Shown here: positions 1 to 64,000 of the stretch, piece by piece | Position numbering within the stretch: position 1 is the stretch's first letter | Layout: each line of letters starts with the position of its first letter | Assembly (NCBI RefSeq): GCF_009649955.1 | Contig: NZ_CP045875.1 | Span: 1,903,501-1,967,500 of the forward strand | Direction of reading: 5' to 3' | Length of the DNA: 64,000 bases | Source of the DNA: Heliorestis convoluta | Lineage (GTDB): Bacteria > Bacillota > Desulfitobacteriia > Heliobacteriales > Heliobacteriaceae | Program-made: the position numbers and the translations under genes | Notes under the pieces: generated by a model | Database searches by the model: none | What the model was told of the DNA's origin: nothing | The model's input: the letters and a program-made list of their open reading frames with translations, nothing else

Positions 1-86
1 GTTGTTTTGCCTTGCATTGTTGAGATTTGTCATGTCAAATCCATTTACCGGCGTTAAGTTTCGAAAACATATTTTTTTCCTACTTA

Positions 87-176
87 TCAAATCAAGTTTC
101 TCCTTTCCATTAATATAGTGAGTACCGCTGTTGACTCTTCCAATTTATGGTACTTAATATATTGATATTCGGTCAT
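87..176 (-). other. Possible 29-codon ORF, gene remnant or start of a broken gene
   Basis: An ATG at 176 opens a 29-residue frame beginning MTEYQYIKYHKLEE and ending at a TGA at 87. The first 21 residues vaguely resemble the start of enoyl-CoA hydratase family proteins, but the conserved region that should follow is absent. A second frame on the same strand stays open from about position 145 to the window's left edge. A disrupted gene continuing outside the window is possible. No good ribosome binding site is visible, so this may also be chance. Function cannot be assigned. Confidence 0.2.
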
Positions 177-191
177 CCCCCATAAGGTGAA

Positions 192-247
192 AACGGCTCA
201 CCCTCGTTGTCGGAAATCAAATTTTCCGACAACGAGGGTGAGCCGTT
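192..247. repeat. Perfect 25-bp inverted repeat (hairpin)
   Basis: The arms at 192-216 and 223-247 are perfectly complementary over 25 bp and separated by a 6-nt loop. It lies 41 bp beyond the stop of the minus-strand ATP-grasp gene. On that strand only four T follow the stem, so it is either an unusually long terminator or a small palindromic element. Confidence 0.85.
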
Positions 248-288
248 CGTTGTTTGTTATACTTGCTCAGCTTGTCAAAAAGCTTTAA

Positions 289-1146
289 TTATAGATAGGA
301 TTTGATAGTACGAAGCATGGCGGGATCTAATTTTTTATTTTTGAATTTTGATAGATCTGGGTAACTGCTAACTTCTATTAATAATATTTGTCCTGACCTA
401 TTGATGGCTAAATCAAGTCCCCATAGGTGTTTATGGGGAAAATGTTTATCCAATTGCTGAACAATTTGTAATGCAGTGTGCTGTAATTCCGTAATGATAT
501 TTTCTGATGTAAGTTCCCTTAAATGATTTTGAAGACTCGCTTCAAGAGGAATAATCGAACCTCCAGCAGATGTATTGCTTAAAAAGGAGGTTTTGCTAGT
601 AAGCTGGCCAAACCATCCTGTTAGTTTCCAATTGGAATCTTTTTTCTGAAGGATGACCCTTATATCAAAAAAACGGTTATTAATTTTCAATCGATCAATA
701 TATTCTTGAATTAGATAAGGTTTACCATTTATCTTTTTTTCTAAAAAGTTTAACAAATCTTCGGCTTTGTCCAGTATAAATCTTTTTGATTTTGTATCGA
801 TAATGAAGTGCCTATATCCTACCTTTACTTTAATGATTCCTGTTCCACTTGTTCCTTGCACAGGTTTTAGTATAGCTACACCATAATCTTTTAGATATCT
901 ACAGCAAGCGTTTATAGAATAAGGCACTGTTTCAGGCAGGTGTTTTATGATATCTTTATTTTCCTTTAGGATGGAAAACATATATGATTTGTCTGATAAC
1001 AATTCGAACCACCCCCTAATCCTTTTATGGCTTGACGTCAGTCGCTTTCCGCCTCTTAAAATTATATTCACCACAGACGGGATGTGTGGAATAGTTATGC
1101 AGTGAAAAAAAGAAAAGGTATGGTAGGTTGATGTTATGGAGACCAC
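289..1146 (-). CDS. YheC/YheD-family ATP-grasp protein (spore coat associated)
   Basis: The protein matches the ATP-grasp part of the YheC/YheD family, whose Bacillus members are associated with the spore coat. Visible features are the LKPVQGTSGTGI nucleotide-binding loop near residue 95, a YLIQEYID segment near 145, a FDIRVILQK strand near 160, a GGSIIPL stretch near 195 and the metal-binding LWGLDLAINRSG and LIEVSSYPDLSKF segments near 240-265. The listed start is a GTG without a clear ribosome binding site. The first 25 to 35 residues do not look like the family, so translation probably begins downstream, near the ILRGGKR segment. The family's separate N-terminal domain is missing. The substrate is unknown. 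The gene stands alone and ends before a long hairpin. Confidence 0.75.
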   Translation of the reverse strand: MVSITSTYHTFSFFHCITIPHIPSVVNIILRGGKRLTSSHKRIRGWFELLSDKSYMFSILKENKDIIKHLPETVPYSINACCRYLKDYGVAILKPVQGTSGTGIIKVKVGYRHFIIDTKSKRFILDKAEDLLNFLEKKINGKPYLIQEYIDRLKINNRFFDIRVILQKKDSNWKLTGWFGQLTSKTSFLSNTSAGGSIIPLEASLQNHLRELTSENIITELQHTALQIVQQLDKHFPHKHLWGLDLAINRSGQILLIEVSSYPDLSKFKNKKLDPAMLRTIKSYL

Positions 1147-1219
1147 TTGGATTATTATGAAAAATCAAAATCAACGATAATGATAGAAAAAAAAAGCTAC
1201 GTCCTGTAAAATAGAACGC

Positions 1220-1285
1220 AAGAAAAGATCATGAAGCAGTGAATATCTATGTAGATAAAGAATAGCTACTGCTTTGATCTTTCTT
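1220..1285 (+). other. Imperfect inverted repeat in the leader of the 1362 gene
   Basis: The segment 1220-1240 pairs with 1268-1285 apart from small bulges, giving about 17 base pairs around a 27-nt loop. It lies 76 bp upstream of the substrate-binding protein gene. No T-run follows, so it is not a standard terminator. It may be a structured leader or an operator; the evidence is only the pairing. Confidence 0.35.
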
Positions 1286-1361
1286 AAAAAAAGATGGTTA
1301 CTAATACAGTCATCAATGTGCTAGTGGTAGCTAGAGCAAGCAAGGAGGGAGTGTATCCTAG

Positions 1362-2519
1362 ATGAAAAGAATCATTGCTGTAATGGTTGTAATGATGTCT
1401 ATACTAATGGCGGCCCTTACGATTGTTACAATCCAGAAAGGCACTGTAGAAAATGCCTACGCATCAACTTTCAAGGAAGACGGCACGAAATGGCGCATCG
1501 GTTATTGTGAAAGTGAAGATTTTATCACTTTTACCGAAACGCTCATAGGCATTGTACATGGTCTTGAAGAACTTGGATGGATTCGTAACCTCGACGGCTT
1601 CGATATTGTTGCGTATACTCGCGATAGCAAAGCTATATGGAATTATTTAGCGAACAGGGATATAGGCCCTTACATAGAGTTTGTCGACGATGGTTTTTAT
1701 AACTTAAGAGATGAAGGCGTCACACCCGAAGACATCGTCGATAGATTACAAAGAAATAAAGACATCGATCTTATGCTCGTCATGGGAACTCAAGCAGGCA
1801 TTTCTTTAAGTACTGATGACCATGATACCAATATTTTTGTTTTTGCTGCTTCTAATGCAGTTCGCTCTGGGATCATTGATTCTGTTGAAGATTCGGGGAA
1901 AGACCATGTTTGGGCTCACATGGACGAACAGCGTTTTGAACGACAAATTAAAGCATTTCATGACATTGTACAGTTTGAAAAAATAGGTATGGTTTATGAA
2001 GACTCTGACATTGCTAGAGTTTATTCAGCCGTCAATGAAGTTGAGAAGCTTGCCAAAGACAAAGGCTTTGAAATCGTCCGTTATCATGTTGACGAGCCTC
2101 TACGGTCTGAGGAGTATTCTCGCTATTATCAAGAAGTTCAAGAGGCTTACAATCAATTGGCGCAAGAAGTTGATGCTGTTTTCGTCACCATTGCTTCACT
2201 AGAGAGTGATAAATTACCAACATTGTTTACGCCTTTTTATGAAAAAAAAATACCTGTATTTTCCCAGCTGGGCAATATTGAAGTAGAACATGGCGCTCTT
2301 ATGACCATTTCAGTGATGGATGAAGTCAACCTTGGTCGCTTCGGTGCCGATACCATCGGGAAATACTTAGAAGGAACGAAGCCTCGTGATCTGGAACAAT
2401 CTTTTCAAGTTGCGCCAAAAATCATACTGAACGCAGAAGTTGCACAAAAGATAGATTTTATGATCCCTTTTGAATTAATTATTGTAATCGACGAAGTCTA
2501 TGAAAATATTGCCAAGTGA
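1362..2519 (+). CDS. ABC-transporter-type substrate-binding protein (PF04392-like)
   Basis: This 385-residue protein begins with a signal-anchor-like segment (residues about 4-24, ending near NAYAS) and continues as a two-lobed periplasmic-binding fold of the ABC_sub_bind type. Supporting features are the IGYCES strand, the LMLVMGTQAG segment near residue 145, KIGMVYEDSD near 210, VDAVFVTIAS near 275 and KIPVFSQLGN near 300. No lipobox cysteine is seen, so it is secreted or membrane anchored by its N-terminus. The ligand cannot be told from sequence; relatives bind amino acids or other small molecules. No permease or ATPase gene lies nearby. Instead a GNAT enzyme and a sensor-fused MFS carrier follow on the same strand, suggesting a solute-sensing role. 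The ATG follows an AAGGAGG-type site. Confidence 0.8.
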   Translation: MKRIIAVMVVMMSILMAALTIVTIQKGTVENAYASTFKEDGTKWRIGYCESEDFITFTETLIGIVHGLEELGWIRNLDGFDIVAYTRDSKAIWNYLANRDIGPYIEFVDDGFYNLRDEGVTPEDIVDRLQRNKDIDLMLVMGTQAGISLSTDDHDTNIFVFAASNAVRSGIIDSVEDSGKDHVWAHMDEQRFERQIKAFHDIVQFEKIGMVYEDSDIARVYSAVNEVEKLAKDKGFEIVRYHVDEPLRSEEYSRYYQEVQEAYNQLAQEVDAVFVTIASLESDKLPTLFTPFYEKKIPVFSQLGNIEVEHGALMTISVMDEVNLGRFGADTIGKYLEGTKPRDLEQSFQVAPKIILNAEVAQKIDFMIPFELIIVIDEVYENIAK

Positions 2520-2558
2520 GCTTGCAATCAATCGCTATTATTGAAGGGATTTGAATAA

Positions 2559-3272
2559 ATGCTAGAACAGGGAAGAGTTTTGAATCAGCAAGATCAACAA
2601 TGGTATCCTTATATAATTCGCCTACTCGCCAAGGATGATCTGCCTCAAATTCTGGGCTTACAGGATTTTATCCTTTCTTTTCTTGACAATAAAAGTTACT
2701 TTGTTCCTTTATCTCGAGAGGAACATATCGATATCATCATTGGCAACGGAGAATCCATTGGCTTGTTCATTGGGGACAAGCTCTATGCTGTTTGCTCTAT
2801 ACTTTTTCCTGGACTTAGAGAAGTTAACATGGCTCGAGAACTGGACTTTAACGATGAAGAATTGTTACAAGTTGCTCAACTTGAGCTTTCCATGGTTCAT
2901 CCAGATCTAAGGGGTAATAACTTGCAGAGTAGACTCGCTCAAATGCTGGCCCAAAGGGCAGAGAATGCGATGCAATACAAGCATTTATTTACAAGCATAT
3001 CACCTTATAACTACCCCAGTCTTAAAACGGCTACGTCGATTGGCTTGAAAATTGTAAAATTATGCAAGATGTACTGCCAATGGGATCGATATGTTATGTA
3101 TAAAGACTTAGAGAATCACTGGGAAATAGATCGAGACACCATTCTTCAAGTACCTATGGATTGCTTAGAAAAACAACAAGCCTTATTAGAAGATAGATTT
3201 TTTGGATTTACGCAATATAAAGATGACGAAGGTGTAAAGTTGATTTTTGCTAGGAAAGGAAAGGAATGGTGA
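2559..3272 (+). CDS. GNAT-family N-acetyltransferase
   Basis: The protein has 237 residues and the GNAT layout: an N-terminal IIRLLAKDDLPQI segment, central strands around YAVCSILFPG, and a motif A region LSMVHPDLRGNNLQSRLAQ near residue 115, where the RGN turn contacts acetyl-CoA in this fold. The segment TSISPYNYPSLKTATSIGLK is a typical motif B. The acceptor substrate is unknown. It lies 39 bp after the binding-protein gene and slightly before or overlapping the MFS gene, so the three are probably one transcript. The C-terminal 60 residues are not recognisable and could be family specific. Confidence 0.75.
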   Translation: MLEQGRVLNQQDQQWYPYIIRLLAKDDLPQILGLQDFILSFLDNKSYFVPLSREEHIDIIIGNGESIGLFIGDKLYAVCSILFPGLREVNMARELDFNDEELLQVAQLELSMVHPDLRGNNLQSRLAQMLAQRAENAMQYKHLFTSISPYNYPSLKTATSIGLKIVKLCKMYCQWDRYVMYKDLENHWEIDRDTILQVPMDCLEKQQALLEDRFFGFTQYKDDEGVKLIFARKGKEW

Positions 3273-3276
3273 TAAG

Positions 3277-5682
3277 TTGAGTGGCAATTGGAATAACAAA
3301 ACAGATATTGTTCGTGAATCGACTGAATCAACCGAACCGACGGAATCATCGGAGCCAAAAAGAACCAGAAAAGCACGTTATAAAATATTAGCGCTGGCCT
3401 TACTCTTGTTAATGGCTGTTATGGCCTTTGGTGGTTCCTTAAACTACATGACTTTTGCTGATAACTATAATAAATCGTTAGCAAATACCTATGCTGTTGC
3501 GGGAAACGAACTCGTTCGAAAAATCGAATATGCACTACAATATGGCAAACCGATTGATAACTTTTATGGCATGCATGAAACGTTAGCTGAGCTGAAAGTA
3601 GTCATCCCAGAAGTTGAGAAGGTAAAAGTTGTATCAACAGAAGGCGAGGTTTTATATGATTTATTCGGGTTTGTTCGCGATCAAAGGTTGCCTGATGAAC
3701 TGCAAAAGGTTGTAGTTTTTCAAGAAGGAGCCCTTAATGATAAGACGAGTTATCGTTTTTATGACGATAGTGGATACATATTCTTAAAAATTACAGACGA
3801 TAAAATGGAACATATTGCAAGTCTCGCAATGGTTCTTCCTGACAACATCTTCTTGCAATTTAATAGTCACTACACAAAACAATTGGGTACCTATCTACTA
3901 GGGTTTGCAGCCATTGCTTTATTAGTCTTATTCATCATACTTTTTAAAACCAATCTATTGTCGATAGACAATCGTTTCAACAAAAAAAGATTCTTACTTG
4001 TATTTATTGTTGTCTTAGGTTCAGTTCAACTCTTCTATAGCGCTGTTAACTATTCAGTTTTTAAAAACGCTTACATAGATATGGCTTATAAAAGTAAAGA
4101 CTTTGTCGAAGAAACAATTGCAAATAATATAAATAGCGTTTACGACAAAGGAATAAGCTTACAAAATGTAAGCGGTCTCGATCACTATATAACAGCCATA
4201 GAATCAAGCTTACCACAAATTAAAGAAATCACCTTTGTCGAATCAAAGGATGCTATCGATAGGGAAGGTCTAACAATCGTCAGATCCAAAGACTCTCTGC
4301 AAAGTAGCACAATCTCTGCAACCATATCCAATGTCTATATTGACCAAGAAATGTATAAGATTCTCTTAGATATGGTTACGGTACTGATTGTTTCTATTTT
4401 CTTTATGGTCGAGTTAATCTTGTTTGCCGTTCTCATACTTGTCCGCCAAGATCAAGAAAAGAAAAAAATAAATAATAAGATGGATGTTAATACGAGTCAT
4501 GGTCTCGTTAGAACATTAACCTTTCTAGTGAACATACCGATCTTTATGTCCATTACTTTTATCCCGATTGTAATGCAAAATTTATATGAACCGATTCTAG
4601 GATTGTCGAAAGATGTGGTTCTAGGCTTACCACTATCGGCGGAAATGCTAGGAGGCATTCTAGCTATCATCCTTGCTGGTTCTTTGGTTGATAAAAAAGG
4701 GTGGAGGGCTGTTTTTTACGTAGGTATCTTATTCTTGGCACTTGGAAACTTTGCATCTGGATTTAGTATGACAGCAATTGCCTTTGTTCTTTCTAGAGCC
4801 GTCGTTGGTTTTGGTGTAGGTCTTATTCTCATGTCTTTACGTAGCTTGGTCGTCTCGTTACCCGAAAGAAATAGTGCCATTGCTGAGTTTGCATCCGGTG
4901 CGATTGCTGGATTGAACTGCGGTGCTGTTATCGGTGGTATGATGTCTGATCGAATTGGTTACGATGCAGTTTTTTTCATAGCTGCTATAACGGTTGTACT
5001 TTCTGTTTTGTATACAAATAGACTTATGGGTGGCTTTGAAATAGAGGAACGAAAAACGAGTGATGCTACTGCATTACATAAATTCATTAACTTTATATAT
5101 GACAAAAAGACAATTGTCTTCCTCTTGCTCGTTTTTATCCCTTTTTTCATTGGAGGGGCTTTTCTCGACTATTACTTCCCTCTATTTGCATCGAACAACG
5201 GTCTTTCCCAAAGTGATATAAGTCGAGCTTTCTTATTAAATGGTCTCTGTATTATTTACCTTGGTCCTTTACTGACTCGCTATGCAAGTAACCGGCTCGG
5301 TACCATAAATGGTATGCTCTTTTCTTTGTTCATTATCGTTTGTGCTCTTGCTGTTTTTATGCTTTTCGGCACTCTCGCTGCTGCTTTGGTAACGATTGTT
5401 CTACTCGGCATGGCCGAAAGCTTTGGCGTTTCGATGCAAACGAACTATTTTTTGAACTTAAAAGGAGTCCGAGACTTAGAGATAAGCAAAGGAATTGCTT
5501 ATTTCAGTATCATGGTTAACTTAGGAAGAATGGCTGGCCCTATCATCTTTGGTGTGGCGTTGTCTTTCGGTATGAAAATGGGCGTGGGTCTGATTGCCCT
5601 GGCTTTACTTCTTTTACTAATGGGATTTGTAGTGCTTTCTAAGGTTAGACCCGAGTATATCAATGAGAGCAAGATAGGTTAA
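3277..5682 (+). CDS. MFS transporter fused to two extracytoplasmic sensor-like domains
   Basis: A TTG at 3277, in frame with another TTG at 3247, follows an AAGGAATGG stretch and starts four bases after the GNAT stop; the upstream TTG would overlap that gene. The 801-residue product starts with a Glu/Ser/Thr-rich tail. It then has a membrane helix (about 36-54), an extracytoplasmic segment of some 150 residues, two helices (about 206-224 and 238-262), a second loop of about 100 residues, another helix (about 363-390), and from about 411 a complete major-facilitator domain of roughly 12 helices. The two loops resemble Cache-type ligand sensors in size and placement. Ordinary MFS carriers have about 400 residues, so this is a double-length fusion. 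Transport substrate is unknown; coupling to the upstream binding protein is an inference. Confidence 0.75.
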   Translation: MSGNWNNKTDIVRESTESTEPTESSEPKRTRKARYKILALALLLLMAVMAFGGSLNYMTFADNYNKSLANTYAVAGNELVRKIEYALQYGKPIDNFYGMHETLAELKVVIPEVEKVKVVSTEGEVLYDLFGFVRDQRLPDELQKVVVFQEGALNDKTSYRFYDDSGYIFLKITDDKMEHIASLAMVLPDNIFLQFNSHYTKQLGTYLLGFAAIALLVLFIILFKTNLLSIDNRFNKKRFLLVFIVVLGSVQLFYSAVNYSVFKNAYIDMAYKSKDFVEETIANNINSVYDKGISLQNVSGLDHYITAIESSLPQIKEITFVESKDAIDREGLTIVRSKDSLQSSTISATISNVYIDQEMYKILLDMVTVLIVSIFFMVELILFAVLILVRQDQEKKKINNKMDVNTSHGLVRTLTFLVNIPIFMSITFIPIVMQNLYEPILGLSKDVVLGLPLSAEMLGGILAIILAGSLVDKKGWRAVFYVGILFLALGNFASGFSMTAIAFVLSRAVVGFGVGLILMSLRSLVVSLPERNSAIAEFASGAIAGLNCGAVIGGMMSDRIGYDAVFFIAAITVVLSVLYTNRLMGGFEIEERKTSDATALHKFINFIYDKKTIVFLLLVFIPFFIGGAFLDYYFPLFASNNGLSQSDISRAFLLNGLCIIYLGPLLTRYASNRLGTINGMLFSLFIIVCALAVFMLFGTLAAALVTIVLLGMAESFGVSMQTNYFLNLKGVRDLEISKGIAYFSIMVNLGRMAGPIIFGVALSFGMKMGVGLIALALLLLLMGFVVLSKVRPEYINESKIG

Positions 5683-5768
5683 GAGGAAAAAAACTACGAC
5701 AATGGATTCGCGAAGAAGGGCGCGGATCGAGCTGGAAAAGCCGATTCAGTAGTAAATGGGAAGCTACG

Positions 5769-5824
5769 AGGGAGAGCAGAAGGTAGACGCAGAGGAGTTC
5801 CTCTGTGCCCCTTGTGCTCTCCCT
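5769..5824. repeat. Nested inverted repeat between convergent genes
   Basis: An outer 10-bp stem pairs 5769-5778 with 5815-5824, and an inner stem pairs CAGAGG at 5790 with CCTCTG at 5800. It sits between the convergent MFS and flavoprotein genes. No T-run follows on either strand, so it could be a weak bidirectional terminator or a small repeat element. Confidence 0.5.
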
Positions 5825-5830
5825 GCGTTC

Positions 5831-6466
5831 TTAGCGAATAAAGTTCGTTAGAGTCTTCTTGACCTTTTCAGGTCTTTCTACAACGCCTTCGCCTTTTTCA
5901 ATTAACTGTAGCAACCAGGCCATATTTTCTCCTAGAAGACGCAGGATTTGTAGGCCTTCTTCATCTTGCAATACTTCGCCAGGCTTCATGCCGTGAATAA
6001 CATTCCAATAGTTCGATGTGGCCATGACCATTTCAGAATAGGTGATGTAATTGTTCAGTTGTTCAAAAGTCGTAACGCCACCGGAACGTCTTACAGCGAC
6101 GACAGAAGCAGCGACTTTGTGTCGAAGCATCGATTCATTGACAGAGGCAACAAAGCAAGCCCTGTCCAAAAAGGCCTTCATCGTTGCACCGATAGAAGAA
6201 AAATGAACGGGTGAACCAAAGATAATACCGTCGGCTTCTTTCATTTTCCCGATCCATTCGTTTACTTCGTCACCTGGGGTTACACATTTTTCATCTCTAT
6301 TTCTGGCGCAACCATGACAAGCGAGGCAACCTTGAAGCGTTTTGTTGCCTACATGGACAATCTCAACGTCAATGCCTTTTTTCTCTAGTACTTCGGCGAC
6401 GATTTTGATGGCGTGGTATGTGTTTCCTTCTTTTCTGGGACTGCCGTTAAAAGCTACTACCTTCAT
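5831..6466 (-). CDS. Flavodoxin-like NAD(P)H-dependent FMN reductase / iron-sulfur flavoprotein family
   Basis: The 211-residue protein has the flavodoxin-fold start MKVVAFNGSPRKEGNT, whose GSPR-x-GNT loop binds the FMN phosphate. A cysteine group, CLACHGC followed by a further Cys at about residue 61, resembles the cluster motif of archaeal and clostridial iron-sulfur flavoproteins. The segment ADGIIFGSPVHFSSIGATMKAFLDR near 80-105 is the second FMN-binding region and is strongly conserved in the family. It probably moves electrons between reduced carriers and a small acceptor in the cytoplasm. The partner is unknown, and no operon neighbour shares its strand. It converges with the MFS gene. 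Confidence 0.8.
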   Translation of the reverse strand: MKVVAFNGSPRKEGNTYHAIKIVAEVLEKKGIDVEIVHVGNKTLQGCLACHGCARNRDEKCVTPGDEVNEWIGKMKEADGIIFGSPVHFSSIGATMKAFLDRACFVASVNESMLRHKVAASVVAVRRSGGVTTFEQLNNYITYSEMVMATSNYWNVIHGMKPGEVLQDEEGLQILRLLGENMAWLLQLIEKGEGVVERPEKVKKTLTNFIR

Positions 6467-6674
6467 CGTTCCAAGCTTCCTTTCTTTCTAGGACTTTCTT
6501 TTTGAATATTCGCTTATTCTTGAAGTTTTCCCTTTTTATCCATACGATTGCATGGTCCGGTAAAGTCTGCTTAGGTAGAATTTACCTTTAAGAGTGTGAC
6601 CGTGCGCCACGCAAAGGGCGCAAGCATGGGGTACATTGTGGCGATTATCGATTTGTTCAGGGTATAATAGCATT

Positions 6675-7151
6675 ATGAAAAAGATAGGATTACCAATGCT
6701 GCTATGCTTGATTGCTGTAGCTTTTTTCTTTTTAAATAATCATAGCGAGTCTAAGAAAACGATTGAGGAAATAGAGAAGATAATCATAGAGATAGAAACA
6801 AAGGATGGAGAAGTCATCCCTTTACAAGTAGAGTTAGCCGATACACCAGAAAAACAAAAACTTGGGCTTATGGGACGGGACTCCTTATCCTATAACGAAG
6901 GCATGCTTTTTGTTTTTCAACAGGATAGGGTAGAGGGCTTCTGGATGAAAAACACAAAGATAGCCTTATCAATCGCTTTTATCGATAGCAGTGGTACCTT
7001 TCTAGATATTCAAGATATGGACCCTTGTTACGATGTGTCTTGTCCTACCTATTGGCCAGATCAACCCTATCGTTATGCTTTAGAAGTCAACCAAGGTTGG
7101 TTTCGTGATCAGAGGGTTGAGGAAGGTGATAAGCTTTTGCGAGTGCCTTGA
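6675..7151 (+). CDS. DUF192 family exported or membrane-anchored protein
   Basis: The 158-residue protein begins with a signal-type helix (MKKIGLPMLLCLIAVAFFF) and carries a DUF192 domain: LADTPEKQKLGLMGRDSL, GMLFVF, a VEGFWMKNTKIALSIAFID core near residues 85-105, and an ALEVNQGWF segment near the end. DUF192 proteins are small beta-rich extracytoplasmic proteins of unknown function. The ATG at 6675 is chosen because it opens the signal peptide; a TTG at 6636 in the same frame would add 13 non-signal residues. A TATAAT lies at 6663-6668, only six bases before the ATG, and the ribosome binding site is weak. The gene is alone on its strand. Confidence 0.75.
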   Translation: MKKIGLPMLLCLIAVAFFFLNNHSESKKTIEEIEKIIIEIETKDGEVIPLQVELADTPEKQKLGLMGRDSLSYNEGMLFVFQQDRVEGFWMKNTKIALSIAFIDSSGTFLDIQDMDPCYDVSCPTYWPDQPYRYALEVNQGWFRDQRVEEGDKLLRVP

Positions 7152-7522
7152 CCTATCGCTTTATTAAGGCTTTGTTCATAAAAAAACCTCCTGCCTTTCG
7201 TCCTCAAAGCAAGCATCTACATCCTCTAACACACATTCTTGTTGTTCTTTTGCAAATATGTACTTATTATACCATTTAGGGTAGTAATACCAAGGACATA
7301 AGTGTGTCGAGTGTCGCAGTATAAATCGTAATATGAATTAAACAAAAAAGGATGGCTGTGAATGCCATCCTTTTTTCCATGCCATTTTGAGTTGTGAAAA
7401 AGAAATGATAGAAATAAATTACATCTACTTTATGTATGCTCCCTGTATAAATGAATTTGATGTAACATTTGAGGATACCTGCTATTACTACGATATGGTC
7501 TTAAGATGGCTCCTCCTTTGTG
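7152..7522. other. Gene-free stretch holding one terminator
   Basis: The 371 bp between the DUF192 gene and the convergent chemoreceptor gene contain the intrinsic terminator at 7344-7376. Otherwise they show only short AT-rich frames with no ribosome binding sites. No further gene or repeat was recognised. Confidence 0.5.
7344..7376. terminator. Bidirectional intrinsic terminator
   Basis: A GGATGGC/GCCATCC stem with a 7-nt loop is flanked by A6 on the left and T6 on the right, so it can act on both strands. It serves the convergent DUF192 and chemoreceptor genes, although it is 190 bp from the former and 150 bp from the latter. Confidence 0.8.
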
Positions 7523-8752
7523 TTATATCTTAAATTGCTTTGTAAGCGATTCTAGTTCTTCTGACATCGTCTGCACTTTATTGGACACTTCGTTAAGCAT
7601 GTTTGCAGTGGAAGCTTGCTCTTCTAAGGTACTGCTTGCTTTCTGTGAGCCCTCGGCAATCTGCTGTGATGCTTCTGTGATCACTTGAGCACTGTTCATC
7701 ATATCGTTAATAGCAGTCGCTTGTTGCTCAACAGCTGAAGCAATGTTGGACGAATTCGTGTCAATTTCTCTGGAGCTTTCCATTATGTTTGCAAGTGAAA
7801 ACTTGGCTTTATCGGCCAGTTTTTGGCTTTCAGTGATTTCATCTCGTACCTGCTCAATTTCTTGAACGCCTTGCTGCGCATTTTTTGCATTGGTCTTGAC
7901 AATTTCAATGATCTGATTGGCTGATTCCTTACTTTCTTCAGCCAGTTTTCTTACTTCCTCTGCCACCACTGCAAAACCGCGACCATGTTCTCCTGCACGT
8001 GCTGCTTCGATAGCGGCATTCAAAGCAAGTAAATTAGTCTGCTCTGAAATATGTGTTATCGTGGTAACCATTTCACTAATTTTGTCAGAGCTTATTTCTA
8101 ATTTTTCAATGACCTCTTGGAGCCCAATTGTGCTCTTATTAACACTTATTAGCTTTTCAATCATTTGATGAACAGCTTTATCACCCTCTTCGGAAACTTG
8201 AAGAGCTTTACTTGCGGCGCCACTTGCATGTTCGGCAGAAGCGGCAATCTCTTCAACGGAGGCACCAATCTCTTCGAAGGTCGCCTGAAGTTCTTCCATA
8301 TTCGCACTTTGTTCTTGAGCACCAGCCGAGGCTTCTTCTGTTGTAGCAGCTAACTCCTGAATATTGCTATCGGATACATGAACCGCTTTGGATAGGCTTG
8401 TGGATGCTTCTGTTAAACTTTTTGAATCATCTTGAATCTTTGTGACCAAGTTCCGTAACTTCTCGGTCATGTCACCAATTGTTTCGCCAAGAACACCAAT
8501 TGTTCCGTACGCTTTTACTGTAACTTCTTGTGTCAAATCGCCTTGACGAACAGCTTGAGCACGCTCAATCAATTCACGAATTGGGCGAAGCACAATGATA
8601 TTTACGAGTAAATAACTTATTGTTGCTAATATAAAGGGCACTGTGTATCCTAGCCAGGGAAAATTAACGATGTGAGCGATCAATTGAATGAGGGAGCCAG
8701 TGAACAATATAAGTAAAAATAAAAGTAAATCTATAGAGGGTTTTGATTTCAT
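7523..8752 (-). CDS. Methyl-accepting chemotaxis protein without a ligand-binding domain
   Basis: The start at 8752 is set by a GAGG site eight bases upstream; a TTG 33 bp earlier has none. The 409-residue protein has two closely spaced membrane helices (about residues 6-24 and 31-52) with only a short loop between them. A HAMP domain follows ([19 protein letters not shown]), then a long cytoplasmic signalling coiled coil. The conserved hairpin tip carries [19 protein letters not shown] and [18 protein letters not shown] near residues 230-265, which bind CheA/CheW. Without an extracytoplasmic sensor it may respond to internal or membrane cues, or to a partner protein. It is a single gene with a perfect inverted repeat upstream at 8837-8860. 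Confidence 0.92.
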
Positions 8753-8836
8753 GGTTTTTTCCTCACTTATTGTTTTACAGTTCAAGGTAATAACATCATT
8801 CGGCTTGTGAAACTAGCTTCTATCCTCCTTTATACA

Positions 8837-8860
8837 TTTTCGACAACTCATTGTCGAAAA
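8837..8860. promoter_or_regulatory. Perfect 10-bp inverted repeat upstream of the chemoreceptor gene
   Basis: TTTTCGACAA and TTGTCGAAAA are separated by four bases. The repeat is 85 bp upstream of the chemoreceptor start, and on the minus strand its right half is followed by TGTATAAA, a possible -10 region. It is therefore a candidate operator; the regulator is unknown. Confidence 0.4.
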
Positions 8861-9017
8861 TAGTTGAAAAATAGCATTTTATCTCATTATAACTTTATCG
8901 ATAATCAAGATAAAACATTAATGTTTCCCTGCAATGCATTTTTCAAGTTGTTTTGCTATCATATGACACAATAAAGCAGAAAAAGGAAGTGAATCTGCTG
9001 AATCGATGGGAGATTAA

Positions 9018-9066
9018 GAGAACAAAAAAGAAAGGCAGTTCTACTCGTTATAAGTTGAACTGCCTT
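9018..9066 (-). terminator. Intrinsic terminator, repeat copy 1 (for the ferredoxin-type gene)
   Basis: Read on the minus strand, the stem GGCAGTTC/GAACTGCC, extended by flanking AAA/TTT pairs, is followed by TTTCTTTTTTGTTC. It lies just beyond the stop of the minus-strand gene at 9112. The same sequence recurs at 10736-10784 and 13636-13681. Copies 1 and 3 also share about 30 further bases on the gene-proximal side. Confidence 0.85.
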
Positions 9067-9111
9067 TCGATCTCAAAAACCTACACCTAGAACGCTCAAG
9101 GAACTGGGTAG

Positions 9112-9852
9112 TTACATTCTATTGACGATGCGTCCGTCTGTGCCGATCGTAACGATTTGCCAAGGGATAACTTTACCGCTATCACTGAGGGCCTTTTTCA
9201 CGGAGTTTACAATTCCTGCACAACAAGGCACTTCCATTCGCAACACTGTTACGCTCTGAATCTCTTGGGCGCTTAAGATTTCTGTCAGTTTTTCAGCATA
9301 GTCGCCCGCATCTAGTTTTGGGCAACCGATCAAGGTAATTTTGTTTTTCATGAAGTCTTGATGAATGCCAGCATAGGCAAAGGCAGTGCAATCGGCGGCA
9401 ATCAGTAGTTGGCAATTGTCAAAGAAGGGAGCTCTCGGGGATACCAGCTTTAACTGACAAGGCCATTGTCGCAGTTGTGATTCAGTACTGGTGGCCTCTC
9501 CCTGATTTGCCGTAGGCTGAGAGACTTTGTCTGCTTTCATTGGCAATTTTTCGAAAACTCGAGCCTGCGTTCCAGGACAGCCACAGGGGATTGGAGCCTC
9601 GGCGGCTTTTTTTACTTCTGCCTTGCGCTTTTTTACGGCAACTTCATCAAAAGGATCGGCCTTGCGCTCCTCTAAGGTGATAGCATCGGTAGGGCACGCA
9701 GGGAGACAGTTACCGAGGCCGTCGCAGTATGCATCTGAAACAAGTTTCGCTTTTCCATTTATAAGTTTAAGGGCACCTTCCTGGCATGCGGTGGTGCAGA
9801 GCCCACATCCAACACATTTTTCCTCGTTAATCGAGACAACTTTTCGTATCAT
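9112..9852 (-). CDS. 4Fe-4S ferredoxin-type protein with extra C-terminal cysteine domain
   Basis: The 246-residue protein starts with a two-cluster ferredoxin domain. The first motif is CVGCGLCTTAC near residue 13; the second is the less regular CDGLGNCLPACP near 43. A linker carries CGCPGTQ, and the C-terminal half holds DCTAFAYAG, LIGCPKLD and VPCCAG, further potential cluster ligands. It is likely a cytoplasmic electron carrier or redox sensor. Related genes in Clostridia are often next to a Crp/Fnr regulator, as here, where the regulator is transcribed divergently from 9956. That pairing suggests stress- or redox-controlled expression. The exact reaction is unknown. Confidence 0.75.
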   Translation of the reverse strand: MIRKVVSINEEKCVGCGLCTTACQEGALKLINGKAKLVSDAYCDGLGNCLPACPTDAITLEERKADPFDEVAVKKRKAEVKKAAEAPIPCGCPGTQARVFEKLPMKADKVSQPTANQGEATSTESQLRQWPCQLKLVSPRAPFFDNCQLLIAADCTAFAYAGIHQDFMKNKITLIGCPKLDAGDYAEKLTEILSAQEIQSVTVLRMEVPCCAGIVNSVKKALSDSGKVIPWQIVTIGTDGRIVNRM

Positions 9853-9918
9853 CTGTTTTATCCTCCTTCGAATCGCTTGTTATTACATCTACACTATAAT
9901 AAAATTAGGCAAAAAAAT

Positions 9919-9936
9919 CGGTAGCCATAGCTACCG
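9919..9936. promoter_or_regulatory. Palindrome in the divergent ferredoxin/Crp-Fnr intergenic region
   Basis: CGGTAGC and GCTACCG flank a four-base spacer, a perfect 7-bp inverted repeat 20 bp upstream of the Crp/Fnr start. Its place between divergent genes makes it a candidate binding site for that regulator. It does not match the classic TTGAT-N4-ATCAA FNR site, so the assignment is inference. Confidence 0.45.
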
Positions 9937-9955
9937 AAAAGGGAGCAAAGAAGAA

Positions 9956-10678
9956 ATGGGGCAAATCAAAAAGGATGGCCAAAAGGATCTTACAGAAAAG
10001 ACTCGTTTTTTGGCCAAATGCGCTCTCTTTCAAGGGATTGAAACGGTCGTTATCGATGAAATGCTCTTTTGCCTTGACTTGAAGAGCTTTCGCTACAAAA
10101 AGAACGAGACTATTGCCTTAACGGGGGAACCTTTCGAGAGCATTGGTATCTTGATAAAAGGGGAGGCCTTGGTGATTAAGGAAACGGCAGCAGGCCACCG
10201 ATCCATGATGGCCTTACTTCAGCCTGGAGATCTTTTTGGAGAAATGGTTGTATTTTCCAAGAACTCTACCTGGCCAGCCACTGTCATTGCGCAGGAAGAG
10301 AGCGAGGCATGGTTCATTTCTCGGCGAAAGCTGCTCGGTCAATGTGAAAATAGTTGTACTTGGCATCGGACGCTTATCGAAAACATGCTCAGGATCATCT
10401 CTGAAAAGGCCATGATGCTGAATAAAAAAGTAGAATACTTGACGATTAAGAGCATGCGGGGGAAATTGAGTACTTTTTTCTTGGAACAGCATCGAAAAGC
10501 AGGTACTATGACATTTCGCCTGCCTATGAAACGGAATGAGTTGGCTGACTTTCTCAATGTCTCTCGACCATCCATGTCCAGGGAGATGGCTCGCATGCGC
10601 GAGGAAGGCTTGATTGACTTTCATTTGGAGACGGTTCGTATCATCAATGCTGAAGCATTACGTAAGATAGCTGAATAA
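9956..10678 (+). CDS. Crp/Fnr family transcriptional regulator
   Basis: The ATG at 9956 follows a GGGAG site; the frame is open much further upstream but only as antisense of the ferredoxin gene. The 240-residue protein has a cyclic-nucleotide-binding-type beta barrel (residues about 25-140, with GILIKGEALV, LLQPGDLFGEMVVF and STWPATVIA). A C-terminal winged helix follows, whose recognition region is RNELADFLNVSRPSMSREMARMREEGLIDF near 195-225. The barrel lacks the FNR-type N-terminal cysteine cluster, although C26 and some others are present. The effector is unknown. It probably controls the divergent ferredoxin gene, and perhaps genes elsewhere, in response to redox or nitrosative cues. Confidence 0.88.
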   Translation: MGQIKKDGQKDLTEKTRFLAKCALFQGIETVVIDEMLFCLDLKSFRYKKNETIALTGEPFESIGILIKGEALVIKETAAGHRSMMALLQPGDLFGEMVVFSKNSTWPATVIAQEESEAWFISRRKLLGQCENSCTWHRTLIENMLRIISEKAMMLNKKVEYLTIKSMRGKLSTFFLEQHRKAGTMTFRLPMKRNELADFLNVSRPSMSREMARMREEGLIDFHLETVRIINAEALRKIAE

Positions 10679-10735
10679 GTGTTATTGACAAGCAAGGTGA
10701 TAGAAAATACTTCTGCACTCATATAGTTCCTTCAG

Positions 10736-10784
10736 GAGAACAAAAAAGAAAGGCAGTTCTACTCGTTATAAGTTGAACTGCCTT
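10736..10784 (-). terminator. Intrinsic terminator, repeat copy 2 (for the GMC oxidoreductase operon)
   Basis: This copy is identical to copy 1 over 49 bases, including the GGCAGTTC/GAACTGCC stem and the T-rich tail on the minus strand. It is placed between the convergent Crp/Fnr and GMC genes, about 75 bp past the GMC stop. Confidence 0.85.
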
Positions 10785-10857
10785 AGGTCATGGGCATGCT
10801 TAATGTACCAAAAGCGATAGCATTTTCTTCAGAAGAAGCCTCTATTCGTTCCTTATA

Positions 10858-12492
10858 TTACGCTAGAGGACCTTGTCTCATTTTATTTGCTAGATAATCT
10901 GCTGTTCTGGCTGCAATAGCCATAATCGTTTCTGTCGGATTGGACCCACTGGATGTGACAAAGACGCTGCTGTCACAAATAAAAAGATTGGGAATGTCAT
11001 GGCTTTGACAAAATCCATTGACAACAGAGTTTTCAGGATCAATACCCATACGACATGTACCCATAACATGTCCCGTATCTGGAATTACAAAAGCCGGTTT
11101 ACCACCTCTCGCAGACAAGATTTCGTTGGCTTTTTGTATAGCATCCTTAATCAGTCTGTTGTCATTTTCACTGTAACTAAAATGAATCAAAGGCCTAGGT
11201 AGACCGTACTCATCTTTTTCATTGCTCAAAGAAACAGCATTTTCTTCTCGTGGTAACACTTCCCCTACCAGGGACACTTGACCATAAAAATTAAAGTCTA
11301 ACATGACTTCTCGCAATCCCTTGCCCCAATAGCCACCATCGACAGCTAAATTTTTGGCCAGAGCCACGGGTCGATTGCCGTGTGCATTGAGAGAGTAACC
11401 TCTTACAAAGCCTCTCGAAGGATCGCTAGCATAAAAGTCTTGTGTAAAAGCCATAACAGGTGTGCCTTTATAAAGCCTAATTTCTTCGTCAAACTTGGCA
11501 AAAACATCGTGTCCGCTGTGAACCATGAGATTTTTTCCAACCAAGCCACTGCGATTGGCTAGGCCGAAAGGATATTGTGCCGTTGCAGAATTAAGTAAAA
11601 GTCGCGGTGTTTCTATGGCAAAAGCGGAAACAATCACAACCCTGGCTAACTGTCGATAAATCTGCCCATCATGGACAAACTCTACACCTGTTACTTTTCC
11701 TTTTTTGTCTGTAAGAATGCTAGTGACCATGGAGTCGGTCAGAATTTCTGCACCTTGTTGAATTGCTTTAGGGACGTGCTGGATTAGCGTTGAGAATTTG
11801 GCGTTAGGTATACAACCTTCATTGCAAAAACCTCTATTGGTACAAGGGGGCCGTCCATCGAAGGGTGCTGATAGAATGGCCAATGGTGTAACGCTACTGC
11901 GAATCCCTCGTATCTCACAGCCTTCTTGAAAGATCTGCGAATTGGCACTTAGAGGCTCGCGAACAGGGTAAGGATAGGGGCCTTGAAAGGTTCCCCAAGG
12001 AAGAGATTTCGGTCCCGAAACCTTGATGTCATTTTCTATTTTCTGGTAGTAAGGTTCTAAGTCATAATAACTTATGGGCCAATCTTCGGCAACGCCATCG
12101 ATTGTCTTGACACGAAAATCATTCTCATGAAAGCGATAAAATACAGCTGTGAAATGAACAGTTCCTCCGCCAACACCGCGCCCTGAATTGTTGTGGCCAA
12201 ACTTAAGTGCGTCATTGCCATCAGAAAGCCTTGTATCTTGCCAGGCTAAGGAATAGCTATGCAGTTCATCACTGGCAAAGTCTGTTTGAGGATTCCAAAA
12301 AGGTCCTGCTTCAATCCCAACGACCTGAAGTCCTGCTTTGCTTAACTCATAAGCCAACACACCACCGGCTGCACCAACACCAACGATGCAGACATCGACT
12401 TCCTGGTCGCCATATTTTCTACACTTCATATCACTATAACGATGACCGTCGTAATGATCACAGTTATGCTGTAGAGGATCTTTGTTTTCCAT
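10858..12492 (-). CDS. GMC-family FAD oxidoreductase (gluconate/alcohol dehydrogenase-like large subunit)
   Basis: The 544-residue protein carries the FAD-binding Rossmann start VDVCIVGVGAAGGVLAYELS (about 32-52) and GIEAGP. It has the GRGVGGGTVHFTAV segment near 105, a cysteine-rich insert CTNRGFCNEGC near 218, and the C-terminal GMC signature with HVMGTCRMG near 480 and NPTETIMAIAARTADYL near 515. The histidine in the HVMGT motif is the usual catalytic base. It is closest to the large subunits of membrane gluconate 2-dehydrogenase-like enzymes that oxidise sugars or polyols. It lies nine bases after the small-subunit gene, so the two are cotranscribed. No signal peptide is evident, so export would need the partner or another route. 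The substrate is unproven. Confidence 0.87.
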   Translation of the reverse strand: MENKDPLQHNCDHYDGHRYSDMKCRKYGDQEVDVCIVGVGAAGGVLAYELSKAGLQVVGIEAGPFWNPQTDFASDELHSYSLAWQDTRLSDGNDALKFGHNNSGRGVGGGTVHFTAVFYRFHENDFRVKTIDGVAEDWPISYYDLEPYYQKIENDIKVSGPKSLPWGTFQGPYPYPVREPLSANSQIFQEGCEIRGIRSSVTPLAILSAPFDGRPPCTNRGFCNEGCIPNAKFSTLIQHVPKAIQQGAEILTDSMVTSILTDKKGKVTGVEFVHDGQIYRQLARVVIVSAFAIETPRLLLNSATAQYPFGLANRSGLVGKNLMVHSGHDVFAKFDEEIRLYKGTPVMAFTQDFYASDPSRGFVRGYSLNAHGNRPVALAKNLAVDGGYWGKGLREVMLDFNFYGQVSLVGEVLPREENAVSLSNEKDEYGLPRPLIHFSYSENDNRLIKDAIQKANEILSARGGKPAFVIPDTGHVMGTCRMGIDPENSVVNGFCQSHDIPNLFICDSSVFVTSSGSNPTETIMAIAARTADYLANKMRQGPLA

Positions 12493-12501
12493 GGAGTCCT
12501 C

Positions 12502-13110
12502 CTACTTTTTCGCAGCGCCTGGCCTTCTCGGTTCCCAGGGGTCTGTCCAACCAAGCTCAATTCGATAATATCCTCTCGGATAGGCAGGACCGCCATAACC
12601 AATTTCAGACCAAACGGTAGGATGAGAATAATAGGCACCAATCATCATATCTAAGAGCTTGTCAAAAAGATCTTGCTGCGGTATGGTGGCCCATTCGGGA
12701 ATCAAAGGTGCGCTTCCTAGCTGTAGGGCAGCAAGAATTTCAAATTGTTCTGAGATTTCGGCTGAAATAAAAGTTTTACCATACTTTGTTTGTGTCGCTT
12801 TGTCGATAGCTTTTACGCCTTCTCGGATTAAAACTTTTTCTTCAGGCGTCGTTGATTTCCGTTGATTTTCCCCAATATTGCTCTTAAGCCTTTGATCTAC
12901 ATAATAGAGAATCCAGTCAATGATATCATCACGATTGTCATAACAAAGATGCTTGGCAATGAGCCGGAGCATCTTTACTTCTTTTTCTTCTAATAATTGT
13001 GGCTCCGGAAAAGGACCAAGCCTTTTGAGTACGATTTCTTTCGTATGGTCATCCCATTCATTGATTAAGGAAAGAACATCATAATTGGGATAATGGCTAT
13101 AATGAGCCAT
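12502..13110 (-). CDS. Gluconate 2-dehydrogenase subunit 3 family protein
   Basis: The 202-residue protein matches the small subunit that accompanies GMC dehydrogenases. Its N-terminal half is helical, with EEKEVKMLRLIAKHL; its end contains MMIGAYYSHPTVWSEIGYGGPAYPRGYYRIELG, a hallmark of the family. In characterised enzymes this subunit helps maturation and membrane delivery of the FAD subunit. The usual Tat signal is absent here. The gene directly follows the small membrane protein gene with no gap and is followed nine bases later by the GMC subunit, so the three form one operon. Confidence 0.82.
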   Translation of the reverse strand: MAHYSHYPNYDVLSLINEWDDHTKEIVLKRLGPFPEPQLLEEKEVKMLRLIAKHLCYDNRDDIIDWILYYVDQRLKSNIGENQRKSTTPEEKVLIREGVKAIDKATQTKYGKTFISAEISEQFEILAALQLGSAPLIPEWATIPQQDLFDKLLDMMIGAYYSHPTVWSEIGYGGPAYPRGYYRIELGWTDPWEPRRPGAAKK

Positions 13111-13503
13111 TTACAAACCATCTCCCTGTAAAAGTCTTAACAAATCAAGAGTGGCGACCGTTGCAACGATCAAAGGTAATACCACAGGGGGACCAACCAT
13201 GTGATTCATCAGGTTTTGACCACCTACTCTTTTTCCCACACCTACAAAGTGTAGATAAGCACCCCAGAGATGAGTAAGTATCACAAAAAGAAGAACAAAG
13301 AACAAGGTAGATAACACCCAGGGTGCCTCGTAAAACTCTGCAATCTGCAAAGTCACAGTTAGTATGATTAGACCTATCACCGGAACCCAGAGACTCCAAT
13401 GATAGAAATTTTGGCGATAATGAAAGAGGTAAGTAGCCAGAGTCCAAAGCACCCATTTAAATGGATGCAAGATGTTTTGCAATAGCTCGTATAGCATATC
13501 CAT
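13111..13503 (-). CDS. Small four-helix membrane protein, first gene of the GMC operon
   Basis: This 130-residue protein shows about four hydrophobic helices, near residues 14-28, 37-55, 61-80 and 102-122. It has histidines at the membrane surface (residues 13, 28, 35, 78, 84 and 96). I do not recognise its family. In well-known gluconate dehydrogenases the third subunit is a multiheme cytochrome c, but no CXXCH motif is present here. It may anchor the enzyme and pass electrons to quinone, possibly through bound heme; that is inference from operon position only. A G-rich ribosome binding site precedes the ATG. Confidence 0.7.
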   Translation of the reverse strand: MDMLYELLQNILHPFKWVLWTLATYLFHYRQNFYHWSLWVPVIGLIILTVTLQIAEFYEAPWVLSTLFFVLLFVILTHLWGAYLHFVGVGKRVGGQNLMNHMVGPPVVLPLIVATVATLDLLRLLQGDGL

Positions 13504-13635
13504 GCAACTTTTTATCCCCCTATAGACTTTAACAAGATCTTTATTTGCTCCTCTAATCTATATCTCTGTTAGCTTGTACTGCTTGAAGTTCTACTAAACA
13601 TCTTCTTTTACTTACTATCTTACTCTACCGACAGA

Positions 13636-13681
13636 AGAACAAAAAAGAAAGGCAGTTCTACTCGTTATAAGTTGAACTGCC
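13636..13681 (-). terminator. Intrinsic terminator, repeat copy 3 (for rubrerythrin)
   Basis: This third copy is identical over 46 bases to the other two and shares an extra diverged tail with copy 1 (TTCGATCT, then an A-run, then CCTA). On the minus strand its stem and T-rich tail follow the rubrerythrin stop by about 50 bp. Confidence 0.85.
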
Positions 13682-13729
13682 ATTTCGATCTAAAAAACCT
13701 AGATCTAGAGCGGCCCATTCCTGAGGGGC

Positions 13730-14320
13730 CTATTCCTGAGCAAATGATTCGGAAAAGGGCATGAAGAATCCTTGTGGATGGTCACATACATTACAGATCT
13801 TTGGCGCTGCTTTGCCTACATGAATATTACCACATACAGTACACATCCAGGCAATTTCCTCTTCCTTCCTGAATATGGAGCCATTCTCTATTTCATCAGC
13901 CAGTCTTCCAAATCTATCGGCATGCGTTTTTTCAACCGCTGCTATGCCCTCAAAAACATGCCCAATTTCTGCAAAACCTTCTTCTCTTGCTATCTTACCA
14001 AAACTCTTATATACTTCATCCCATTCTTCTAGCTCATTATGCTGCGCGGCCCTCAGAGCTTTAACAGTGTCATCATACAAATCAACTGGAAAAGCGCCTG
14101 AAATGCTGATATTATCACCGGCAAAATCTTTCAACTTTTGATAGAATACTTTGCCATGAGCCCTCTCTTGGTCTGCTGTATAATCAAATATAGCCGCGAC
14201 TACATGAAATCCTTCTTTTTTAGCAGCCGATGAAGCAATGTTATAACGACCCCTGGCCTGACTCTCTCCCGCGAAGGCCTTCATTAAATTTTCATATGTC
14301 TTACTTTCTTTTAACTTCAT
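13730..14320 (-). CDS. Rubrerythrin
   Basis: The 196-residue protein has the classic two-domain form. A ferritin-like diiron domain (residues about 1-145) carries the ligands in FAGESQARGRY, DQERAHGK, NELEEWDEVY and AAVEKTHADRF. A C-terminal rubredoxin-like domain has CTVCGNIHVG and CNVCDHPQGFF. Rubrerythrin reduces hydrogen peroxide to water in anaerobes, taking electrons from rubredoxin or ferredoxin pathways, and acts in the cytoplasm. The gene is single with its own terminator. No obvious PerR-type box was found upstream. Confidence 0.95.
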   Translation of the reverse strand: MKLKESKTYENLMKAFAGESQARGRYNIASSAAKKEGFHVVAAIFDYTADQERAHGKVFYQKLKDFAGDNISISGAFPVDLYDDTVKALRAAQHNELEEWDEVYKSFGKIAREEGFAEIGHVFEGIAAVEKTHADRFGRLADEIENGSIFRKEEEIAWMCTVCGNIHVGKAAPKICNVCDHPQGFFMPFSESFAQE

Positions 14321-14450
14321 ATGCAGCTCTCCTTATTTATTGTAGAATCCTTTTGGGTGCTCTTGTTGCCCCTTGTTAGGGTATCACCTCTATGATTTGC
14401 GTGATCTGAGTTATAGAATCATCGTAAATAGTTTAGCCAATGGAAAAGAA

Positions 14451-14481
14451 AATAATCCCAGCCGATCTGGGATTATTTTTT
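14451..14481. terminator. Orphan intrinsic terminator hairpin
   Basis: AATAATCCCA at 14451-14460 pairs with TGGGATTATT at 14468-14477 and is followed by a T-run; A-rich sequence precedes it, so it can work both ways. No gene ends nearby on either strand, since rubrerythrin starts to the left and the 57-residue gene starts to the right. It may end a short RNA or attenuate the downstream gene. Confidence 0.7.
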
Positions 14482-14535
14482 ACATGGTAAGGTTTTGTGA
14501 CAGTTTTGGGCATCTTAATCGCAGAGGTGATTATA

Positions 14536-14709
14536 ATGACCGATCAAAAAAGGCCTCAAATCGTTGCCGGGCCCGATGGCGATGCCTTAGAAGCTACGCT
14601 AGACGCTCAAACAGCCATTTCGTGGGATAAGCAGAAAGGTTGGTATGATTTAGCTGCACAAATTGCCAAAAACGATCGTGATGAGGAAGATGTCGACGAT
14701 AACAGATAA
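14536..14709 (+). CDS. Small acidic hypothetical protein (57 aa)
   Basis: The ATG at 14536 is preceded by AGAGGTGA with five bases between, a strong ribosome binding site. The product has 57 residues, begins MTDQKRPQIVAGPDGD and ends in a very acidic tail (NDRDEEDVDDNR). I do not recognise a family, and no membrane or signal segment is present. A terminator hairpin at 14451-14481 lies in front of it and another at 14764-14792 behind it, so it is a stand-alone unit that may be attenuated. The good start signal and closing terminator support a real gene. Confidence 0.65.
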   Translation: MTDQKRPQIVAGPDGDALEATLDAQTAISWDKQKGWYDLAAQIAKNDRDEEDVDDNR

Positions 14710-14763
14710 ATGAAAAGCATGATTAGCCTCGCAGTAATCGCTGGTAATATCTCAATCAATAGG

Positions 14764-14792
14764 AAGCTCACCTTAATCGGTGGGCTTTTTTG
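14764..14792 (+). terminator. Intrinsic terminator after the 57-aa gene
   Basis: AAGCTCACC and GGTGGGCTT form a nine-pair stem with one G-U pair and a six-base loop, followed by T6. Confidence 0.8.
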
Positions 14793-14875
14793 CTATTTAT
14801 CCACAGGTTTTCTATGAATGCCGACAATGTTATGACTGTGAAGTAACTGTTTCAATAAATAAGCCTCATGAAATA

Positions 14876-14904
14876 TTGACACTTAAACTTTGTTTTGATA
14901 AAAT
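14876..14904 (+). promoter_or_regulatory. Sigma-A type promoter of the CarD-like gene
   Basis: TTGACA at 14876 is spaced 17 bp from TAAAAT at 14899. The CarD-like ATG is about 60 bp downstream. A second TATAAT at 14929-14934 has no matching -35 hexamer. Confidence 0.75.
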
Positions 14905-14962
14905 TATTTTTTTAATAAAATTCTGTGGTATAATATACATAAGAATATGAGGAGGTGGCTTC

Positions 14963-15442
14963 ATGTTTCAAATCGGCGAAAAAATCTTGTATCCCATGTA
15001 TGGTGCATGTGTTGTCCATGCTATTGAAGAAAAAGAAGTTCTTGGGAAAAGTCAATCTTATTATATCGTAAATATCCAGCATAATAACATGCAAGTGATG
15101 TTCCCTTGTAATAACGCTAAGAAGTTGGGGATACGGCCCGTTGTTGATCAAACCGTTTTGGATAACGTACTCAATACACTTCACGATGGAGAAACAGATG
15201 TAACCATCAAGGGAACTCACAGAAACCGACATTATTTAAACAAAATGAAAAGTGGTAACATCTATGAAGGAGCAGAAGTCATCCGTGACTTAGTTCGATT
15301 AAATAATAATAAAAAACTTGGTTTTTCAGATAAAAATATGCTAGATAAGGCACGTGAAATTTTAACGAGTGAAGTTCAGTTAGTAAAAGGTATCACTCAT
15401 CAAAAAGCATCAGAATTGCTAAATAAGGTTGTTAACATTTAG
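14963..15442 (+). CDS. CarD family transcriptional regulator
   Basis: The 159-residue protein begins with the RNA-polymerase-interacting Tudor-like domain (MFQIGEKILYPMYGACVVHAIEE, residues about 1-60). A helical C-terminal part contains LVRLNNNKKLGFSDKNMLDKAREILTSEV, as in CdnL/CarD proteins. Such proteins bind the polymerase beta subunit and stabilise open complexes at promoters. An AGGAGGTGG site precedes the ATG, and a near-consensus promoter lies upstream, so it is probably well expressed. It is a single gene. The family match is clear, while its targets cannot be inferred. Confidence 0.9.
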   Translation: MFQIGEKILYPMYGACVVHAIEEKEVLGKSQSYYIVNIQHNNMQVMFPCNNAKKLGIRPVVDQTVLDNVLNTLHDGETDVTIKGTHRNRHYLNKMKSGNIYEGAEVIRDLVRLNNNKKLGFSDKNMLDKAREILTSEVQLVKGITHQKASELLNKVVNI

Positions 15443-15488
15443 ACTAAAAAAGGTCAGATCAAAAAAAGAAAATTGTATAAAAATACAG

Positions 15489-15532
15489 AGAAGCCGTCTC
15501 CTGTTAGAAAAACTAGACAGAAGACGGCTTCT
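15489..15532. terminator. Long hairpin between convergent CarD-like and DUF2642-like genes
   Basis: AGAAGCCGTCT pairs with AGACGGCTTCT; after one mismatch CTGT pairs with ACAG, making a stem of about 15 pairs around a 12-nt loop. T-richness after the stem is better on the minus strand (CTCTGTATTTTTAT), so it may end the DUF2642-like gene as well as the CarD gene. Confidence 0.65.
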
Positions 15533-15573
15533 TCAACGTAATAGTTCACTCTATTTGGGTAAATTTAAAAAGC

Positions 15574-15840
15574 TCAATTATCTACCGGCATAACCCAAAT
15601 AATTTCACGCATACGAACAAAGAAGGTAGAATCACGATCTTGAACAACAACATGGTCAGGCTTTACTTCAACAAGATTCCCGCTCACAGTCCCTCGGGGA
15701 GTTTCAACAATCACCCTTTTTGAAGTTAGGCTACGCAAAGCTCCATAAACATAAGGCTCTACGAATTCAACTTGCGTAGGTCTCTTTGTTGCCATTTGAG
15801 GTGCCATCGGTGGATATGGCCCATTCCCATTATCATACAT
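15574..15840 (-). CDS. DUF2642-like small protein (spore-coat/YuzF type)
   Basis: The 88-residue protein has a Pro/Gly-rich start (YDNGNGPYPPMAPQM). A small beta domain follows, with the LRSLTSKRVIVETPRGTVSG stretch near residue 37 and DHVVVQDRDSTFFVRMREIIWVMP at the end. This Sm-like strand pattern is seen in DUF2642/YuzF proteins, which include spore coat proteins of Bacillus. The molecular role is unknown. It is a single gene with an AAGGAAG-type site upstream. The family assignment rests on pattern only. Confidence 0.65.
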   Translation of the reverse strand: MYDNGNGPYPPMAPQMATKRPTQVEFVEPYVYGALRSLTSKRVIVETPRGTVSGNLVEVKPDHVVVQDRDSTFFVRMREIIWVMPVDN

Positions 15841-16191
15841 TTGCTTCCTTCCTTTCCCGAAAAATAAATTTTTTTACGTGATTTTTTACATCTCATAGTA
15901 TGACAACCTACAATAATGGGTGCTTGATTCTATCCGCTGAAGATCGAGTACAGGGCAGGCACATTCTGCGTCACTTATGAATCGCAAACAACATATCCTA
16001 TCAACGTAGATTCTCATCTACATTTAAGCTATAATCTTCTTAAGCCCACTACAGATCCAGTAGCACCAATAAAGCAACGAAACCTAAGAATAATAATGGA
16101 CGAGCCAAAATAAAAAAATAAAAAAGCCCTTCGACAATCAACAAATTGTCAAAGGACTCGTTTTATTTTCCGTTCAGTATCTACCGAAATC
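15841..16191. other. Gene-free stretch before rpmB
   Basis: The 351 bp between the starts of the DUF2642-like gene and the end of rpmB hold the rpmB terminator near 16125-16173 and, presumably, the promoter of the DUF2642-like gene. No coding frame with a ribosome binding site was seen. Confidence 0.45.
16125..16173 (-). terminator. Intrinsic terminator of rpmB
   Basis: On the minus strand GACAAT/ATTGTC and the flanking AGTCCTTT/GAAGGGCT pairs form a stem with a six-base loop. The stem is followed by TTTTTTATTTTTTTA, directly after the rpmB stop. Confidence 0.8.
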
Positions 16192-16383
16192 TTATACAGA
16201 TCTTTGAACCTTGCCCGAACGGAGGCAACGGGTACAAACGTTCAGACGAACTGGAGTACCCTTCACAACAGCGCGAACACGCTGAAGATTGGGTGACCAG
16301 GTGCGTTTTGTTCTGATGTGGGAGTGGCTGACTTGCATACCAGTCTGAACCCCTTTGCCGCAAATGGCGCATTTCCGTGCCAT
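16192..16383 (-). CDS. rpmB: 50S ribosomal protein L28
   Basis: The 63-residue protein starts [21 protein letters not shown] and contains the L28 core ([15 protein letters not shown], then [15 protein letters not shown]). Four cysteines in two CXXC pairs mark the zinc-binding form of L28. It is part of the large ribosomal subunit. The gene is alone on the minus strand, as in many Firmicutes where rpmB lies opposite the asp23-yloV genes. A GGAGG site lies before the ATG, and a promoter can be placed at 16422-16450. Confidence 0.96.
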
Positions 16384-16421
16384 GACTACACCTCCTTACG
16401 GGTCAAAAAACTCACTATTAC

Positions 16422-16450
16422 AGTTTATCAGGTTTGCGATTTTTTGACAA
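16422..16450 (-). promoter_or_regulatory. Probable promoter of rpmB
   Basis: On the minus strand TTGTCA (16450-16445) is 17 bp from TAAACT (16427-16422), about 40 bp upstream of the rpmB ATG. Confidence 0.5.
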
Positions 16451-16542
16451 GATCTATTATAGGGTGGGAAAGGATTTTCTGTGGCAAATGGCGAATATTG
16501 ATATCAACCATAAGAAGATAGTGGAATAGAGGAGGTGGGAAG

Positions 16543-16749
16543 ATGGGAAAGATAACCAAGGAAATGTCCCTGTTGGAGTTGCTTCAAACCTATCCTCGTT
16601 CAAAAGAGATTTTGGCACGACATGGTATGGCTTGTCAAGGTTGTATGGGTTCTGCTTTAGAATCTATTGAAAAAGGTGCCCATATGCATGGCATTGATAT
16701 TACATTGTTAATGAACGAACTAAACCAATTAGAGGAGAAGGGGCCTTAA
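16543..16749 (+). CDS. DUF1858 domain protein
   Basis: The 68-residue protein is one DUF1858 unit: MSLLELLQTYPRSKEILARHGMACQGCMGSALESIEKGA, then a short helical end. The CQGC pair is the conserved feature of the family and could bind a metal or a sulfur species. Such proteins are small and cytoplasmic; their function is not established. The ATG follows AGGAGGTGG. The asp23-like gene starts 51 bp later, so the two may share a transcript. Confidence 0.88.
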   Translation: MGKITKEMSLLELLQTYPRSKEILARHGMACQGCMGSALESIEKGAHMHGIDITLLMNELNQLEEKGP

Positions 16750-16800
16750 TGTGGCTCCTTTTCCATAGTTTTTTTAAATCTGAGGAGGGAAGAGGCTTCT

Positions 16801-17163
16801 ATGTCAATTATTGAATCTTCCAATGCTGGAAATGTATCGATTTCTGATGATGTGATTATGGCCATTTTATCACAGGCTATTTCAGAGTGTTACGGCCTGG
16901 TGGCGATGGCTCCAAAAGATTTGCTAGAAGGTCTTAACTTAAAAATGAGTGAAAAGGGGCGCAAAAAAGGGATTGCCATTTATGGTCACGATGATTACTC
17001 CGTTACCGTTGAATTGCATGTCATTATGGCCTATGGTGTTCGCATTCCCGAAGTGGCTCGAACGGTCATGGAAAGAGCAAAATTGGCTTTAGAGACACAG
17101 CTTGGAGTTACGGTCCGTGAGGTGAACGTGCATGTCCACGGCATCAAAGTCCCCAAAGGATAG
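16801..17163 (+). CDS. Asp23/Gls24 family envelope stress protein
   Basis: The 120-residue protein matches the Asp23 family: NVSISDDVIMAILSQAISECYGLVAMAP at the start, the YSVTVELHVIMAYGVRIPEVARTV core near residues 70-100, and VREVNVHVHGIKVP at the end. Bacillus YloU is the counterpart and is always next to yloV. These proteins associate with the envelope or with fatty-acid handling. The downstream DAK2 kinase gene overlaps its last 32 bases, implying translational coupling. Confidence 0.93.
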   Translation: MSIIESSNAGNVSISDDVIMAILSQAISECYGLVAMAPKDLLEGLNLKMSEKGRKKGIAIYGHDDYSVTVELHVIMAYGVRIPEVARTVMERAKLALETQLGVTVREVNVHVHGIKVPKG

Positions 17164-18769
17164 AAGAGTAGCGCTTCGTGGGAACGATGTAATCAGACTC
17201 CTTCAAGGTGGCGCTTTTTACGTTGCTCAGAAAAAAGATATCATTGATCGCCTCAATGTCTTTCCCGTTCCCGATGGAGATACGGGAACGAACTTGTCCT
17301 TGACCTTACAATCGGCTGTAGCCTCTTTACCCGTAGATGAAGATCATGTAGGCAAGGTAGCTGCCCTGACTGCAAAAGGTGCTTTGCTGGGTGCTCGTGG
17401 CAATTCAGGCGTTATCTTTTCACAACTGATCTGGGGTTGGGCAAAGGAGCTAGAGAAGAAAAAGGTTGTCACAGCACAAGATTGGGCCGGAGGCATGGTA
17501 AAAGGCGTGGAGCTGGCCTATAGTGCCGTTATGAAGCCTGTTGAAGGAACTATCTTAACTGTTTCCAAAGCAGCTGCTCTGGCCGCCCAAAAAGCGGCAA
17601 AAAGAGGGCATTCTTTTGACGAAGTTTTCATGAAGGCTATTGAAGCAGGGCAAGAAGCGCTCGCTCGGACGCCTGAATTGTTGCCGATTCTCAAAGAAGC
17701 CAATGTAGTAGATGCAGGTGGTCAAGGCTATCTCTTTTTCTTACAAGGTTCTTACAAAGCCTTACAGGGCGAGACTTGGGAAGACGCAGGCGCCGTAGAA
17801 TTTGTAGAAGAAGACTGGCAGAAAAGAGAACGATTCCATCAAAAAATCGAAGAAGCCACCCACTTTACCTATTGCACGGAGTTTATCGTTCGTGGTCAAG
17901 CGCTACCCATTCAAGTGCTACGTCATAGCCTGGAAAAGTATGGGGACTCTGTACTTGTTGTCGGTGATGCCACCGTTGCCAAGTGCCATGTACATACAGA
18001 TCGCCCCTGGTTGGCCCTAGAAAAAGGCGGTCTTTATGGTACGCTTCACGAGATTTCGATTTCCAATATGAAAGATCAGAGACGAGAAAAAGAGTCTCTA
18101 CTTGTAGATAAAGTGTCTTTGGCCATGATTGCTTCAGCGCCCTCAGAAGGATGGGCCCAATTGTTACGCAAACAAGGCGTTCGTGCGATTGTATCAGGCG
18201 GTTCTACTTGCAATCCGAGTGCGCAAGATTGGGTTAGGGCGATTGAGGAGGCAGGCACTACTTTTGCCATTTTGCTTCCCAATCATTCCAACTTGATTTT
18301 AGCGGCAAGACAAGCTGTTCAGATGATTGGAGCAGATAGGGCCCTTGTAGTACCGACGAAAAACCTTGCCAGTGGTCTTGCTGCTGCTTTCCAGTTTGAG
18401 CCTGAAAAAAGTATAGAAGACAATATGAAAGCAATGTCACAAGGATACGAGGCCCTTCGTTATGCAGAAATAACAAGGGCTGTACGAGATGTGACCATTC
18501 ATGGTATCGAGGTCAAAGAAGGGCAGCTTTTAGGCTTATACGATCACAAAGTCGTTGCCAGTGGCACCGTTATGGAAGAAGTTATCGTGCAAACAATTCA
18601 ACAAGAACGTGATGATTGGGAATTGATCTCCCTCTATACGGGAGAGGGCCTAGAAAAGCAAGAGATAGAGAACGTTATCGCTGTGCTAGAGGAGCATTTT
18701 CCTGATGCGGAGATTGAACAATTCGAGACGGGACAACCTCTCTATCCCTATCTGATAGGACTGGAGTAG
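17132..18769 (+). CDS. fakA: DAK2 domain kinase, FakA/YloV type
   Basis: The 545-residue protein has an N-terminal DAK2 (Dha kinase L-like) ATP-binding domain with LNVFPVPDGDTGTN near residue 42, whose aspartates bind magnesium-ATP, and GARGNSGVIFSQ near 90. A middle domain contains HVHTDRPW, and the C-terminal domain carries GLYDHKVVASG. FakA proteins phosphorylate fatty acids bound by a separate FakB (DegV) protein, which allows use of exogenous fatty acids. The start overlaps the Asp23 gene; no later ATG, GTG or TTG gives a better N-terminus. recG follows five bases after the stop. Confidence 0.9.
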   Translation: MSTASKSPKDRRVALRGNDVIRLLQGGAFYVAQKKDIIDRLNVFPVPDGDTGTNLSLTLQSAVASLPVDEDHVGKVAALTAKGALLGARGNSGVIFSQLIWGWAKELEKKKVVTAQDWAGGMVKGVELAYSAVMKPVEGTILTVSKAAALAAQKAAKRGHSFDEVFMKAIEAGQEALARTPELLPILKEANVVDAGGQGYLFFLQGSYKALQGETWEDAGAVEFVEEDWQKRERFHQKIEEATHFTYCTEFIVRGQALPIQVLRHSLEKYGDSVLVVGDATVAKCHVHTDRPWLALEKGGLYGTLHEISISNMKDQRREKESLLVDKVSLAMIASAPSEGWAQLLRKQGVRAIVSGGSTCNPSAQDWVRAIEEAGTTFAILLPNHSNLILAARQAVQMIGADRALVVPTKNLASGLAAAFQFEPEKSIEDNMKAMSQGYEALRYAEITRAVRDVTIHGIEVKEGQLLGLYDHKVVASGTVMEEVIVQTIQQERDDWELISLYTGEGLEKQEIENVIAVLEEHFPDAEIEQFETGQPLYPYLIGLE

Positions 18770-18774
18770 TTTTC

Positions 18775-21174
18775 ATGGGTTGGCAAAGGTTGTGGCTCGA
18801 TCTCCGACGAGCCATCGATGCAGAGCGCTATCTCGGCTATAACGATGGTGGCGCCATTGGTGGCTTTGCTTTCTATGCGCAGTCAGTGCTTTTCTCCATG
18901 TTACAAATCATAGCAGAATCAGCAGGGCCTTATAAGGCACGCCTGGCTCTGTGGGAACGAAAAATGCAAAACTATCGTGCTTTGCCCATTGCTGAACGTA
19001 AAGAAATGGTAGAGGAACTGGCAGAACTACTAAAACAATTGGAAATTGAAGAAGCAAAGCTCTTTCAAAAAGTTCAAGAAGAAGAAAAAGAGCAAAAGAA
19101 AAAAGGAAGAGACCGCTTGACTCAGAAAGGTCCTGGTACGGCCATTCAATTTCTGCGCGGTGTAGGACCACAGCGTGCCAATCAACTGAAAAAGCTAGGC
19201 ATTGAGACGGTACAAGATCTGCTTTTTCATCTGCCTTTTCGATATATCGATCGCAGCCATATAATCAGAATTTCTGAAATCTATGGTCCTGGTGAAGTGA
19301 CGGTAGCTGGTATTATTCGAGCTTATCAAGAGTGGCAGCCACGGCGCGGTCTTACGGTGATCAAAGGTCGCCTAGATGACGGCTCTGGGATTCTGTCTTT
19401 GCTTTGGTTTAATCGCAAACAAATGATGAAGCAATTCCCCCCAAGCTCAGCTGTTATGGTATCGGGAAAAGTAGAATACGCCTATGGCAAAGCAGAAATG
19501 AACGTTCAAGAAATTGAACTTCAAGAAGAGGCAGGTCTGCATACAGGGCGACTCATACCGGTCTACCCTTCGACAGAAGGCATTCACCAGCGTTACTTAC
19601 GGAAACTTTATGAGCAAGTATTTCAAAATTACAGACATCTTTGCACAGACTTGATACCAACACAAGTGAGACAGAAAGTCCCCTTTTTACCTTTAGAACG
19701 TGCTTTGCCTGCTGTCCATTTTCCAAGAAATGTAGAAGAAGCAGAAGCAGGTCGCAAAGGGCTTGCCTTTGATGAAGTCTTTTTCTTGCAATGTGCTTGG
19801 CAGTATGTAAAGCAACAAAAAAAAGAAAGCGCACAAGGCATTACTCATGGAGAAGGAAAAGCAGAACTTCAACGCTTTTGGAGTCTCTTGCCTTTTACGC
19901 TTACAGGGGCACAGCAAAGAGTCATTGCTGAAATAACAGCTGACATGGAATCGACCAAAGCAATGAATCGCCTCTTGCAAGGCGATGTTGGATCAGGCAA
20001 AACGGTGGTGGCTGCTTCTGCTGTTGTCAAAGCTGTGGCATCAGGCTATCAGGCTGCTTTTATGGCTCCGACGGAAGTACTAGCAGAGCAACAGGCGATT
20101 GCCTGGCAAAAGCTTTTTGCGCCCATGGCCATACCAGTGGCCCATCTGTCAGGCTCTTCAGGTCGGAGAAAACGAGAAGAAGTTTTACGGGGCTTGGCCG
20201 ATGGATCGATACCTGTTGTAATTGGTACCCACGCTTTAATCCAAAAAGATGTGCGCTTCAAAAAATTAGGCCTTGCAGTGATTGATGAGCAACATCGCTT
20301 CGGCGTGAGACAAAGGGCTGCTTTGTGGGAAAAAGGAAAAGGTGCCGATCTCCTCGTAATGACGGCCACCCCCATTCCACGAACTTTGGCCATGACTCTT
20401 TATGGGGATTTAGATATATCACTGCTCAATGAGAAACCACCGGGTCGCCAAGCGATCAAGACCTACCATGTTGCGAGCAAAACTTGGCCCCGCATTTACA
20501 ATTTGATTCGCAGAGAAGTAAAGGCCGGGTATCAGGCCTATGTTGTCTGTCCCGCCATTGAAGAATCGGAAGATACCGATCTTGCTGCGGTAGAAGAGCG
20601 CTATGCTCTTTTGTCGCGAGATATCTTTCCCGATCTGAAAGTTGCTATTTTACATGGACGACTTAAAAAAGAGGAAAAAGCTTCCGTAATGGAAGCTTTT
20701 AGCCAAGGAAAAGTCCATATTCTGGTTACAACGACGGTGATTGAAGTGGGCATTGATGTGCCTAAGGCTACGGTGATGATTGTCGAAGATGCAGAGCGAT
20801 TTGGCCTGGCACAGCTTCATCAAATTCGAGGACGCGTAGGTAGGAATTCTCATGAATCCTACTGCATTCTTGTGGCCGATCGGTTGACAGAAGAAGGCCG
20901 CCAGCGAATGAAAGCAATGGAAAAAAGCAACGATGGCTTTTTCTTAGCGGAAGAAGATCTTAAGCTACGCGGACCGGGTGAAATGCTTGGGACAAGGCAA
21001 AGTGGAATTCCCGCATTTAAAGTGGCTGATCTGACAAAAGATGGAGATCTAATCGAAATCGCTCGAGAAGTCGCTCGAGAATATCTTGAAAAAGATCCGC
21101 ACTTATCAAGAGCAGAAAGCAGTGCTTTGCGAAAAAAAATTACAGATACCTACCAGGGGCTTGATTTATTTTAG
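18775..21174 (+). CDS. recG: ATP-dependent DNA helicase RecG
   Basis: The 799-residue protein is RecG, which remodels stalled replication forks and Holliday junctions. The wedge domain starts near residue 125 (FLRGVGPQRANQLKKLGIETVQDLLFHLPFRYID). Walker A is GDVGSGKT near 403, motif II is DEQH near 505, and TATPIPRTLAMTLYGDLD is motif III. The C-terminal helicase lobe carries TTVIEVGIDVPKA and LHQIRGRVGR. About 115 residues in front of the wedge, partly a charged coiled coil, form an N-terminal extension that many RecG proteins lack. The stop codon ends at 21174, directly abutting the stop of the convergent gpr gene. Confidence 0.97.
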   Translation: MGWQRLWLDLRRAIDAERYLGYNDGGAIGGFAFYAQSVLFSMLQIIAESAGPYKARLALWERKMQNYRALPIAERKEMVEELAELLKQLEIEEAKLFQKVQEEEKEQKKKGRDRLTQKGPGTAIQFLRGVGPQRANQLKKLGIETVQDLLFHLPFRYIDRSHIIRISEIYGPGEVTVAGIIRAYQEWQPRRGLTVIKGRLDDGSGILSLLWFNRKQMMKQFPPSSAVMVSGKVEYAYGKAEMNVQEIELQEEAGLHTGRLIPVYPSTEGIHQRYLRKLYEQVFQNYRHLCTDLIPTQVRQKVPFLPLERALPAVHFPRNVEEAEAGRKGLAFDEVFFLQCAWQYVKQQKKESAQGITHGEGKAELQRFWSLLPFTLTGAQQRVIAEITADMESTKAMNRLLQGDVGSGKTVVAASAVVKAVASGYQAAFMAPTEVLAEQQAIAWQKLFAPMAIPVAHLSGSSGRRKREEVLRGLADGSIPVVIGTHALIQKDVRFKKLGLAVIDEQHRFGVRQRAALWEKGKGADLLVMTATPIPRTLAMTLYGDLDISLLNEKPPGRQAIKTYHVASKTWPRIYNLIRREVKAGYQAYVVCPAIEESEDTDLAAVEERYALLSRDIFPDLKVAILHGRLKKEEKASVMEAFSQGKVHILVTTTVIEVGIDVPKATVMIVEDAERFGLAQLHQIRGRVGRNSHESYCILVADRLTEEGRQRMKAMEKSNDGFFLAEEDLKLRGPGEMLGTRQSGIPAFKVADLTKDGDLIEIAREVAREYLEKDPHLSRAESSALRKKITDTYQGLDLF

Positions 21175-22164
21175 CTACTGCAAATACTGCATGCCTTCGG
21201 TCGTTCCTGAAATCGAAGGATGTAAAGCTTGCGAGAGAGCCGATGCAATAATTCGCGAGGTGCTTTCAATCAGTGTATCGATTTCTTTCGGCGTCATAAT
21301 TAAATCTTGTCCAAAAGGTTCTAGTACATCTTCAATTATTTGTTGCATTGATTCTGGATTTAGGCCTTTATAAAGCCGATAGAGGGAAGGGCTGGTATGG
21401 AATTGCTGCAGCAGCAACTCAATGGCTTCATGAGCAATTACACCGGCGTGAACAACAGTGGGAACACCAATGGCTAGAACTGGTACGCCCATGGTCTCTT
21501 CGGTGATACCGGTACGACGGTTGCCTACGCCGGAACCAGGATGGATGCCTGTATCAGCAAGCTGTAAACTCGTTGCCATTCTTTCGACCGATCTTGTGGC
21601 TAGTGCATCAATGGCGATAACTAAGCGAGGATTCGTTTTCTCAACGACACCTTTTATAATCTCCGCTGTTTCTATACCCGTCAGTCCCAAGACACCTGGT
21701 GCAATGGCGCTGACAGGTCGAAGACCACCTTGTAGTTCTTCTGGTGCATACTGATGAAGATGCCTTGTTACCATTGTATGACTGACGACCTTCGGGCCTA
21801 ATGCATCCGGTGTGGCGTGCCAGTTCCCCAAGCCGACAATAAGGACAGGGTCATTGGGCGCAAGGTGGATTAATTTGCTGATTTCTTGTGCTAGTAAACC
21901 TGAAAGTTCTTGGTGAATGTCACGATTGTTGATTTTCATGTGAGGTGCGTCGAGGGTAACATAATGGCCCATTGGCTTTCCCATGGCTTTTTCACCTTCT
22001 GGTGAAGTAACTTTAACAGTCGTTATAACGGTATGACCGACTTTATTCTCGTAAACTTCTACACCAGAGACGTTGCTTTGGCGTTCTTGTTGTAAAATGT
22101 CATGGGCTTCAACGGCCATATCGAGGTTAATACCCAAATTCTTGTATAAATGCGATCGATCCAA
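21175..22164 (-). CDS. gpr: GPR endopeptidase (germination protease)
   Basis: The 329-residue protein is the spore protease that degrades small acid-soluble proteins during germination. It is made as a zymogen: the N-terminal INLDMAVEAHDIL segment matches the region where the propeptide is cleaved after a Glu near residue 18. Other conserved stretches are VGLGNWHATPDALGPKVV near 105, AIDALATRSVERM near 185, and the GVGNRRTGITEETMGVPVLAIGVPTVVHAG run near 210-240. It points to an endospore-former. The gene ends tail to tail with recG. A GGGAGG site precedes the ATG. Forespore sigma-G control is expected from the family but no clear promoter was read. Confidence 0.96.
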   Translation of the reverse strand: MDRSHLYKNLGINLDMAVEAHDILQQERQSNVSGVEVYENKVGHTVITTVKVTSPEGEKAMGKPMGHYVTLDAPHMKINNRDIHQELSGLLAQEISKLIHLAPNDPVLIVGLGNWHATPDALGPKVVSHTMVTRHLHQYAPEELQGGLRPVSAIAPGVLGLTGIETAEIIKGVVEKTNPRLVIAIDALATRSVERMATSLQLADTGIHPGSGVGNRRTGITEETMGVPVLAIGVPTVVHAGVIAHEAIELLLQQFHTSPSLYRLYKGLNPESMQQIIEDVLEPFGQDLIMTPKEIDTLIESTSRIIASALSQALHPSISGTTEGMQYLQ

Positions 22165-22243
22165 AAAAAACCTCCCTGTTCACTCTACTTCTCTCTTGTC
22201 AATGTTCCACTCCTGCGGTAGACCCATTCATAGAACTCAATAA

Positions 22244-22272
22244 TTGTTGAATCAAAGCGAATATGCTATAAT
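22244..22272 (+). promoter_or_regulatory. Sigma-A type promoter of rsmD-coaD
   Basis: TTGTTG at 22244-22249 is followed after 17 bp by TATAAT at 22267-22272. The rsmD ATG is 30 bp further on. Confidence 0.7.
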
Positions 22273-22302
22273 TTGGTTACTGTCGCCCTGGGAGGGATGG
22301 AC

Positions 22303-22857
22303 ATGCGCGTAATAGCTGGTCAAATGGGCGGGCGTCGACTTTTTTCAGTGAAAGGCATGGAGACACGACCGACTGCCGATAGAGTAAAAGAAGCTTTATT
22401 TAATGTATTGGCGCATCGCGTCATCGATGCTCGGTGTCTCGATCTTTTTGCTGGAACAGGCTCTCTTGGGATTGAGGCCTTAAGTCGAGGTGCCAAAGAA
22501 GTTCTATGGATTGAAAAAGATCGGCGAGCCTACGAGATCATTCAGAAAAATTTACAGATGCTGAAACTGCAAGAACGAGGAAAAATCATACAGGAAGATG
22601 TTTTTCGCGCTTGTAATAGATTAAAGGATGCAGGAGAATCTTTTGATCTCATTTTTGCAGATCCACCCTACCATAAAGCCCTTCTTCCGGCTTTATTAGA
22701 GCAACTTCCTAAAGGCCTGCTTCGAGAAAATGGCACGATCGTTCTTGAAAGCCACCGTGATGAAAAGGTGCCATATCAGGTTGGTCTATTAGAGAAAAAA
22801 AGGGAAGATCGTTACGGTGATACGGTTCTTCATTATTATCAACAGGAAGAAATGTGA
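22303..22857 (+). CDS. rsmD: 16S rRNA (guanine(966)-N2)-methyltransferase RsmD
   Basis: The ATG at 22303 is chosen because GGGAGG ends seven bases before it. The 184-residue protein starts MRVIAGQMGGRRL and has RPTADRVKEALFNVL near 28. The SAM-binding LDLFAGTGSLGIEALSRGA motif lies near 50-70, followed by the catalytic DPPY motif (IFADPPYHKALL) near 120. It methylates G966 of 16S rRNA in the assembled small subunit. rsmD-coaD is a conserved Firmicute pair; coaD follows 44 bp later. Confidence 0.95.
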   Translation: MRVIAGQMGGRRLFSVKGMETRPTADRVKEALFNVLAHRVIDARCLDLFAGTGSLGIEALSRGAKEVLWIEKDRRAYEIIQKNLQMLKLQERGKIIQEDVFRACNRLKDAGESFDLIFADPPYHKALLPALLEQLPKGLLRENGTIVLESHRDEKVPYQVGLLEKKREDRYGDTVLHYYQQEEM

Positions 22858-22901
22858 AAAGATTCAGGTGGTAGCACATAAGGGAATAGGAGGCTATATC
22901 A

Positions 22902-23375
22902 TTGGCAATAGCTGTCTATCCGGGTAGCTTTGATCCTGTTACGAATGGACACATGGATATTATTACAAGAGCAGCTGCAATTTTTGAACAAGTCATCGTA
23001 GCCGTTGTGGTCAATCCCGGTAAAAACCCTCTTTTCACCATGGAAGAGCGGGTAAAAATGATTGAAAAGGCCTCTATTCATTTGGACAATGTTCAAGTTC
23101 AATGTTTTTCTGGACTACTCGTTGACTTTGTTAAGCGCGAGAAAGCACAAGTCATTGTGCGTGGATTGCGCGCCATTTCTGATTTTGAGAATGAGTTTCA
23201 GATGGCATTGATGAACAAAAATCTTTATGGCGATGCTGATACATTTTTTCTTGCTTCTCATACGGATTACGCTTTTTTGAGTAGTTCTATGGTCAAAGAA
23301 GTGGCATCTTTCGGAGGAGACGTACAAGCTTACGTACCTGCTGCTGTGTGGGAGCAGTTAAGGCTGAAGTACTGA
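22902..23375 (+). CDS. coaD: Phosphopantetheine adenylyltransferase
   Basis: The 157-residue enzyme joins ATP and 4'-phosphopantetheine to dephospho-CoA, the penultimate step of CoA synthesis. The start is a TTG at 22902, preceded by AGGAGG. The nucleotidyltransferase TNGH motif lies in YPGSFDPVTNGHMDII, VRGLRAISDFENEFQMALMN holds the substrate-binding arginine and helix near 90-108, and LSSSMVKEVASFGGDV near 130 is the second ATP loop. Length is normal for the hexameric enzyme. It lies between rsmD and a coiled-coil protein gene on the same transcript. Confidence 0.97.
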   Translation: MAIAVYPGSFDPVTNGHMDIITRAAAIFEQVIVAVVVNPGKNPLFTMEERVKMIEKASIHLDNVQVQCFSGLLVDFVKREKAQVIVRGLRAISDFENEFQMALMNKNLYGDADTFFLASHTDYAFLSSSMVKEVASFGGDVQAYVPAAVWEQLRLKY

Positions 23376-23432
23376 AGTAGGGGTAAGCACTTTCAGGAGG
23401 AGACCTATCTTTGCGATAGAAAGGGGAACATC

Positions 23433-23960
23433 ATGGAACGGGGGCTGCCTTTGGATGGAAGTAGAAGGCGAGGTGGGGAGAACAAATTACAAGTTTCCCG
23501 CATCATCGATGAATTAGAAAATATGATTGCAACCTCATCTCGTATACCTATGACAGGCAAAGTGCTGGTCGATGATCAGCTTATTCTTAACTATTTAGAT
23601 CGAATTCGGACTGCTTTACCAGAAGAAATTCAACAAGCCAAATGGTTAACCAAGGAACGACAAAGAGTGATTCAAGATGCAGAAGATGAGTGTCAGCGCA
23701 TGATTGAAGAGACCAAATCTTATGTCAACAAGCTATCTAGTGAAACAGAAGTCTATCGGCTCGCTCAATCACAGTCTGAGGAAATCCTTGCCAAAGCAAA
23801 GCAAGAAGCCGATGAACTAAAACAAGGCGCTTGTAATTATGCTGATGATGTACTTCAGCAAATGGAGCACTTATTAACTCGAGCTGCGACAACAGTTCGT
23901 AAAGGTCGCGATGAATTGAAAATGGAAAGTGAACGCGATTTAGATCGAGGAGAAGGATAA
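23433..23960 (+). CDS. Coiled-coil protein of unknown function (DivIVA/ATPase-subunit-like)
   Basis: The 175-residue protein is mostly a charged helix. A segment VSRIIDELENMIATSSRIPMTGKVLVDDQ near residues 20-50 resembles the start of small DivIVA-like or V-type ATPase-subunit-like proteins. It is followed by a long coiled coil (about 75-160) rich in Glu, Gln and Lys. In related Firmicutes a gene of this kind sits between coaD and ylbJ and is often annotated loosely as an ATPase; I see no nucleotide-binding motif. Its function is unknown. A terminator overlaps the stop codon region. Confidence 0.75.
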   Translation: MERGLPLDGSRRRGGENKLQVSRIIDELENMIATSSRIPMTGKVLVDDQLILNYLDRIRTALPEEIQQAKWLTKERQRVIQDAEDECQRMIEETKSYVNKLSSETEVYRLAQSQSEEILAKAKQEADELKQGACNYADDVLQQMEHLLTRAATTVRKGRDELKMESERDLDRGEG

Positions 23961-23988
23961 AGGAACCTGTGTGCAGGTTCCTTTTTTT
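23960..23988. terminator. Intrinsic terminator after the coiled-coil protein gene
   Basis: AAGGAACCTG and CAGGTTCCTT form a 10-bp stem with a TGTG loop followed by a T-run; it begins at the stop codon of the plus-strand gene and ends five bases before the stop of ylbJ on the other strand. Confidence 0.9.
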
Positions 23989-23993
23989 GTGTG

Positions 23994-25166
23994 TTACGAG
24001 CGGGTTACTATACGCCTGCCGTAAGCAAGAAGTAATAGAACGATGGCCAAAGCTATGTAAAACAAACCAATCAAGCCGGGCCAGTAAGGCCAGAGGTTGT
24101 TAGACAGAAGAGGTGCTGTTTCTTGCGTAGCTTGGGAAAGGGGCCAAAATTGAAAAAGAAGATAAGAAAGAAAGACTGATAAAAAACCTTGATAGAGCCG
24201 CGCTTTTACATATCTGTGAATAGGGACAGCACTTTGGACCAAAAAGGCGGCGACTTGTGCTTGAATCGATAAGCCACTCCAGGCCAAGATAAAAGATAAG
24301 AGAAGTACTTTTTCAAGAAGAGGGGCATCGGTGGCTACCACTTGTTGGCACCCTATGGTCATTTCCATAAGACCTGCCAGAAGCCCCTTGGCCAGTTCTG
24401 GTGTAAAGTGGAACCATTGCAGGATAGTTTCGAATAGTCTAATCAAAGAATCTAGAATGCCACTGGCGTAAAAAAGTCGAAAAACGACAGTGAAAAAGAT
24501 TAAGTAACCGCCAATGGCAATAACGTTGTTCATGGCTTTAATGACAGACTGTCCAATGACTTCTCCCGGTGGTTTGGTATCGGATAAAAAGCGATTCCAT
24601 TCAAGGCCGATCCGTGAAAGGAGACTTCCTTGTATGATGGGCTTTGATATTTCCGAATTACGAGCCGAGAAGCCATAAAAGATGCCGAGTAAAAAATTCG
24701 CACCGTAATGAGAACAGGCGATTAACAATCCAATTTCAGGTTGGCCCAAAAGAGCTGTGCCGACGACACCGAGAAGAAAAAGTGGACTGGCATTATTTGT
24801 AAAAAGAGCCAACCTTTCGCCTTCTGAACGGGTGAGAAGTCCTTGCTCGATTAGTCGTGTCGTCATAATGGCACCAATGGGAAAACCCGTGGTAAATCCG
24901 ACGGCAACCACAACACCGGCAGGACCAGGCAATCGAAAAAGAGGTCTCATAAGAGGCTCAAGGAAGAGACCTACTAAGGAAGCCAGACGAAGATTCATGA
25001 TTAACTCAGCTACAACTAGGAATGGAAATAGTGCCGGCAAGGCAACAGTAAACCATAAATGCAAACCATCTCTGGCCGCAATCAGAGATTCCTGGGGATA
25101 GTAGACCATAAGTGGTGCTAGGAAAAAAAGAAAAAGTAGAAAAAGCAAAGGAAGCGCTTTTTTCAT
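23994..25166 (-). CDS. ylbJ: Sporulation integral membrane protein YlbJ
   Basis: The ATG at 25166 follows GGGAGG by seven bases and opens a signal-like helix; a longer frame to 25223 has no such site. The 390-residue polytopic protein (about 8 to 10 helices) belongs to the nucleoside-recognition (Gate domain) family. It has the GFTTGFPIGAIMTTRLIEQGLL and RLALFTNNASPLFLLGVVGTALLG regions near 90-140. YlbJ is needed for spore cortex formation in Bacillus and is expressed in the mother cell. It converges with the coaD operon and diverges from ackA. Confidence 0.92.
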   Translation of the reverse strand: MKKALPLLFLLFLFFLAPLMVYYPQESLIAARDGLHLWFTVALPALFPFLVVAELIMNLRLASLVGLFLEPLMRPLFRLPGPAGVVVAVGFTTGFPIGAIMTTRLIEQGLLTRSEGERLALFTNNASPLFLLGVVGTALLGQPEIGLLIACSHYGANFLLGIFYGFSARNSEISKPIIQGSLLSRIGLEWNRFLSDTKPPGEVIGQSVIKAMNNVIAIGGYLIFFTVVFRLFYASGILDSLIRLFETILQWFHFTPELAKGLLAGLMEMTIGCQQVVATDAPLLEKVLLLSFILAWSGLSIQAQVAAFLVQSAVPIHRYVKARLYQGFLSVFLSYLLFQFWPLSQATQETAPLLSNNLWPYWPGLIGLFYIALAIVLLLLAYGRRIVTRS

Positions 25167-25286
25167 CGGCAGACCTCCCTTTCTTGATCCTAAATATACA
25201 AAATAATCTGCAAGTGCGATCAATCACAAAATTTAGGGTATATTACTGGGAGAGCACCTTTACTTCACACAGGAGGTCCAATTATC

Positions 25287-26483
25287 ATGATCGTTTTAGT
25301 CATTAACTCCGGTAGCTCGTCACTAAAGTATCAGGTCTTCAATATGAAAGAAGAAAAACTACTGGCCAAAGGACTGGTAGAACGAATTGGTATTGGAGGT
25401 TCTTCGCTTACGCATCAACCGCTTGGACAAGAACCCATTGTCACCAAAGAAGATATTCCTGATCATAACAAAGCAATTCAAATGACTGTTGCTGCTCTAA
25501 CAGACCCTCAATCGGGCGTTGTCAAGTCAATGGAAGCGATTGAAGCCATAGGGCATCGAGTCGCTCATGGCGGTGAACAATTTGCCGACTCCATATTAAT
25601 TAATGATGAAGTGACTGAAGGGATAAGAAAGCTAATTGAACTGGCACCATTGCACAATTCACCGGCCTTGATGGGGATAGAGGCTTGTGCCAGAATGCTC
25701 CCGAAAACGCCTCAAGTTGCTGTCTTTGATACAGCCTTCCATCAATCTATACCGGAGAAGGCTTATTACTATGCCTTGCCTTATGAAATATCAAAGAAAT
25801 ACGCCTTGCGAAGATATGGCTTCCACGGCACGTCTCACAAATATGTAGCGGAAAAAGCAGCTCAATTGTTGCAAAAAGATATCGTTGATCTGAAAATTAT
25901 TACTTGCCATCTTGGCAACGGAGCGTCTATCGCTGCTGTAGCGCAAGGAAAATCAGTGGACACTTCCATGGGCTTCACGCCTTTAGAAGGGTTGGTGATG
26001 GGCACGCGCATTGGTGATATGGACCCAGCAAGCTTGCTTTTTCTCATGGAAAAAGAAGGAATGAATACAGAAGAAATGAATCAATTCCTCAATAAAAAAT
26101 GCGGCGTCCTTGGTATATCAGGTTATTCCAGCGATTTTCGCGATCTGGAAACGGAAGCCAACAATGGAAACCACCGTTGTCAATTGGCTTTAGACATATT
26201 TGCCTATCGTGTTACTAAATATATTGGCGCTTATGCGGCTGCTATGAATGGTGTTGATGCCATTGTATTTACAGCGGGCCTGGGAGAAAATTCTCCTACG
26301 ATGCGCCAAGCTGTCTCAAAAAATCTTAGCTATTTAGGTGCAGAAATCGAAGATGATAAAAACAATCAACGAGGGCAAGTAGAAATATCCAAAGAAAATA
26401 GCAGATGCAAATTATTTGTTATTCCGACCAATGAAGAGCTGATGATCGGGCGGGATACTTACCGCATTGTGAAAAGTTCCTAG
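25287..26483 (+). CDS. ackA: Acetate kinase
   Basis: The 398-residue enzyme interconverts acetate plus ATP and acetyl phosphate plus ADP. The two family signatures are present: [14 protein letters not shown] at the start, and the [16 protein letters not shown] segment near 175. The [11 protein letters not shown] phosphate loop lies near 205 and the FTAGLGENS adenosine loop near 325. An AGGAGGTCC site precedes the ATG. No phosphotransacetylase gene is in the window. The ylbJ-ackA-yceD-rpmF order is common in Clostridia. It provides ATP during pyruvate fermentation. Confidence 0.97.
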
Positions 26484-26503
26484 GCTACAATCATATGGAA
26501 TCA

Positions 26504-26533
26504 TTGACAAAAGACAAAATCCCTTTGTATAAT
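26504..26533 (+). promoter_or_regulatory. Sigma-A type promoter of yceD-rpmF
   Basis: A perfect TTGACA at 26504-26509 is 18 bp from a perfect TATAAT at 26528-26533; the GTG start is 33 bp downstream. Confidence 0.85.
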
Positions 26534-26565
26534 AATTGCTGGTCCTTTATTAAAGAGGTGAGCAT

Positions 26566-27111
26566 GTGAAAGTCGGACGTGTAACACTGCTTAAAGCTCG
26601 AGAGACTTGGCAGCCTCAGCAATGGTCTGGTCAAGGTTTAGAAGCCCTTGATTTAGGAAAAGACTTTCGCGTACTAGGGCCTCTCGAAGTAGAAGGAACA
26701 GTCCAGCGTGTGGAAGAAGGATATCGTTTTCAAGGCCAGCTGAAGGCTCTTATACAGGCAGCTTGTCATCGTTGCTTGCAAAAAGTTGATCTGCCTTTAG
26801 AAGTACCATTGGACGGAATTTTTTCTTCCCAACTTTTAGAGCAAAGAAATATGGAAGATGACGTTGAGGATGAGTCAGAGATACCGACCTACCTTGTAAA
26901 TAGTGAAGGTGAGTTGGACCTTCATGACTTGGTCGCCGACGCTCTTTTGTTAGCTCTACCTATGAAGGTTCTCTGTCAGGAAGATTGTCAGGGATTATGT
27001 CCACTTTGTGGATCTTATCAAAATGAACAGTCTTGTGCTTGTCAGGTTGAACAAGGTGATCCTCGCCTGGCTCCCCTCCTGGCTTTACTCAAACAGAAAG
27101 AACCATCGTAA
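26566..27111 (+). CDS. YceD family (DUF177) protein
   Basis: The 181-residue protein is of the YceD/DUF177 family, which is nearly always located before rpmF. Visible features are the LGKDFRVLGPLEVEGTV segment, the CHRCLQKVDLPLEVPLDGIF core near residue 65, the aspartate-rich LDLHDLVADALLLALP near 120, and two CX2C-type pairs near the end (CQEDCQGLCPLCG). In other bacteria YceD affects 23S rRNA accumulation. It starts with GTG after an AGAGGTGAG site. It shares a strong promoter with rpmF, which follows after 22 bp. Confidence 0.92.
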   Translation: MKVGRVTLLKARETWQPQQWSGQGLEALDLGKDFRVLGPLEVEGTVQRVEEGYRFQGQLKALIQAACHRCLQKVDLPLEVPLDGIFSSQLLEQRNMEDDVEDESEIPTYLVNSEGELDLHDLVADALLLALPMKVLCQEDCQGLCPLCGSYQNEQSCACQVEQGDPRLAPLLALLKQKEPS

Positions 27112-27133
27112 CAGCAAAAAGGAGGTGTAGGAG

Positions 27134-27313
27134 ATGGGTGTACCTCAGCATAAGAGATCGAAGTCACGGAATCGGAATCGTCGTGCCGTTATTGAGAAGC
27201 TAAAGCTTGTTAAGTTTGGCGCTTGTCCTCAATGTTCGGAACCTAAAATGCCTCACCATGTCTGCCCAAGTTGTGGTTTTTACCGCGAAAGAGCAGAGAA
27301 AAAGGCAGAATAA
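27134..27313 (+). CDS. rpmF: 50S ribosomal protein L32
   Basis: A 59-residue frame starts at an ATG 10 bp after GGAGGTG. It begins MGVPQHKRSKSRNRNRRA, the unmistakable L32 start, and carries two CXXC pairs (CPQC and CPSC) that bind zinc. It is a component of the large ribosomal subunit. It follows yceD directly and ends before the terminator at 27348. Confidence 0.97.
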   Translation: MGVPQHKRSKSRNRNRRAVIEKLKLVKFGACPQCSEPKMPHHVCPSCGFYRERAEKKAE

Positions 27314-27347
27314 GAGTTTTTTTAGTCATTTTATCGGAAAATCAGAG

Positions 27348-27376
27348 AAAGGCCTGTATAGGCCTTTTTCTTTTTG
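27348..27376 (+). terminator. Intrinsic terminator after rpmF
   Basis: AAAGGCCT and AGGCCTTT flank a GTAT loop, followed by TTCTTTTT. It separates yceD-rpmF from the fapR operon. Confidence 0.85.
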
Positions 27377-27462
27377 GGAAAAAAGGAATGTATAGGAAAA
27401 GATTGCTATAGAATCTCTTTTTTTCTTGCCTTTTAGCAACGTCGACGATATACTTAGAATTG

Positions 27463-27476
27463 TTAGCAGCTACTAA
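27463..27476. promoter_or_regulatory. Possible FapR operator upstream of fapR
   Basis: TTAGCAGCTACTAA is a near-perfect palindrome 46 bp upstream of the fapR start. Its TTAG/CTAA ends recall FapR sites of Bacillus, but the spacing is shorter than the known 17-bp repeat. Autoregulation is known for FapR; this particular site is inference. Confidence 0.3.
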
Positions 27477-27521
27477 TGAAATATCTTCATGCGCTCAATA
27501 GAGTGGAGGTGTGAAGATAGG

Positions 27522-28088
27522 GTGCGTAAAAGTAAAGAAGTACGTCATGGTAGACTCGAGAAAATTTTAGAAGAGAATCCACTACAAACAGATGGAGAGT
27601 TAGCTCGGAAACTTGGCGTAAGCATCCAAACCATACGTCTAGACCGATTAGAAATTGGTATTCCAGATTTGCGTGAACGTACACGAAGAGTGGCCGCTGA
27701 AAGATTGCAAGAAGCTCGCTCGCTCAGTGATACAGAAATCATTGGGGAAATAACGGAGCTTGTGCTCGGCCATCACGGTACTTCTCGCTTAGAAATTACG
27801 AGCAATCTCGTATTACGTAAAACATCGATAGCCAGGGGGCATCATCTTTTTGCCCAGGTCAATTCGTTGGCTGTTGCTATTGTAGATGCGCCCGTTGCAC
27901 TAACAGGCATTGCTCGAGTTCGCTATCGACGTCCTGTTAGGCTTGGTGAAGTCGTTCGTGCAGAGGCTTTTATCCTAAAGGTCGTTGGTGCACGACACAT
28001 GATTCGAGTTGTTAGCAAAGTGGAAGAAGAAGTTGTTCTCTCCGGCCGATTTTATGTCGTTGCCCGTGAAGAGACATCCCGCTCATAA
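27522..28088 (+). CDS. fapR: Transcription factor FapR, fatty acid and phospholipid biosynthesis regulator
   Basis: The likely start is the GTG at 27522, which gives VRKSKEVRHGRLEKILEENPLQTDGELARKLGVSIQTIRLDR, the FapR DeoR-type winged helix with its recognition helix. An ATG at 27489 adds 11 residues without a ribosome binding site. The C-terminal hotdog domain (residues about 75-188) binds malonyl-CoA, which releases the repressor from DNA; LFAQVNSLAVAIVDAPVALTGIARVRY is the conserved effector pocket. It is the first gene of the fapR-plsX-fab operon, as in Bacillus. Confidence 0.95.
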   Translation: MRKSKEVRHGRLEKILEENPLQTDGELARKLGVSIQTIRLDRLEIGIPDLRERTRRVAAERLQEARSLSDTEIIGEITELVLGHHGTSRLEITSNLVLRKTSIARGHHLFAQVNSLAVAIVDAPVALTGIARVRYRRPVRLGEVVRAEAFILKVVGARHMIRVVSKVEEEVVLSGRFYVVAREETSRS

Positions 28089-28101
28089 GGAGGAGACCTA
28101 C

Positions 28102-29118
28102 TTGCGCATTGCCTTGGACGCCATGGGTGGCGATCATGCACCCGATGAGATCGTCAAAGGTGCTATTCAGGCGGTCGCAGAAGTGGATATGACCGTTCTG
28201 TTGGTAGGAAAAAGAGATCTACTTGAACCTTTGGTGAATCAAGCTGCTTCTTCAAAGGTTCGAGAACGTGTAGTCATCGTTGCTGCCTCAGAAGTCATTG
28301 CCATGGACGAATCTCCTGCTACAGCTTTACGAAGAAAAAAAGATGCCTCTATTGTGGTAGCCACCCGACTGGTCAAAGAAGGAGAAGCTGATGCAGTTGT
28401 TTCAGCCGGTTCCACAGGAGCCCAAATGGCCTCTTCTCTTCTTGGATTGGGTCGTATTACAGGTATTGATAGACCGGCCATTGCAACAATTATACCAACA
28501 CCGCATGGTGGTAAATTGTTGCTTGATGTAGGAGCCAATTCAGAAGCAAAGCCAAAGAATTTGCTTCAGTTTGCATTGATGGGTAGTATTTACATGGAGC
28601 GTGTCATGGGGATCAAGAAGCCTCGCGTCGGCTTATTAAATATCGGTGAAGAAGCGACGAAAGGAAACGAAGTTGCTCTTGGTGCCTATGCATTGCTTCA
28701 AGAAAATCCAATCAATTTCATTGGCAATGTGGAAGGTCGCGATATTTTTGGATCCTCTGTCGATGTTATCGTCTGTGATGGATTTGTTGGGAACATCGTC
28801 TTAAAGTTTGGAGAAGGCTTGGTCAGTGCTCTCTACAGCATGGTCAAAGAAGAATTGAAAAACAGCCGATTGGCCCAAGTGGGCGCTTTTATGGCTACAC
28901 CGGCCCTTCGAGGCATGGCCAAACGATTGGATTATGCCGAATACGGTGGAGCACCTTTGCTTGGTGTCAATGGCGTTTCAATTATTTGCCATGGATCATC
29001 GAAGGCCAAGGCCATTAAGAATGCATTACAGGTAGCACGTCAAAGTGTGGATCAAAAGATCATCAGTGCTATCCAGCAAAATATTCCAGGAAAGGGTAGT
29101 GTCCGGAATGATGACTGA
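28102..29118 (+). CDS. plsX: Phosphate acyltransferase PlsX
   Basis: A TTG at 28102, six bases after AAGGAGGAG, gives the standard N-terminus LRIALDAMGGDHAPDEIVKGAI. The 338-residue protein converts acyl-ACP to acyl phosphate, feeding PlsY in phosphatidic acid synthesis, and works at the membrane surface. Other conserved parts are AVVSAGSTGAQMASSLLGLGRI near 95, LLDVGANSEAKPKNL near 140 and VCDGFVGNIVLKFGEGL near 225. The fabH start overlaps its end by 11 bp. Confidence 0.96.
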   Translation: MRIALDAMGGDHAPDEIVKGAIQAVAEVDMTVLLVGKRDLLEPLVNQAASSKVRERVVIVAASEVIAMDESPATALRRKKDASIVVATRLVKEGEADAVVSAGSTGAQMASSLLGLGRITGIDRPAIATIIPTPHGGKLLLDVGANSEAKPKNLLQFALMGSIYMERVMGIKKPRVGLLNIGEEATKGNEVALGAYALLQENPINFIGNVEGRDIFGSSVDVIVCDGFVGNIVLKFGEGLVSALYSMVKEELKNSRLAQVGAFMATPALRGMAKRLDYAEYGGAPLLGVNGVSIICHGSSKAKAIKNALQVARQSVDQKIISAIQQNIPGKGSVRNDD

Positions 29119-30115
29119 TATGCGTTCTGTAGGTTTTTGGGGTACCGGATCCTATCTACCTGAGAAAATTATGACCAATAAAGATTTTGAGTCTATAGTC
29201 GACACAAATGATGAATGGATACGGACTAGAACGGGCATTCGGGAGCGTAGAATTGCAGCCGATCATGAAGCAACGAGTGATCTCGCTTTTCACGCAGGAC
29301 AGAAAGCCTTGGAACATGCTGGTGTAGCAGCAGAAGAGATCGATCTGGTCATTGTAGGTAGTTGCGCTTTTGATATGTATTTGCCAGCCTCCGCTTGTCT
29401 AGTGGCAGAGCGACTGGGTGCGAAAAAAGCAGCTGCCTTTGATTTGGAAACAGCTTGTACCAGCTTCGTCTATGGCTGTGCTGTAGGGGCTCAATTCATC
29501 GCAACAGGTCTCTATGAAAAAGTTCTAGTCATTGGCGCAGAAGTGATGTCTCGAATTATTGACTTTCAAGATCGTAACACCTGCGTTCTTTTTGGTGATG
29601 GTGCCGGTGCTGCTGTACTCGGTCCTGTTGAAACAGGTACAGGCATTCGCTCGATTCATTTGGGAGCCGATGGCTCAGGAGGACCTTCTCTATACGTACC
29701 CGCTGGAGGGACACGCTTACCTTTCTCTGCTTCCACGTTGGAAAAAAGAGAGCACTTTGTGCGTATGAATGGTTCTGAAGTCTATAAATTTGCTGTAAAA
29801 GTGATGGGTGAAGCAGCGTTTCAAGCTTTAGACAAAGCAGGATGGACGCAAGAAGATATTGACTTTTTCATTCCCCATCAAGCCAACTTACGCATTATCG
29901 ATTCGTCGGCGAAAAAGCTGAAAATCCCCATGGAAAAAGTAGAAATCAATCTTGATCGTTATGGTAACATGTCTGCAGCCTCCATTCCTGTAGCCCTTGA
30001 TGAAGCGGTAAGAGAAGGACGGATTGCAGAAGGCGATCGCTTGATCTTAGTCGGTTTTGGTGCTGGACTAACTTGGGGGAGCCTAGCAGTCCATTGGGTA
30101 CCACCGAAAAGATAG
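29108..30115 (+). CDS. fabH: Beta-ketoacyl-ACP synthase III
   Basis: The start at ATG 29108 overlaps plsX by 11 bases; ATGs at 29111 and 29120 are alternatives. The 335-residue enzyme condenses acetyl-CoA or a branched acyl-CoA with malonyl-ACP to start fatty acid synthesis. The catalytic triad is visible: Cys in DLETACTSFVYG near 116, His in FFIPHQANLRI near 257, and Asn in LDRYGNMSAASIP near 286. The N-terminal GFWGTGSYLPEKIMTN is typical. fabK follows 40 bp later. Confidence 0.96.
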   Translation: MMTDMRSVGFWGTGSYLPEKIMTNKDFESIVDTNDEWIRTRTGIRERRIAADHEATSDLAFHAGQKALEHAGVAAEEIDLVIVGSCAFDMYLPASACLVAERLGAKKAAAFDLETACTSFVYGCAVGAQFIATGLYEKVLVIGAEVMSRIIDFQDRNTCVLFGDGAGAAVLGPVETGTGIRSIHLGADGSGGPSLYVPAGGTRLPFSASTLEKREHFVRMNGSEVYKFAVKVMGEAAFQALDKAGWTQEDIDFFIPHQANLRIIDSSAKKLKIPMEKVEINLDRYGNMSAASIPVALDEAVREGRIAEGDRLILVGFGAGLTWGSLAVHWVPPKR

Positions 30116-30155
30116 TTATTTGCTTAAATAGAGAGAAGCTAGAGGAGGATACTGG

Positions 30156-31106
30156 GTGAGAACTGTTTTATGTGACCTCTTAGGAATAGAATATCCGATC
30201 CTGCAGGGTGGGATGGCCTGGGTGGCCACGGCGGAACTCGCAGCAGCCGTTTCGGAGGCTGGTGGCCTTGGTATTTTAGGTGCCGGTCAAGCGCCAGCTG
30301 ACTGGATTGATCACGAGATTCGGAAAATTAAAGAACAAACATCAAAACCTTTTGGTGTCAATGTAATGCTTCGTTCCCCTCATGTGGACGATGTAATGAA
30401 TGTAATTATTGAGCATAAAGTAAAAGTTATTACCACAGGTGCTGGCAATCCTGGCAAGTACATTCCACGCCTTAAAGAGATTGGTACCAAAGTCATTCCT
30501 GTTGTATCAGCTGTAGCGCTAGCCCAAAGACTGGAAAAGTCTGGCGTTGATGCGGTCATTGCAGAAGGCATGGAGTCAGGTGGACACGTTGGAGAAATGA
30601 CAACGATGGCACTCGTGCCACAAATTGTAGATGCTGTTAACATTCCTGTTATTGCAGCAGGTGGCATTGCCGATGGTCGTCAAATGGCTGCAGCTATCGC
30701 TTTAGGTGCTGTAGGTGTACAGATCGGGACACGATTTATGTGTGCCCAGGAATGTGCCATTCACAATAATGTAAAAGAAACGATCTTAAAAGCCAAAGAT
30801 CGTGATACCGTTGTGACGGGACGTCCTACAGGACACCCTGTCCGAGTTATCAAAAATAAGCTGACTAGGCAGTTTGATGAGTTAGAACGGCAAGCTGCTC
30901 CAGCAGAACAATTTGAGGCTTTAGGTGTAGGCAAACTTCGTCTTGCCATGGTAGATGGTGAAGTCGATCATGGATCTGTGATGGCTGGCCAAGTTGCTGG
31001 TATGATATGTAAAGAGCAAAGCTCTTCTGAAATCATTCAAGAAATTATGCAGGAAGCCAAAACTGTTATGTCCAATATGACAACCATTGTTAGTGCAAAA
31101 GCATAG
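30156..31106 (+). CDS. fabK: Enoyl-ACP reductase FabK (flavin-dependent, NMO superfamily)
   Basis: The 316-residue protein is a TIM-barrel FMN enzyme that reduces enoyl-ACP with NAD(P)H. It shows LGIEYPILQGGMAWVATAELAAAVSEAGGLGILGAG at the start, GMESGGHVGEMTTMALVPQIVDAV near residue 140 and VIAAGGIADGRQMAAAIALGAVGVQIGTRF near 165-195, which holds the FMN phosphate site. Position between fabH and fabD supports FabK over nitronate monooxygenase. No fabI is in the window. The start is a GTG after AGAGGAGG. Confidence 0.93.
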   Translation: MRTVLCDLLGIEYPILQGGMAWVATAELAAAVSEAGGLGILGAGQAPADWIDHEIRKIKEQTSKPFGVNVMLRSPHVDDVMNVIIEHKVKVITTGAGNPGKYIPRLKEIGTKVIPVVSAVALAQRLEKSGVDAVIAEGMESGGHVGEMTTMALVPQIVDAVNIPVIAAGGIADGRQMAAAIALGAVGVQIGTRFMCAQECAIHNNVKETILKAKDRDTVVTGRPTGHPVRVIKNKLTRQFDELERQAAPAEQFEALGVGKLRLAMVDGEVDHGSVMAGQVAGMICKEQSSSEIIQEIMQEAKTVMSNMTTIVSAKA

Positions 31107-31114
31107 GAGGCATT

Positions 31115-32056
31115 ATGGAAAATCAAGCATTTCTCTTTCCCGGTCAAGGATCTCAATATGTAGGCATGGGTGCTGATCTTTACGACACCTATGCAGAAGT
31201 ACGAGATGTCTACGATGAAGCCGACGAAGTACTTGGTTTTCCTTTGCGTCGTCTCTGTTTTGAAGGACCGGAAGAAGAATTGAGACTTACTGTTAATACA
31301 CAACCGGCTTTACTTGTTACATCTATTGCCATCTATCGGATTCTAGAACAAAGAGGCTGGCAACCGAAGTGGGTGGCTGGACACAGCTTAGGCGAATATT
31401 CAGCACTTGTTGCGGCCCGCTCCTTAACACTGGCAGAGGCTTTGAAGCTGGTTCGTCAGCGTGGTGCTTTTATGCAAGAAGCTGTGCCATCCGGTCAAGG
31501 GACCATGGCTGCGATCTTAGGCTTAGAAAACGCTTTGGTTGAAGAAGCTTGCGAAGAAGCAAAAGCTTTTGGCATTGTAGAACCAGCCAATTACAATGGC
31601 GCCGGTCAAGTTGTTATTGCAGGCGAAGTGAAAGCTGTTGAAAAAGCGGCCCAAGTCGCTAAAGCCAAAGGAGCAAAAAAGGTTGTGATGCTCAACGTAA
31701 GTGCACCTTTTCATTGTTCCATGATGGGCCAGGCGGCTACGTCTATGGCAAAAGTTCTAGCAAAAGCAGAGATTCAAGATGCAATTCTTCCTCTTATTGC
31801 CAATGTATCAGCAAAACCTATTCAAAAAGCAGAGGATATTCGAGAAAGTCTCATTCGACAGGTTGATCATCCTGTCAAGTGGGAACAAACGATGCAGTTT
31901 CTAGCACAACAAGGTGTAACCGAATTCTATGAGATCGGACCTGGAAAAGTCTTATCTGGTTTGGCGAAAAAAATTGTAAAAGGTTCGACCGTGAATTCTT
32001 TAGGAGATAGGGGTTCACTACAAAAGATTGTTGCATCTTCTGGGGAGAGTGGATAA
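31115..32056 (+). CDS. fabD: Malonyl-CoA:ACP transacylase
   Basis: The 313-residue enzyme transfers malonyl from CoA to ACP. The [12 protein letters not shown] start, the nucleophile loop [13 protein letters not shown] near residue 90, the catalytic His in SAPFHCSMM near 198, and the [11 protein letters not shown] end are all present. It follows fabK after eight bases and precedes fabG with one intervening base, so translation is probably coupled. Confidence 0.97.
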
Positions 32057-32057
32057 A

Positions 32058-32804
32058 ATGGGTGTAGACCAGAGGGTTGCCCTGGTAACAGGTGCTTCTA
32101 GAGGTATAGGACGAGCCGTGGCTTTTCAACTGGCTGAAGAAGGTTATACTGTCGTCGTGAACTTTATGGGCAATGAAGAAAAAGCCAATGAGGTTGTGGC
32201 TTCTATCACAGCCAAAGGTGGCCAGGCCATGGCGATACAAGGCAATGTCTCCCTTTTAGAAGATGTGGAGACGATGGCCCAAGAAGTAATGAATCGCTTT
32301 GGTAGAATTGATGTTCTAGTGAATAATGCCGGTATTACGAGGGATAATCTCTTAATGCGTCTTAAAGAAAATGATTGGGATGCTGTAATAGATACCAACT
32401 TAAAAGGCGTTTTTCTCTGCTCTAAAGTAGTCGCTAAGATCATGATGAAACAGCGCCAAGGCCGGATTATCAATTTAACTTCTGTCATTGGGCAAGTTGG
32501 CAATGCAGGACAGTCTAATTATGCTGCTGCAAAAGCAGGCGTGATTGGCTTTACCAAATCTTTAGCTAAAGAGTTGGCTTCTCGAAACATAACGGTAAAT
32601 GCTGTGGCACCTGGGTTTATCGTAACGGATATGACAGATAAATTGTCTACTGAATTGCGCGACTCCATGATCAAATCGATTCCCCTCGCTCGCTTTGGAC
32701 AGCCTGAAGATGTAGCGAACGTTGTTGCTTTTCTTGCATCAGAACAGGCTGCTTACATTACAGGCCAGACTATCAACGTTGATGGTGGTATGGTTATGGC
32801 CTAG
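32058..32804 (+). CDS. fabG: 3-oxoacyl-ACP reductase
   Basis: The ATG at 32058 is one base after the fabD stop; an in-frame TTG 30 bases upstream is less likely. The 248-residue short-chain dehydrogenase shows the NADPH loop [15 protein letters not shown] near residue 13, NNAGITRDN near 86, and the catalytic Ser-Tyr-Lys set in [23 protein letters not shown] near 137-158. It reduces 3-ketoacyl-ACP in the elongation cycle. acpP follows 35 bases later. Confidence 0.97.
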
Positions 32805-32839
32805 TGATTTATATAAGTAATTGAAGGAGGTGAAGACAG

Positions 32840-33073
32840 GTGTCAGCAAACATTTTCGAAAAAGTTAAAGCCATTGTAGTGGAACAACTAGGAGTAGACG
32901 AGGAAGAAGTCAACATGGAGACCTCTTTCGAAGATCTTAACGCCGACTCTTTGGATATTGTAGAATTGGTCATGGCGCTAGAAGAGGAGTTCGATATCGA
33001 GATCCCCGATGAAGACGCTGAAAAGATCAAGTCCATTGGTCAGGCTGTAGAATACATTAAAGAAAATCAATAA
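32840..33073 (+). CDS. acpP: Acyl carrier protein
   Basis: The 77-residue acidic protein has the ACP fold. The phosphopantetheine serine is in [20 protein letters not shown], near residue 37. The start is a GTG nine bases after GGAGGTG. It carries acyl chains for all Fab enzymes in this cluster and for PlsX. A long imperfect hairpin occupies the gap after its stop. Confidence 0.97.
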
Positions 33074-33187
33074 GTTGTTCCAAGAAAAAGTTGATGATGC
33101 TGATTCGGAAGTCCCGTAGAACCTACGGGGCTTCCTTCCTATAGATGAGATCCATCATACAAAGAGCAGACTTTTTTCTTGGACAAC
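33074..33187 (+). repeat. Long three-part stem structure between acpP and the second fabK-like gene
   Basis: The outer stem pairs 33074-33090 with 33171-33187 (16 pairs, one bulge on each side). A middle stem pairs ATGATG at 33094-33099 with CATCAT at 33153-33158. An apical stem pairs 33107-33119 with 33123-33135 (13 pairs including one G-U) around a three-base loop. The stems nest into one extended hairpin of 114 nt. No T-run follows the apical stem, so transcription probably continues. It may stabilise acpP mRNA, be cut by RNase III, or attenuate distal genes. Confidence 0.6.
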
Positions 33188-33204
33188 CTTTGGGGGAGTA
33201 ACGG

Positions 33205-34173
33205 GTGATTCTGCCAGAACTAAAAATTGGTCATTTAACAGCGAGAGTTCCCATTATACAAGGAGGAATGGCTGTTAAAATTTCAATGGCTCCTCTGGCT
33301 GCAGCTGTGGCGAATGAAGGCGGCATTGGTCTTATTGCAGCAACTGGCTTATCGGAAGATGAATTACGCCAGGAGATTCGCCAAGCAAAAGCATTAAGCG
33401 ACGGCATTATTGGCATTAACTGTATGTTTGCAGCAAAGGTATTTGCTAATCTTGTCAAAGTAGCGATTGAAGAAAAGATAGATCTAATTGTAGCGGGTGC
33501 AGGCTTTTCTAGAGATATATTTCAATGGGGTAAAGAATCAAACACGCCTATCGTTCCCATTGTATCTTCAGCGAGATTGGCCAAACTGGCCGAAAAGATG
33601 GGAGCCGCTGCTGTCATTGTAGAAGGCAAAGAGGCCGGCGGTCACCTCGGTACGGATGAGTCTATGAAGAAGATTGTTCCTGAAGTGGTAGAAGCCGTGA
33701 AGATACCTGTAATTGCGGCTGGTGGCATTGTTGATGGTACTGATATTGTAGAAGCTTTTCAGATGGGTGTCCAAGGCGTTCAGATGGGAACTCGTTTTGT
33801 AGCGAGTGATGAGTCGAGTGCCTCAGAAGCCTTCAAAAAGCTTTATATACAGTCTACCCACGACGACATAATCTTGATTGATAGCCCTGTTGGGTTGCCA
33901 GGTCGTGGTCTTAAAAATCCTTTTTGGCAAAAGCTTGAACAGGGTAACGATCTCGCCCCAGAAAACTGTATCGGGTGTTTAAAACATTGTTCAAGGCGCT
34001 TTTGCATCTTAGATGCTTTGAATCGAGCCCAGCAAGGCGATTTAGAATTCGGTTTGGTTTTCTCAGGCGAGGATGTAGAAAAGATTAAAGAAGTGCTACC
34101 AGTAAAAGAAATCTTCCGCAGACTCCTACAGGAAGCGGAAGACTATCCTAAGGAGAGTGTAGACATACAATGA
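33205..34173 (+). CDS. FabK-like/nitronate monooxygenase family flavoprotein with C-terminal cysteines
   Basis: This 322-residue paralogue of the upstream FabK shares the FMN TIM barrel: RVPIIQGGMAVKISMAPLAAAVANEGGIGLIAATG, EGKEAGGHLGTDESMKKIVPEVVEAV and VIAAGGIVDGTDIVEAFQMGVQGVQMGTRFVA. It differs in a cysteine-rich end, CIGCLKHCSRRFCILDAL near residue 257, which could bind an iron-sulfur cluster. The real substrate is unknown; relatives include nitronate monooxygenases and enoyl reductases. It starts with GTG and its last four bases overlap the fabF start, implying coupling to fatty acid synthesis. Confidence 0.85.
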   Translation: MILPELKIGHLTARVPIIQGGMAVKISMAPLAAAVANEGGIGLIAATGLSEDELRQEIRQAKALSDGIIGINCMFAAKVFANLVKVAIEEKIDLIVAGAGFSRDIFQWGKESNTPIVPIVSSARLAKLAEKMGAAAVIVEGKEAGGHLGTDESMKKIVPEVVEAVKIPVIAAGGIVDGTDIVEAFQMGVQGVQMGTRFVASDESSASEAFKKLYIQSTHDDIILIDSPVGLPGRGLKNPFWQKLEQGNDLAPENCIGCLKHCSRRFCILDALNRAQQGDLEFGLVFSGEDVEKIKEVLPVKEIFRRLLQEAEDYPKESVDIQ

Positions 34174-35411
34174 ATAAACGCGTGGTCATAACGGGTCTCG
34201 GTGTCGTCTCGCCTGTTGGGATTGGAAAAGAGTCTTTTTGGAATGCTTTGATTTCAGGAGAATCTGGAATTGGCCCGGTAACCCGTTTTGACACCAGCGC
34301 CTTACCAACTCGAGTGGCCGGAGAAGTAAAAGATTTTCAACCGACTCAATACCTTGATCGCAAAGAAGCTCGTCGTATGGACCGCTTTGCTCAGTTTGCT
34401 GTTGCTTCTGCCAAAATGGCCTTAGAAGATGGTAAGGTTGATCAAGAGCAAGTCAACAAGGAACGAATTGGTGTTGTTCTAGGCTGTGGTATTGGTGGTA
34501 TGGAAACCTTCGAAGACCAGGCTAGAGTTCTTTTTGAAAAAGGACCGGGACGCGTCAGTCCTTTTTTCGTTCCCATGATGATTTCTAATATGGCGGCAGG
34601 CCACGTTTCAATGCAATTGGGCTTAAAAGGTCCCAGTGAAACTGTTGTAACAGCTTGTGCTTCTGCCACCAACGCTTGTGGAAGTGCTTTTCGCTTGGTA
34701 CAAAGAGGCGAATGCGACATGATTTTAACTGGTGGCACAGAAGCGTCTATTGAGCCTCTTGCCTTTGCTGGTTTTTGTGCGATGAAAGCAATGTCGACGC
34801 ACAATGATGATCCGAAGCGAGCCAGTCGTCCCTTTGATAAAAGCAGAACAGGCTTTGTCATGGGCGAAGGTGCCGGTATTTTGCTTTTTGAAGAACTTGA
34901 ACACGCTTTAGCGCGGGGCGCTCATATTTATGCTGAAGTGATTGGATATGGTTGCACGAGCGATGCTCATCACATAACTGACCCTGCACCCAATGGTGAG
35001 GGTGCTGCCAGAGCCATGGCGAAGGCCCTTGGAGATGGCGGTGTAAAGCCAGAAGAAGTCAGCTACATCAATGCCCATGGTACCGGTACAGAAAAGAACG
35101 ATTACTATGAAACCATGGCAATTAAGACGATTTTTGGTGAAAAAGCCAAAGAAATCGCTATCAGTTCTACCAAGTCTATGACAGGCCACTTGCTTGGAGC
35201 GGCTGGTGCCATTGAAGTTATGGCCAGTGCTCTTGCCATTAATACGGATACAGTGCCGCCAACCATCAACTTGGAAGAGCCAGGAGAAGGTTGCGATTTA
35301 GATTATACGGCCAATGAAGCGCGCAAACTACCTGTAGATGTGGCTATTTCTAATACCTTTGGTTTTGGTGGTCACAATGCTACTATAGTAATGCGAAAAT
35401 ACAAAGAATAA
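34170..35411 (+). CDS. fabF: Beta-ketoacyl-ACP synthase II
   Basis: The 413-residue condensing enzyme elongates acyl-ACP with malonyl-ACP. The nucleophile is in VTACASATNACGSAF near 165, the two histidines are in INAHGTGTEKND near 303 and in SMTGHLLGAAGAIE near 340, and the C-terminus has NTFGFGGHNATIV. The HGTGT form replaces the more usual HGTST of FabF, a minor variation. It is the last gene of the fab operon, followed by a terminator. Confidence 0.96.
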   Translation: MNKRVVITGLGVVSPVGIGKESFWNALISGESGIGPVTRFDTSALPTRVAGEVKDFQPTQYLDRKEARRMDRFAQFAVASAKMALEDGKVDQEQVNKERIGVVLGCGIGGMETFEDQARVLFEKGPGRVSPFFVPMMISNMAAGHVSMQLGLKGPSETVVTACASATNACGSAFRLVQRGECDMILTGGTEASIEPLAFAGFCAMKAMSTHNDDPKRASRPFDKSRTGFVMGEGAGILLFEELEHALARGAHIYAEVIGYGCTSDAHHITDPAPNGEGAARAMAKALGDGGVKPEEVSYINAHGTGTEKNDYYETMAIKTIFGEKAKEIAISSTKSMTGHLLGAAGAIEVMASALAINTDTVPPTINLEEPGEGCDLDYTANEARKLPVDVAISNTFGFGGHNATIVMRKYKE

Positions 35412-35426
35412 ATCTGGGATAAGCAA

Positions 35427-35459
35427 CCCCGAACCCCTACGGGTTAGGGGCTTTTTTTT
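35427..35459 (+). terminator. Intrinsic terminator of the fab operon
   Basis: CCCC-G-AACCC pairs with GGGTT-A-GGGG around a CTAC loop, followed by CT8. It lies just after fabF. Confidence 0.88.
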
Positions 35460-35472
35460 CGAGGTGATTCCT

Positions 35473-36204
35473 ATGAAGAATCGAGGCAAAAAGTGTTCTG
35501 GCAGCTGGCCTACTGAGTTAGCAACCATGGCAGGCATTGAAATAAAACAGCGAAAGCTGCTCGATATGGCTTTAACACATCCTTCTTATGTATATGAAAA
35601 CAATCGTCTACCGCAGGAACACAACCAGCGCCTGGAGTTTCTCGGCGATGCTGTGCTAGGCCTGGTCGTGGCAGAACAGCTTTACAATCAATACCCGAAA
35701 TGGTCAGAAGGAGAACTATCTCGTCATCGCGCCGCCATTGTTTGTGAAGCCAACTTGGCCGAAGGAGCAAGGCGAGTTGGTCTGGGGAACTGGTTGAAGC
35801 TTGGTAAAGGAGAAGAAGGCAGTGGTGGCCGTGATCGAACTTCCAGCCTAGCCGATGCTTTAGAGGCTCTTATTGGCGCTTCTTATCTGGCTGGCGGAAT
35901 TGAAGCAGCTCGCGCACTCGTGCTGAACCTTTTTGGAGAAAAGTTAGAGAAAATGCCAGAAAAAACGGGGATTGATCACAAGACGACACTTCAAGAATTG
36001 GTTCAAAAAAATGGACAGACTGACATTTCCTATCGTATATTGGAAGAGTCTGGCCCTGATCATGATAAACTGTTTATGGCAGGCGTCTACTTGAACGGAT
36101 CTCTTGTTGCTTCAGGCCAAGGAAGAACAAAAAAAGAAGCAGAGCAAAAAGCAGCTGGTCAGGCATTGCCGAAGATTCAAAGGAATCATGAAGCTTTATC
36201 ATGA
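35473..36204 (+). CDS. rnc: Ribonuclease III
   Basis: The ATG at 35473 follows GAGGTG by six bases; a GTG nine bases earlier overlaps that site. The 243-residue enzyme cleaves double-stranded RNA. The catalytic signature is RLEFLGDAVLGLVVAEQLY near residue 50, with a second acidic region SLADALEALIGASYLAGG near 120. A double-stranded RNA-binding domain fills the end (TLQELVQKNG to TKKEAEQKAA). The radical SAM gene overlaps it by four bases. It is a candidate to process the hairpin after acpP. Confidence 0.96.
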   Translation: MKNRGKKCSGSWPTELATMAGIEIKQRKLLDMALTHPSYVYENNRLPQEHNQRLEFLGDAVLGLVVAEQLYNQYPKWSEGELSRHRAAIVCEANLAEGARRVGLGNWLKLGKGEEGSGGRDRTSSLADALEALIGASYLAGGIEAARALVLNLFGEKLEKMPEKTGIDHKTTLQELVQKNGQTDISYRILEESGPDHDKLFMAGVYLNGSLVASGQGRTKKEAEQKAAGQALPKIQRNHEALS

Positions 36205-37304
36205 TCATACCCATTTTTTTACCTCAGATTGGTTGCCCCAGTCGCTGTATCTATTGTAACCAAGAAGATTTAACAGGAAGCTGTGGTTTGCCAGAAAAAG
36301 AAAGCATCAATCAAACCATTGAAGCGTACTTGTCAAGTCAAAAAGATAAAGAGAAAAAGGCTGACAGGGTAGAAATCGCTTTTTATGGTGGTACCTTTAC
36401 AGCGCTGCCTGTGACGATACAAGAACAGCTACTTTCTATAGCAGCAGGGTGGATTGCAAAAAAAGAGGTTCATCAGATACGCCTTTCTACGAGGCCCGAT
36501 CATCTTGATCGAACTACGATTTGTCGACTTCAAGCATACGGCGTTAAGACAGTAGAAGTAGGCGCCCAGACGATGAACCCAACTGTATTAAAAAAGATTC
36601 ATCGAGGCCATGAACCAAAAGATACAGTAAGGGCTATGAAACTTCTAAAACAAGAAGGCCTGCAGACTTCTTTGCACATTATGACAGCTTTGCCTGGCGA
36701 TGATGAGGCCAGTGCTTTGCTGTCTTTAGAAGAATGTCTGCATTTACAACCAGATTTTTTGCGAATTCATCCTACGCTCGTCTTGAAAAACAGTTTATTA
36801 GAGAAAGAATGGCGAGAAGGTCGTTATCAGCCTTGGAGTTGGGGTCGCAACTTACGATTGTTGACCAAAATGGCTTTGCTTTGTGCCCGCTATCAAAAAC
36901 CTGTCCATCGTTGGGGACTTATGCCAGGAGAGCTATGCCAGAGTAGTTACCTTGCAGGACCTTACTCTCCTTCTCTTGGCGAATGGGTAAAACGCTCTTT
37001 GGCTTTCCTCTACCTATCTTCTCTTCTCACTTGTGCGCTAGAGTCTCCACAATTAAAGAAGCAGAAAACTGTAACACTCGCTGTTCCTTCCAAAGATCTT
37101 TCCTTAGTAAGAGGGCAAAGAAAATGGCTGCTCCGGCATGGCAGCACCATAAGTCATTTTTCCTTACACTCTATATGTCAAGCAGATCTACAAAAAAACC
37201 TCCCTACCTATCTACCCTTTCACGGTGACTGGTATTTTGATGATAATGGTGAAAAAATATTCTTTCTTACATTAGAGGAATTTATAGCCAATTGCCGAAT
37301 ATAA
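36201..37304 (+). CDS. Radical SAM protein of the Elp3/YhcC-like group
   Basis: The 367-residue protein has the cluster motif CPSRCIYCNQ (CX3CX2C) at residue 12, YGGTFTALP near 65, RLSTRPDHLD near 93 and EVGAQTMNPTVLKKIHRGH near 115. These match the radical SAM core of Elp3-type proteins; the acetyltransferase domain of true Elp3 is missing. In Clostridia this gene is regularly found between rnc and smc. The substrate is unknown, with RNA modification a fair guess. The start overlaps the rnc stop. Confidence 0.85.
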   Translation: MIIPIFLPQIGCPSRCIYCNQEDLTGSCGLPEKESINQTIEAYLSSQKDKEKKADRVEIAFYGGTFTALPVTIQEQLLSIAAGWIAKKEVHQIRLSTRPDHLDRTTICRLQAYGVKTVEVGAQTMNPTVLKKIHRGHEPKDTVRAMKLLKQEGLQTSLHIMTALPGDDEASALLSLEECLHLQPDFLRIHPTLVLKNSLLEKEWREGRYQPWSWGRNLRLLTKMALLCARYQKPVHRWGLMPGELCQSSYLAGPYSPSLGEWVKRSLAFLYLSSLLTCALESPQLKKQKTVTLAVPSKDLSLVRGQRKWLLRHGSTISHFSLHSICQADLQKNLPTYLPFHGDWYFDDNGEKIFFLTLEEFIANCRI

Positions 37305-37365
37305 TGTTGTCGAAGTTGTTGCTCTAGCCACATAAATGAATGGGGTAGTAAGGAGGGAATAATCG

Positions 37366-37626
37366 GTGGAAGGCTTAAAAGTATCTGCACAGTCCAATCC
37401 CAAATCAGTCGCGGGCGCTCTAGCAGCCATTTTACGCGAAAAAGGTCATGCCGAGATTCAAGCAGTAGGGGCTGGTGCTGTAAACCAAGCAATTAAAGCA
37501 ATAGCAATTGCACGAGGTTTTGTAGCACCCAATGGTATCAATCTTGTGACCATTCCGGCTTTTGTGGAGATATCCATTGATGGGGAAGAAAGAACAGCCA
37601 TCAAGTTCATCATTGAACCTAGATAG
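37366..37626 (+). CDS. spoVS: Stage V sporulation protein S
   Basis: The 86-residue protein is nearly invariant in spore-formers: EGLKVSAQSNPKSVAGALAAILREKG, then AEIQAVGAGAVNQAIKAIAIARGFVAP, and IKFIIEPR at the end. It has an Alba-like fold and affects septation and coat assembly in Bacillus. The start is a GTG after AAGGAGGG. It is a single gene closed by the terminator at 37643. Confidence 0.95.
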   Translation: MEGLKVSAQSNPKSVAGALAAILREKGHAEIQAVGAGAVNQAIKAIAIARGFVAPNGINLVTIPAFVEISIDGEERTAIKFIIEPR

Positions 37627-37642
37627 GTCAACTTCAATTCGT

Positions 37643-37676
37643 AACTGCTCACTCTATTGTGGGCAGTTCTTTTTTT
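37643..37676 (+). terminator. Intrinsic terminator after spoVS
   Basis: AACTGC-T-CAC pairs with GTG-G-GCAGTT, followed by CT7. Confidence 0.85.
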
Positions 37677-37743
37677 GCCTCTTCTTTTCCTATTAGCAAG
37701 GCTGTGCTACAATGAGAGAGGAATTTTTCGGGAGGAAATGGCA

Positions 37744-40700
37744 ATGGTTTTAAAAAGAATTGAGTTAAATGGATTCAAATCTTTTGCCGATAAAACAGAA
37801 ATCCTCCTTTCTCCTGGTGTGACTGTAATCGTGGGACCCAATGGATCCGGTAAATCCAATGTCTCCGATGCCATTCGCTGGGTTTTAGGTGAACAGAGCG
37901 CACGGTCTTTGCGTGGCTCGAAGATGGAAGATGTAATCTTTGCAGGATCGGAACGTCGGAAACCTGTGGGGATGGCAGAAGTTTCAATTCACTTAGATAA
38001 TGATCAAGGCAAACTACCTGTTGAATATAGGGAAGTCCTCGTTACCCGTAGAGTCTATCGCTCCGGTGAAAGTGACTATCTTTTGAACCGAAGTACTTGT
38101 CGATTGCGAGACATTCATGAGTTATTTGCCGACACTGGGTTGGGACGAGAAGGGATTTCCATTATTGGGCAAGGTCGTGTTGATGAAGTTCTTTCTTCCC
38201 GACCTGAGGAGAGGCGTGCTTTTATTGAAGAAGCTGCAGGGATTGTAAAATATCGCAACCGCAAAAACGATGCCCTCAAGAAAATGGAAGATACGCAAAA
38301 TCATATTGTAAGAGTAGAAGATATTATTGATGAACTAGAGCAGCAACACCAGTCGCTGACAGAACAAGCTCGCAAGGCGCGACTGTTTCAAGAAATGGAC
38401 GAGAAAGTGAACCGTCTGGAGCAAGCTTTACTCGCTATCGATTACGAAGAAGTAAAGACAAAAAAAGAACAGCTAGAACATTCTTTTCAAACCCTACAAG
38501 ACGGCTTGCTGCAAACAGAAAGCACCTTGGCAAAAGTAGAACAAGAAGAAAGTACCACGGCTCTACTGTTAAAGAAAGCAGAAGAAGCGCTAGCAGAAGC
38601 CAGGCAAAATCGCCATGACCACTCAGAAAGCCTTTTGACATTAAAGAATAAATTAGAAGTATTACAAGAGCGAATGAAAGGCTTGAAAGCGCAAAAAGAA
38701 ATGCTTCAGCAAGAGCTAGAAGAGAATCAAAAAAGTTTTGCAGAGTTAACAAAAAGAGCAGAGATAGAAGAAGATAATGAAAAAAATATTATTGGAAAGT
38801 TACTTTTCTTAGAGCAAGAAGTTCAACAACGTCAAGAACAAGGGTCCCAGTGGAAAGAAGCCGTTGTTCTTGGAGAGCAAAAACTACAGGATTTGCTGAT
38901 GGAAGCGCAACAGAAAGATGAAGAAGCCGATCGAGTACGGCAACAGATTCATGAGATAGAGTTAACTGCAACAAGGCAGGAAGAACAAGAGAAAACTTTT
39001 GCCGAATCATTGCAGCGTGCTTTGACACGGGTGAAGGAATGGGACAAAGAAAAAAGCGACTTGCAAGTAGAACAAGAAAAGTTGTTCAAGAAGGATAAGG
39101 AGCTGCAGAAAGAAAGTGTCCGTGTGAAGGAAGAACTTGCAGCCCTTCAAAAAGAAGGAGAAGAAATAGAGCATACGTTAACAGAGACAATGCGAAGATG
39201 GCAAGAAATGATTGGGCGCATCAAAGCATTAGAGAATATGGAACGGTCTTATGAAGGATTTAACAAAGGTGTCAAAGAGGTTATGCTAGAAGCCAAGAAA
39301 AATCCTTCGACACTGCAAGGAATCTTTGGCCTTGTCAGTGAGCTTATCGAAGTGCCCGTCGGCTATGAAAGGGCCTATCAAGTCGCTCTAGGCTCGGCCA
39401 TGCAGAACATTGTGGTAGAAAATGATGGGGCAGCACAAGAAGCCATTGAGTTTTTGAAGAAATACAATAAAGGACGAGCTACTTTTCTACCCTTAAAAAG
39501 CTTACAAGTCTACGGAAGTTTGCAACAAGACTTTTTAGCACAACCGGGTGTTCTCGGCTGTGCCGCCGATCTAGTGCAAGTTGATCCATCCTATAGTAAA
39601 GCAATACAATTTCTGTTAGGAAGAACCTTAATTCTAGAGAATCTAACAAGTGCTCTTGTCCTTGCTCGTCAGAAGAAATGCCCTTACAAACTGGTGACAT
39701 TACAAGGGGAAGTTCTACAACCAGGAGGGAGTGTGACCGGTGGAACGGTCAATCCCCAGGGAGGACAGACCTTTCTCCGACGACGAGAGCTAACTCTATT
39801 AAATGAAGAAGAAAGAAAGCTAGCTATGGTCATTGCGAGTCTGAAGCAATTGCGAGAAGAGATTCATGAGCAACGCCATAGAATTGCGCAACAGTCTGTA
39901 GAGCTTGAAAAAGAAGGAGCTGCTTTACAACTTCATCTTTCTTCGAAAGAATCTGCTTTAGAGCGACTGCAAGAGTCGATAGAACAAGAGCAGCTCTTTG
40001 TAGATCAAGCGCTTAAAGATCAAAGGCAATGTGAACAAGATAGGCTTCAACTTCATGAAGAAAAAGCAAAGCTAGAAACATTGATGAACCACTTACAGGT
40101 CTTAAAAAAAGAACTGGAAAGGTTTTATCAACAACAAAGAGAAGCCTTAGATCAGCTTCGTCTTTCCGGTGAAGAAGAAAATCGAACACTAACGGATAAA
40201 CAATTGCAGCGAGCACGCCTTGAGGAAGAGTTAAAAAGTGTTACAGCATCACTTCGATTCAACAAAGAGCGAATCGAAAAACTACTTCAAGAAAAACAAC
40301 AGAAAAGTGAAACAGCTCTACAGTGGGAAGAAATGATTCTATCTTGTGATGAGTCTTATCAAGAAATAGAGAAAAAAGTTCTTCAAGATCTTCTAGAAGA
40401 ACAATCACTTTTAGAGAAAGTGAAAGACCGTCAGCAATCCTATCAAGAGCTCCGAATAGAGCTCGATCAAATCATGGAGCAGAAAAAGCCGCTTATGGAA
40501 AAGATAGCGGCTAAAAGTAAAGAGCTCCATCAGATAGAAATTGCTTTAACGAAAGCGGTATCAGAAGAAAAAACCATCCTTTTGAAGTTACAAGAGAAAT
40601 GGTCTTTATCTCAAGAGAGAATCACGGAAATGGAAAAACCATGGCTCGATCGGAAAAGCTACCAGAAAGAGATTGCCGTGACAAAAGGTGCTCTCAAAGA

Positions 40701-41328
40701 ACTAGGTACCGTAAATATGTTGGCCATTGAAGAAGAAAAGAACTTACAAGAGAGAATGAACTTTCTTCGGCAACAACAAGAAGACTTAAAAACAGCAAAA
40801 GACAGCCTAGAACAAGTGATTCGGGAAATAGAAGAGATTATGATCCAACGTTTTGGACAAGCTTTTCAAGAAATCAATGAACATTTTGCAGCAACTTTTG
40901 CGGATCTTTTTCAAGGCGGTCAAGCTGAACTGGTTCTTACGCAACCCGATAACCTTCTCGAAACAGGCGTCGACATGGTAGCACAACCACCTGGTAAAAA
41001 GAGGGTGCCTTTGTCTTTACTATCGGGTGGAGAAAGAGCCTTAACGGCCATAGCTTTGCTTTTTTCGTTGCTTAAAACAAAGCCCAGCCCTTTTTGTGTC
41101 TTAGATGAAATTGAAGCAGCTTTAGATGAAGCCAACGTAGCACGGTTCGCCAATTACCTCAAAAAACTATCAAGAAAAAGCCAATTTATCGTTATCTCTC
41201 ATCGTAAAGGCACGATGGAAGCAGCAGACTATCTCTATGGTGTTACGATGGAAGAAGGCGGGGTATCCCGACTGGTTTCTGTCAAAATGACCGAGCGAGA
41301 TAATTCAACAATAGATGCAGCTAGTTAG
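37744..41328 (+). CDS. smc: Chromosome segregation protein SMC
   Basis: The ATG at 37744 lies eight bases after GGGAGG; an ATG at 37738 is too close to it. The 1194-residue protein has the head Walker A GPNGSGKSN near 32, a long coiled coil, and a hinge (about 505-660, including GSAMQNIVVENDGAAQEAIEFL and GGSVTGGTVNPQGG). A second coiled coil follows, then the C-terminal head with the LLSGGERALTAIALLF signature and FCVLDEIEAALDEANV Walker B. It organises and segregates the chromosome with ScpA/ScpB. ftsY follows after 11 bases, as in most Firmicutes. Confidence 0.97.
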   Translation: MVLKRIELNGFKSFADKTEILLSPGVTVIVGPNGSGKSNVSDAIRWVLGEQSARSLRGSKMEDVIFAGSERRKPVGMAEVSIHLDNDQGKLPVEYREVLVTRRVYRSGESDYLLNRSTCRLRDIHELFADTGLGREGISIIGQGRVDEVLSSRPEERRAFIEEAAGIVKYRNRKNDALKKMEDTQNHIVRVEDIIDELEQQHQSLTEQARKARLFQEMDEKVNRLEQALLAIDYEEVKTKKEQLEHSFQTLQDGLLQTESTLAKVEQEESTTALLLKKAEEALAEARQNRHDHSESLLTLKNKLEVLQERMKGLKAQKEMLQQELEENQKSFAELTKRAEIEEDNEKNIIGKLLFLEQEVQQRQEQGSQWKEAVVLGEQKLQDLLMEAQQKDEEADRVRQQIHEIELTATRQEEQEKTFAESLQRALTRVKEWDKEKSDLQVEQEKLFKKDKELQKESVRVKEELAALQKEGEEIEHTLTETMRRWQEMIGRIKALENMERSYEGFNKGVKEVMLEAKKNPSTLQGIFGLVSELIEVPVGYERAYQVALGSAMQNIVVENDGAAQEAIEFLKKYNKGRATFLPLKSLQVYGSLQQDFLAQPGVLGCAADLVQVDPSYSKAIQFLLGRTLILENLTSALVLARQKKCPYKLVTLQGEVLQPGGSVTGGTVNPQGGQTFLRRRELTLLNEEERKLAMVIASLKQLREEIHEQRHRIAQQSVELEKEGAALQLHLSSKESALERLQESIEQEQLFVDQALKDQRQCEQDRLQLHEEKAKLETLMNHLQVLKKELERFYQQQREALDQLRLSGEEENRTLTDKQLQRARLEEELKSVTASLRFNKERIEKLLQEKQQKSETALQWEEMILSCDESYQEIEKKVLQDLLEEQSLLEKVKDRQQSYQELRIELDQIMEQKKPLMEKIAAKSKELHQIEIALTKAVSEEKTILLKLQEKWSLSQERITEMEKPWLDRKSYQKEIAVTKGALKELGTVNMLAIEEEKNLQERMNFLRQQQEDLKTAKDSLEQVIREIEEIMIQRFGQAFQEINEHFAATFADLFQGGQAELVLTQPDNLLETGVDMVAQPPGKKRVPLSLLSGGERALTAIALLFSLLKTKPSPFCVLDEIEAALDEANVARFANYLKKLSRKSQFIVISHRKGTMEAADYLYGVTMEEGGVSRLVSVKMTERDNSTIDAAS

Positions 41329-41339
41329 GAGGAATTTAT

Positions 41340-42263
41340 ATGGGATTTTTTAACAAACTAAAAGAAGGCCTGAGCCGCACAAGACAGAACCTGGTTCAAA
41401 AAGTAGAACAGCTAGTAACAGGACGACAACATATTGATGAAGAACTTTATGAGGAACTAGAAGAAGTCTTAATCAGCGCCGATGTTGGGGCTGAAATGGC
41501 CTTACAAATGGTAGAAGGATTGCGCAAAAAAGTAAAAGAGCAAAAGATTGGTGATCCAGGAGAACTAAAAAGGCTTTTGCAAGAAGAAATTGTAGAACTA
41601 TTAGGGCAAGAAACAGCTGTTGTTGATATTTCTAAAAAACCAACGGTCGTCCTTGTAGTAGGCGTTAATGGCGTGGGCAAGACTACAACTATCGCCAAGC
41701 TGGCCCATCGCTGGAAATCAGAAGGCCGCAAAGTCCTCCTTGCTGCTGGCGACACCTTCCGTGCTGCCGCCATCGATCAGCTAGAAATCTGGGGACAAAG
41801 GGTAGGTGTCGATGTCATCCGCCACCAAGAAGGTTCTGATCCTGGTGCTGTTGCCTACGACGCGGCCCAGGCTGCTATCAGTCGTGGCGCTGACATCTTA
41901 CTTGTTGATACAGCAGGAAGACTACACAATAAAAACCACCTTATGAATGAACTTTCTAAAGTAGGCCGCGTTCTCGATCGTGCTCTACCAGGCGCTCCTC
42001 ATGAAATCCTGCTTGTCTTAGATGCCACAACCGGTCAAAACGCCGTAACGCAAGCTCGACTCTTTGGCGAAGCTGTTGGCGTCACAGGTTTGGTATTAAC
42101 CAAATTAGACGGCACTGCCAAAGGTGGTGTCATCTTAGCCATTCAGGGTGAATTGAATGTTCCTGTAAAATTCATTGGCATTGGTGAGGCCATGGATGAC
42201 TTGAGAATCTTCGAACCACAACAATTTGCCAAGGCCCTCTTTGGACAGGAAGAAGCAGAATAA
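41340..42263 (+). CDS. ftsY: Signal recognition particle receptor FtsY
   Basis: The 307-residue GTPase has an N domain (residues about 1-90) and a G domain with GVNGVGKTTTIAKLAH near 108, DTFRAAAIDQL near 137, LVDTAGRLHNKNHLM near 190 and VLTKLDGTAKGG near 250. The long acidic domain of E. coli FtsY is absent, as usual in Firmicutes. It receives ribosome-SRP complexes at the membrane together with Ffh, encoded at 46268. An AGGAGG site precedes the ATG. Confidence 0.97.
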   Translation: MGFFNKLKEGLSRTRQNLVQKVEQLVTGRQHIDEELYEELEEVLISADVGAEMALQMVEGLRKKVKEQKIGDPGELKRLLQEEIVELLGQETAVVDISKKPTVVLVVGVNGVGKTTTIAKLAHRWKSEGRKVLLAAGDTFRAAAIDQLEIWGQRVGVDVIRHQEGSDPGAVAYDAAQAAISRGADILLVDTAGRLHNKNHLMNELSKVGRVLDRALPGAPHEILLVLDATTGQNAVTQARLFGEAVGVTGLVLTKLDGTAKGGVILAIQGELNVPVKFIGIGEAMDDLRIFEPQQFAKALFGQEEAE

Positions 42264-42315
42264 ACTCTTACTCCCTATCATATTTAATTCAGAAATAAAA
42301 AGGAGAGATCGATTT

Positions 42316-42516
42316 ATGCCCATTGTACAAGTCACCATGCTAGAAGGACGCACAGAAGAGCAAAAGCGTGAACTGGCCAAAGCCATTACACAAGCTTTTG
42401 TTGACACTTGTGGCGCCAAAGCCGAGTCTGTTACTTTATCAATTCATGATGTACCAACAGAAAATATTGCTTTAGGCGGTACGTTGATTTCTGATCTAAG
42501 GAGGAATCCTGCTTGA
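42316..42516 (+). CDS. 4-oxalocrotonate tautomerase family protein
   Basis: The ATG at 42316 follows AAGGAGAG and gives a 66-residue protein starting MPIVQVTMLEGRTEEQKREL. Proline directly after the initiator Met is the catalytic base of this family once Met is removed. Members catalyse keto-enol shifts or dehalogenation; the substrate here is unknown. It overlaps the mtnP start by four bases. A tautomerase next to mtnP and mtnA could act on an intermediate of methylthioribose metabolism, but that is inference. Confidence 0.87.
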   Translation: MPIVQVTMLEGRTEEQKRELAKAITQAFVDTCGAKAESVTLSIHDVPTENIALGGTLISDLRRNPA

Positions 42517-43310
42517 CTGTAAAAATTGCGATTATTGGTGGCACTGGCGTGTATGATCCGGCCATCTTAAAGGACCTGCGCACAGTAGAAGTAGATACAA
42601 AGTATGGCAAAGTAGCTATTAAAGTAGGGAGCTATGGAGATAAGGAAGTGGCCTTTCTCGCTCGTCATGGCGAAGGCCACACCGTGCCTCCCCATCTTAT
42701 CAATTATCGTGCCAACATTATGGCGTTAAAAAGGCTTGGCGTTCGTCATATTATTGCAACAGCTGCCGTCGGTTCTCTAGATCTAAAAATGGAAGCAGGT
42801 CATCTTGTTGTAGTAGAAGACTTTTTAGACTTTACCAAAGCAAGAGCGACCACTTTCTTTGATGGTGGAGAAGCTGGTGTTGTTCACACAGATTTTACCT
42901 ATCCTTACTGTCCGCGACTGCGTCAGATCCTTGTGCAGGCAGGGGAAAAAGAAAATCTAACGATTCATGATAAGGCTGTTTATGTTTGCACAGAAGGCCC
43001 TCGTTTTGAGACGCCTACAGAAATTAAAATGTACCAAAGCTTTGGTGGTCATCTTGTTGGTATGACCAGTGTACCTGAAGTGCTTTTAGCACGAGAAGCT
43101 GAAATTTGTTATGCCACCGTAGCGATGGTAACAAACTATGGCGCTGGTATTTCCCCACAACCACTGACGCACATGGAAGTGCTAGAAGCGATGGATGCCA
43201 ACAAAGAAAACATTAAAAAGCTGGCCATGAAAACCATCGAACTATTGGAAGTCGATGAAGACTGTGATTGTCAACATGCTCTCGCTGACTTTGGTGGTTT
43301 TACGCTGTAA
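42513..43310 (+). CDS. mtnP: S-methyl-5'-thioadenosine phosphorylase (or related purine nucleoside phosphorylase)
   Basis: The 265-residue enzyme splits methylthioadenosine with phosphate into adenine and methylthioribose 1-phosphate. It has IGGTGVYDPAILKDLR at the start, FLARHGEGHTVPPHLINYRANIMALKRLG near 50-75, TEGPRFETPTEIKMYQSFGGHLVGMTSVPEVLLAREAEICYATVAMVTNYGAG near 150-205. The start is a TTG within the tautomerase stop region, preceded by AAGGAGG. mtnA follows, which favours methylthioadenosine as substrate over inosine or guanosine. Confidence 0.9.
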   Translation: MTVKIAIIGGTGVYDPAILKDLRTVEVDTKYGKVAIKVGSYGDKEVAFLARHGEGHTVPPHLINYRANIMALKRLGVRHIIATAAVGSLDLKMEAGHLVVVEDFLDFTKARATTFFDGGEAGVVHTDFTYPYCPRLRQILVQAGEKENLTIHDKAVYVCTEGPRFETPTEIKMYQSFGGHLVGMTSVPEVLLAREAEICYATVAMVTNYGAGISPQPLTHMEVLEAMDANKENIKKLAMKTIELLEVDEDCDCQHALADFGGFTL

Positions 43311-43334
43311 TTGATAGAAAGGAAGTTTTAGCTT

Positions 43335-44366
43335 TTGGATGCGATTCGCTGGCAAGAAGATCATCTCTTACTTTTAGATCAGACCAAACTTCCCCTTGTT
43401 GAAGAATATATTGAGTGCTGGGATCACTATGTCGTTGCTAGAGCCATTAAGATTTTGCAAGTTCGAGGAGCCCCAGCTATCGGTGCTGCAGCTGCTTTTG
43501 GTGTTGCTCTCGCTGCCTTGAATTATCAAGGCGATTCAGCAGAAGAATTCGAAAGAGAAGTCAATCAAGCCATTGATGACTTGGCAAAAACGCGTCCTAC
43601 CGCTGTGAATCTGTTCTGGGCTCTTACTCGTATGAAGGCTTTTCTAGAAAGTACAAGAGGAAGTTCCATTGAAGATCGACAGCAAGCCATTCTTGCAGAA
43701 GCACAAGCTCTTTTAGCTGAAGACAAAGCGATGAATGAACAAATGGGTGCTTATGGCCAGACGCTGATCCCAGAAAGTGCTGGTGTACTTACCCACTGTA
43801 ACGCTGGTGCTTTGGCAACAGGTGGCTTCGGCACTGCCCTCGGTGTAATTCGAGCAGCCCATCAAGCAGGCAAAGAAATCTCTGTTTTTGCTGACGAGAC
43901 AAGGCCGCTTTTGCAAGGTGCTCGCTTAACAGCCTGGGAGTTGATGAAAGATGGCATTCCTGTTACTTTGATTACGGACTCTATGGCTGCTTATGTAATG
44001 AAGCAAAAACTTGTCGATCTGGTCATTGTAGGTGCTGACCGAATTACAGCCAATGGGGATGTGGCCAATAAAATTGGTACCTATGGTCTGGCTTTGTTGG
44101 CCAAAGCACATGGTATCCCTTTTTACGTCGCTGCACCTGTATCTACTTTTGACTTGTCTTTACAAAGCGGTGATGAAATTCCCATCGAAGAAAGAGATTC
44201 AGAAGAGGTACGTACTTTAGGTGGTACGACAACGGCACCTCTTGAAGTGCCTGTCTACAACCCCTCTTTTGACGTTACACCTCATCAGTACGTGACCGCC
44301 TTTATTACCGATCGAGGTATTATCCAAGCACCTTATCTTGAGAATTTGCAAAAGCATATGAAGTAG
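43335..44366 (+). CDS. mtnA: S-methyl-5-thioribose-1-phosphate isomerase
   Basis: The 343-residue protein is related to eIF2B subunits and isomerises methylthioribose 1-phosphate to methylthioribulose 1-phosphate. Conserved parts are VRGAPAIGAAAAFGVAL near 35, RPTAVNLFWALTRM near 85, THCNAGALATGGFGTALGVIRAAH with the catalytic Cys near 153, VFADETRPLLQGARLTAWEL near 190 and IVGADRITANGDVANKIGTY with the catalytic Asp near 232. The start is a TTG after GAAAGGAAG. It is the second step after mtnP. Confidence 0.95.
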   Translation: MDAIRWQEDHLLLLDQTKLPLVEEYIECWDHYVVARAIKILQVRGAPAIGAAAAFGVALAALNYQGDSAEEFEREVNQAIDDLAKTRPTAVNLFWALTRMKAFLESTRGSSIEDRQQAILAEAQALLAEDKAMNEQMGAYGQTLIPESAGVLTHCNAGALATGGFGTALGVIRAAHQAGKEISVFADETRPLLQGARLTAWELMKDGIPVTLITDSMAAYVMKQKLVDLVIVGADRITANGDVANKIGTYGLALLAKAHGIPFYVAAPVSTFDLSLQSGDEIPIEERDSEEVRTLGGTTTAPLEVPVYNPSFDVTPHQYVTAFITDRGIIQAPYLENLQKHMK

Positions 44367-44391
44367 TAGGCTTCTTTTGGAGGTGAAAATA

Positions 44392-45702
44392 TTGAGCAAA
44401 ATCTTCATTAAGAATAGCACCATCATCCCGATGACAGCGAAAGAAGATATTTTTCAAGGTCATCTTTATATAGAAAATGGAAGAATTTCTGCTCTTTATC
44501 GCTTGGATGAAGAGCCCTCCTTCGCGCTAGAACAAGAAGACCTTGAAGTGATAGATGGTCAAGATAAAGTTCTCTTGCCAGGTCTGGTCAACGCGCATAC
44601 CCATGCTGCGATGACACTTTTTCGCAGTTACGCTGACGATCTCCCTTTGATGCAGTGGCTCAATGAAGCCATCTGGCCAGCAGAAAGAAAATTAACGGCA
44701 GAGCATGTCTACTGGGGTACCATGCTAGCCATTGCTGAGATGATCAAAGCTGGCGTTACAGTTTTTGCGGATATGTACTTTTTTATGGACCAAGTGGCCA
44801 AAGCAGTCTCGAATAGTGGTATGAGAGGGCATTTAAGTCGCGGTATGATTGGTTTTGGCCCCAATGCTGAGGTTGCTCTAGCAGAGTCAGAAGACTTCTA
44901 CAAAAGCTGGAACAAAGGCGCTGAAGGACGAATTCGAGTCTGGCTCGGTCCCCATGCTCCTTATACTTGTCCACCAGACTATCTAAAAAAAGTAATGTCT
45001 CTTTCTGATCGTCTTGGTACAGGCTTGCATATCCATCTCGCTGAAACAATGACGGAAGTACAAGATATCGAAAAAGCCCATGGACAGAGGCCCATTGAGT
45101 TGATGCATACACTGGGGCTTTTCGAAAGACCTGTACTAGCGGCTCATTGTGTTCATCTGACGGAAGAGGAAGAAAACATACTGGTTGAGAAAAAAGTCGG
45201 CATTGCTCATAATCCGGAAAGCAATATGAAGCTTGCCTCTGGCATTGCACCGATAGAAAGTCTACGCCAAAAAAAGGCCATTGTCTCTCTTGGTACAGAT
45301 GGTGCAGCGAGCAATAACAACCTTGATTTAATTGAAGAGATGCGCCAAGCTGCTTTTCTTCAGAAAGTGCACAGGCTCGATCCGACGGCCTTGCCTGCCT
45401 ATAGCGCTTTAGAAATGGCTACCATTGGTGGTGCGAAAGCCTTAGGTTGGGATGATGAGATTGGAACGTTAGAAGTTGGAAAAAAAGCCGATCTGATTCT
45501 AATCAATATGAAACAACCTCATCTCTATCCTGTTCACGATCCTGTGGCTCATGTGGTTTATTCAGCAAAAGGCTCCGATGTTCATACAGTCATTGTGGAT
45601 GGCAAAGTACTTCTTCGAGCAGGAAAGCTCACTACCATAGACGAAGAAGAGGTTATGGCGGAAGCCCAAAAGGCAGCTCTTCTTTTAACAGCAAAAGAGT
45701 AG
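44392..45702 (+). CDS. mtaD: 5-methylthioadenosine/S-adenosylhomocysteine deaminase
   Basis: The start is the TTG at 44392, six bases after GGAGGTG; the 436-residue protein is a metal-dependent amidohydrolase. The zinc ligands are seen in LLPGLVNAHTHAAMTLFRSYADDLPLMQWL near 60-85, GLHIHLAETMTEV near 210, AAHCVHLTEEE near 245 and SLGTDGAASNNNLDL near 300. The family deaminates methylthioadenosine and adenosylhomocysteine to the inosine forms. Next to mtnP and mtnA it offers an alternative fate for methylthioadenosine. A terminator follows. Confidence 0.92.
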   Translation: MSKIFIKNSTIIPMTAKEDIFQGHLYIENGRISALYRLDEEPSFALEQEDLEVIDGQDKVLLPGLVNAHTHAAMTLFRSYADDLPLMQWLNEAIWPAERKLTAEHVYWGTMLAIAEMIKAGVTVFADMYFFMDQVAKAVSNSGMRGHLSRGMIGFGPNAEVALAESEDFYKSWNKGAEGRIRVWLGPHAPYTCPPDYLKKVMSLSDRLGTGLHIHLAETMTEVQDIEKAHGQRPIELMHTLGLFERPVLAAHCVHLTEEEENILVEKKVGIAHNPESNMKLASGIAPIESLRQKKAIVSLGTDGAASNNNLDLIEEMRQAAFLQKVHRLDPTALPAYSALEMATIGGAKALGWDDEIGTLEVGKKADLILINMKQPHLYPVHDPVAHVVYSAKGSDVHTVIVDGKVLLRAGKLTTIDEEEVMAEAQKAALLLTAKE

Positions 45703-45747
45703 ATGGAAGAATTTTTTTTCTATCATTAAAGAGTTATCAACATTTAC

Positions 45748-45780
45748 AAGCCAGAGTATGAAAAGGTCTCTGGCTTTTCT
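45748..45780 (+). terminator. Intrinsic terminator after mtaD
   Basis: AAGCCAGAG and CTCTGGCTT form a nine-pair stem with an 11-nt loop, followed by TTCTTAT. Confidence 0.75.
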
Positions 45781-45812
45781 TATAAGCTTGCTTACTTGTG
45801 AAGGAAAAAGCC

Positions 45813-45841
45813 TTGACAGTACTGTTGGAACATAGTAAAAT
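45813..45841 (+). promoter_or_regulatory. Sigma-A type promoter of ylxM-ffh
   Basis: TTGACA at 45813 is 17 bp from TAAAAT at 45836. A small inverted repeat, GTCAAG/CTTGAC (45861-45880), lies in the leader before the ylxM ATG at 45896. Confidence 0.75.
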
Positions 45842-45895
45842 CATAACGTTGCAAAAAGGTGTCAAGGTATAAAGCTTGACAGTCGAGGGAGTAGG

Positions 45896-46264
45896 ATGGT
45901 AGAAGAGTCTTCTTTAGATAAATTTAATCGAATGAACTTGCTGATTGATTTTTATGGTCAGCTTTTAACAGAGCGGCAAAGGCAAGTGCTTTCTTTATAT
46001 TATGAAGACAATCTTTCACTCGGAGAGATTGCTGCGGACTTTTCTGTGTCTCGACAAGCTATTTTTGATTTGCTGAAAAGAGCTGAAAAATTACTAGAAG
46101 GTTATGAAGAAAAGCTTGGACTTGTCAATCGCTGGCAACAGGAGCGAGCCAAGTTAATAGATATGGTAAAAGATATGGAAGATACATTGAGACAAAGAGA
46201 TTGGAGCAAGATGGAAGATCTTGTTCAGTCCTTTTCCAAAGCAATCGAAGAGGGGAGGGAGTAA
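45896..46264 (+). CDS. ylxM: YlxM/p13 family SRP-associated DNA-binding-like protein
   Basis: The 122-residue protein has a sigma-70 region-4-like helix-turn-helix: [45 protein letters not shown], residues about 21-65, followed by a helical tail. YlxM is always encoded just before ffh and is thought to modulate the signal recognition particle in Gram-positive bacteria. ffh starts four bases after the stop. Confidence 0.93.
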
Positions 46265-46267
46265 GCA

Positions 46268-47632
46268 ATGGCAATGTTTGAAAGTCTTGCTGAGAAGTTA
46301 CAAAGCACTTTTAAGAAGTTACGAGGCAAAGGAAAAGTTTCAGAAGCCGATGTAGCAGAAGCGATGCGAGAAGTCCGGATGGCTCTGCTGGCGGCGGACG
46401 TAAACTTAAAAGTTGTCAAAGACTTTGTAGCCAAAGTAAAAGAACGAGCCATTGGCCAAGAAGTACTGGATAGCTTGACGCCTGGACAGCAAGTTGTCAA
46501 AGTCGTTCATGAAGAACTGGTTGCTTTGATGGGCGGTACTTCATCGAAGATCAGTCAATCTCAAAAACCACCAACCGTAATTATGCTTGTTGGTTTGCAA
46601 GGTGCTGGTAAGACCACTTCTGTATCGAAATTGGCCCTTTACTTACGCAAGCAAGGTCGTCGTCCTCTGATGGCTGCCTGTGACGTCTACCGCCCTGCTG
46701 CGGTTAAGCAATTGCAAGTACTGGGAAATCAGCTTGATATTCCTGTTTTCTCTATGGGGACAGGCGTTAGTCCTGTAGATATTGCTCGTGGTGCCATGGA
46801 AAATGCGGTGGCTACCGGTCGAGATACGCTCTTGCTTGATACAGCCGGTCGTCTTCATATTAATGAAGAATTGATGGATGAGCTGAAAGAGATCAAGAAA
46901 GTTGTTAAACCCCATGAGATTTTACTTGTCGTTGATGCTATGACCGGTCAAGATGCTGTCAACGTAGCAGAAGCTTTTCATGGACAACTGGGGCTTGATG
47001 GCGTCGTACTAACGAAGCTCGATGGTGATGCTCGCGGTGGTGCCGCCCTTTCCGTTAAAGCCGTAACAGGTTGCCCCATTAAATTTGTCGGTCTAGGTGA
47101 AAAAGCAGAGGCTCTTGAACCATTCCATCCTGATCGTATGGCTTCGCGGATCTTAGGGATGGGTGACGTCTTAACGCTGATTGAGAAAGCACAGTCGTCA
47201 ATCGATAGTCAGATGGCCCGCGATATGGAGCAAAAACTGCGCAAAGCAGAGTTTAACTTTGAAGACTTTCTTGTGCAGATGCAACAAATGAAAAAAATGG
47301 GGCCTATTGATCAATTGCTAGGGATGTTACCGGGCATGGGGAACATGAAAGCTTTGAAAGACGTGCAAGTTGATGATAAAGAGATGAAGCACGTAGAAGC
47401 TATTATTCTATCGATGACACCGGAGGAACGGCAAAATCCTCAGTTGATCAAAGACAGTCGCAAACGTCGCATTGCTCGTGGTTCCGGCACATCCGTTCAA
47501 CAAGTCAACAATTTGCTGAAAACGTTTGAGCAAAGTCGCAAACTAATGAAGCAATTTACAGATATGCGTGGCGGTGGCAAAAAAGGGAAAAACAAAGCCA
47601 AAGGCATGTTTAAGATGCCCTTTTTCAAGTAA
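46268..47632 (+). CDS. ffh: Signal recognition particle protein Ffh
   Basis: The 454-residue SRP GTPase targets nascent membrane proteins with SRP RNA and FtsY. The N domain covers about 1-85. The G domain carries [15 protein letters not shown] near 106, [11 protein letters not shown] near 136, [15 protein letters not shown] near 187 and [15 protein letters not shown] near 246. The methionine-rich M domain (about 300-435) has [18 protein letters not shown] and the RNA-binding segment [18 protein letters not shown]. rpsP follows after 34 bp. Confidence 0.97.
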
Positions 47633-47666
47633 AAATCTAAAAAAGTCGTTGAAGGAGGTGATATTC

Positions 47667-47939
47667 TTGGCTACACGGATTCGTCTAAAGCGCATGGGTA
47701 TGAAGAAAAAGCCTTTTTACCGTGTTGTTGTCGCCGATTCGAGATCTCCTCGTGATGGGCGTTTTATTGAAGAGATTGGTTACTATAACCCAATCAAAGA
47801 ACCTGCAGAAATTTCTATCGATGAAGAAAAAGCAATCAAATGGCTGCAAAATGGTGCACAACCATCTGATACAGTGCGGGCTCTGCTCACCAAAGCTGGT
47901 GTGATTCAAAAGTGGACCGAAAGCAAAGCGCAAGGCTAA
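47667..47939 (+). CDS. rpsP: 30S ribosomal protein S16
   Basis: A TTG at 47667, six bases after GAAGGAGGTG, gives a 90-residue S16 beginning [25 protein letters not shown], with [12 protein letters not shown] near residue 31. It is a small-subunit assembly protein. An open frame continues upstream into ffh but only as out-of-frame sequence. The order ffh-rpsP-khpA-rimM-trmD-rplS is the standard one. Confidence 0.97.
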
Positions 47940-47977
47940 GTGGCTCTGCGTAAGTTACCCCCTAGGAGGTAACGGCA

Positions 47978-48205
47978 ATGAAAGAATTGGTGGAACTATT
48001 AGCAAAAGCACTGGTTGATCAACCAGAAGCGGTGCAAGTTACACAAAAAGAGACGGAAAAAGAAGTTTTGCTAGAATTACGAGTGGCCCCTGAAGATATG
48101 GGCAAAGTAATTGGTAAGCAAGGCAAGATTGCCAAAGCCATTCGTACGATGGTCAAGGCAGCAGCTGCCAAAGATGGGCGGCGAGTTACCGTCGAGATCA
48201 TTTAG
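47978..48205 (+). CDS. khpA: KH domain RNA-binding protein KhpA (YlqC)
   Basis: The 75-residue protein is a single KH domain with the GXXG loop in GKVIGKQGKIAKAIRTMVKAAA near residue 45. KhpA partners with KhpB to bind RNAs and influences cell division and ribosome metabolism. An AGGAGGTAA site precedes the ATG. It lies between rpsP and rimM as in nearly all Firmicutes. Confidence 0.95.
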   Translation: MKELVELLAKALVDQPEAVQVTQKETEKEVLLELRVAPEDMGKVIGKQGKIAKAIRTMVKAAAAKDGRRVTVEII

Positions 48206-48231
48206 GTTAATCTGACATAGATGATCCTGGG

Positions 48232-48262
48232 GAAAGAGGGGGCGTTGTGCTCCCTCTTTCTT
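48232..48262 (+). other. Hairpin between khpA and rimM
   Basis: GAAAGAGGG pairs with CCCTCTTTC around an 11-nt loop. Only TTCG follows, so it is at best a weak terminator and may instead tune expression of rimM and later genes. Confidence 0.45.
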
Positions 48263-48279
48263 CGTTAGGAGGCAATAAG

Positions 48280-48798
48280 GTGAGAAAAAATGTTCGTGTG
48301 GGACAAATCGTAAACACACAAGGTATCAAAGGACAAGTGCGAGTTTGGCCTTTGACAGACTCTATAGAACGTTTTAAAAAAATTAAAAAAGTTTATCTAG
48401 AAAATAAAATTGCTCATCTACCAGAAGTTTTAACGATTACAGCTTCATCAGAGCACAAAAAAATGGTTGTGCTTAACTTTCAAGAAATTATGGATATGAA
48501 TGATGCAGAAAAGCTGAAAGGTGCCTACCTGACCATTCCTGTCGAAGAAGTACCAGCGCAAGAAGAAGACACCTATTATCATTTTCAATTAGAAGGATTG
48601 TCTGTAGTTACGGAAGAAGGCCAAGTGCTCGGTATTCTATCAGAAATTATCGAAACAGGTAGCAATGATGTTTATGTAATTCGTCCGGAAGAAGGTCAAA
48701 AGGAAGTACTCCTTCCCGCGCTTAAATCAGTGGTGTTACAAGTTGATCTTGATCAAGGTACGATGGTGGTAAGACTTCCAGAAGGACTGTTGGAGTAA
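48280..48798 (+). CDS. rimM: Ribosome maturation factor RimM
   Basis: A GTG at 48280, six bases after TAGGAGGC, gives a 172-residue protein. The N-terminal domain starts [27 protein letters not shown], and the C-terminal PRC-barrel has [20 protein letters not shown] near 98 and [18 protein letters not shown] near 145. RimM binds S19 and aids late 30S assembly. trmD starts eight bases after its stop. Confidence 0.95.
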
Positions 48799-48805
48799 AA
48801 AGACT

Positions 48806-49615
48806 ATGAAAATTCATATTCTTACTATTTTTCCTGAAATGTTTGCTGGGCCCATGAGTACAAGTATCGTAGGGAGGGCTTGCCAGAAAGGTTTGCTTTC
48901 TATTGAGCCTCACAATCTGCGAGATTACACCAAAGACAAGCATCGACAAATTGATGATCGTCCATTTGGTGGTGGTGCCGGCATGGTGATGAAAGCGGAG
49001 CCTTTTTTTGAAGCGCTAACAACCTTGGTGGGTGCGCCGAAAGAAAAAAAAGAAGGCCGAAAAATTATTATGGTAACACCACAGGGTGCTACTTTTTCTC
49101 AAGCAAAAGCGAGAGAACTGGCTTCTTACTCAGAGCTGATTTTTCTATGTGGTCGCTATGAAGGCATTGATGAGAGAGTTCGAGAAACTTGGGTAGATGA
49201 AGAAGTGTCCATCGGTGATTACGTCTTAACGGGCGGTGAATTACCAACGATGGTGATGATTGATGCACTGGTCCGCTTTCTACCGGGGGCACTAGGCGAT
49301 GAGGCTTCGGCGGAGGAAGAATCGTTCAGCGATGGTCTCCTAGAATATCCTCAGTATACTAGACCGGAAGTATATCAAGGTATGGCAGTTCCAGCACCCT
49401 TATTAAGTGGTCACCATGAACAAATCCGACGGTGGCGCCGTAAAGAAGCTTTCAAAAGAACCTATCAATTTCGCCGAGACTTATTAAAAGGACGTTCCTT
49501 AGATATAGAAGATCAAGTACTGTTCGCAGAAGCTTTACAAGAGGTAGGGATTCCCGTAGAAATTCCCTTGCGAAAAAAGAAAAGAGGCAGAACAAAGCAT
49601 GTTACGAGAGACTGA
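48806..49615 (+). CDS. trmD: tRNA (guanine(37)-N1)-methyltransferase
   Basis: The 269-residue SPOUT enzyme methylates G37 of tRNAs reading CNN codons. Conserved stretches are [13 protein letters not shown] at the start, [35 protein letters not shown] near 37-70 and [15 protein letters not shown] near 112. [26 protein letters not shown] near 132 forms the trefoil knot, and [10 protein letters not shown] lies near 182. Its end overlaps the next methyltransferase gene by 17 bp. Confidence 0.97.
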
Positions 49616-50201
49616 TCAGAAAATCAAGAAAGCCCCTTTATACATCGCCCTCGTACATCATCCTGTATATAATAAAAATATGGACATCATTGCTACGTCA
49701 GTGACCAATCTTGATCTTCATGATATTTCAAGAACAGCAAGAACTTATGATGTTGAAGGCTATCTGATTCTTCATCCTCATCTAGCACAGCAGCGTCTGG
49801 TCTCTGAAATTCTGCGTTATTGGGTCGATGGATATGGTGCCGAATACAATCCTGATCGCAAAGAAGCGCTAGAAAGAATTCAAATCCTAGCCGACCTGGA
49901 TGAAGCACTTGCTTATATTGAAGAAAAAGAAGGACGCCGACCGAAAACAATTACAACAGATGCACGGATTTACAATAATTCCGTTAGCTATGGCGAAATG
50001 AGAAGAAAGCTTTGTGACGAAGAAGGCCCCTGGTTGCTGCTTTTCGGGACAGGCTTCGGAATGGAAAAAGAATTGATGCAATCGGCGGACTATGTCCTTC
50101 ACCCTATTTGGGGGCGCGGTGATTACAATCATCTTTCTGTTCGCAGTGCAGCAGCCATTATTATAGATAGACTTCTTGGTGAGAGCTGGTATGAAATTTA
50201 A
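49599..50201 (+). CDS. SPOUT-type RNA methyltransferase-like protein (PF09936-like)
   Basis: The 200-residue protein has an alpha/beta-knot methyltransferase look: [38 protein letters not shown] at the start, [29 protein letters not shown] near residues 143-171, and [18 protein letters not shown] near the end. The knot residues GTGFGM resemble the SAM-binding region of SpoU-like enzymes. The family is found after trmD in Clostridia, Thermotogae and related groups; the RNA target is not established. It overlaps trmD and precedes the rplS promoter. Confidence 0.87.
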
Positions 50202-50203
50202 AC

Positions 50204-50233
50204 TTGCCCATAGACTTTACATTGTGCTATAAT
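50204..50233 (+). promoter_or_regulatory. Promoter of rplS
   Basis: TTGCCC at 50204-50209 is 18 bp from a perfect TATAAT at 50228-50233. The transcript would start about 100 bp before the rplS ATG. Confidence 0.6.
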
Positions 50234-50239
50234 TTGAGT

Positions 50240-50337
50240 GTTGTCTTTTTGGGAGTCTATACTCCCTTAACAAGGGTGGTCCGCTGGCTTCATAGAGGGA
50301 GTTAAGAACACCTGGGCTGGAAGGAGGGACTTTATTT
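50240..50337 (+). promoter_or_regulatory. Structured leader of rplS (possible L19 autoregulatory leader)
   Basis: The leader holds GGGAGT-CTAT-ACTCCC (50251-50266), an overlapping CCCTT-AAC-AAGGG (50264-50276) and a second GGGAGT at 50297-50302 that could pair with the same ACTCCC. The three pairings are mutually exclusive, which suggests a switch. L19 leaders are known in Firmicutes; whether this matches that model was not testable here. Confidence 0.45.
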
Positions 50338-50682
50338 ATGCAAGAAATTATTCGTCAAATTGAAGCGGCTCAGATCCGCAAGGACATTCCTCAATTTGGC
50401 CCTGGAGACACAGTTCGAGTACACGTAAAAGTTGTCGAAGGTAACCGTGAACGGATTCAGATTTTTGAAGGTGTTGTCATCAAGATTAAAGGTGGCGGCC
50501 TGAGAGAGACTTTTACAGTGCGTCGTGTATCTTACGGTGTGGCTGTTGAGCGTATCTTCCCTATCCATTCACCTCGTCTTGATAAGATTGAAGTGATTCG
50601 TCGCGGACGTGTTCGCAGAGCGAAATTGTACTACTTACGTGGCCTTTCTGGTAAAGCAGCTCGTATTAAAGATCGACGCTAA
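50338..50682 (+). CDS. rplS: 50S ribosomal protein L19
   Basis: The 114-residue protein starts [32 protein letters not shown] and has the L19 core [17 protein letters not shown] near 40 and [22 protein letters not shown] near 65. It lies at the 30S-50S interface. It has its own promoter and a structured leader, and an AAGGAGGG site precedes the ATG. A terminator follows immediately. Confidence 0.97.
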
Positions 50683-50687
50683 CTGTG

Positions 50688-50716
50688 AAAAGGGACTGGA
50701 AACCCAGTCCCTTTTT
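50688..50716 (+). terminator. Intrinsic terminator after rplS
   Basis: AAAAGGGACTGG and CCAGTCCCTTTTT form a perfect stem around a four-base loop, with the stem running into the T-tract. Confidence 0.9.
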
Positions 50717-50764
50717 GTCTATTGTGGCTGTGTAAAATAATGGATTCACCTCAGGAGGTGCCTC

Positions 50765-51337
50765 GTGGAAGATCTCCAACAACAATCTCAAGATGTTGTC
50801 AATGGCACTGAACAGAAAAAAGAAAAATCGGCTTTTCGAGAAATTGTTGAATCAATTCTGATTGCTATTTTGTTAGCCTTTTTGATTCGCTACTTTTTCT
50901 TTCAGCCTTTTTATATTCCTTCTGGTTCTATGGAACCCACGCTTAAACCCTATGATCGGATTATTGTAAGCAAGATGAGTTTTTGGTTCAGCGAGCCGGA
51001 ACGAGGAGACATTATTGTCTTTCGCTATCCTCTTGATCCCAGTCGCGATTTTGTGAAAAGAGTGGTTGCTCTTGAGGGAGAGACAATCGAGATTCGAAAT
51101 AATCAACTTCTTATTAACGATGAAGTGGTGGACGAACCTTACTTGCCGCCCATGATTATGAGAGATTATGGACCTACCAAGGTGTCTGAAGGTCATCTTT
51201 TTGTACTCGGTGACAATCGCAATCATTCGGATGACAGTCGATTTTGGGGCTTTGTCCCATCAGACTATCTAGTAGGCAAATCGGTGATTATTTATTGGCC
51301 GCCTGAACGAATTCAGCTTTTGGGGGGAGAACGTTGA
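50765..51337 (+). CDS. lepB: Signal peptidase I
   Basis: The 190-residue membrane protease removes signal peptides from secreted proteins. One membrane helix (about residues 29-48) is followed by the catalytic Ser in PSGSMEPTLKPYDRIIV near 58, the general-base Lys in SRDFVKRVVALEGE near 100, and the GDNRNHSDDSRFWG box near 155. It starts with GTG after AGGAGGTGC. The last four bases overlap the rbgA start. Confidence 0.96.
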   Translation: MEDLQQQSQDVVNGTEQKKEKSAFREIVESILIAILLAFLIRYFFFQPFYIPSGSMEPTLKPYDRIIVSKMSFWFSEPERGDIIVFRYPLDPSRDFVKRVVALEGETIEIRNNQLLINDEVVDEPYLPPMIMRDYGPTKVSEGHLFVLGDNRNHSDDSRFWGFVPSDYLVGKSVIIYWPPERIQLLGGER

Positions 51338-52200
51338 GTTCTATTCAATGGTATCCCGGACATATGACCAAAGCTCGTCGGCAAGTTACAGCCGATCTGG
51401 CGAAAGTTGATGTTGTCATGGAATTGCTTGATGCACGCATTCCTCTTAGTAGTCGCAATCCTGATATTGACAAGCTCATTGGTACGAAAGCTCGAATTGT
51501 TTTGTTAAACAAAGCTGACTTGGCTAACAGTAGTGCTACGAAAGAATTTGTTGACTATTTTGCGCAGCATAATATTAAAGCCATTGCTGTTGAAGCTTCT
51601 ACTGGTAAGGGCTTTAAATTAATAGTCCCTGCTGTGGAAAGTGCCTGCAAAGCGCTCTTAGAGCGGTGGAAGCAAAAAGGTATGAGACCACGACCTTTTC
51701 GAGCCATGGTAGTGGGCATTCCCAATGTAGGCAAATCATCGGTCATCAATCGCCTTGCTGGAGCCAGAAAAACTGTAACAGCCAATCGACCCGGTGTAAC
51801 TCGTGGACAGCAATGGGTTAAAGTGAGTGACAAATTAGAGTTGCTCGATACGCCCGGTATTTTATGGCCTAAGTTCGACGATCCACTGGTCGGCTTAAAG
51901 TTAGCCTCTACCGGTGCTGTTAGCGATCTAGTAACCAATATAGAAGAGATTGCCTTTTTTGCTTTGCAAGAAGTTGATAAAAGAAATGCTGCCATTTTGC
52001 AAGAACGCTATCATCTTGATAGTCATACTGTTCCAACAGAAGAGTGGCTCGACAAGATAAGTCGTCGCTTTGGCTTCTTAGTATCTGGCGGCAAAGCTGA
52101 CTTAGTAAAAGGGTCTAAGCAGATATTACAAGATTTTCGCGCTGGTAAACTCGGTAAATTCACCCTTGACTCTAGCCTTTCTCTGAATAACGAAGTATAG
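51334..52200 (+). CDS. rbgA: Ribosome biogenesis GTPase YlqF/RbgA
   Basis: The 288-residue protein is a circularly permuted GTPase needed for late 50S assembly. It opens with IQWYPGHMTKARRQV. The GTPase motifs appear out of the usual order: LLNKADLAN (G4) near residue 57, GIPNVGKSSVINRL (G1) near 128, and LLDTPGILWPKF (G3) near 172. The start is a TTG inside the lepB stop region. rnhB, its usual neighbour, comes after an intervening minus-strand gene. Confidence 0.96.
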   Translation: MSSIQWYPGHMTKARRQVTADLAKVDVVMELLDARIPLSSRNPDIDKLIGTKARIVLLNKADLANSSATKEFVDYFAQHNIKAIAVEASTGKGFKLIVPAVESACKALLERWKQKGMRPRPFRAMVVGIPNVGKSSVINRLAGARKTVTANRPGVTRGQQWVKVSDKLELLDTPGILWPKFDDPLVGLKLASTGAVSDLVTNIEEIAFFALQEVDKRNAAILQERYHLDSHTVPTEEWLDKISRRFGFLVSGGKADLVKGSKQILQDFRAGKLGKFTLDSSLSLNNEV

Positions 52201-52218
52201 CACCCTCATTGGGGTGCT
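52199..52218. terminator. Hairpin shared by the convergent rbgA and deacetylase genes
   Basis: AGCACCC and GGGGTGCT flank a short loop; the rbgA stop codon overlaps the left arm and the deacetylase stop overlaps the right. Only ATTTCC follows on the plus strand, so termination is moderate at best. Confidence 0.5.
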
Positions 52219-53201
52219 ATTTCCATTTCATAAGGCTTGATATCTTCAAGACTTACAATCTTATATCCTTTTTTTTCTATCGTATCTATGATATTCTCTA
52301 GTTGGTTAATAACGCCTTCTGAGTTGCCATGCAAGAGAATAATGGCTCCAGGATGAAGTTGATCAATCACGCCTTGATAGATGCTCTTTTCATTACTAGA
52401 AGGCTTCCAGTCTACGACAGCAATGCTCCAAAAAACAGATTGATAGCCTAGGTTCTTGGAGATCTCTAAGCTTCTTCTACTGAATTCACCTCTTGGTGGA
52501 CGCAAATACTTTGTTTCATAACCAGTATGGTCTTTGATATGATTGTGTAGTACCATGATTTCATTTTTTATCTTATCGCCACTTAGATCGGGGAGGCTGG
52601 GGTGCTTCCAAGTGTGATTGCCCACAATATGGCCTTCTTCAATAATTCTTTTTAGAAGATCTGGTTGCGTCTTAACCCAATGACCTGTGAAAAAGAATGT
52701 AGCTTTGATATTATGCTTCGCTAGAGTGTCAAGGATTTTGGGTGTACCGCCTTCTTTTTCATAGCCCATGTCAAAAGTCAAAGTTACAGCTTTTTCATCC
52801 TTTTTTCCGATATAGAAAGCGTCATAGTCTTTTAATAAATCGATTTCCCACTGAGGAACTTGGGGACCTTTTTCGTTTTTGGAACGTACGATACCCCAGC
52901 CGTACTTTTTGTTATAGCCTCCTGGAGAGGCCATTAGCTCTTCGAGTGATTCGATGGGATTTAGATTTTGTTGAGACTCTATGGACTCTGAAGCTGCGTG
53001 CCCTGATGCAGCGTCCATGGAAGAATCTATTATATGAATTTCCGAATCTATTGAATCAATGGATTCCAGAGACTCCAAAGAATCAAGGGACTCCATTTCT
53101 TGGAGTGGTGCTTTTTCTAAAAGTAGCTGATAGCCACTGTACAGAACAAGCAGTGATAATGCAATAAAGGCAATGGCTTTGCCAACTTTATTATTAGGCA
53201 C
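52206..53201 (-). CDS. PdaA-like polysaccharide deacetylase, membrane anchored
   Basis: The start is taken as a GTG at 53201, five bases after GGGGAGG. The 331-residue protein has a membrane helix (about 8-27), an acidic Ser/Glu/Asp-rich linker with repeated three-residue units, then a NodB domain. The metal-binding motif TFDMGYEKEG near 140 has the PdaA-type TFDXGYE form. H-X3-H is in NHTWKHPSL near 192, the RPPRGEFSRRSL groove motif lies near 235, and a final LLHGNS sits near 285. PdaA removes acetyl from muramic acid to make the spore cortex delta-lactam. It lies opposite and between rbgA and rnhB, so it is probably an insertion in that order. Confidence 0.87.
   Translation of the reverse strand: MPNNKVGKAIAFIALSLLVLYSGYQLLLEKAPLQEMESLDSLESLESIDSIDSEIHIIDSSMDAASGHAASESIESQQNLNPIESLEELMASPGGYNKKYGWGIVRSKNEKGPQVPQWEIDLLKDYDAFYIGKKDEKAVTLTFDMGYEKEGGTPKILDTLAKHNIKATFFFTGHWVKTQPDLLKRIIEEGHIVGNHTWKHPSLPDLSGDKIKNEIMVLHNHIKDHTGYETKYLRPPRGEFSRRSLEISKNLGYQSVFWSIAVVDWKPSSNEKSIYQGVIDQLHPGAIILLHGNSEGVINQLENIIDTIEKKGYKIVSLEDIKPYEMEIAPQ
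53038..53098. repeat. Short imperfect 9-bp tandem repeats in the deacetylase linker
   Basis: Six consecutive three-codon units (Glu or Asp, Ser, Leu or Ile, with a final Glu) encode the linker after the membrane helix of the deacetylase. The DNA units are similar but not identical, which suggests slippage-type growth. Confidence 0.6.
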
Positions 53202-53365
53202 AAATACCTCCCCTTCTTCCTGTCGACCCGTAGACTTCAAGAGCTTTTTGAATATATTGATAGTCTACTTCCTTTAACAAAAACTATGGCAGGAAGATAG
53301 AGGTCTTTTTGGGATGGTAATTTCAGAAAATGATTATGTTAACAAAAGGAAGGGGTCAATGACAA

Positions 53366-53998
53366 TTGACCAAATACAGTAAAATTTTACAAGAAAATTG
53401 GGCTGTCATGGAGGATAATCTGCGGCAGCAAGGGTTTCATCACATTGTTGGTGTTGATGAAGTAGGTCGTGGTCCTTTGGCAGGGCCTGTTGTTGCTGCG
53501 GCTGTTATTTTACCGCCTCACTGTCATATAGATGGTCTTGCTGATTCTAAAAGGCTAAGCGCTCAAAAAAGAGAGAAGCTTGCCCAAGTGATTCGGGATA
53601 AAGCGATTGCTTGGTCTCTAGCCGTTGTATCGGCTCGACACATTGATGGGCAAGGTATTGTTCCTTCTACTTTTAAAGCAATGAATCGAGCGATTGCTCA
53701 CCTTACTGTCAAGCCTGACTATGTGCTTGTCGATGGCAACAAGACCCTTCCTAACTATGAAGGAGAGCAAAGCTCTCTAATCGGGGGCGATGGATTGGCA
53801 GCGCCGATTGCAGCAGCATCCATTATAGCCAAAGTAAAGCGCGATCAGCTCATGGGTCGTTTTGGTCAAATCTTTTGTGGCTATGGCTTTGAAAAGCACA
53901 AAGGCTATGGAACGGCTGAACATCGTAAATTTTTAGCGCAAGAAGGACCATCACCTATTCACCGGCATAGTTTTTTACATAAGCTGAATCGGTCTTAG
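53366..53998 (+). CDS. rnhB: Ribonuclease HII
   Basis: The 210-residue enzyme cuts the RNA strand in RNA-DNA hybrids. The catalytic acids are seen in IVGVDEVGRGPLAGPVVAAAVIL near residue 28 and in YVLVDGNKTLP near 127; GYGFEKHKGYGTAEH near 172 is also typical. The start is a TTG with a distant AAGGAAGGGG site; the true start could be slightly different. It is followed by the ylqG-like gene as in Bacillus. Confidence 0.95.
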   Translation: MTKYSKILQENWAVMEDNLRQQGFHHIVGVDEVGRGPLAGPVVAAAVILPPHCHIDGLADSKRLSAQKREKLAQVIRDKAIAWSLAVVSARHIDGQGIVPSTFKAMNRAIAHLTVKPDYVLVDGNKTLPNYEGEQSSLIGGDGLAAPIAAASIIAKVKRDQLMGRFGQIFCGYGFEKHKGYGTAEHRKFLAQEGPSPIHRHSFLHKLNRS

Positions 53999-54020
53999 GT
54001 TTTATGGGAGGTGGGATAGT

Positions 54021-55493
54021 ATGGATTCTTCTTTACAAGTTCTGTTACGAAGCCTTATTGATCCCAGAAAAGATCCCAACCAGAACTTTTCGCAATCGAA
54101 GTTGCCTTGGCCTTCAGGGACAAGAATCAATGGAGAAGTCTTAGCAAAACTATCTGCAGATATCTATTCAGTGATTTTGAAAGGTAAAAAAATTACCCTT
54201 CAATCCAATCAGAAGCTATGGCCTGGTCAGTCTATAACAGTAGAGATCGAGAAAAATCAAAAAGATCAAGCAATCGCTAGAATAATACCTCAACAGGCTC
54301 CTCCCAATTTATACAGTGCCGTACGAAAAGAACTATCTTCTTCAATAGATAAAATTGGATTGCGCAATTCGGTAGAAAATAGACTTATTTTCAACACATT
54401 AACAAAGTATCAACTAGAGCTTACAGATGAGAATTTTCGTCAAGTAAGGCAGGGAATGAATCTTTTAGGCTATAATAATAGTGCTTCAGCGCAAATTGTA
54501 GCATTTGCCATTAAAGTTGGTTTGCCTGTTCAAAAAGATCTTTTGCTTTTATTACAGCAAGCATTTAGTTCAGAAGAATTGTTTAAGAGTCTTCAAACTT
54601 GGATTGCTCAAACAAAAGATTTAATAAAACAGAATAAAAGTTACCTCTTAGAGCAAGAAGAACGGGTAAATATTACTTCTAGACAGAACAGAGGAGATCA
54701 GGTATATAATAAAGATCAGAGTCGCTTAAACAATATAAGCATGTTGCTTACTATTCAAGATTCAGTGGAAAAATTGGAAAAAAGACTGCTCCAGTTGTGT
54801 TTGCAAAGCTATGATAAAGATAATGCAGTCAAAGAAAAAATTGCTACTATTATGGAAGCACAATTTATTCGACCAGAAAGTCTTAAGCCTATAGAAGGGA
54901 GAGCTCTGTTCTCTAGAAGAGAGCGTTTGCTTTCTCTCATTAATGATACATTGAATGAATTGGAGTCATTAGAAAGAAAAGGTGGTGAATTAGCAAAAGG
55001 AAAAAACTCTCCTTGGATGCAAGTATTCTCGCGAGGTGTAGCTCTTGAAGAGTTATGGGCAGGGAGACAAATTCTACAATTATATGACAAATCTACTGGT
55101 CAGAACAATGATTCCTACCTTTTTTTTATACCTTTTCAACAAGCAGAAGGGCAAGAGGGCATGGCGCAATTAAAAGTGTACAAAGAGGCTGGAAAAAGAT
55201 TGGTAAATCCCAAAAATATGCGCCTTCTTTTTTTATTAGAGATGAAGCATATCGGTACTCTATGTATGGAGTTAGAAATCAAAGAACAGTCTGTTTATGG
55301 CCGTGCAACAGTGCAACAAAAAGAAATTGCTATATTGGCTGAAGCACTGTGGCCTCAATTGCAAGCAACTTTCGCTGCAATGAACTATACTTTGCATACT
55401 TTTGATTGGGTAGTTGGAAATCCTGCTGAAATAGAGCCGCTAGAAGAACCTTCTGCGAGAAAAGAGAGAAGAGATCTTGACCTCTTTATCTAG
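54021..55493 (+). CDS. YlqG-like protein, possibly related to flagellar hook-length control proteins
   Basis: The 490-residue protein lies between rnhB and the FlhB-like small gene, the place of ylqG in Bacillus. It starts with an OB-like or SH3-like stretch (INGEVLAKLSADIYSVILKGKKITLQ, WPGQSITVEI). A long helical middle follows, then a C-terminal domain with YLFFIPFQQAEGQEGMAQLKVYK and LLFLLEMKHIGTLCMELEIKEQSVYGR. That last pattern resembles the C-terminus of FliK-type hook-length proteins. Its role is unestablished. The next gene starts 11 bp after it. Confidence 0.7.
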   Translation: MDSSLQVLLRSLIDPRKDPNQNFSQSKLPWPSGTRINGEVLAKLSADIYSVILKGKKITLQSNQKLWPGQSITVEIEKNQKDQAIARIIPQQAPPNLYSAVRKELSSSIDKIGLRNSVENRLIFNTLTKYQLELTDENFRQVRQGMNLLGYNNSASAQIVAFAIKVGLPVQKDLLLLLQQAFSSEELFKSLQTWIAQTKDLIKQNKSYLLEQEERVNITSRQNRGDQVYNKDQSRLNNISMLLTIQDSVEKLEKRLLQLCLQSYDKDNAVKEKIATIMEAQFIRPESLKPIEGRALFSRRERLLSLINDTLNELESLERKGGELAKGKNSPWMQVFSRGVALEELWAGRQILQLYDKSTGQNNDSYLFFIPFQQAEGQEGMAQLKVYKEAGKRLVNPKNMRLLFLLEMKHIGTLCMELEIKEQSVYGRATVQQKEIAILAEALWPQLQATFAAMNYTLHTFDWVVGNPAEIEPLEEPSARKERRDLDLFI

Positions 55494-55504
55494 GAGGACA
55501 TAAG

Positions 55505-55844
55505 ATGGTGGAAGAAAAAAAAAGATCCTAAAGAACTCTTGGCTGTCGCTCTACGGTATCAACAAGAGAAGGAAAAAGCACCTCGTGTGATTGCATCAGG
55601 AAGAAACTATGTAGCTCAAAGAATTTTACAAGTGGCCCAAGAAGAGAATATTCCTATTCATGAAGATAGTTCTATGACGGAGTTGTTATCAAAGCTTGAG
55701 CTAGGAGATGAAATACCACCAGAACTTTATGGTGTAATGGCAGAACTTTTTGCTTTTATTTATGGGCTAGAAAGAAGCTATAAGGAGCAAAGAAAAGAAA
55801 TAATTAGAACAAACAAGAATAACGGCTTTAGAGTAAAAAAATAA
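55505..55844 (+). CDS. YlqH/FlhB-C-terminal-like protein, apparently frameshifted in an A9 run
   Basis: The ATG at 55505 follows TAGGAGG by seven bases and reads MVEEKKRS before a stop. If one A is dropped from the nine-A run at 55515-55523, the frame continues as MVEEKKDPKELLAVALRYQ into the open frame ending at 55844, giving 112 residues. The long frame matches YlqH, a cytosolic relative of the FlhB C-terminal domain: VALRYQQEKEKAPRVIASGRNYVAQRILQVA, then IPPELYGVMAELFAFIYGLE. FlhB's NPTH autocleavage motif is lacking. Without the shift, only a poor TTG at 55539 is available. Transcriptional slippage, a real mutation or a sequencing error could explain it. Confidence 0.75.
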
Positions 55845-55962
55845 GCTTTTCGGAAGGGTTTTATAAAAAAGTAGAGAATAAATATTTTTTGGGATATAGC
55901 TGCTTCCTTGGGCATACGTCTGTAGGAACTATTGCTAGTTCATAGAGAAAGGAGGGGAGGCG

Positions 55963-56337
55963 GTGTTAAAAGACTATCTGGGCATAGGTATGTTTTTGGC
56001 GGTTGGTCTAATTATGCCACTGGTCATTCTTGCTGTGTCGGCTTTATTACAGAAACTATCGATTCGATATCCCAAAGTGGAAGGGCCGGCGAAGTATGAT
56101 GTGTACGAGTGTGGCGTTGAAACCAAAGGCGATACCTGGGTACAGTTTAAGACAAGCTACTTTTTGTATGCTTTGATCTTCGTTGTCTTTGATGTGGAAG
56201 CCATATTCTTGTTTCCCTGGGCTGTAACATTCCAGGAACTAGGTACCCCTGCATTTATTAAGATGTTTATCTTTATCACGATTCTAGTTGTTGGTTTCTG
56301 GCACGCCTGGAAGGAAGGAGCTTTGGAATGGAAATAG
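55963..56337 (+). CDS. nuoA: NADH-quinone oxidoreductase subunit A
   Basis: The 124-residue membrane subunit has three helices (about 9-30, 64-85, 94-115). Its conserved loop contains [14 protein letters not shown] near residue 45, followed by [23 protein letters not shown]. It sits at the junction of the peripheral and membrane arms of complex I. The start is a GTG after AGGAGGGGAGGC. It is the first gene of the nuo operon and overlaps nuoB by 10 bp. Confidence 0.97.
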
Positions 56338-56846
56338 GAAAGGACAAAGACGTTCTTTCAGAACGTCAGGTCCAGGATCTCGTCAAAAATAACATTATTT
56401 TAACGAGCCTTGATGCTGTTTTTAACTGGGCAAGAGGCAATTCTTTTTGGCCTCTTACGTCAGGTCTTGCCTGCTGCGCCATTGAGATGATGGCTTGTGG
56501 TACCAGTCGTTTTGACATCGCGCGTTTTGGTTACGAAGTATTCCGTCCTTCACCAAGGCAAGCCGATGTTCTTGTTGTAGCTGGTACGGTCACTGATAAA
56601 ATGGCCGATCCGCTGGTGCGTTTATACGATCAAATGGCGGAGCCTAAGTGGGTTATTGCCATGGGATCTTGTGCATGTACCGGTGGTCCCTTCATTGACT
56701 CTTATTCTGTTGTGCCTGGCGTAGATAAAATACTGCCTGTCGATGTCTATGTGCCCGGTTGTCCACCGCGGCCGGAAGCTTTGATTGATGGCTTCTTGGC
56801 ACTTAAAGAGAAGGTACAGAACCCGACGAAAGTGGGGTTAAAGTAA
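56328..56846 (+). CDS. nuoB: NADH-quinone oxidoreductase subunit B
   Basis: The 172-residue subunit carries the terminal N2 4Fe-4S cluster that passes electrons to quinone. The ligands are the adjacent cysteines in [19 protein letters not shown] near residue 46, [10 protein letters not shown] near 110 and [14 protein letters not shown] near 143. All four ligand positions are intact. It overlaps nuoA and is one base from nuoC. Confidence 0.98.
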
Positions 56847-56847
56847 T

Positions 56848-57306
56848 ATGTCAATGTCACTTCTAGAAAAGATTACAACGGATGATCTGCTTGCATCGCT
56901 TGGACAAGATGTACAGCTCCTTGGGGAAGGTGCCAACCTCTCAGTGGTTGTTCCTAAGGAGAGACTTATCGCAGTTATGGAAGAATTGTTGAAGAATTAT
57001 TCTTTTGACTATCTTGGCGATGTTACAGCTGTTGATCGAGGCGAAAGTGGATTCGAAGTCGTTTATCATCTTTTTTCCATCTCTAATAAATACGAGTTGC
57101 GTGTAAAAACGATAACTACGCAAAGTGAAGCTGAAGTTCCTACGGTCACTTCTGTATGGCCAGGAGCAAACTGGATGGAACGGGAGGTTTACGATTTAAT
57201 GGGAGTGGCTTTTGCCGGTCATCCTGATATGACGCGGTTGCTGTTACCTGAGGAGTTCGAAGGCCACCCCTTAAGAAAAACCTTTAAGCTTCAACCAAGA
57301 GCGTAG
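56848..57306 (+). CDS. nuoC: NADH-quinone oxidoreductase subunit C
   Basis: The 152-residue protein is the 30-kDa subunit of the hydrophilic arm. The signature is VTSVWPGANWMEREVYDLMGVAFAGHPDMTRLLLPEEFEGHPLRKTF near 105-145. It is a separate gene, not fused to nuoD. nuoD follows after 20 bp. Confidence 0.96.
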   Translation: MSMSLLEKITTDDLLASLGQDVQLLGEGANLSVVVPKERLIAVMEELLKNYSFDYLGDVTAVDRGESGFEVVYHLFSISNKYELRVKTITTQSEAEVPTVTSVWPGANWMEREVYDLMGVAFAGHPDMTRLLLPEEFEGHPLRKTFKLQPRA

Positions 57307-57326
57307 GATAGGTTAGGTGAATATTT

Positions 57327-58427
57327 TTGCAAATGCAAACACAAACCTTTGAATTGAATATGGGTCCTCAGCATCCTGCTACACACGGTGTTTTGAGGGT
57401 TATATTAGAATTAGATGGAGAGATTGTCGTTAAAGCGACACCTGTAATTGGCTATCTTCATCGCGGTATTGAGAAGATTTGTGAGAACAGGAGCTACGTA
57501 CAGTCAATTCCTTTTACCGATCGAATGGACTATCTTTCTGGTATGAATAACAACTTGGCAATTTGTCAGGCCATTGAGAAGTTAATGGCTTTGGAAGTGC
57601 CAGAAAGAGCAGAGTATATTCGTGTTATTACAGCAGAATTGAACCGAATTGCATCTCATATGATCACCATCGGTGTTCTCGCTCTCGACCTGGGCGGTTG
57701 GACAGGCATGGTATATGGCTTCCGCGATCGTGAGAAGATTCTGGAGCTCTTTAACAAACTATGTGGTGCTCGGATGACTTTCAATTATATTCGCGTAGGT
57801 GGCGTGGCCTGGGATTTACCCGATGGTTGGATTGACGAGTGTCGTCAGTTCTTAAAAGAGTTGCCAGAGATGCTAAAGACCTATGATGAACTAATCATGG
57901 GCAACGAGATTATTCAGTTACGTTTAAAAGGCGTCGCGCCTTTAAGTGCTGAAAGAGCCATCGCCATGTCGGCGAGCGGCGCTGTTTTACGAGCTTCTGG
58001 AGTCGACTACGATGTTCGGAAAGCGAACCCGTATGGTATCTACGATCGCTTTGATTTTGAAGTGCCTTTAGGTACTGATGGTGATAACTGGGATCGTTTT
58101 TATCTGCGCTATCTAGAAATTATTCAATCGGCTCGAATCATTGAACAAGCCCTCGAAGGCATTCCTGAAGGGCCTGTTATGGCAAAGGTACCAAAAATGC
58201 TAAGGCCACCTGTTGGCGAGGTATATCATCATGTTGAAAACCCTCGTGGAGATCTTGGTTTTTACCTCGTTAGTGATGGTTCACCAAAACCTTACAGATG
58301 GCATGCTCGGCGTCCGGCCATGATCAATTTACAACTGCTTGATGAGTTATCAAGAGGTACTTTCATAGCAGACGTAGTTGCGACTCTGGGTACTCTTGAT
58401 CCTGTATTGGGAGAGGTGGACTGCTAA
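57327..58427 (+). CDS. nuoD: NADH-quinone oxidoreductase subunit D
   Basis: The 366-residue protein is the 49-kDa subunit that lines the quinone pocket. [21 protein letters not shown] near residue 12 holds the conserved His pair; the segment [35 protein letters not shown] follows. The end, [17 protein letters not shown], is standard for the family. The TTG at 57327 is six bases after TAGGTGA and is preferred to the ATG two codons later. nuoE, nuoF and nuoG, which in many operons follow, are absent; nuoH comes next. Confidence 0.97.
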
Positions 58428-58453
58428 ATGCCACAAGGTGGGGAGACGAGGAA

Positions 58454-59536
58454 ATGAAGGACAATCAAGATATTTTGTTAACCATCGCTGCCACCTTACG
58501 TTCTTTTTTAGATCCTTTGTTGGGTCAGCCTGATGCAGTCGATGTAGCCATGTACGGTGTTGGTCTTGCAGTGATTCTAGGGATTATTTTTGGCAATGCC
58601 GTAATTTTGGTTTGGGCGGAACGTAAAGTGGCTGGTTACATGCAATCGCGTCCAGGACCGAACCGAGTAGGTCCCATCGGACTTTTACAGACCGTTGCTG
58701 ATACAATTAAGTTAATAACCAAGGAAGATATTCGACCTAAAGGTGTCGATCGTTGGGTATGGTTTTTAGCCCCTGTTGTTCTTTTTGTACCAACACTTGC
58801 AGCGTATGCTGTATTTCCTTTTAGCGATGGACTCATCGCTGTTGATTTGAACATTGGTTTGTTTTACTTTTTAGCCATTGCGTCTACCGTAACCATTCCA
58901 TTCTTAATGGCTGGTTGGGCTTCTAATAACAAGTACTCCTTGTTAGGTGGAATGCGCTCTGTAGCTCAGATGGTTAGTTATGAGATTCCACTGGTCTTTT
59001 CATTAGTCGGTGTTGTTATGCTTGTTGGCTCCTTAAAAATGTCATCGATTGTTGAAGCACAGTCTGGAATCTGGTTTGTTTTCTTACAGCCTGTAGCCTT
59101 TTTGATTTATGTGATTGCAGCTACTGCAGAAACGAACCGTACACCTTTTGACTTGGTAGAAGGTGAGTCAGAGATCGTAGCGGGACCAATGACAGAGTAC
59201 TCAGGTATGAAGTGGTCTCTCTTTTTCTTGGCTGAATATGCAAATCTATTTGCTGTATCAGCGATTGCTACGACAGTCTTTTTGGGAGGCTGGCAACCGC
59301 TACCTATGCCAGGCGCTCTTGGTGAGATGTTAGCAGCCATTCCAGGATGGATCTGGTTTGCTGCAAAAACCTACTTCATGATCTTCCTTTTCATGTGGTT
59401 CCGGTGGACTTTCCCACGCTTTCGTGTTGACCAACTGATGGCATTCGGTTGGAAAGTACTACTGCCTCTTGCTTTGGCGAACATCCTGGTCACCGGTGTC
59501 GGTATCTATGCCTACCGCATGGCGATTGGAGGGTAA
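58454..59536 (+). CDS. nuoH: NADH-quinone oxidoreductase subunit H
   Basis: The 360-residue membrane subunit has about eight helices and forms much of the quinone chamber. Conserved parts are [37 protein letters not shown] near 56-93, [20 protein letters not shown] near 225 and [25 protein letters not shown] near 308. It directly follows nuoD and precedes nuoI. Confidence 0.97.
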
Positions 59537-59539
59537 TTG

Positions 59540-59971
59540 ATGCTGGGTAAAGGTTTATTGACAGGGATGGCTGTCACCCTGAGAGAGATGTTTCGCAAAA
59601 ATGTGACAGAAGAATATCCAGAAGTGCAACCAGACCTAGGAGAACGATTCCGTGGAGGTCGTCTTGAACTCAATGTAAGCAAATGTATTGCCTGCGGACT
59701 TTGTATGACCAACTGCCCCAACGGCTCTATCAAGCTTACAACTGTTAAAGACGAGAATAACAAACGTCAATTGAATACCTATGTTCACAATACAGGACTT
59801 TGTCTTTTCTGCAACTTATGCATAGAAGCTTGTCCGCCTAAATGCATTGAATGGTCCAAAGAGTTTGCGTATTCCGGCTATTCGAGAGATGCTTTAATTT
59901 TTGATTGCATGGCTCTTGATAAACAACAAAGCGCAGAGGATAAGAGTCAAACAACAGAGGAAAAGGGGTGA
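59540..59971 (+). CDS. nuoI: NADH-quinone oxidoreductase subunit I
   Basis: The ATG at 59540 lies six bases after GGAGGG. The 143-residue protein carries two 4Fe-4S clusters: CIACGLCMTNCPNGSI near 51 and CLFCNLCIEACPPKCIEW near 91. They form the wire between the input module and NuoB. Since no NuoEFG is encoded, this subunit is a plausible docking site for ferredoxin. The charged tail after residue 120 is variable. nuoJ starts seven bases later. Confidence 0.96.
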   Translation: MLGKGLLTGMAVTLREMFRKNVTEEYPEVQPDLGERFRGGRLELNVSKCIACGLCMTNCPNGSIKLTTVKDENNKRQLNTYVHNTGLCLFCNLCIEACPPKCIEWSKEFAYSGYSRDALIFDCMALDKQQSAEDKSQTTEEKG

Positions 59972-59978
59972 ACGTACT

Positions 59979-60488
59979 GTGAATGAGACGATCTACGTAG
60001 TTGCTTTTTACATTTTGGCGGCTATTGTTCTTTTGTCAGCAATCGGTGTTGTAGTTCTCAAAAACATCGTTCACAGCGCTCTTTTGTTGGCTTTGACTTT
60101 TGTCGGTGTAGCTGGTTTGTATGTTTTACTCAATGCAGACTATTTAGCAGCTGTTCAAGTTATGGTCTATGCTGGTGCTGTGGCTATCTTAATTGCTTTC
60201 GGTGTTATGTTAACGCGTAGACCGAATATGAAAGAGTCTAACCCATTTAATAAAAGTGCCGTCGTCGGTTTTGTTGTTGCTGCAGGTGTTTTTGGCTCTA
60301 TGGCTTGGGCAATTTTATCTACGACCTTCCCTCTAGGGTTAACTGCACCGAGTGATGAGATATCTGTTCGTGGTGTGGCAAAATTGCTACTGGAAGACTA
60401 CACAGTATCTTTTGAAGCAGCAGCCTTGCTCTTAACAGTGGCCATGGCTGGCGCTATTATCATTGCCAAGGGGGCGAAAAAAGCGTGA
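59979..60488 (+). CDS. nuoJ: NADH-quinone oxidoreductase subunit J
   Basis: The start is the GTG at 59979; a longer frame into nuoI has no site. The 169-residue membrane subunit has five helices and the segment [27 protein letters not shown], typical of NuoJ, whose helix 3 pi-bulge takes part in coupling. It overlaps nuoK by four bases. Confidence 0.95.
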
Positions 60489-60796
60489 CCATTGGATTGA
60501 CCCACTTTTTAGTCCTTGGAGCGGCCCTCTTTTGCTTAGGTCTTTTTTGTGCCCTCTCAAAACGTAATTTAATTGCCATTTTGATGGGTATTGAGTTGAT
60601 GCTCAATGCTGTTAATGTTAATTTAATTGCTTTTAATAAGTTTGTAGCTCCAGGAAGTTTTGAGGGACAAGTTTTTTCCATCTTTATCATTGCAGTGGCT
60701 GCTGCTGAGGTTGCGGTTGGCTTAGCACTCGTCATTAGCATCTACCGGGATCGCACTACTTCCAGTGCGGAAGAACTGAACTGGCTTAAGTTGTAA
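60485..60796 (+). CDS. nuoK: NADH-quinone oxidoreductase subunit K
   Basis: The 103-residue, three-helix subunit has the two conserved membrane glutamates in [19 protein letters not shown] near residue 36 and [21 protein letters not shown] near 70. Both belong to the proton path between NuoJ and NuoN. The GTG start overlaps the nuoJ stop. Confidence 0.97.
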
Positions 60797-60844
60797 GCGA
60801 TTATTAGATGCGATTTTCGTAGTAAAGGTAGGTGTGATGGGGCA

Positions 60845-62761
60845 ATGGCTTTTGCCCAATTTAGTTTAGAAAATGCTTGGCTTATCCCATTATTGCCCTT
60901 CATAGCCTTTTTGTTGATTGTCTCTTTCTTCCGGAATATGGAGAAGACAGCTTCAACAACGGCTATTGTATTTAGTGCCATTTCATTTGCATTGGCCTTG
61001 GGCGTTGTAACATCGGTTTTACAAAGACCAGAGCTCATTGAAGAACCTCTTGTTTATTCTATGCGTTGGTTCTCCATGCCTGGCTTAGAGATCTCCATGG
61101 GTGTACTTATAGACAGCGTTACGGCCATGATGCTTTTTGTCGTTACGTTAGTTGCTACCATGGTTATGATCTACTCAACGGGTTATATGCAAGGCGACCC
61201 TGGTTATAGTCGCTTCTTTGCTTATCTCTGTCTGTTTGCAGCATCTATGTTAGGTCTAGTTATCTCCACCAACTTGCTGCAAATGTTTGTATTTTGGGAG
61301 CTCGTCGGTCTTTGCTCCTACTTGTTAATTGGGTTCTATTACTTTAAAGATTCGGCGAAAGAAGCAGCCAAAAAAGCCTTTATTACGACTCGTATTGGTG
61401 ACTTTGGCTTACTGATTGGTATTTTACTGATTCAGGTCAACTTCGGCACTTTGGAGTTTGTAGAACTTGCTGAAATGATGCCCGCTTTTGCGCTAGCCCA
61501 TCCCTTTTTAGTAACTTTAATGGGGATTCTAGTCTTTATCGGACCTATTGGTAAGTCTGGTCAATTCCCCTTACACGTATGGTTGCCTGATGCGATGGAA
61601 GGTCCTTCGCCTGTATCGGCTCTAATTCACGCTGCAACCATGGTTGTTGCCGGTGTTTACCTTGTTGCTAGAGCTTTTACACTCTTCCAATTCTCACCCG
61701 AAGCAATGATGGTGATAGCATATATCGGTGGTTTTACAGCTTTCTTTGCTGCTTCGATTGCTATTACACAGAGAGAGATGAAGAGAATATTAGCTTACTC
61801 AACAGTCTCTCAGCTTGGTTACATGATGCTAGCGTTAGGTGTTGGCAGCTTAAGTGCTTCCATGTTCCACCTAATGACGCACGCTTTCTTTAAAGCATTG
61901 ATGTTCTTGGCTGCAGGTTCTGCTCTTCATGCGATTCATGGACGAACCGATATCTTCCAAATGGGTGGCTTACGGAAGAAAATGCCTTGGACGGCTGCCT
62001 TTATGGTTATTGGTTTGCTGGCGATTGCAGGAATTCCGCCTTTTGCTGGTTTCTGGTCGAAAGACGAAATTGTTCTGGCTGCTCAACTAGGTGGCTATAC
62101 AGGACTCTACTATTTGGCCAAAATCACTGCTTTTATGACGGCATTTTATATGTCTCGTATGGTTTTCGTAGCTTTCTTTGGCAAAGAAAACCCCGAGAAC
62201 CATCCCCACGAATCGCCTCCAAGCATGCTCTTCCCAATGGGTGTTCTAGCTATCTTATCCATCTTTGGTGGTCTTGTAGGAGCGCCTTGGCTAGAAAAAG
62301 GCTTCTCTTATTGGATTCGCTATGGCGAATATGTGCCTCACCATGCCGATTTAATGACGATGGCAAGCTCTGTTTTAGTTGCAGCAGCTGGTATCGGATT
62401 GGCTTGGGTAATTTATGGCGCTAAATTGATCGATGCAAATAAATTGGCTGAAAAAGCATCTTTTCTACACAAACTTTCCTACAACAAGTTCTATATTGAC
62501 GAGATTTATCAATGGATGAACAAGACAATTGTCGCAACTACAAGCCGAGCGCTTTACTGGGTAGACCTTCGCGTAGTTGATGGTGCCGTTGATGGTTCAG
62601 CTAAGTTAACAGGCTGGCTTGGTGACAAATTGCGTCTTTCTCAAACGGGTCAATTACAACATTACGCCATGATATTCTTTGCTGCTGTTGTACTGCTAGT
62701 AGCGATCATGGGAATGATGGGAGCAGAAACTGCTATGGCCCTGATCGGAGGTGGAAAGTAA
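60845..62761 (+). CDS. nuoL: NADH-quinone oxidoreductase subunit L
   Basis: The 638-residue antiporter-like proton-pumping subunit has about 16 helices. It carries FVFWELVGLCSYLLIGFYYFKDSAKEAAKKAFITTRIGDFGLLIG near 140-185, with the conserved Glu and Lys, and GPSPVSALIHAATMVVAGVYLVAR near 250. The C-terminal lateral helix, a long amphipathic rod, is expected after residue 530. It follows nuoK after 48 bp. Confidence 0.97.
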   Translation: MAFAQFSLENAWLIPLLPFIAFLLIVSFFRNMEKTASTTAIVFSAISFALALGVVTSVLQRPELIEEPLVYSMRWFSMPGLEISMGVLIDSVTAMMLFVVTLVATMVMIYSTGYMQGDPGYSRFFAYLCLFAASMLGLVISTNLLQMFVFWELVGLCSYLLIGFYYFKDSAKEAAKKAFITTRIGDFGLLIGILLIQVNFGTLEFVELAEMMPAFALAHPFLVTLMGILVFIGPIGKSGQFPLHVWLPDAMEGPSPVSALIHAATMVVAGVYLVARAFTLFQFSPEAMMVIAYIGGFTAFFAASIAITQREMKRILAYSTVSQLGYMMLALGVGSLSASMFHLMTHAFFKALMFLAAGSALHAIHGRTDIFQMGGLRKKMPWTAAFMVIGLLAIAGIPPFAGFWSKDEIVLAAQLGGYTGLYYLAKITAFMTAFYMSRMVFVAFFGKENPENHPHESPPSMLFPMGVLAILSIFGGLVGAPWLEKGFSYWIRYGEYVPHHADLMTMASSVLVAAAGIGLAWVIYGAKLIDANKLAEKASFLHKLSYNKFYIDEIYQWMNKTIVATTSRALYWVDLRVVDGAVDGSAKLTGWLGDKLRLSQTGQLQHYAMIFFAAVVLLVAIMGMMGAETAMALIGGGK

Positions 62762-64000
62762 GTGGACTTTCCTTTGCTTACCATCGCGCTACTAACACCG
62801 CTCCTTGGGGCACTTGCCTTAGCTTTCGTTCCCAAAGATGAGCATAAAGTGATTAAGACTTTATCGGCTTTCTTTACAGGAATCCCCTTACTGATTACGA
62901 TCTTTGCTTACTTCACCTATGATTTTGCTCAAGGTGGTATGCAGTTTGTAGAAGAAGTGCAGTGGGTTCAAGACTTAGGTATCACTTATATTATGGCTGT
63001 TGACGGTATTTCTTTACCCATGCTACTTTTAACCAATTTAATTGGTTTTAGTGCAGTTTTTGCTTCTTGGAATATCGAAAAGCGGCCGAAAACCTTCTTT
63101 ATCCTTTTGCTTATTCTGATTGCTGGTGTTATGGGGACCTTTATTGCACAAGACCTCTTCTTCTTCTTCCTATTCTATGAAGTTGTTGTTATCCCCTTAT
63201 ATATCATGGTTATTATTTGGGGTTCCAGCAAACGAGTTACCAAAGAGTATGCGGGTATGAAGTTAACGATTTACCTACTCGTAGGTTCCGCTTTGCTGCT
63301 CGTTGGCTTGTTGGCTATGTACCTCAATGCCTATCCCGCTGGTGAGAGAACCTTCTTAATTGAAAGCTTGCAACAAGCGCAATTTAGTGATGAGTTCCAG
63401 ATATTTGCCTTCTTGCTGCTCTTAATTGGATTTGGCTCACTCTTATCTATGTTTCCCTTCCACTCTTGGTCACCCGATGGCTACGCCGGTGCTCCGACGG
63501 CAGTTTCTATGATTCACGCGGGTGTATTAAAGAAAATTGGTGGATACGGATTAATTCGTATCGGTATTCTTGCCCTTCCTGTGGGTGCAAAATTCTGGGC
63601 TCCTTTGATAGCAATTTTGGCTGTCGCGAACGTAGCTTATGCAGCCATGATTGCTCTTTCACAGAAAGACTTGAAGTATGTTGTCGGTTACTCTTCTGTT
63701 AGCCATATGGGCTTTGTCTTAATTGGACTGGCCGCTATGAATGTCATCGGTATCAACGGCGCCATTGCCTATATGTTTGCTCACGGCGTCATGTCAGCAC
63801 TCTTCTTTGCTTTGATTGGACATGTTTACGAGAAGACCCATACTCGACACATCCCTGATCTTGGCGGTCTTTCTCACCAAATGCCTCGTACGGCCGTAGG
63901 CTTTATGATCGCAGGTATGGCAGCCCTTGGGTTACCTGGTTTGATATCCTTTGTTCCAGAATTCACCATTTTCATTGGTGCTTTCAAAGAGTATCCCATC
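62762..64000 (+). CDS. nuoM: NADH-quinone oxidoreductase subunit M (partial)
   Basis: A GTG immediately after the nuoL stop opens a frame that runs through the window end, so only the first 413 codons are present. The product starts MDFPLLTIALLTPLLGALAL. Conserved membrane charges are seen in the Glu of FFFFLFYEVVVIPLY near residue 140 and the Lys pair in MIHAGVLKKIGGYGLIRI near 252. It is the second large antiporter-like proton pump of complex I; nuoN would be expected next outside the window. Confidence 0.96.
   Translation, partial: MDFPLLTIALLTPLLGALALAFVPKDEHKVIKTLSAFFTGIPLLITIFAYFTYDFAQGGMQFVEEVQWVQDLGITYIMAVDGISLPMLLLTNLIGFSAVFASWNIEKRPKTFFILLLILIAGVMGTFIAQDLFFFFLFYEVVVIPLYIMVIIWGSSKRVTKEYAGMKLTIYLLVGSALLLVGLLAMYLNAYPAGERTFLIESLQQAQFSDEFQIFAFLLLLIGFGSLLSMFPFHSWSPDGYAGAPTAVSMIHAGVLKKIGGYGLIRIGILALPVGAKFWAPLIAILAVANVAYAAMIALSQKDLKYVVGYSSVSHMGFVLIGLAAMNVIGINGAIAYMFAHGVMSALFFALIGHVYEKTHTRHIPDLGGLSHQMPRTAVGFMIAGMAALGLPGLISFVPEFTIFIGAFKEYPI

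Follow-up and report, generated by a model that had tools for sequence, protein, structure and literature searches.

Co-occurrence and sequence co-variation of a solute-binding protein and a sensor-bearing MFS protein, with an adjacent GNAT acyltransferase, in Heliorestis convoluta and other bacteria

Comparison of sequences across genomes indicates that a solute-binding protein (SBP) of the PF04392 family and an MFS protein with its own sensor region form a conserved, co-varying pair, which is usually accompanied by a GNAT-fold N-acyltransferase, often by a PLP alanine/serine-type racemase, and not by ABC permeases. In Heliorestis convoluta HHT, an alkaliphilic phototroph with a chromosome of 3,218,981 bases (PMC7143216), the pair and the acyltransferase are encoded together at positions 1362–5682 of the window, the stretch of 64,000 nucleotides that was analysed as a whole. 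We propose, with a probability of about 0.5, that the trio is one functional cassette, consisting of an SBP-controlled sensor-MFS, probably an exporter, and its own acyltransferase, and serving an N-acylated amino-acid-like solute.

The three genes and their products in the Heliorestis window

The original prediction placed genes for an SBP, an acetyltransferase and a double-length MFS protein side by side, and their adjacency is confirmed. The three open reading frames are intact, tightly spaced and arranged on the + strand in the order SBP (1362..2519, 385 aa), GNAT (2559..3272, 237 aa) and MFS (3277..5682), with 39 nt between the first two genes and 4 nt between the GNAT stop and the MFS start. 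The MFS protein has 801 aa counted from TTG 3277; the longest possible reading frame begins upstream, at TTG 3247. Both flanking genes, a YheC/D-type ATP-grasp gene upstream (289–1146) and an FMN reductase gene downstream (5831–6466), lie on the − strand, which leaves the trio as an isolated group on the + strand. A terminator scan between the trio genes gave no convincing candidate, and a promoter scan found sites no commoner than in shuffled sequence; judging by the gene spacing, the three genes may be co-transcribed. Downstream of the ATP-grasp gene there is a perfect 25-bp inverted repeat with a 6-nt loop (192–247), which is probably a transcription terminator, unusually long.

Each of the three products belongs to the type that had been predicted for it. 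Residues 131–375 of the SBP match PF04392 above the Pfam cut-off (E=1.9e-19), and comparison of its profile with the PDB gave 6hni (E=2.6e-17), 3lft (E=9e-16) and 3lkv (E=1e-15). The N-terminus is signal-peptide-like and has no lipobox; the protein is predicted to be secreted or membrane-tethered. It is the sole protein of its kind that the sequence search found in the Heliorestis genome, and a search of eight relatives from the family of the window genome, including one of its own genus, gave no SBP match at E<=1e-20. Relatives in other loci of the unit are 39–68% identical.

The GNAT fold of the second product was reached by structure modelling, Pfam giving only sub-threshold GNAT matches (18.8 bits vs. 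a cut-off of 25). With its AlphaFold model (pLDDT 68 overall, better over about residues 1–140), Foldseek returned many GNAT structures at a probability of 1.0 (best E=3e-9); as modelled, the product of 2559–3272 is clearly a divergent GNAT. Members of its subfamily in genome G380 and in Azospirillum B510 pass the Acetyltransf_1 cut-off. At the acetyl-CoA loop, canonically Q/R-x-x-G-x-G/A, the window protein reads RGNNLQ; RG is invariant in nine relatives, and the glycines are shifted or replaced. By profile comparison, the relatives are phosphinothricin-acetyltransferase-like.

The "double-length" MFS protein with two extracytoplasmic loops is, more precisely, a normal MFS protein preceded by a separate two-module sensor. 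Its transporter domain (4441..5682, + strand) is of the 12-TM type and matches MFS_1 over residues 416–725 with E=3.3e-24 (85.9 bits vs. a curated cut-off of 33.4). The N-terminal sensor part (3277..4440, + strand) is resolved by hydropathy into two TM-ectodomain-TM modules, with extra TMs near residues 37–55, 205–223, 239–257 and 369–387 and ectodomains at about residues 60–198 (~140 aa) and 261–362 (~100 aa). Weak profile matches are consistent with a Cache fold of these ectodomains: one member of the sensor family matches sCache_like (E=6e-5), another single member matches dCache_1 (E=0.0035), and one histidine-kinase relative matches sCache_3_2 weakly. The AlphaFold model of the sensor part, made from a two-sequence alignment, had a pLDDT of 44 and was not used for fold search.

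Conservation and co-variation of the pair

The survey of co-occurrence, which had been set beforehand as the test by which the unit could be refuted, covered 398 Bacillota genomes searched with profiles of the SBP and the sensor-MFS. The sensor-MFS profile detected 12 genomes, 10 of these at E<1e-20, and the SBP subfamily profile detected 11; the SBP and the strong sensor-MFS matches have 10 genomes in common (P=4.5e-19). Both genes lie on a single contig in nine of the ten, and the tenth genome has contigs of only 3–4 kb. Among the 14 loci compared, 11 have SBP and MFS genes at most 63 nt apart with no gene between them. In NHLP/Nif11 loci, about 15 kb separates the two within one cluster.

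We observed a high correlation between the pairwise distances of SBP and MFS sequences (mirror r=0.975, 12 loci), which was reached in none of 5000 label permutations. The corresponding correlations with the GNAT, calculated for seven loci, were 0.92 for SBP–GNAT and 0.94 for MFS–GNAT (P about 0.004). Species history alone is insufficient to account for the co-variation of SBP and MFS, since genome G465 has two paralogous SBP–MFS pairs, one nearest the window type and the other nearest the G170 type, and the partners are kept within each copy.

Related loci were found in Bacillota, Acidobacteriota, Alphaproteobacteria and Thermodesulfobacteriota, i.e., in four phyla. When scored against the Bacillota profiles, the proteobacterial relatives reach 48–202 bits for the MFS sensor region and 316–404 bits for the SBPs, and the Azospirillum GNATs reach 92 bits. 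Among 247 searched genomes of a second phylum no additional member was detected, which makes the unit rare in that phylum. Overall, the idea that the three genes are a conserved unit, in which the SBP has an MFS protein and not an ABC transporter as its partner, is supported by their neighbourhood in all four phyla and by the co-variation of their sequences.

The third gene is less strictly tied to the other two. The seven strongest GNAT matches (E<1e-84) all come from SBP-bearing genomes; the subfamily is also present without the SBP–MFS pair, and in some loci of the unit other GNATs take its place, suggesting that the unit requires acyl transfer as such and not one particular enzyme.

No ABC permease or ATPase gene is adjacent to the unit in the window or in the related loci. 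TrpY-type permeases match PF02653, and the window genome encodes three PF02653 permeases, all in branched-chain (Liv) and ribose systems that have SBPs of their own; the reading of the window SBP as an orphan component of an ABC system is therefore unlikely. The closest named family of the SBP is the tryptophan SBP TrpX (NCBIfam, E=1e-19). The window protein shares the fold family and the ligand-binding domain with the TrpX-type SBPs of ABC transporters and differs from them in its score (70.7 bits vs. an equivalog cut-off of 390), in the lack of a permease or ATPase gene in the trio and in having an MFS protein as partner. With TRAP and TTT systems it shares the pairing of an SBP with a non-ATP transporter, whereas the membrane partner in the window is an MFS_1 protein with its own sensor modules and not DctQ/DctM or TctA/TctB. 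Two further readings were rejected, namely a phage origin, with no relatives confirmed in viral contigs, and a defence system, with no PADLOC hit.

Neighbourhoods of the unit

The unit often stands beside export or injection machinery, including NHLP/Nif11 peptide, YcaO, contractile injection, T6SS and T3SS-type genes. The NHLP/Nif11 peptide clusters of Clostridia, in which the module is regular, contain the MFS gene, a type-1 binding protein, HlyD, one or two NHLP ABC exporters, a sigma factor and DUF7005, followed by radical SAM, UPF0489, GNAT, radical SAM and SBP genes; UPF0489 is a family that we take to include peptide arginases. In one such cluster, an 81-aa reading frame with a phage tail collar domain (L066:9081-9326, PF07484, E=6e-23) lies directly upstream of the sensor-MFS gene. 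Among the contractile-injection loci, those of G380 and G225 encode CIS12, CIS13 and baseplate proteins (Baseplate_J) beside the relatives, and those of G017, G066, G064 and G375 encode Pvc16_N and/or DUF4280 proteins. Genes for a HAMP-containing cyclase-like protein, a MORN-like repeat protein and Pvc16_N-type and DUF4280 (PAAR-like) proteins precede the unit at L013:14-6409, an arrangement that recurs in three related genomes (L013, L014 and L015).

Outside these groups the order of the genes varies. In G170 it is SBP-GNAT-MFS, as in the window, followed by a racemase. An Acidobacteriota MAG has YcaO-type and LuxE/LuxC-type genes, a cyclase, SBP-MFS-GNAT and a Ser/Thr kinase. Azospirillum plasmids have alr-SBP-MFS-GNAT with start/stop overlaps, and most of them also carry a cyclase and a TRAP-type SBP. 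In Nitratidesulfovibrio megaplasmids, a CesT chaperone gene accompanies an SBP-MFS pair with a 14-nt overlap, and a 595-aa protein without a Pfam match is encoded immediately after the pair (L105:19110-20897). The order in Aureimonas is T6SS genes, SpoIIE, SBP, GCS2 and MFS.

In the window genome, neither an NHLP exporter match above the cut-off nor a Baseplate_J protein was found, which gives no support to placing the window's trio in a RiPP or injection locus. Because the genome has neither system and the trio stands alone there, the unit can work without NHLP and injection systems.

The original prediction had left the target of acetylation as either the solute or a protein; the neighbourhoods favour an amino-acid-like solute. 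Alanine/serine-type racemases adjoin the unit in G170, G375, G380, G465 and Azospirillum, and in G246 the genes of a GNAT relative and of an NSAR-type racemase overlap, with an M20 amidohydrolase gene close by. This racemase, GNAT and M20 hydrolase layout resembles the N-succinylamino-acid racemase pathway, for which a GNAT producing N-acetyl- and N-succinyl-D-Phe/Tyr/Trp is on record (Sakai 2006, as cited in PMC8762209); unlike that pathway, the window trio has no adjoining racemase or M20 gene, and a shared GNAT activity is only putative. At L090:2049-8001 there are genes for an M20 amidohydrolase, an antiporter-like protein, a regulator-like protein, an NSAR-type racemase and a GNAT relative, which looks like the same pathway and offers a lead on the biochemistry of the GNAT subfamily. 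Subfamily GNATs are also found, in two phyla, alongside LuxE (acyl-protein synthetase) and LuxC-type (acyl-CoA reductase) genes (L085:4251-7744 and L011:3741-12412).

Proposed function and alternatives

In the mechanism that we propose, an amino-acid-like solute would be bound by the SBP on the outer side of the membrane, and docking of the SBP on the Cache-like ectodomains would alter the activity of the MFS protein. The docking is plausible by analogy with SBP-activated receptors of the BctC-BctE and LuxP-LuxQ type (receptors of this kind are described in PMC9602780) and because one genus has a kinase with the same sensor module whose gene overlaps a PF04392 gene. As in those receptors, an SBP gene stands in the trio beside the gene of a membrane protein with an extracytoplasmic sensor, and the module is common to histidine kinases; unlike in those receptors, the output domain is a transporter and not a kinase. 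The sensor-module profile matched histidine kinases along the full length of the TM-ectodomain-TM stretch (46.9 and 36.0 bits), and the reverse search with the kinase-module profile recovered the MFS protein of G170 (E=2e-12). Four histidine kinases with this module were found in the 398 genomes, two of which adjoin a PF04392-type SBP gene and two of which have no SBP neighbour; since the former two belong to the same genus, they represent only one independent case.

The MFS protein is probably an exporter, and the small molecule that it carries would be N-acylated by the GNAT. Export is suggested by the company of secretion loci and by the exporter-like motifs in TM4 and TM5, where R507-x3-G511-x-G513 and the glycine ladder G541/G545/G553/G561 are invariant in 12 relatives and more conserved than the second ectodomain. 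Of the DHA-type exporter motifs, the arginine of motif B is invariant, the glycines of motif C are kept without the proline, and the acid of motif A is variable and lost in several proteins; export by proton antiport is thus a guess. The racemases, the NSAR-type racemase and M20 genes of G246 and the GNAT acting on D-Phe/Tyr/Trp argue for an N-acyl amino-acid-like solute; where a racemase is present, the D form would be made before N-acylation. The SBP–ectodomain pair may then report the outside level of the exported molecule or of a competitor's, and the unit would serve secretion and antagonism loci as a transferable accessory that stands alone in Heliorestis.

A reading that we consider rather unlikely is SBP-dependent uptake, in which the SBP hands a solute to the MFS protein for import and the GNAT acylates it in order to trap, detoxify or assimilate it. 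Uptake is the canonical role of SBPs, which serve it in the ABC, TRAP and TTT families (PMC9602780), and both the conserved SBP–MFS pairing and the phosphinothricin-acetyltransferase-like GNATs agree with it. However, TM5 with its many glycines and the arginine motif of TM4 are like those of drug/metabolite exporters, the neighbourhoods are export and injection loci, and simple delivery would not need two extra ectodomains.

It is quite improbable that the protein is a pure receptor, with a non-transporting MFS domain that signals the occupancy of the SBP to partners in the cytoplasm, for example a cyclase, kinase or SpoIIE. Cyclases, a Ser/Thr kinase, a SpoIIE phosphatase or multi-domain regulators do adjoin several copies, the motif A acid is missing from several MFS proteins, and there are sensor-only paralogues of 351–361 aa, which we place in presumably Desulfitobacterium-like loci, the genus name being a guess; but conservation within the protein is highest in the MFS halves, and no signalling gene adjoins the trio in the Heliorestis window. 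Equally doubtful is the view that the trio is left over from an NHLP/Nif11 cluster and that its genes serve no common function in Heliorestis. Each of the three window proteins has its closest relatives in NHLP/Nif11 clusters with a UPF0489 gene, and the GNAT might be a peptide acylase like those acylating ornithine or lysine in selidamide pathways (PMC9505594), but the trio occurs without peptide-precursor or NHLP genes in the Azospirillum and G170 loci, and in the window its reading frames are all intact and its gene order is unlike that of the clusters.

An SBP-dependent MFS is not described in the SBP review (PMC9602780) or in a review of multicomponent transporters (PMC8276074), both of which name ABC, TRAP and TTT as the transporter families that use SBPs; this is a limited literature in which absence is not proof; the eCIS survey and the founding paper on NHLP/Nif11 make no mention of MFS or substrate-binding proteins, and a literature search on SBP–MFS fusions or transceptors with ectodomains found nothing relevant. 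Each component is of a known family, and the combination is apparently undescribed. A bolder version, which we regard as unlikely, would add the cassette to the SBP-dependent membrane systems as a fourth kind: an MFS protein gated or informed by an SBP on tandem Cache-like ectodomains would export a signal made by the GNAT, with or without a racemase, for example an N-acyl-D-amino acid, as a self-contained cell-to-cell signalling cassette repeatedly acquired by secretion, bacteriocin and injection loci.

In summary, the pairing spans four phyla and is found in the company of genes for bacteriocin export and contractile injection and of T6SS and T3SS-type genes. It may represent a new class of transporter or a new type of receptor, or else a signal input that several antagonism systems have in common.

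Follow-up and report, generated by a model that had tools for sequence, protein, structure and literature searches.

What is the long hairpin that fills the gap behind acpP in the fab operon of Heliorestis convoluta, and what might it do there? Acyl carrier protein (ACP) ranks among the cell's most abundant proteins and has to outnumber the enzymes encoded alongside it in the operon. The first-pass annotation had described the whole gap between acpP and the following fabK-like gene as one long rod, ideal either for RNase III cutting or for stabilizing the 3' end of acpP, which would leave ACP in excess over the distal enzymes. We analyzed this locus within a window of 64 kb, part of a 3.22 Mb one-contig genome, and compared it with related genomes.

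The rod behind acpP

The gene order is fapR - plsX, fabH - fabK - fabD - fabG - acpP - 131-nt gap - fabK-like - fabF - rnc, where plsX, fabH and fabD are named by sequence alone, without a family search. As annotated, rnc lies downstream of the rod. The features that matter here are the following.

27489-28088: fapR, in the same operon as acpP
30156-31106: fabK, the first FabK-family gene (513 bits against the FabK cut-off of 453)
32840-33073, + strand: acpP, acyl carrier protein, 77 aa (TIGR00517, 113.9 bits against a cut-off of 70.45), the gene to which the element is tied
33074-33092 with 33169-33187: outer stem, 18 pairs interrupted by a bulge and a single unpaired base (from the fold)
33074-33092, + strand: outer 5' arm of the genus-specific rod (from the fold), not present in any of the other 7 genomes of family f1 that were examined
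33098-33101 with 33165-33168: middle stem, 4 pairs (from the fold)
33107-33119 with 33123-33135, + strand: inner hairpin, a perfect 13 pairs with a 3-nt loop (from the fold), the phylum-wide element
33111-33116, + strand: core 5' arm GTCCCG, invariant in the 24 rows of class alignment A1 except one with T at the fourth base
33126-33131, + strand: core 3' arm CGGGGC, which is CGGGAC in most other genomes
33136-33147, + strand: TTCCTATAGATG, the stretch behind the hairpin, which has no U-tract; CTTCCTKCCTATAGA is retained here in most members of family f1
33169-33187, + strand: outer 3' arm of the genus-specific rod (from the fold)
33192-33198, + strand: probable Shine-Dalgarno sequence GGGGGAG of the fabK-like gene, read from the sequence, just outside the rod
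33205-34173, + strand: fabK-like gene, GTG start at 33205, next in the operon (TIGR03151, 224 bits against a cut-off of 453)
34170-35411, + strand: fabF (TIGR03150)
35464-36204, + strand: rnc, RNase III (TIGR02191)

The operon holds two FabK-family genes, one above the FabK cut-off (30156-31106) and one, directly behind the hairpin, below it; because of its low score, the role of the second is uncertain.

The gap does fold into one long rod, as claimed. The predicted energy of 33074-33187 is -45.1 kcal/mol, compared with -23.1 +/- 3.2 kcal/mol in dinucleotide shuffles, and none of 200 shuffles was as stable (z -6.84). The stem sizes originally given, 16, 6 and 13 pairs, held only for the inner stem; recomputation gave 18 pairs for the outer and 4 for the middle one, and the rod also includes a small side hairpin. 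Much of the energy comes from the inner hairpin, GGAAGUCCCGUAG-AAC-CUACGGGGCUUCC (33107-33135), which alone folds with -21.9 kcal/mol. When this hairpin was kept and only the flanks were shuffled, 3 of 1000 sequences folded as well as the rod (z -3.2), implying that the outer rod, too, is unlikely to be a product of chance, if less strikingly than the whole fold. The same test in the sister species G001 gave 18 of 1000 (z -2.3).

The rod occurs once in the genome (the next match has E = 0.1), and we therefore rejected a repeat or MITE. A search of the window against Rfam release 15 gave no match above the gathering score, and the four sub-threshold matches in 32800-33400 were all unrelated.

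An old inner hairpin within a younger rod

We collected 30 acpP-fabK gap loci, 29 of them with acpP present. The inner hairpin was found in all 29 readable gaps, with the pattern GUCCCGUA (GUCUCGUA in one) opposite U-R-CGGG-R-C and a loop that varies in both length and sequence. The outer arms were found in only two, G000 and G001, both from the genus Heliorestis, and the few differences between their arms are not compensatory; we therefore rejected the outer rod as a conserved feature. Judged from this comparison, the rod is made of two layers of differing age, an inner hairpin that is an old RNA element and an outer stem added later in Heliorestis.

To follow the inner hairpin through the class we searched 82 genomes with a covariance model of it, R1. 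In the window this model matched 33103-33149 (55.6 bits, E 1.7e-12), and the only other significant match there was the palindrome's own reverse strand. At E <= 0.001 there was one match per genome in 53 of the 82 genomes: 9/9 in family f1, 42/45 in f2, 2/3 in f4 and 0/25 in f3, so that the strict hairpin is absent from all the f3 genomes searched. The four misses in f1, f2 and f4 are genomes in which acpP was likewise not found. Where acpP was found in these three families, the hairpin was present in 53/53 genomes, no more than 120 nt downstream and on the acpP strand. At the f3 locus L320 (G018), a GCCCCGTAG-CTACGGGGT hairpin precedes rnc; a weak model match adjoining acpP was seen in G052.

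Across the phylum, R1 matched 50 of 398 genomes at E <= 0.001 under strict filters. Eighteen of the out-of-class loci were read out; acpP is adjacent in 17, including one in which the match is on the opposite strand. The remaining locus, L090 (G177), has a long core-bearing hairpin, GAAAGTCCCGAACTG...CAGTTCGGGACTTTC, that does not adjoin acpP. We also scanned all prokaryote genomes for the pattern without regard to acpP; this gave at least 119 stretches, of which 80 were listed and read, and 32 of these 80 lie directly behind acpP. All 32 carry Bacillota titles, with Bacillus, Brevibacillus, Aneurinibacillus, Metabacillus, Clostridium and Desulfosporosinus among the genera, and the remaining matches listed appear to be dispersed hairpins of Bacteroidota and other groups, for the most part with the look of terminators. 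Two loci from gut Eubacteriales (L113 and L134) hold both the pattern and an acp match, the pattern being outside its expected place behind acpP.

We also chose loci by ACP similarity rather than by the motif. The ACP search matched 365 of the 398 genomes. Of 138 loci from its best-ranked rows, which for that reason lean toward ACPs near that of the window, 72 had the strict core no more than 150 nt from the stop codon, 21 a looser form and 45 neither. Many of the gaps that lack the motif hold a different hairpin in its place. When the best hairpin was taken from each of 156 distinct gaps, its left arm carried GTCCCG in 101, TCCCG in 15 and another sequence in 32; 8 gaps had no good hairpin.

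Among the Bacilli, 70 of 101 genomes were read out (the 30 best-ranked and 40 of the remaining 71), and the strict core was found in 30 of the 70 (14/30 and 16/40). In other Bacilli AGTCTCG/CGAGACT or AGCTCCG/CGGAGCT occurs, which is the same stem with pairs exchanged. Eight loci (L290, L291, L313, L318, L321, L331, L332 and L343) have GGTTCCCGTAG or GGCTCCCGTAG opposite CTACGGGACTTTTC, one 5' base out of register with the usual stem.

The core was absent from all 65 other strong hairpins taken from elsewhere in the window and from the flanks of related loci, and it did not occur behind acpP in any of 13 non-Bacillota genomes selected for holding the pattern elsewhere. By these sequence comparisons, the stem sequence is a Bacillota trait among the genomes compared.

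An RNA structure tied to acpP

Does the palindrome act as RNA? The covariation analysis proposed by the first-pass annotation separated the two layers, with compensatory changes in the inner hairpin and none in the outer stems. In the 114 motif-anchored rows of alignment A3, both sides had changed at 10 of 12 pairs, with 139 both-side-change cells against 39.3 +/- 5.6 in shuffles; covariation was 0.408 against 0.221 in shuffles, and sliding the partner abolished the signal. A3 took in only rows whose best hairpin was no longer than 34 and showed a pyrimidine before a C-G/G-C anchor. This filter accounts in part for the percentage of pairing and for the two anchor pairs never varying; row selection alone does not produce the exchanges of pair type. 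Alignment A1 comprises 24 of 25 distinct class cores (one near-duplicate was left out, and no locus was lost by selection). Its wobble cells, 52 G-T and 7 A-C, fit an RNA of the acpP strand. Alignment A2, in which sense and antisense matches are mixed, was left out of the pair counts. On this comparative evidence, the inner hairpin is an RNA structure. The four-pair stem GTCC|GGAC occurs in 80 of 148 anchored hairpins, and only 20 four-pair types were seen.

The position of the hairpin ties it to one gene. In 142 degenerate-motif loci of 200, the distance from the acpP stop to the core start has quartiles of 10, 15 and 20 nt, whereas that from the core end to the next gene has quartiles of 48, 79 and 122 nt. 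The next gene also varies (fabF in 58, rnc in 48, fabK in 34), although in the 70 Bacilli loci it was rnc in all 67 cases with a recognized next gene. The fixed distance to the acpP stop and the varied next gene imply that the element belongs to acpP, and make it unlikely that the hairpin serves one given next gene as leader or attenuator. A search for promoter-like sites between the hairpin and the fabK-like gene was negative, so that fabF and rnc seem to need read-through.

What the hairpin may do

Our favored reading, to which we give a probability of about 0.55, is that the inner hairpin is a cis-acting 3'-end stabilizer of the acpP segment, by selective RNA processing and stabilization (SRPS), inherited widely in the Bacillota. 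The long fab transcript would be cut downstream of the hairpin, or RNA polymerase would sometimes release there; the hairpin would then block 3'-to-5' exonucleases, and the acpP segment would outlive the distal fabK/fabF/rnc segment, leaving ACP in excess. In Heliorestis the later outer stem would extend the hairpin to a rod, and in lineages with a good U-tract the hairpin could double as a leaky terminator.

The closest known parallel is the cip-cel operon of Ruminiclostridium cellulolyticum, where stem-loops behind operon genes are described as directing nearby cleavage and protecting the upstream message, most of them without a U-run (PMC4423207, PMC10311766). Like these SRPS stem-loops, the acpP hairpin is a stable, GC-rich, intergenic stem-loop inside an operon, directly behind the 3' end of a gene needed in excess, in the same phylum, and without a U-run in the window and most members. 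By analogy with cip-cel, the acpP hairpin perhaps guides cleavage as well. The two differ in that the acpP hairpin keeps its stem sequence across the Bacillota and is tied to one gene, whereas the sequence of the SRPS stem-loops is said not to be conserved (PMC10311766). The main texts searched of papers on SRPS operons do not mention acpP.

The part of the first-pass annotation that proposed stabilization of the acpP 3' end and an excess of ACP therefore fits the stop-anchored position, the compensatory changes and the lack of a U-tract in most genomes; its RNase III part is not supported in general. Two observations sit less well with a stabilizer. The motif is missing from about a third of the surveyed gaps (45/138) and from family f3, and the conserved letters of the stem are left unexplained, because a pure stability barrier needs none.

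The alternative that survives best, possible if on balance improbable, is a leaky intrinsic terminator that would end transcription behind acpP for most polymerases and let a minority continue, leaving more ACP than distal enzymes. The acpP hairpin resembles such intra-operon terminators in its GC-rich stem and, in some lineages, in the T-run behind it: many genomes have TTTCTTTT or a comparable T-run after the core, and 34 of 112 relatives have at least 6 T in the next 8 nt. The acpP-fabF gap of E. coli K-12 (L349, 2053-2139) also holds a hairpin, unrelated in sequence and terminator-shaped, followed by TTTTATCTTTTT. However, a GC-rich stem with an immediate U-tract is present in only part of the relatives and not in the window, and no terminator-like site was found in 32600-33500, so the hairpin is not recognized as a terminator there. 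Moreover, 48 of the 112 relatives, family f1 included, have no more than 4 T in these 8 nt and yet keep the stem. The conserved stem sequence is a further difference; to our knowledge, it is not usual for terminators to share a single stem sequence phylum-wide, which counts against this alternative.

The same conservation raises the question of what reads the stem. We suggest, quite tentatively, that GUCCCG/CGGGAC may be read by a candidate conserved Bacillota RNA-binding protein or ribonuclease that sets the supply of ACP. The related proposal that an RNA-binding protein or a small RNA docks on the stem in a sequence-specific way and so controls acpP or the distal genes strikes us as rather doubtful. 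It would account for stem letters that are conserved even though exchanged pairs are tolerated, but we found no partner, the loop and flanks are variable, and individual bases are seldom read out in the deep groove of A-form RNA, all of which counts against it.

An RNase III processing site, perhaps with feedback on rnc, is very unlikely as the general explanation. An RNase III substrate would be expected to have a long, conserved double-stranded stem of about 20 bp or more. The presence of rnc in the same operon (next in every recognized Bacilli case) and the long rod of Heliorestis speak for this enzyme. The conserved stem is only about 9-15 bp, and this shortness disfavors RNase III as a general agent; the long rod is confined to the two Heliorestis genomes and shows no compensatory change, and in many genomes the next gene is fabF or fabK, not rnc. 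A DNA operator bound by a dimeric repressor such as FapR was rejected despite the presence of fapR in the same operon as the palindrome, since the arm spacing varies by several bases (loops of 3 to over 10 nt) where an operator would have fixed half-sites, the wobble pairs fit RNA of one strand, and the palindrome is positioned behind a gene.

The E. coli hairpin, like the Bacillota element in lying directly behind acpP in the fab cluster but unlike it in sequence, suggests that a hairpin in this place is useful more widely. Our searches of open-licence PMC papers turned up no account of such a hairpin following acpP in the Bacillota. A reader of the stem, if there is one, would link the synthesis of membrane lipids to the turnover of RNA. 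With position, fold and stem letters all preserved between Heliorestis and Bacillus, the acpP hairpin would rank among the most widely conserved mRNA 3' elements of Gram-positive bacteria, and it is a candidate new Rfam family, readily testable in Bacillus subtilis.
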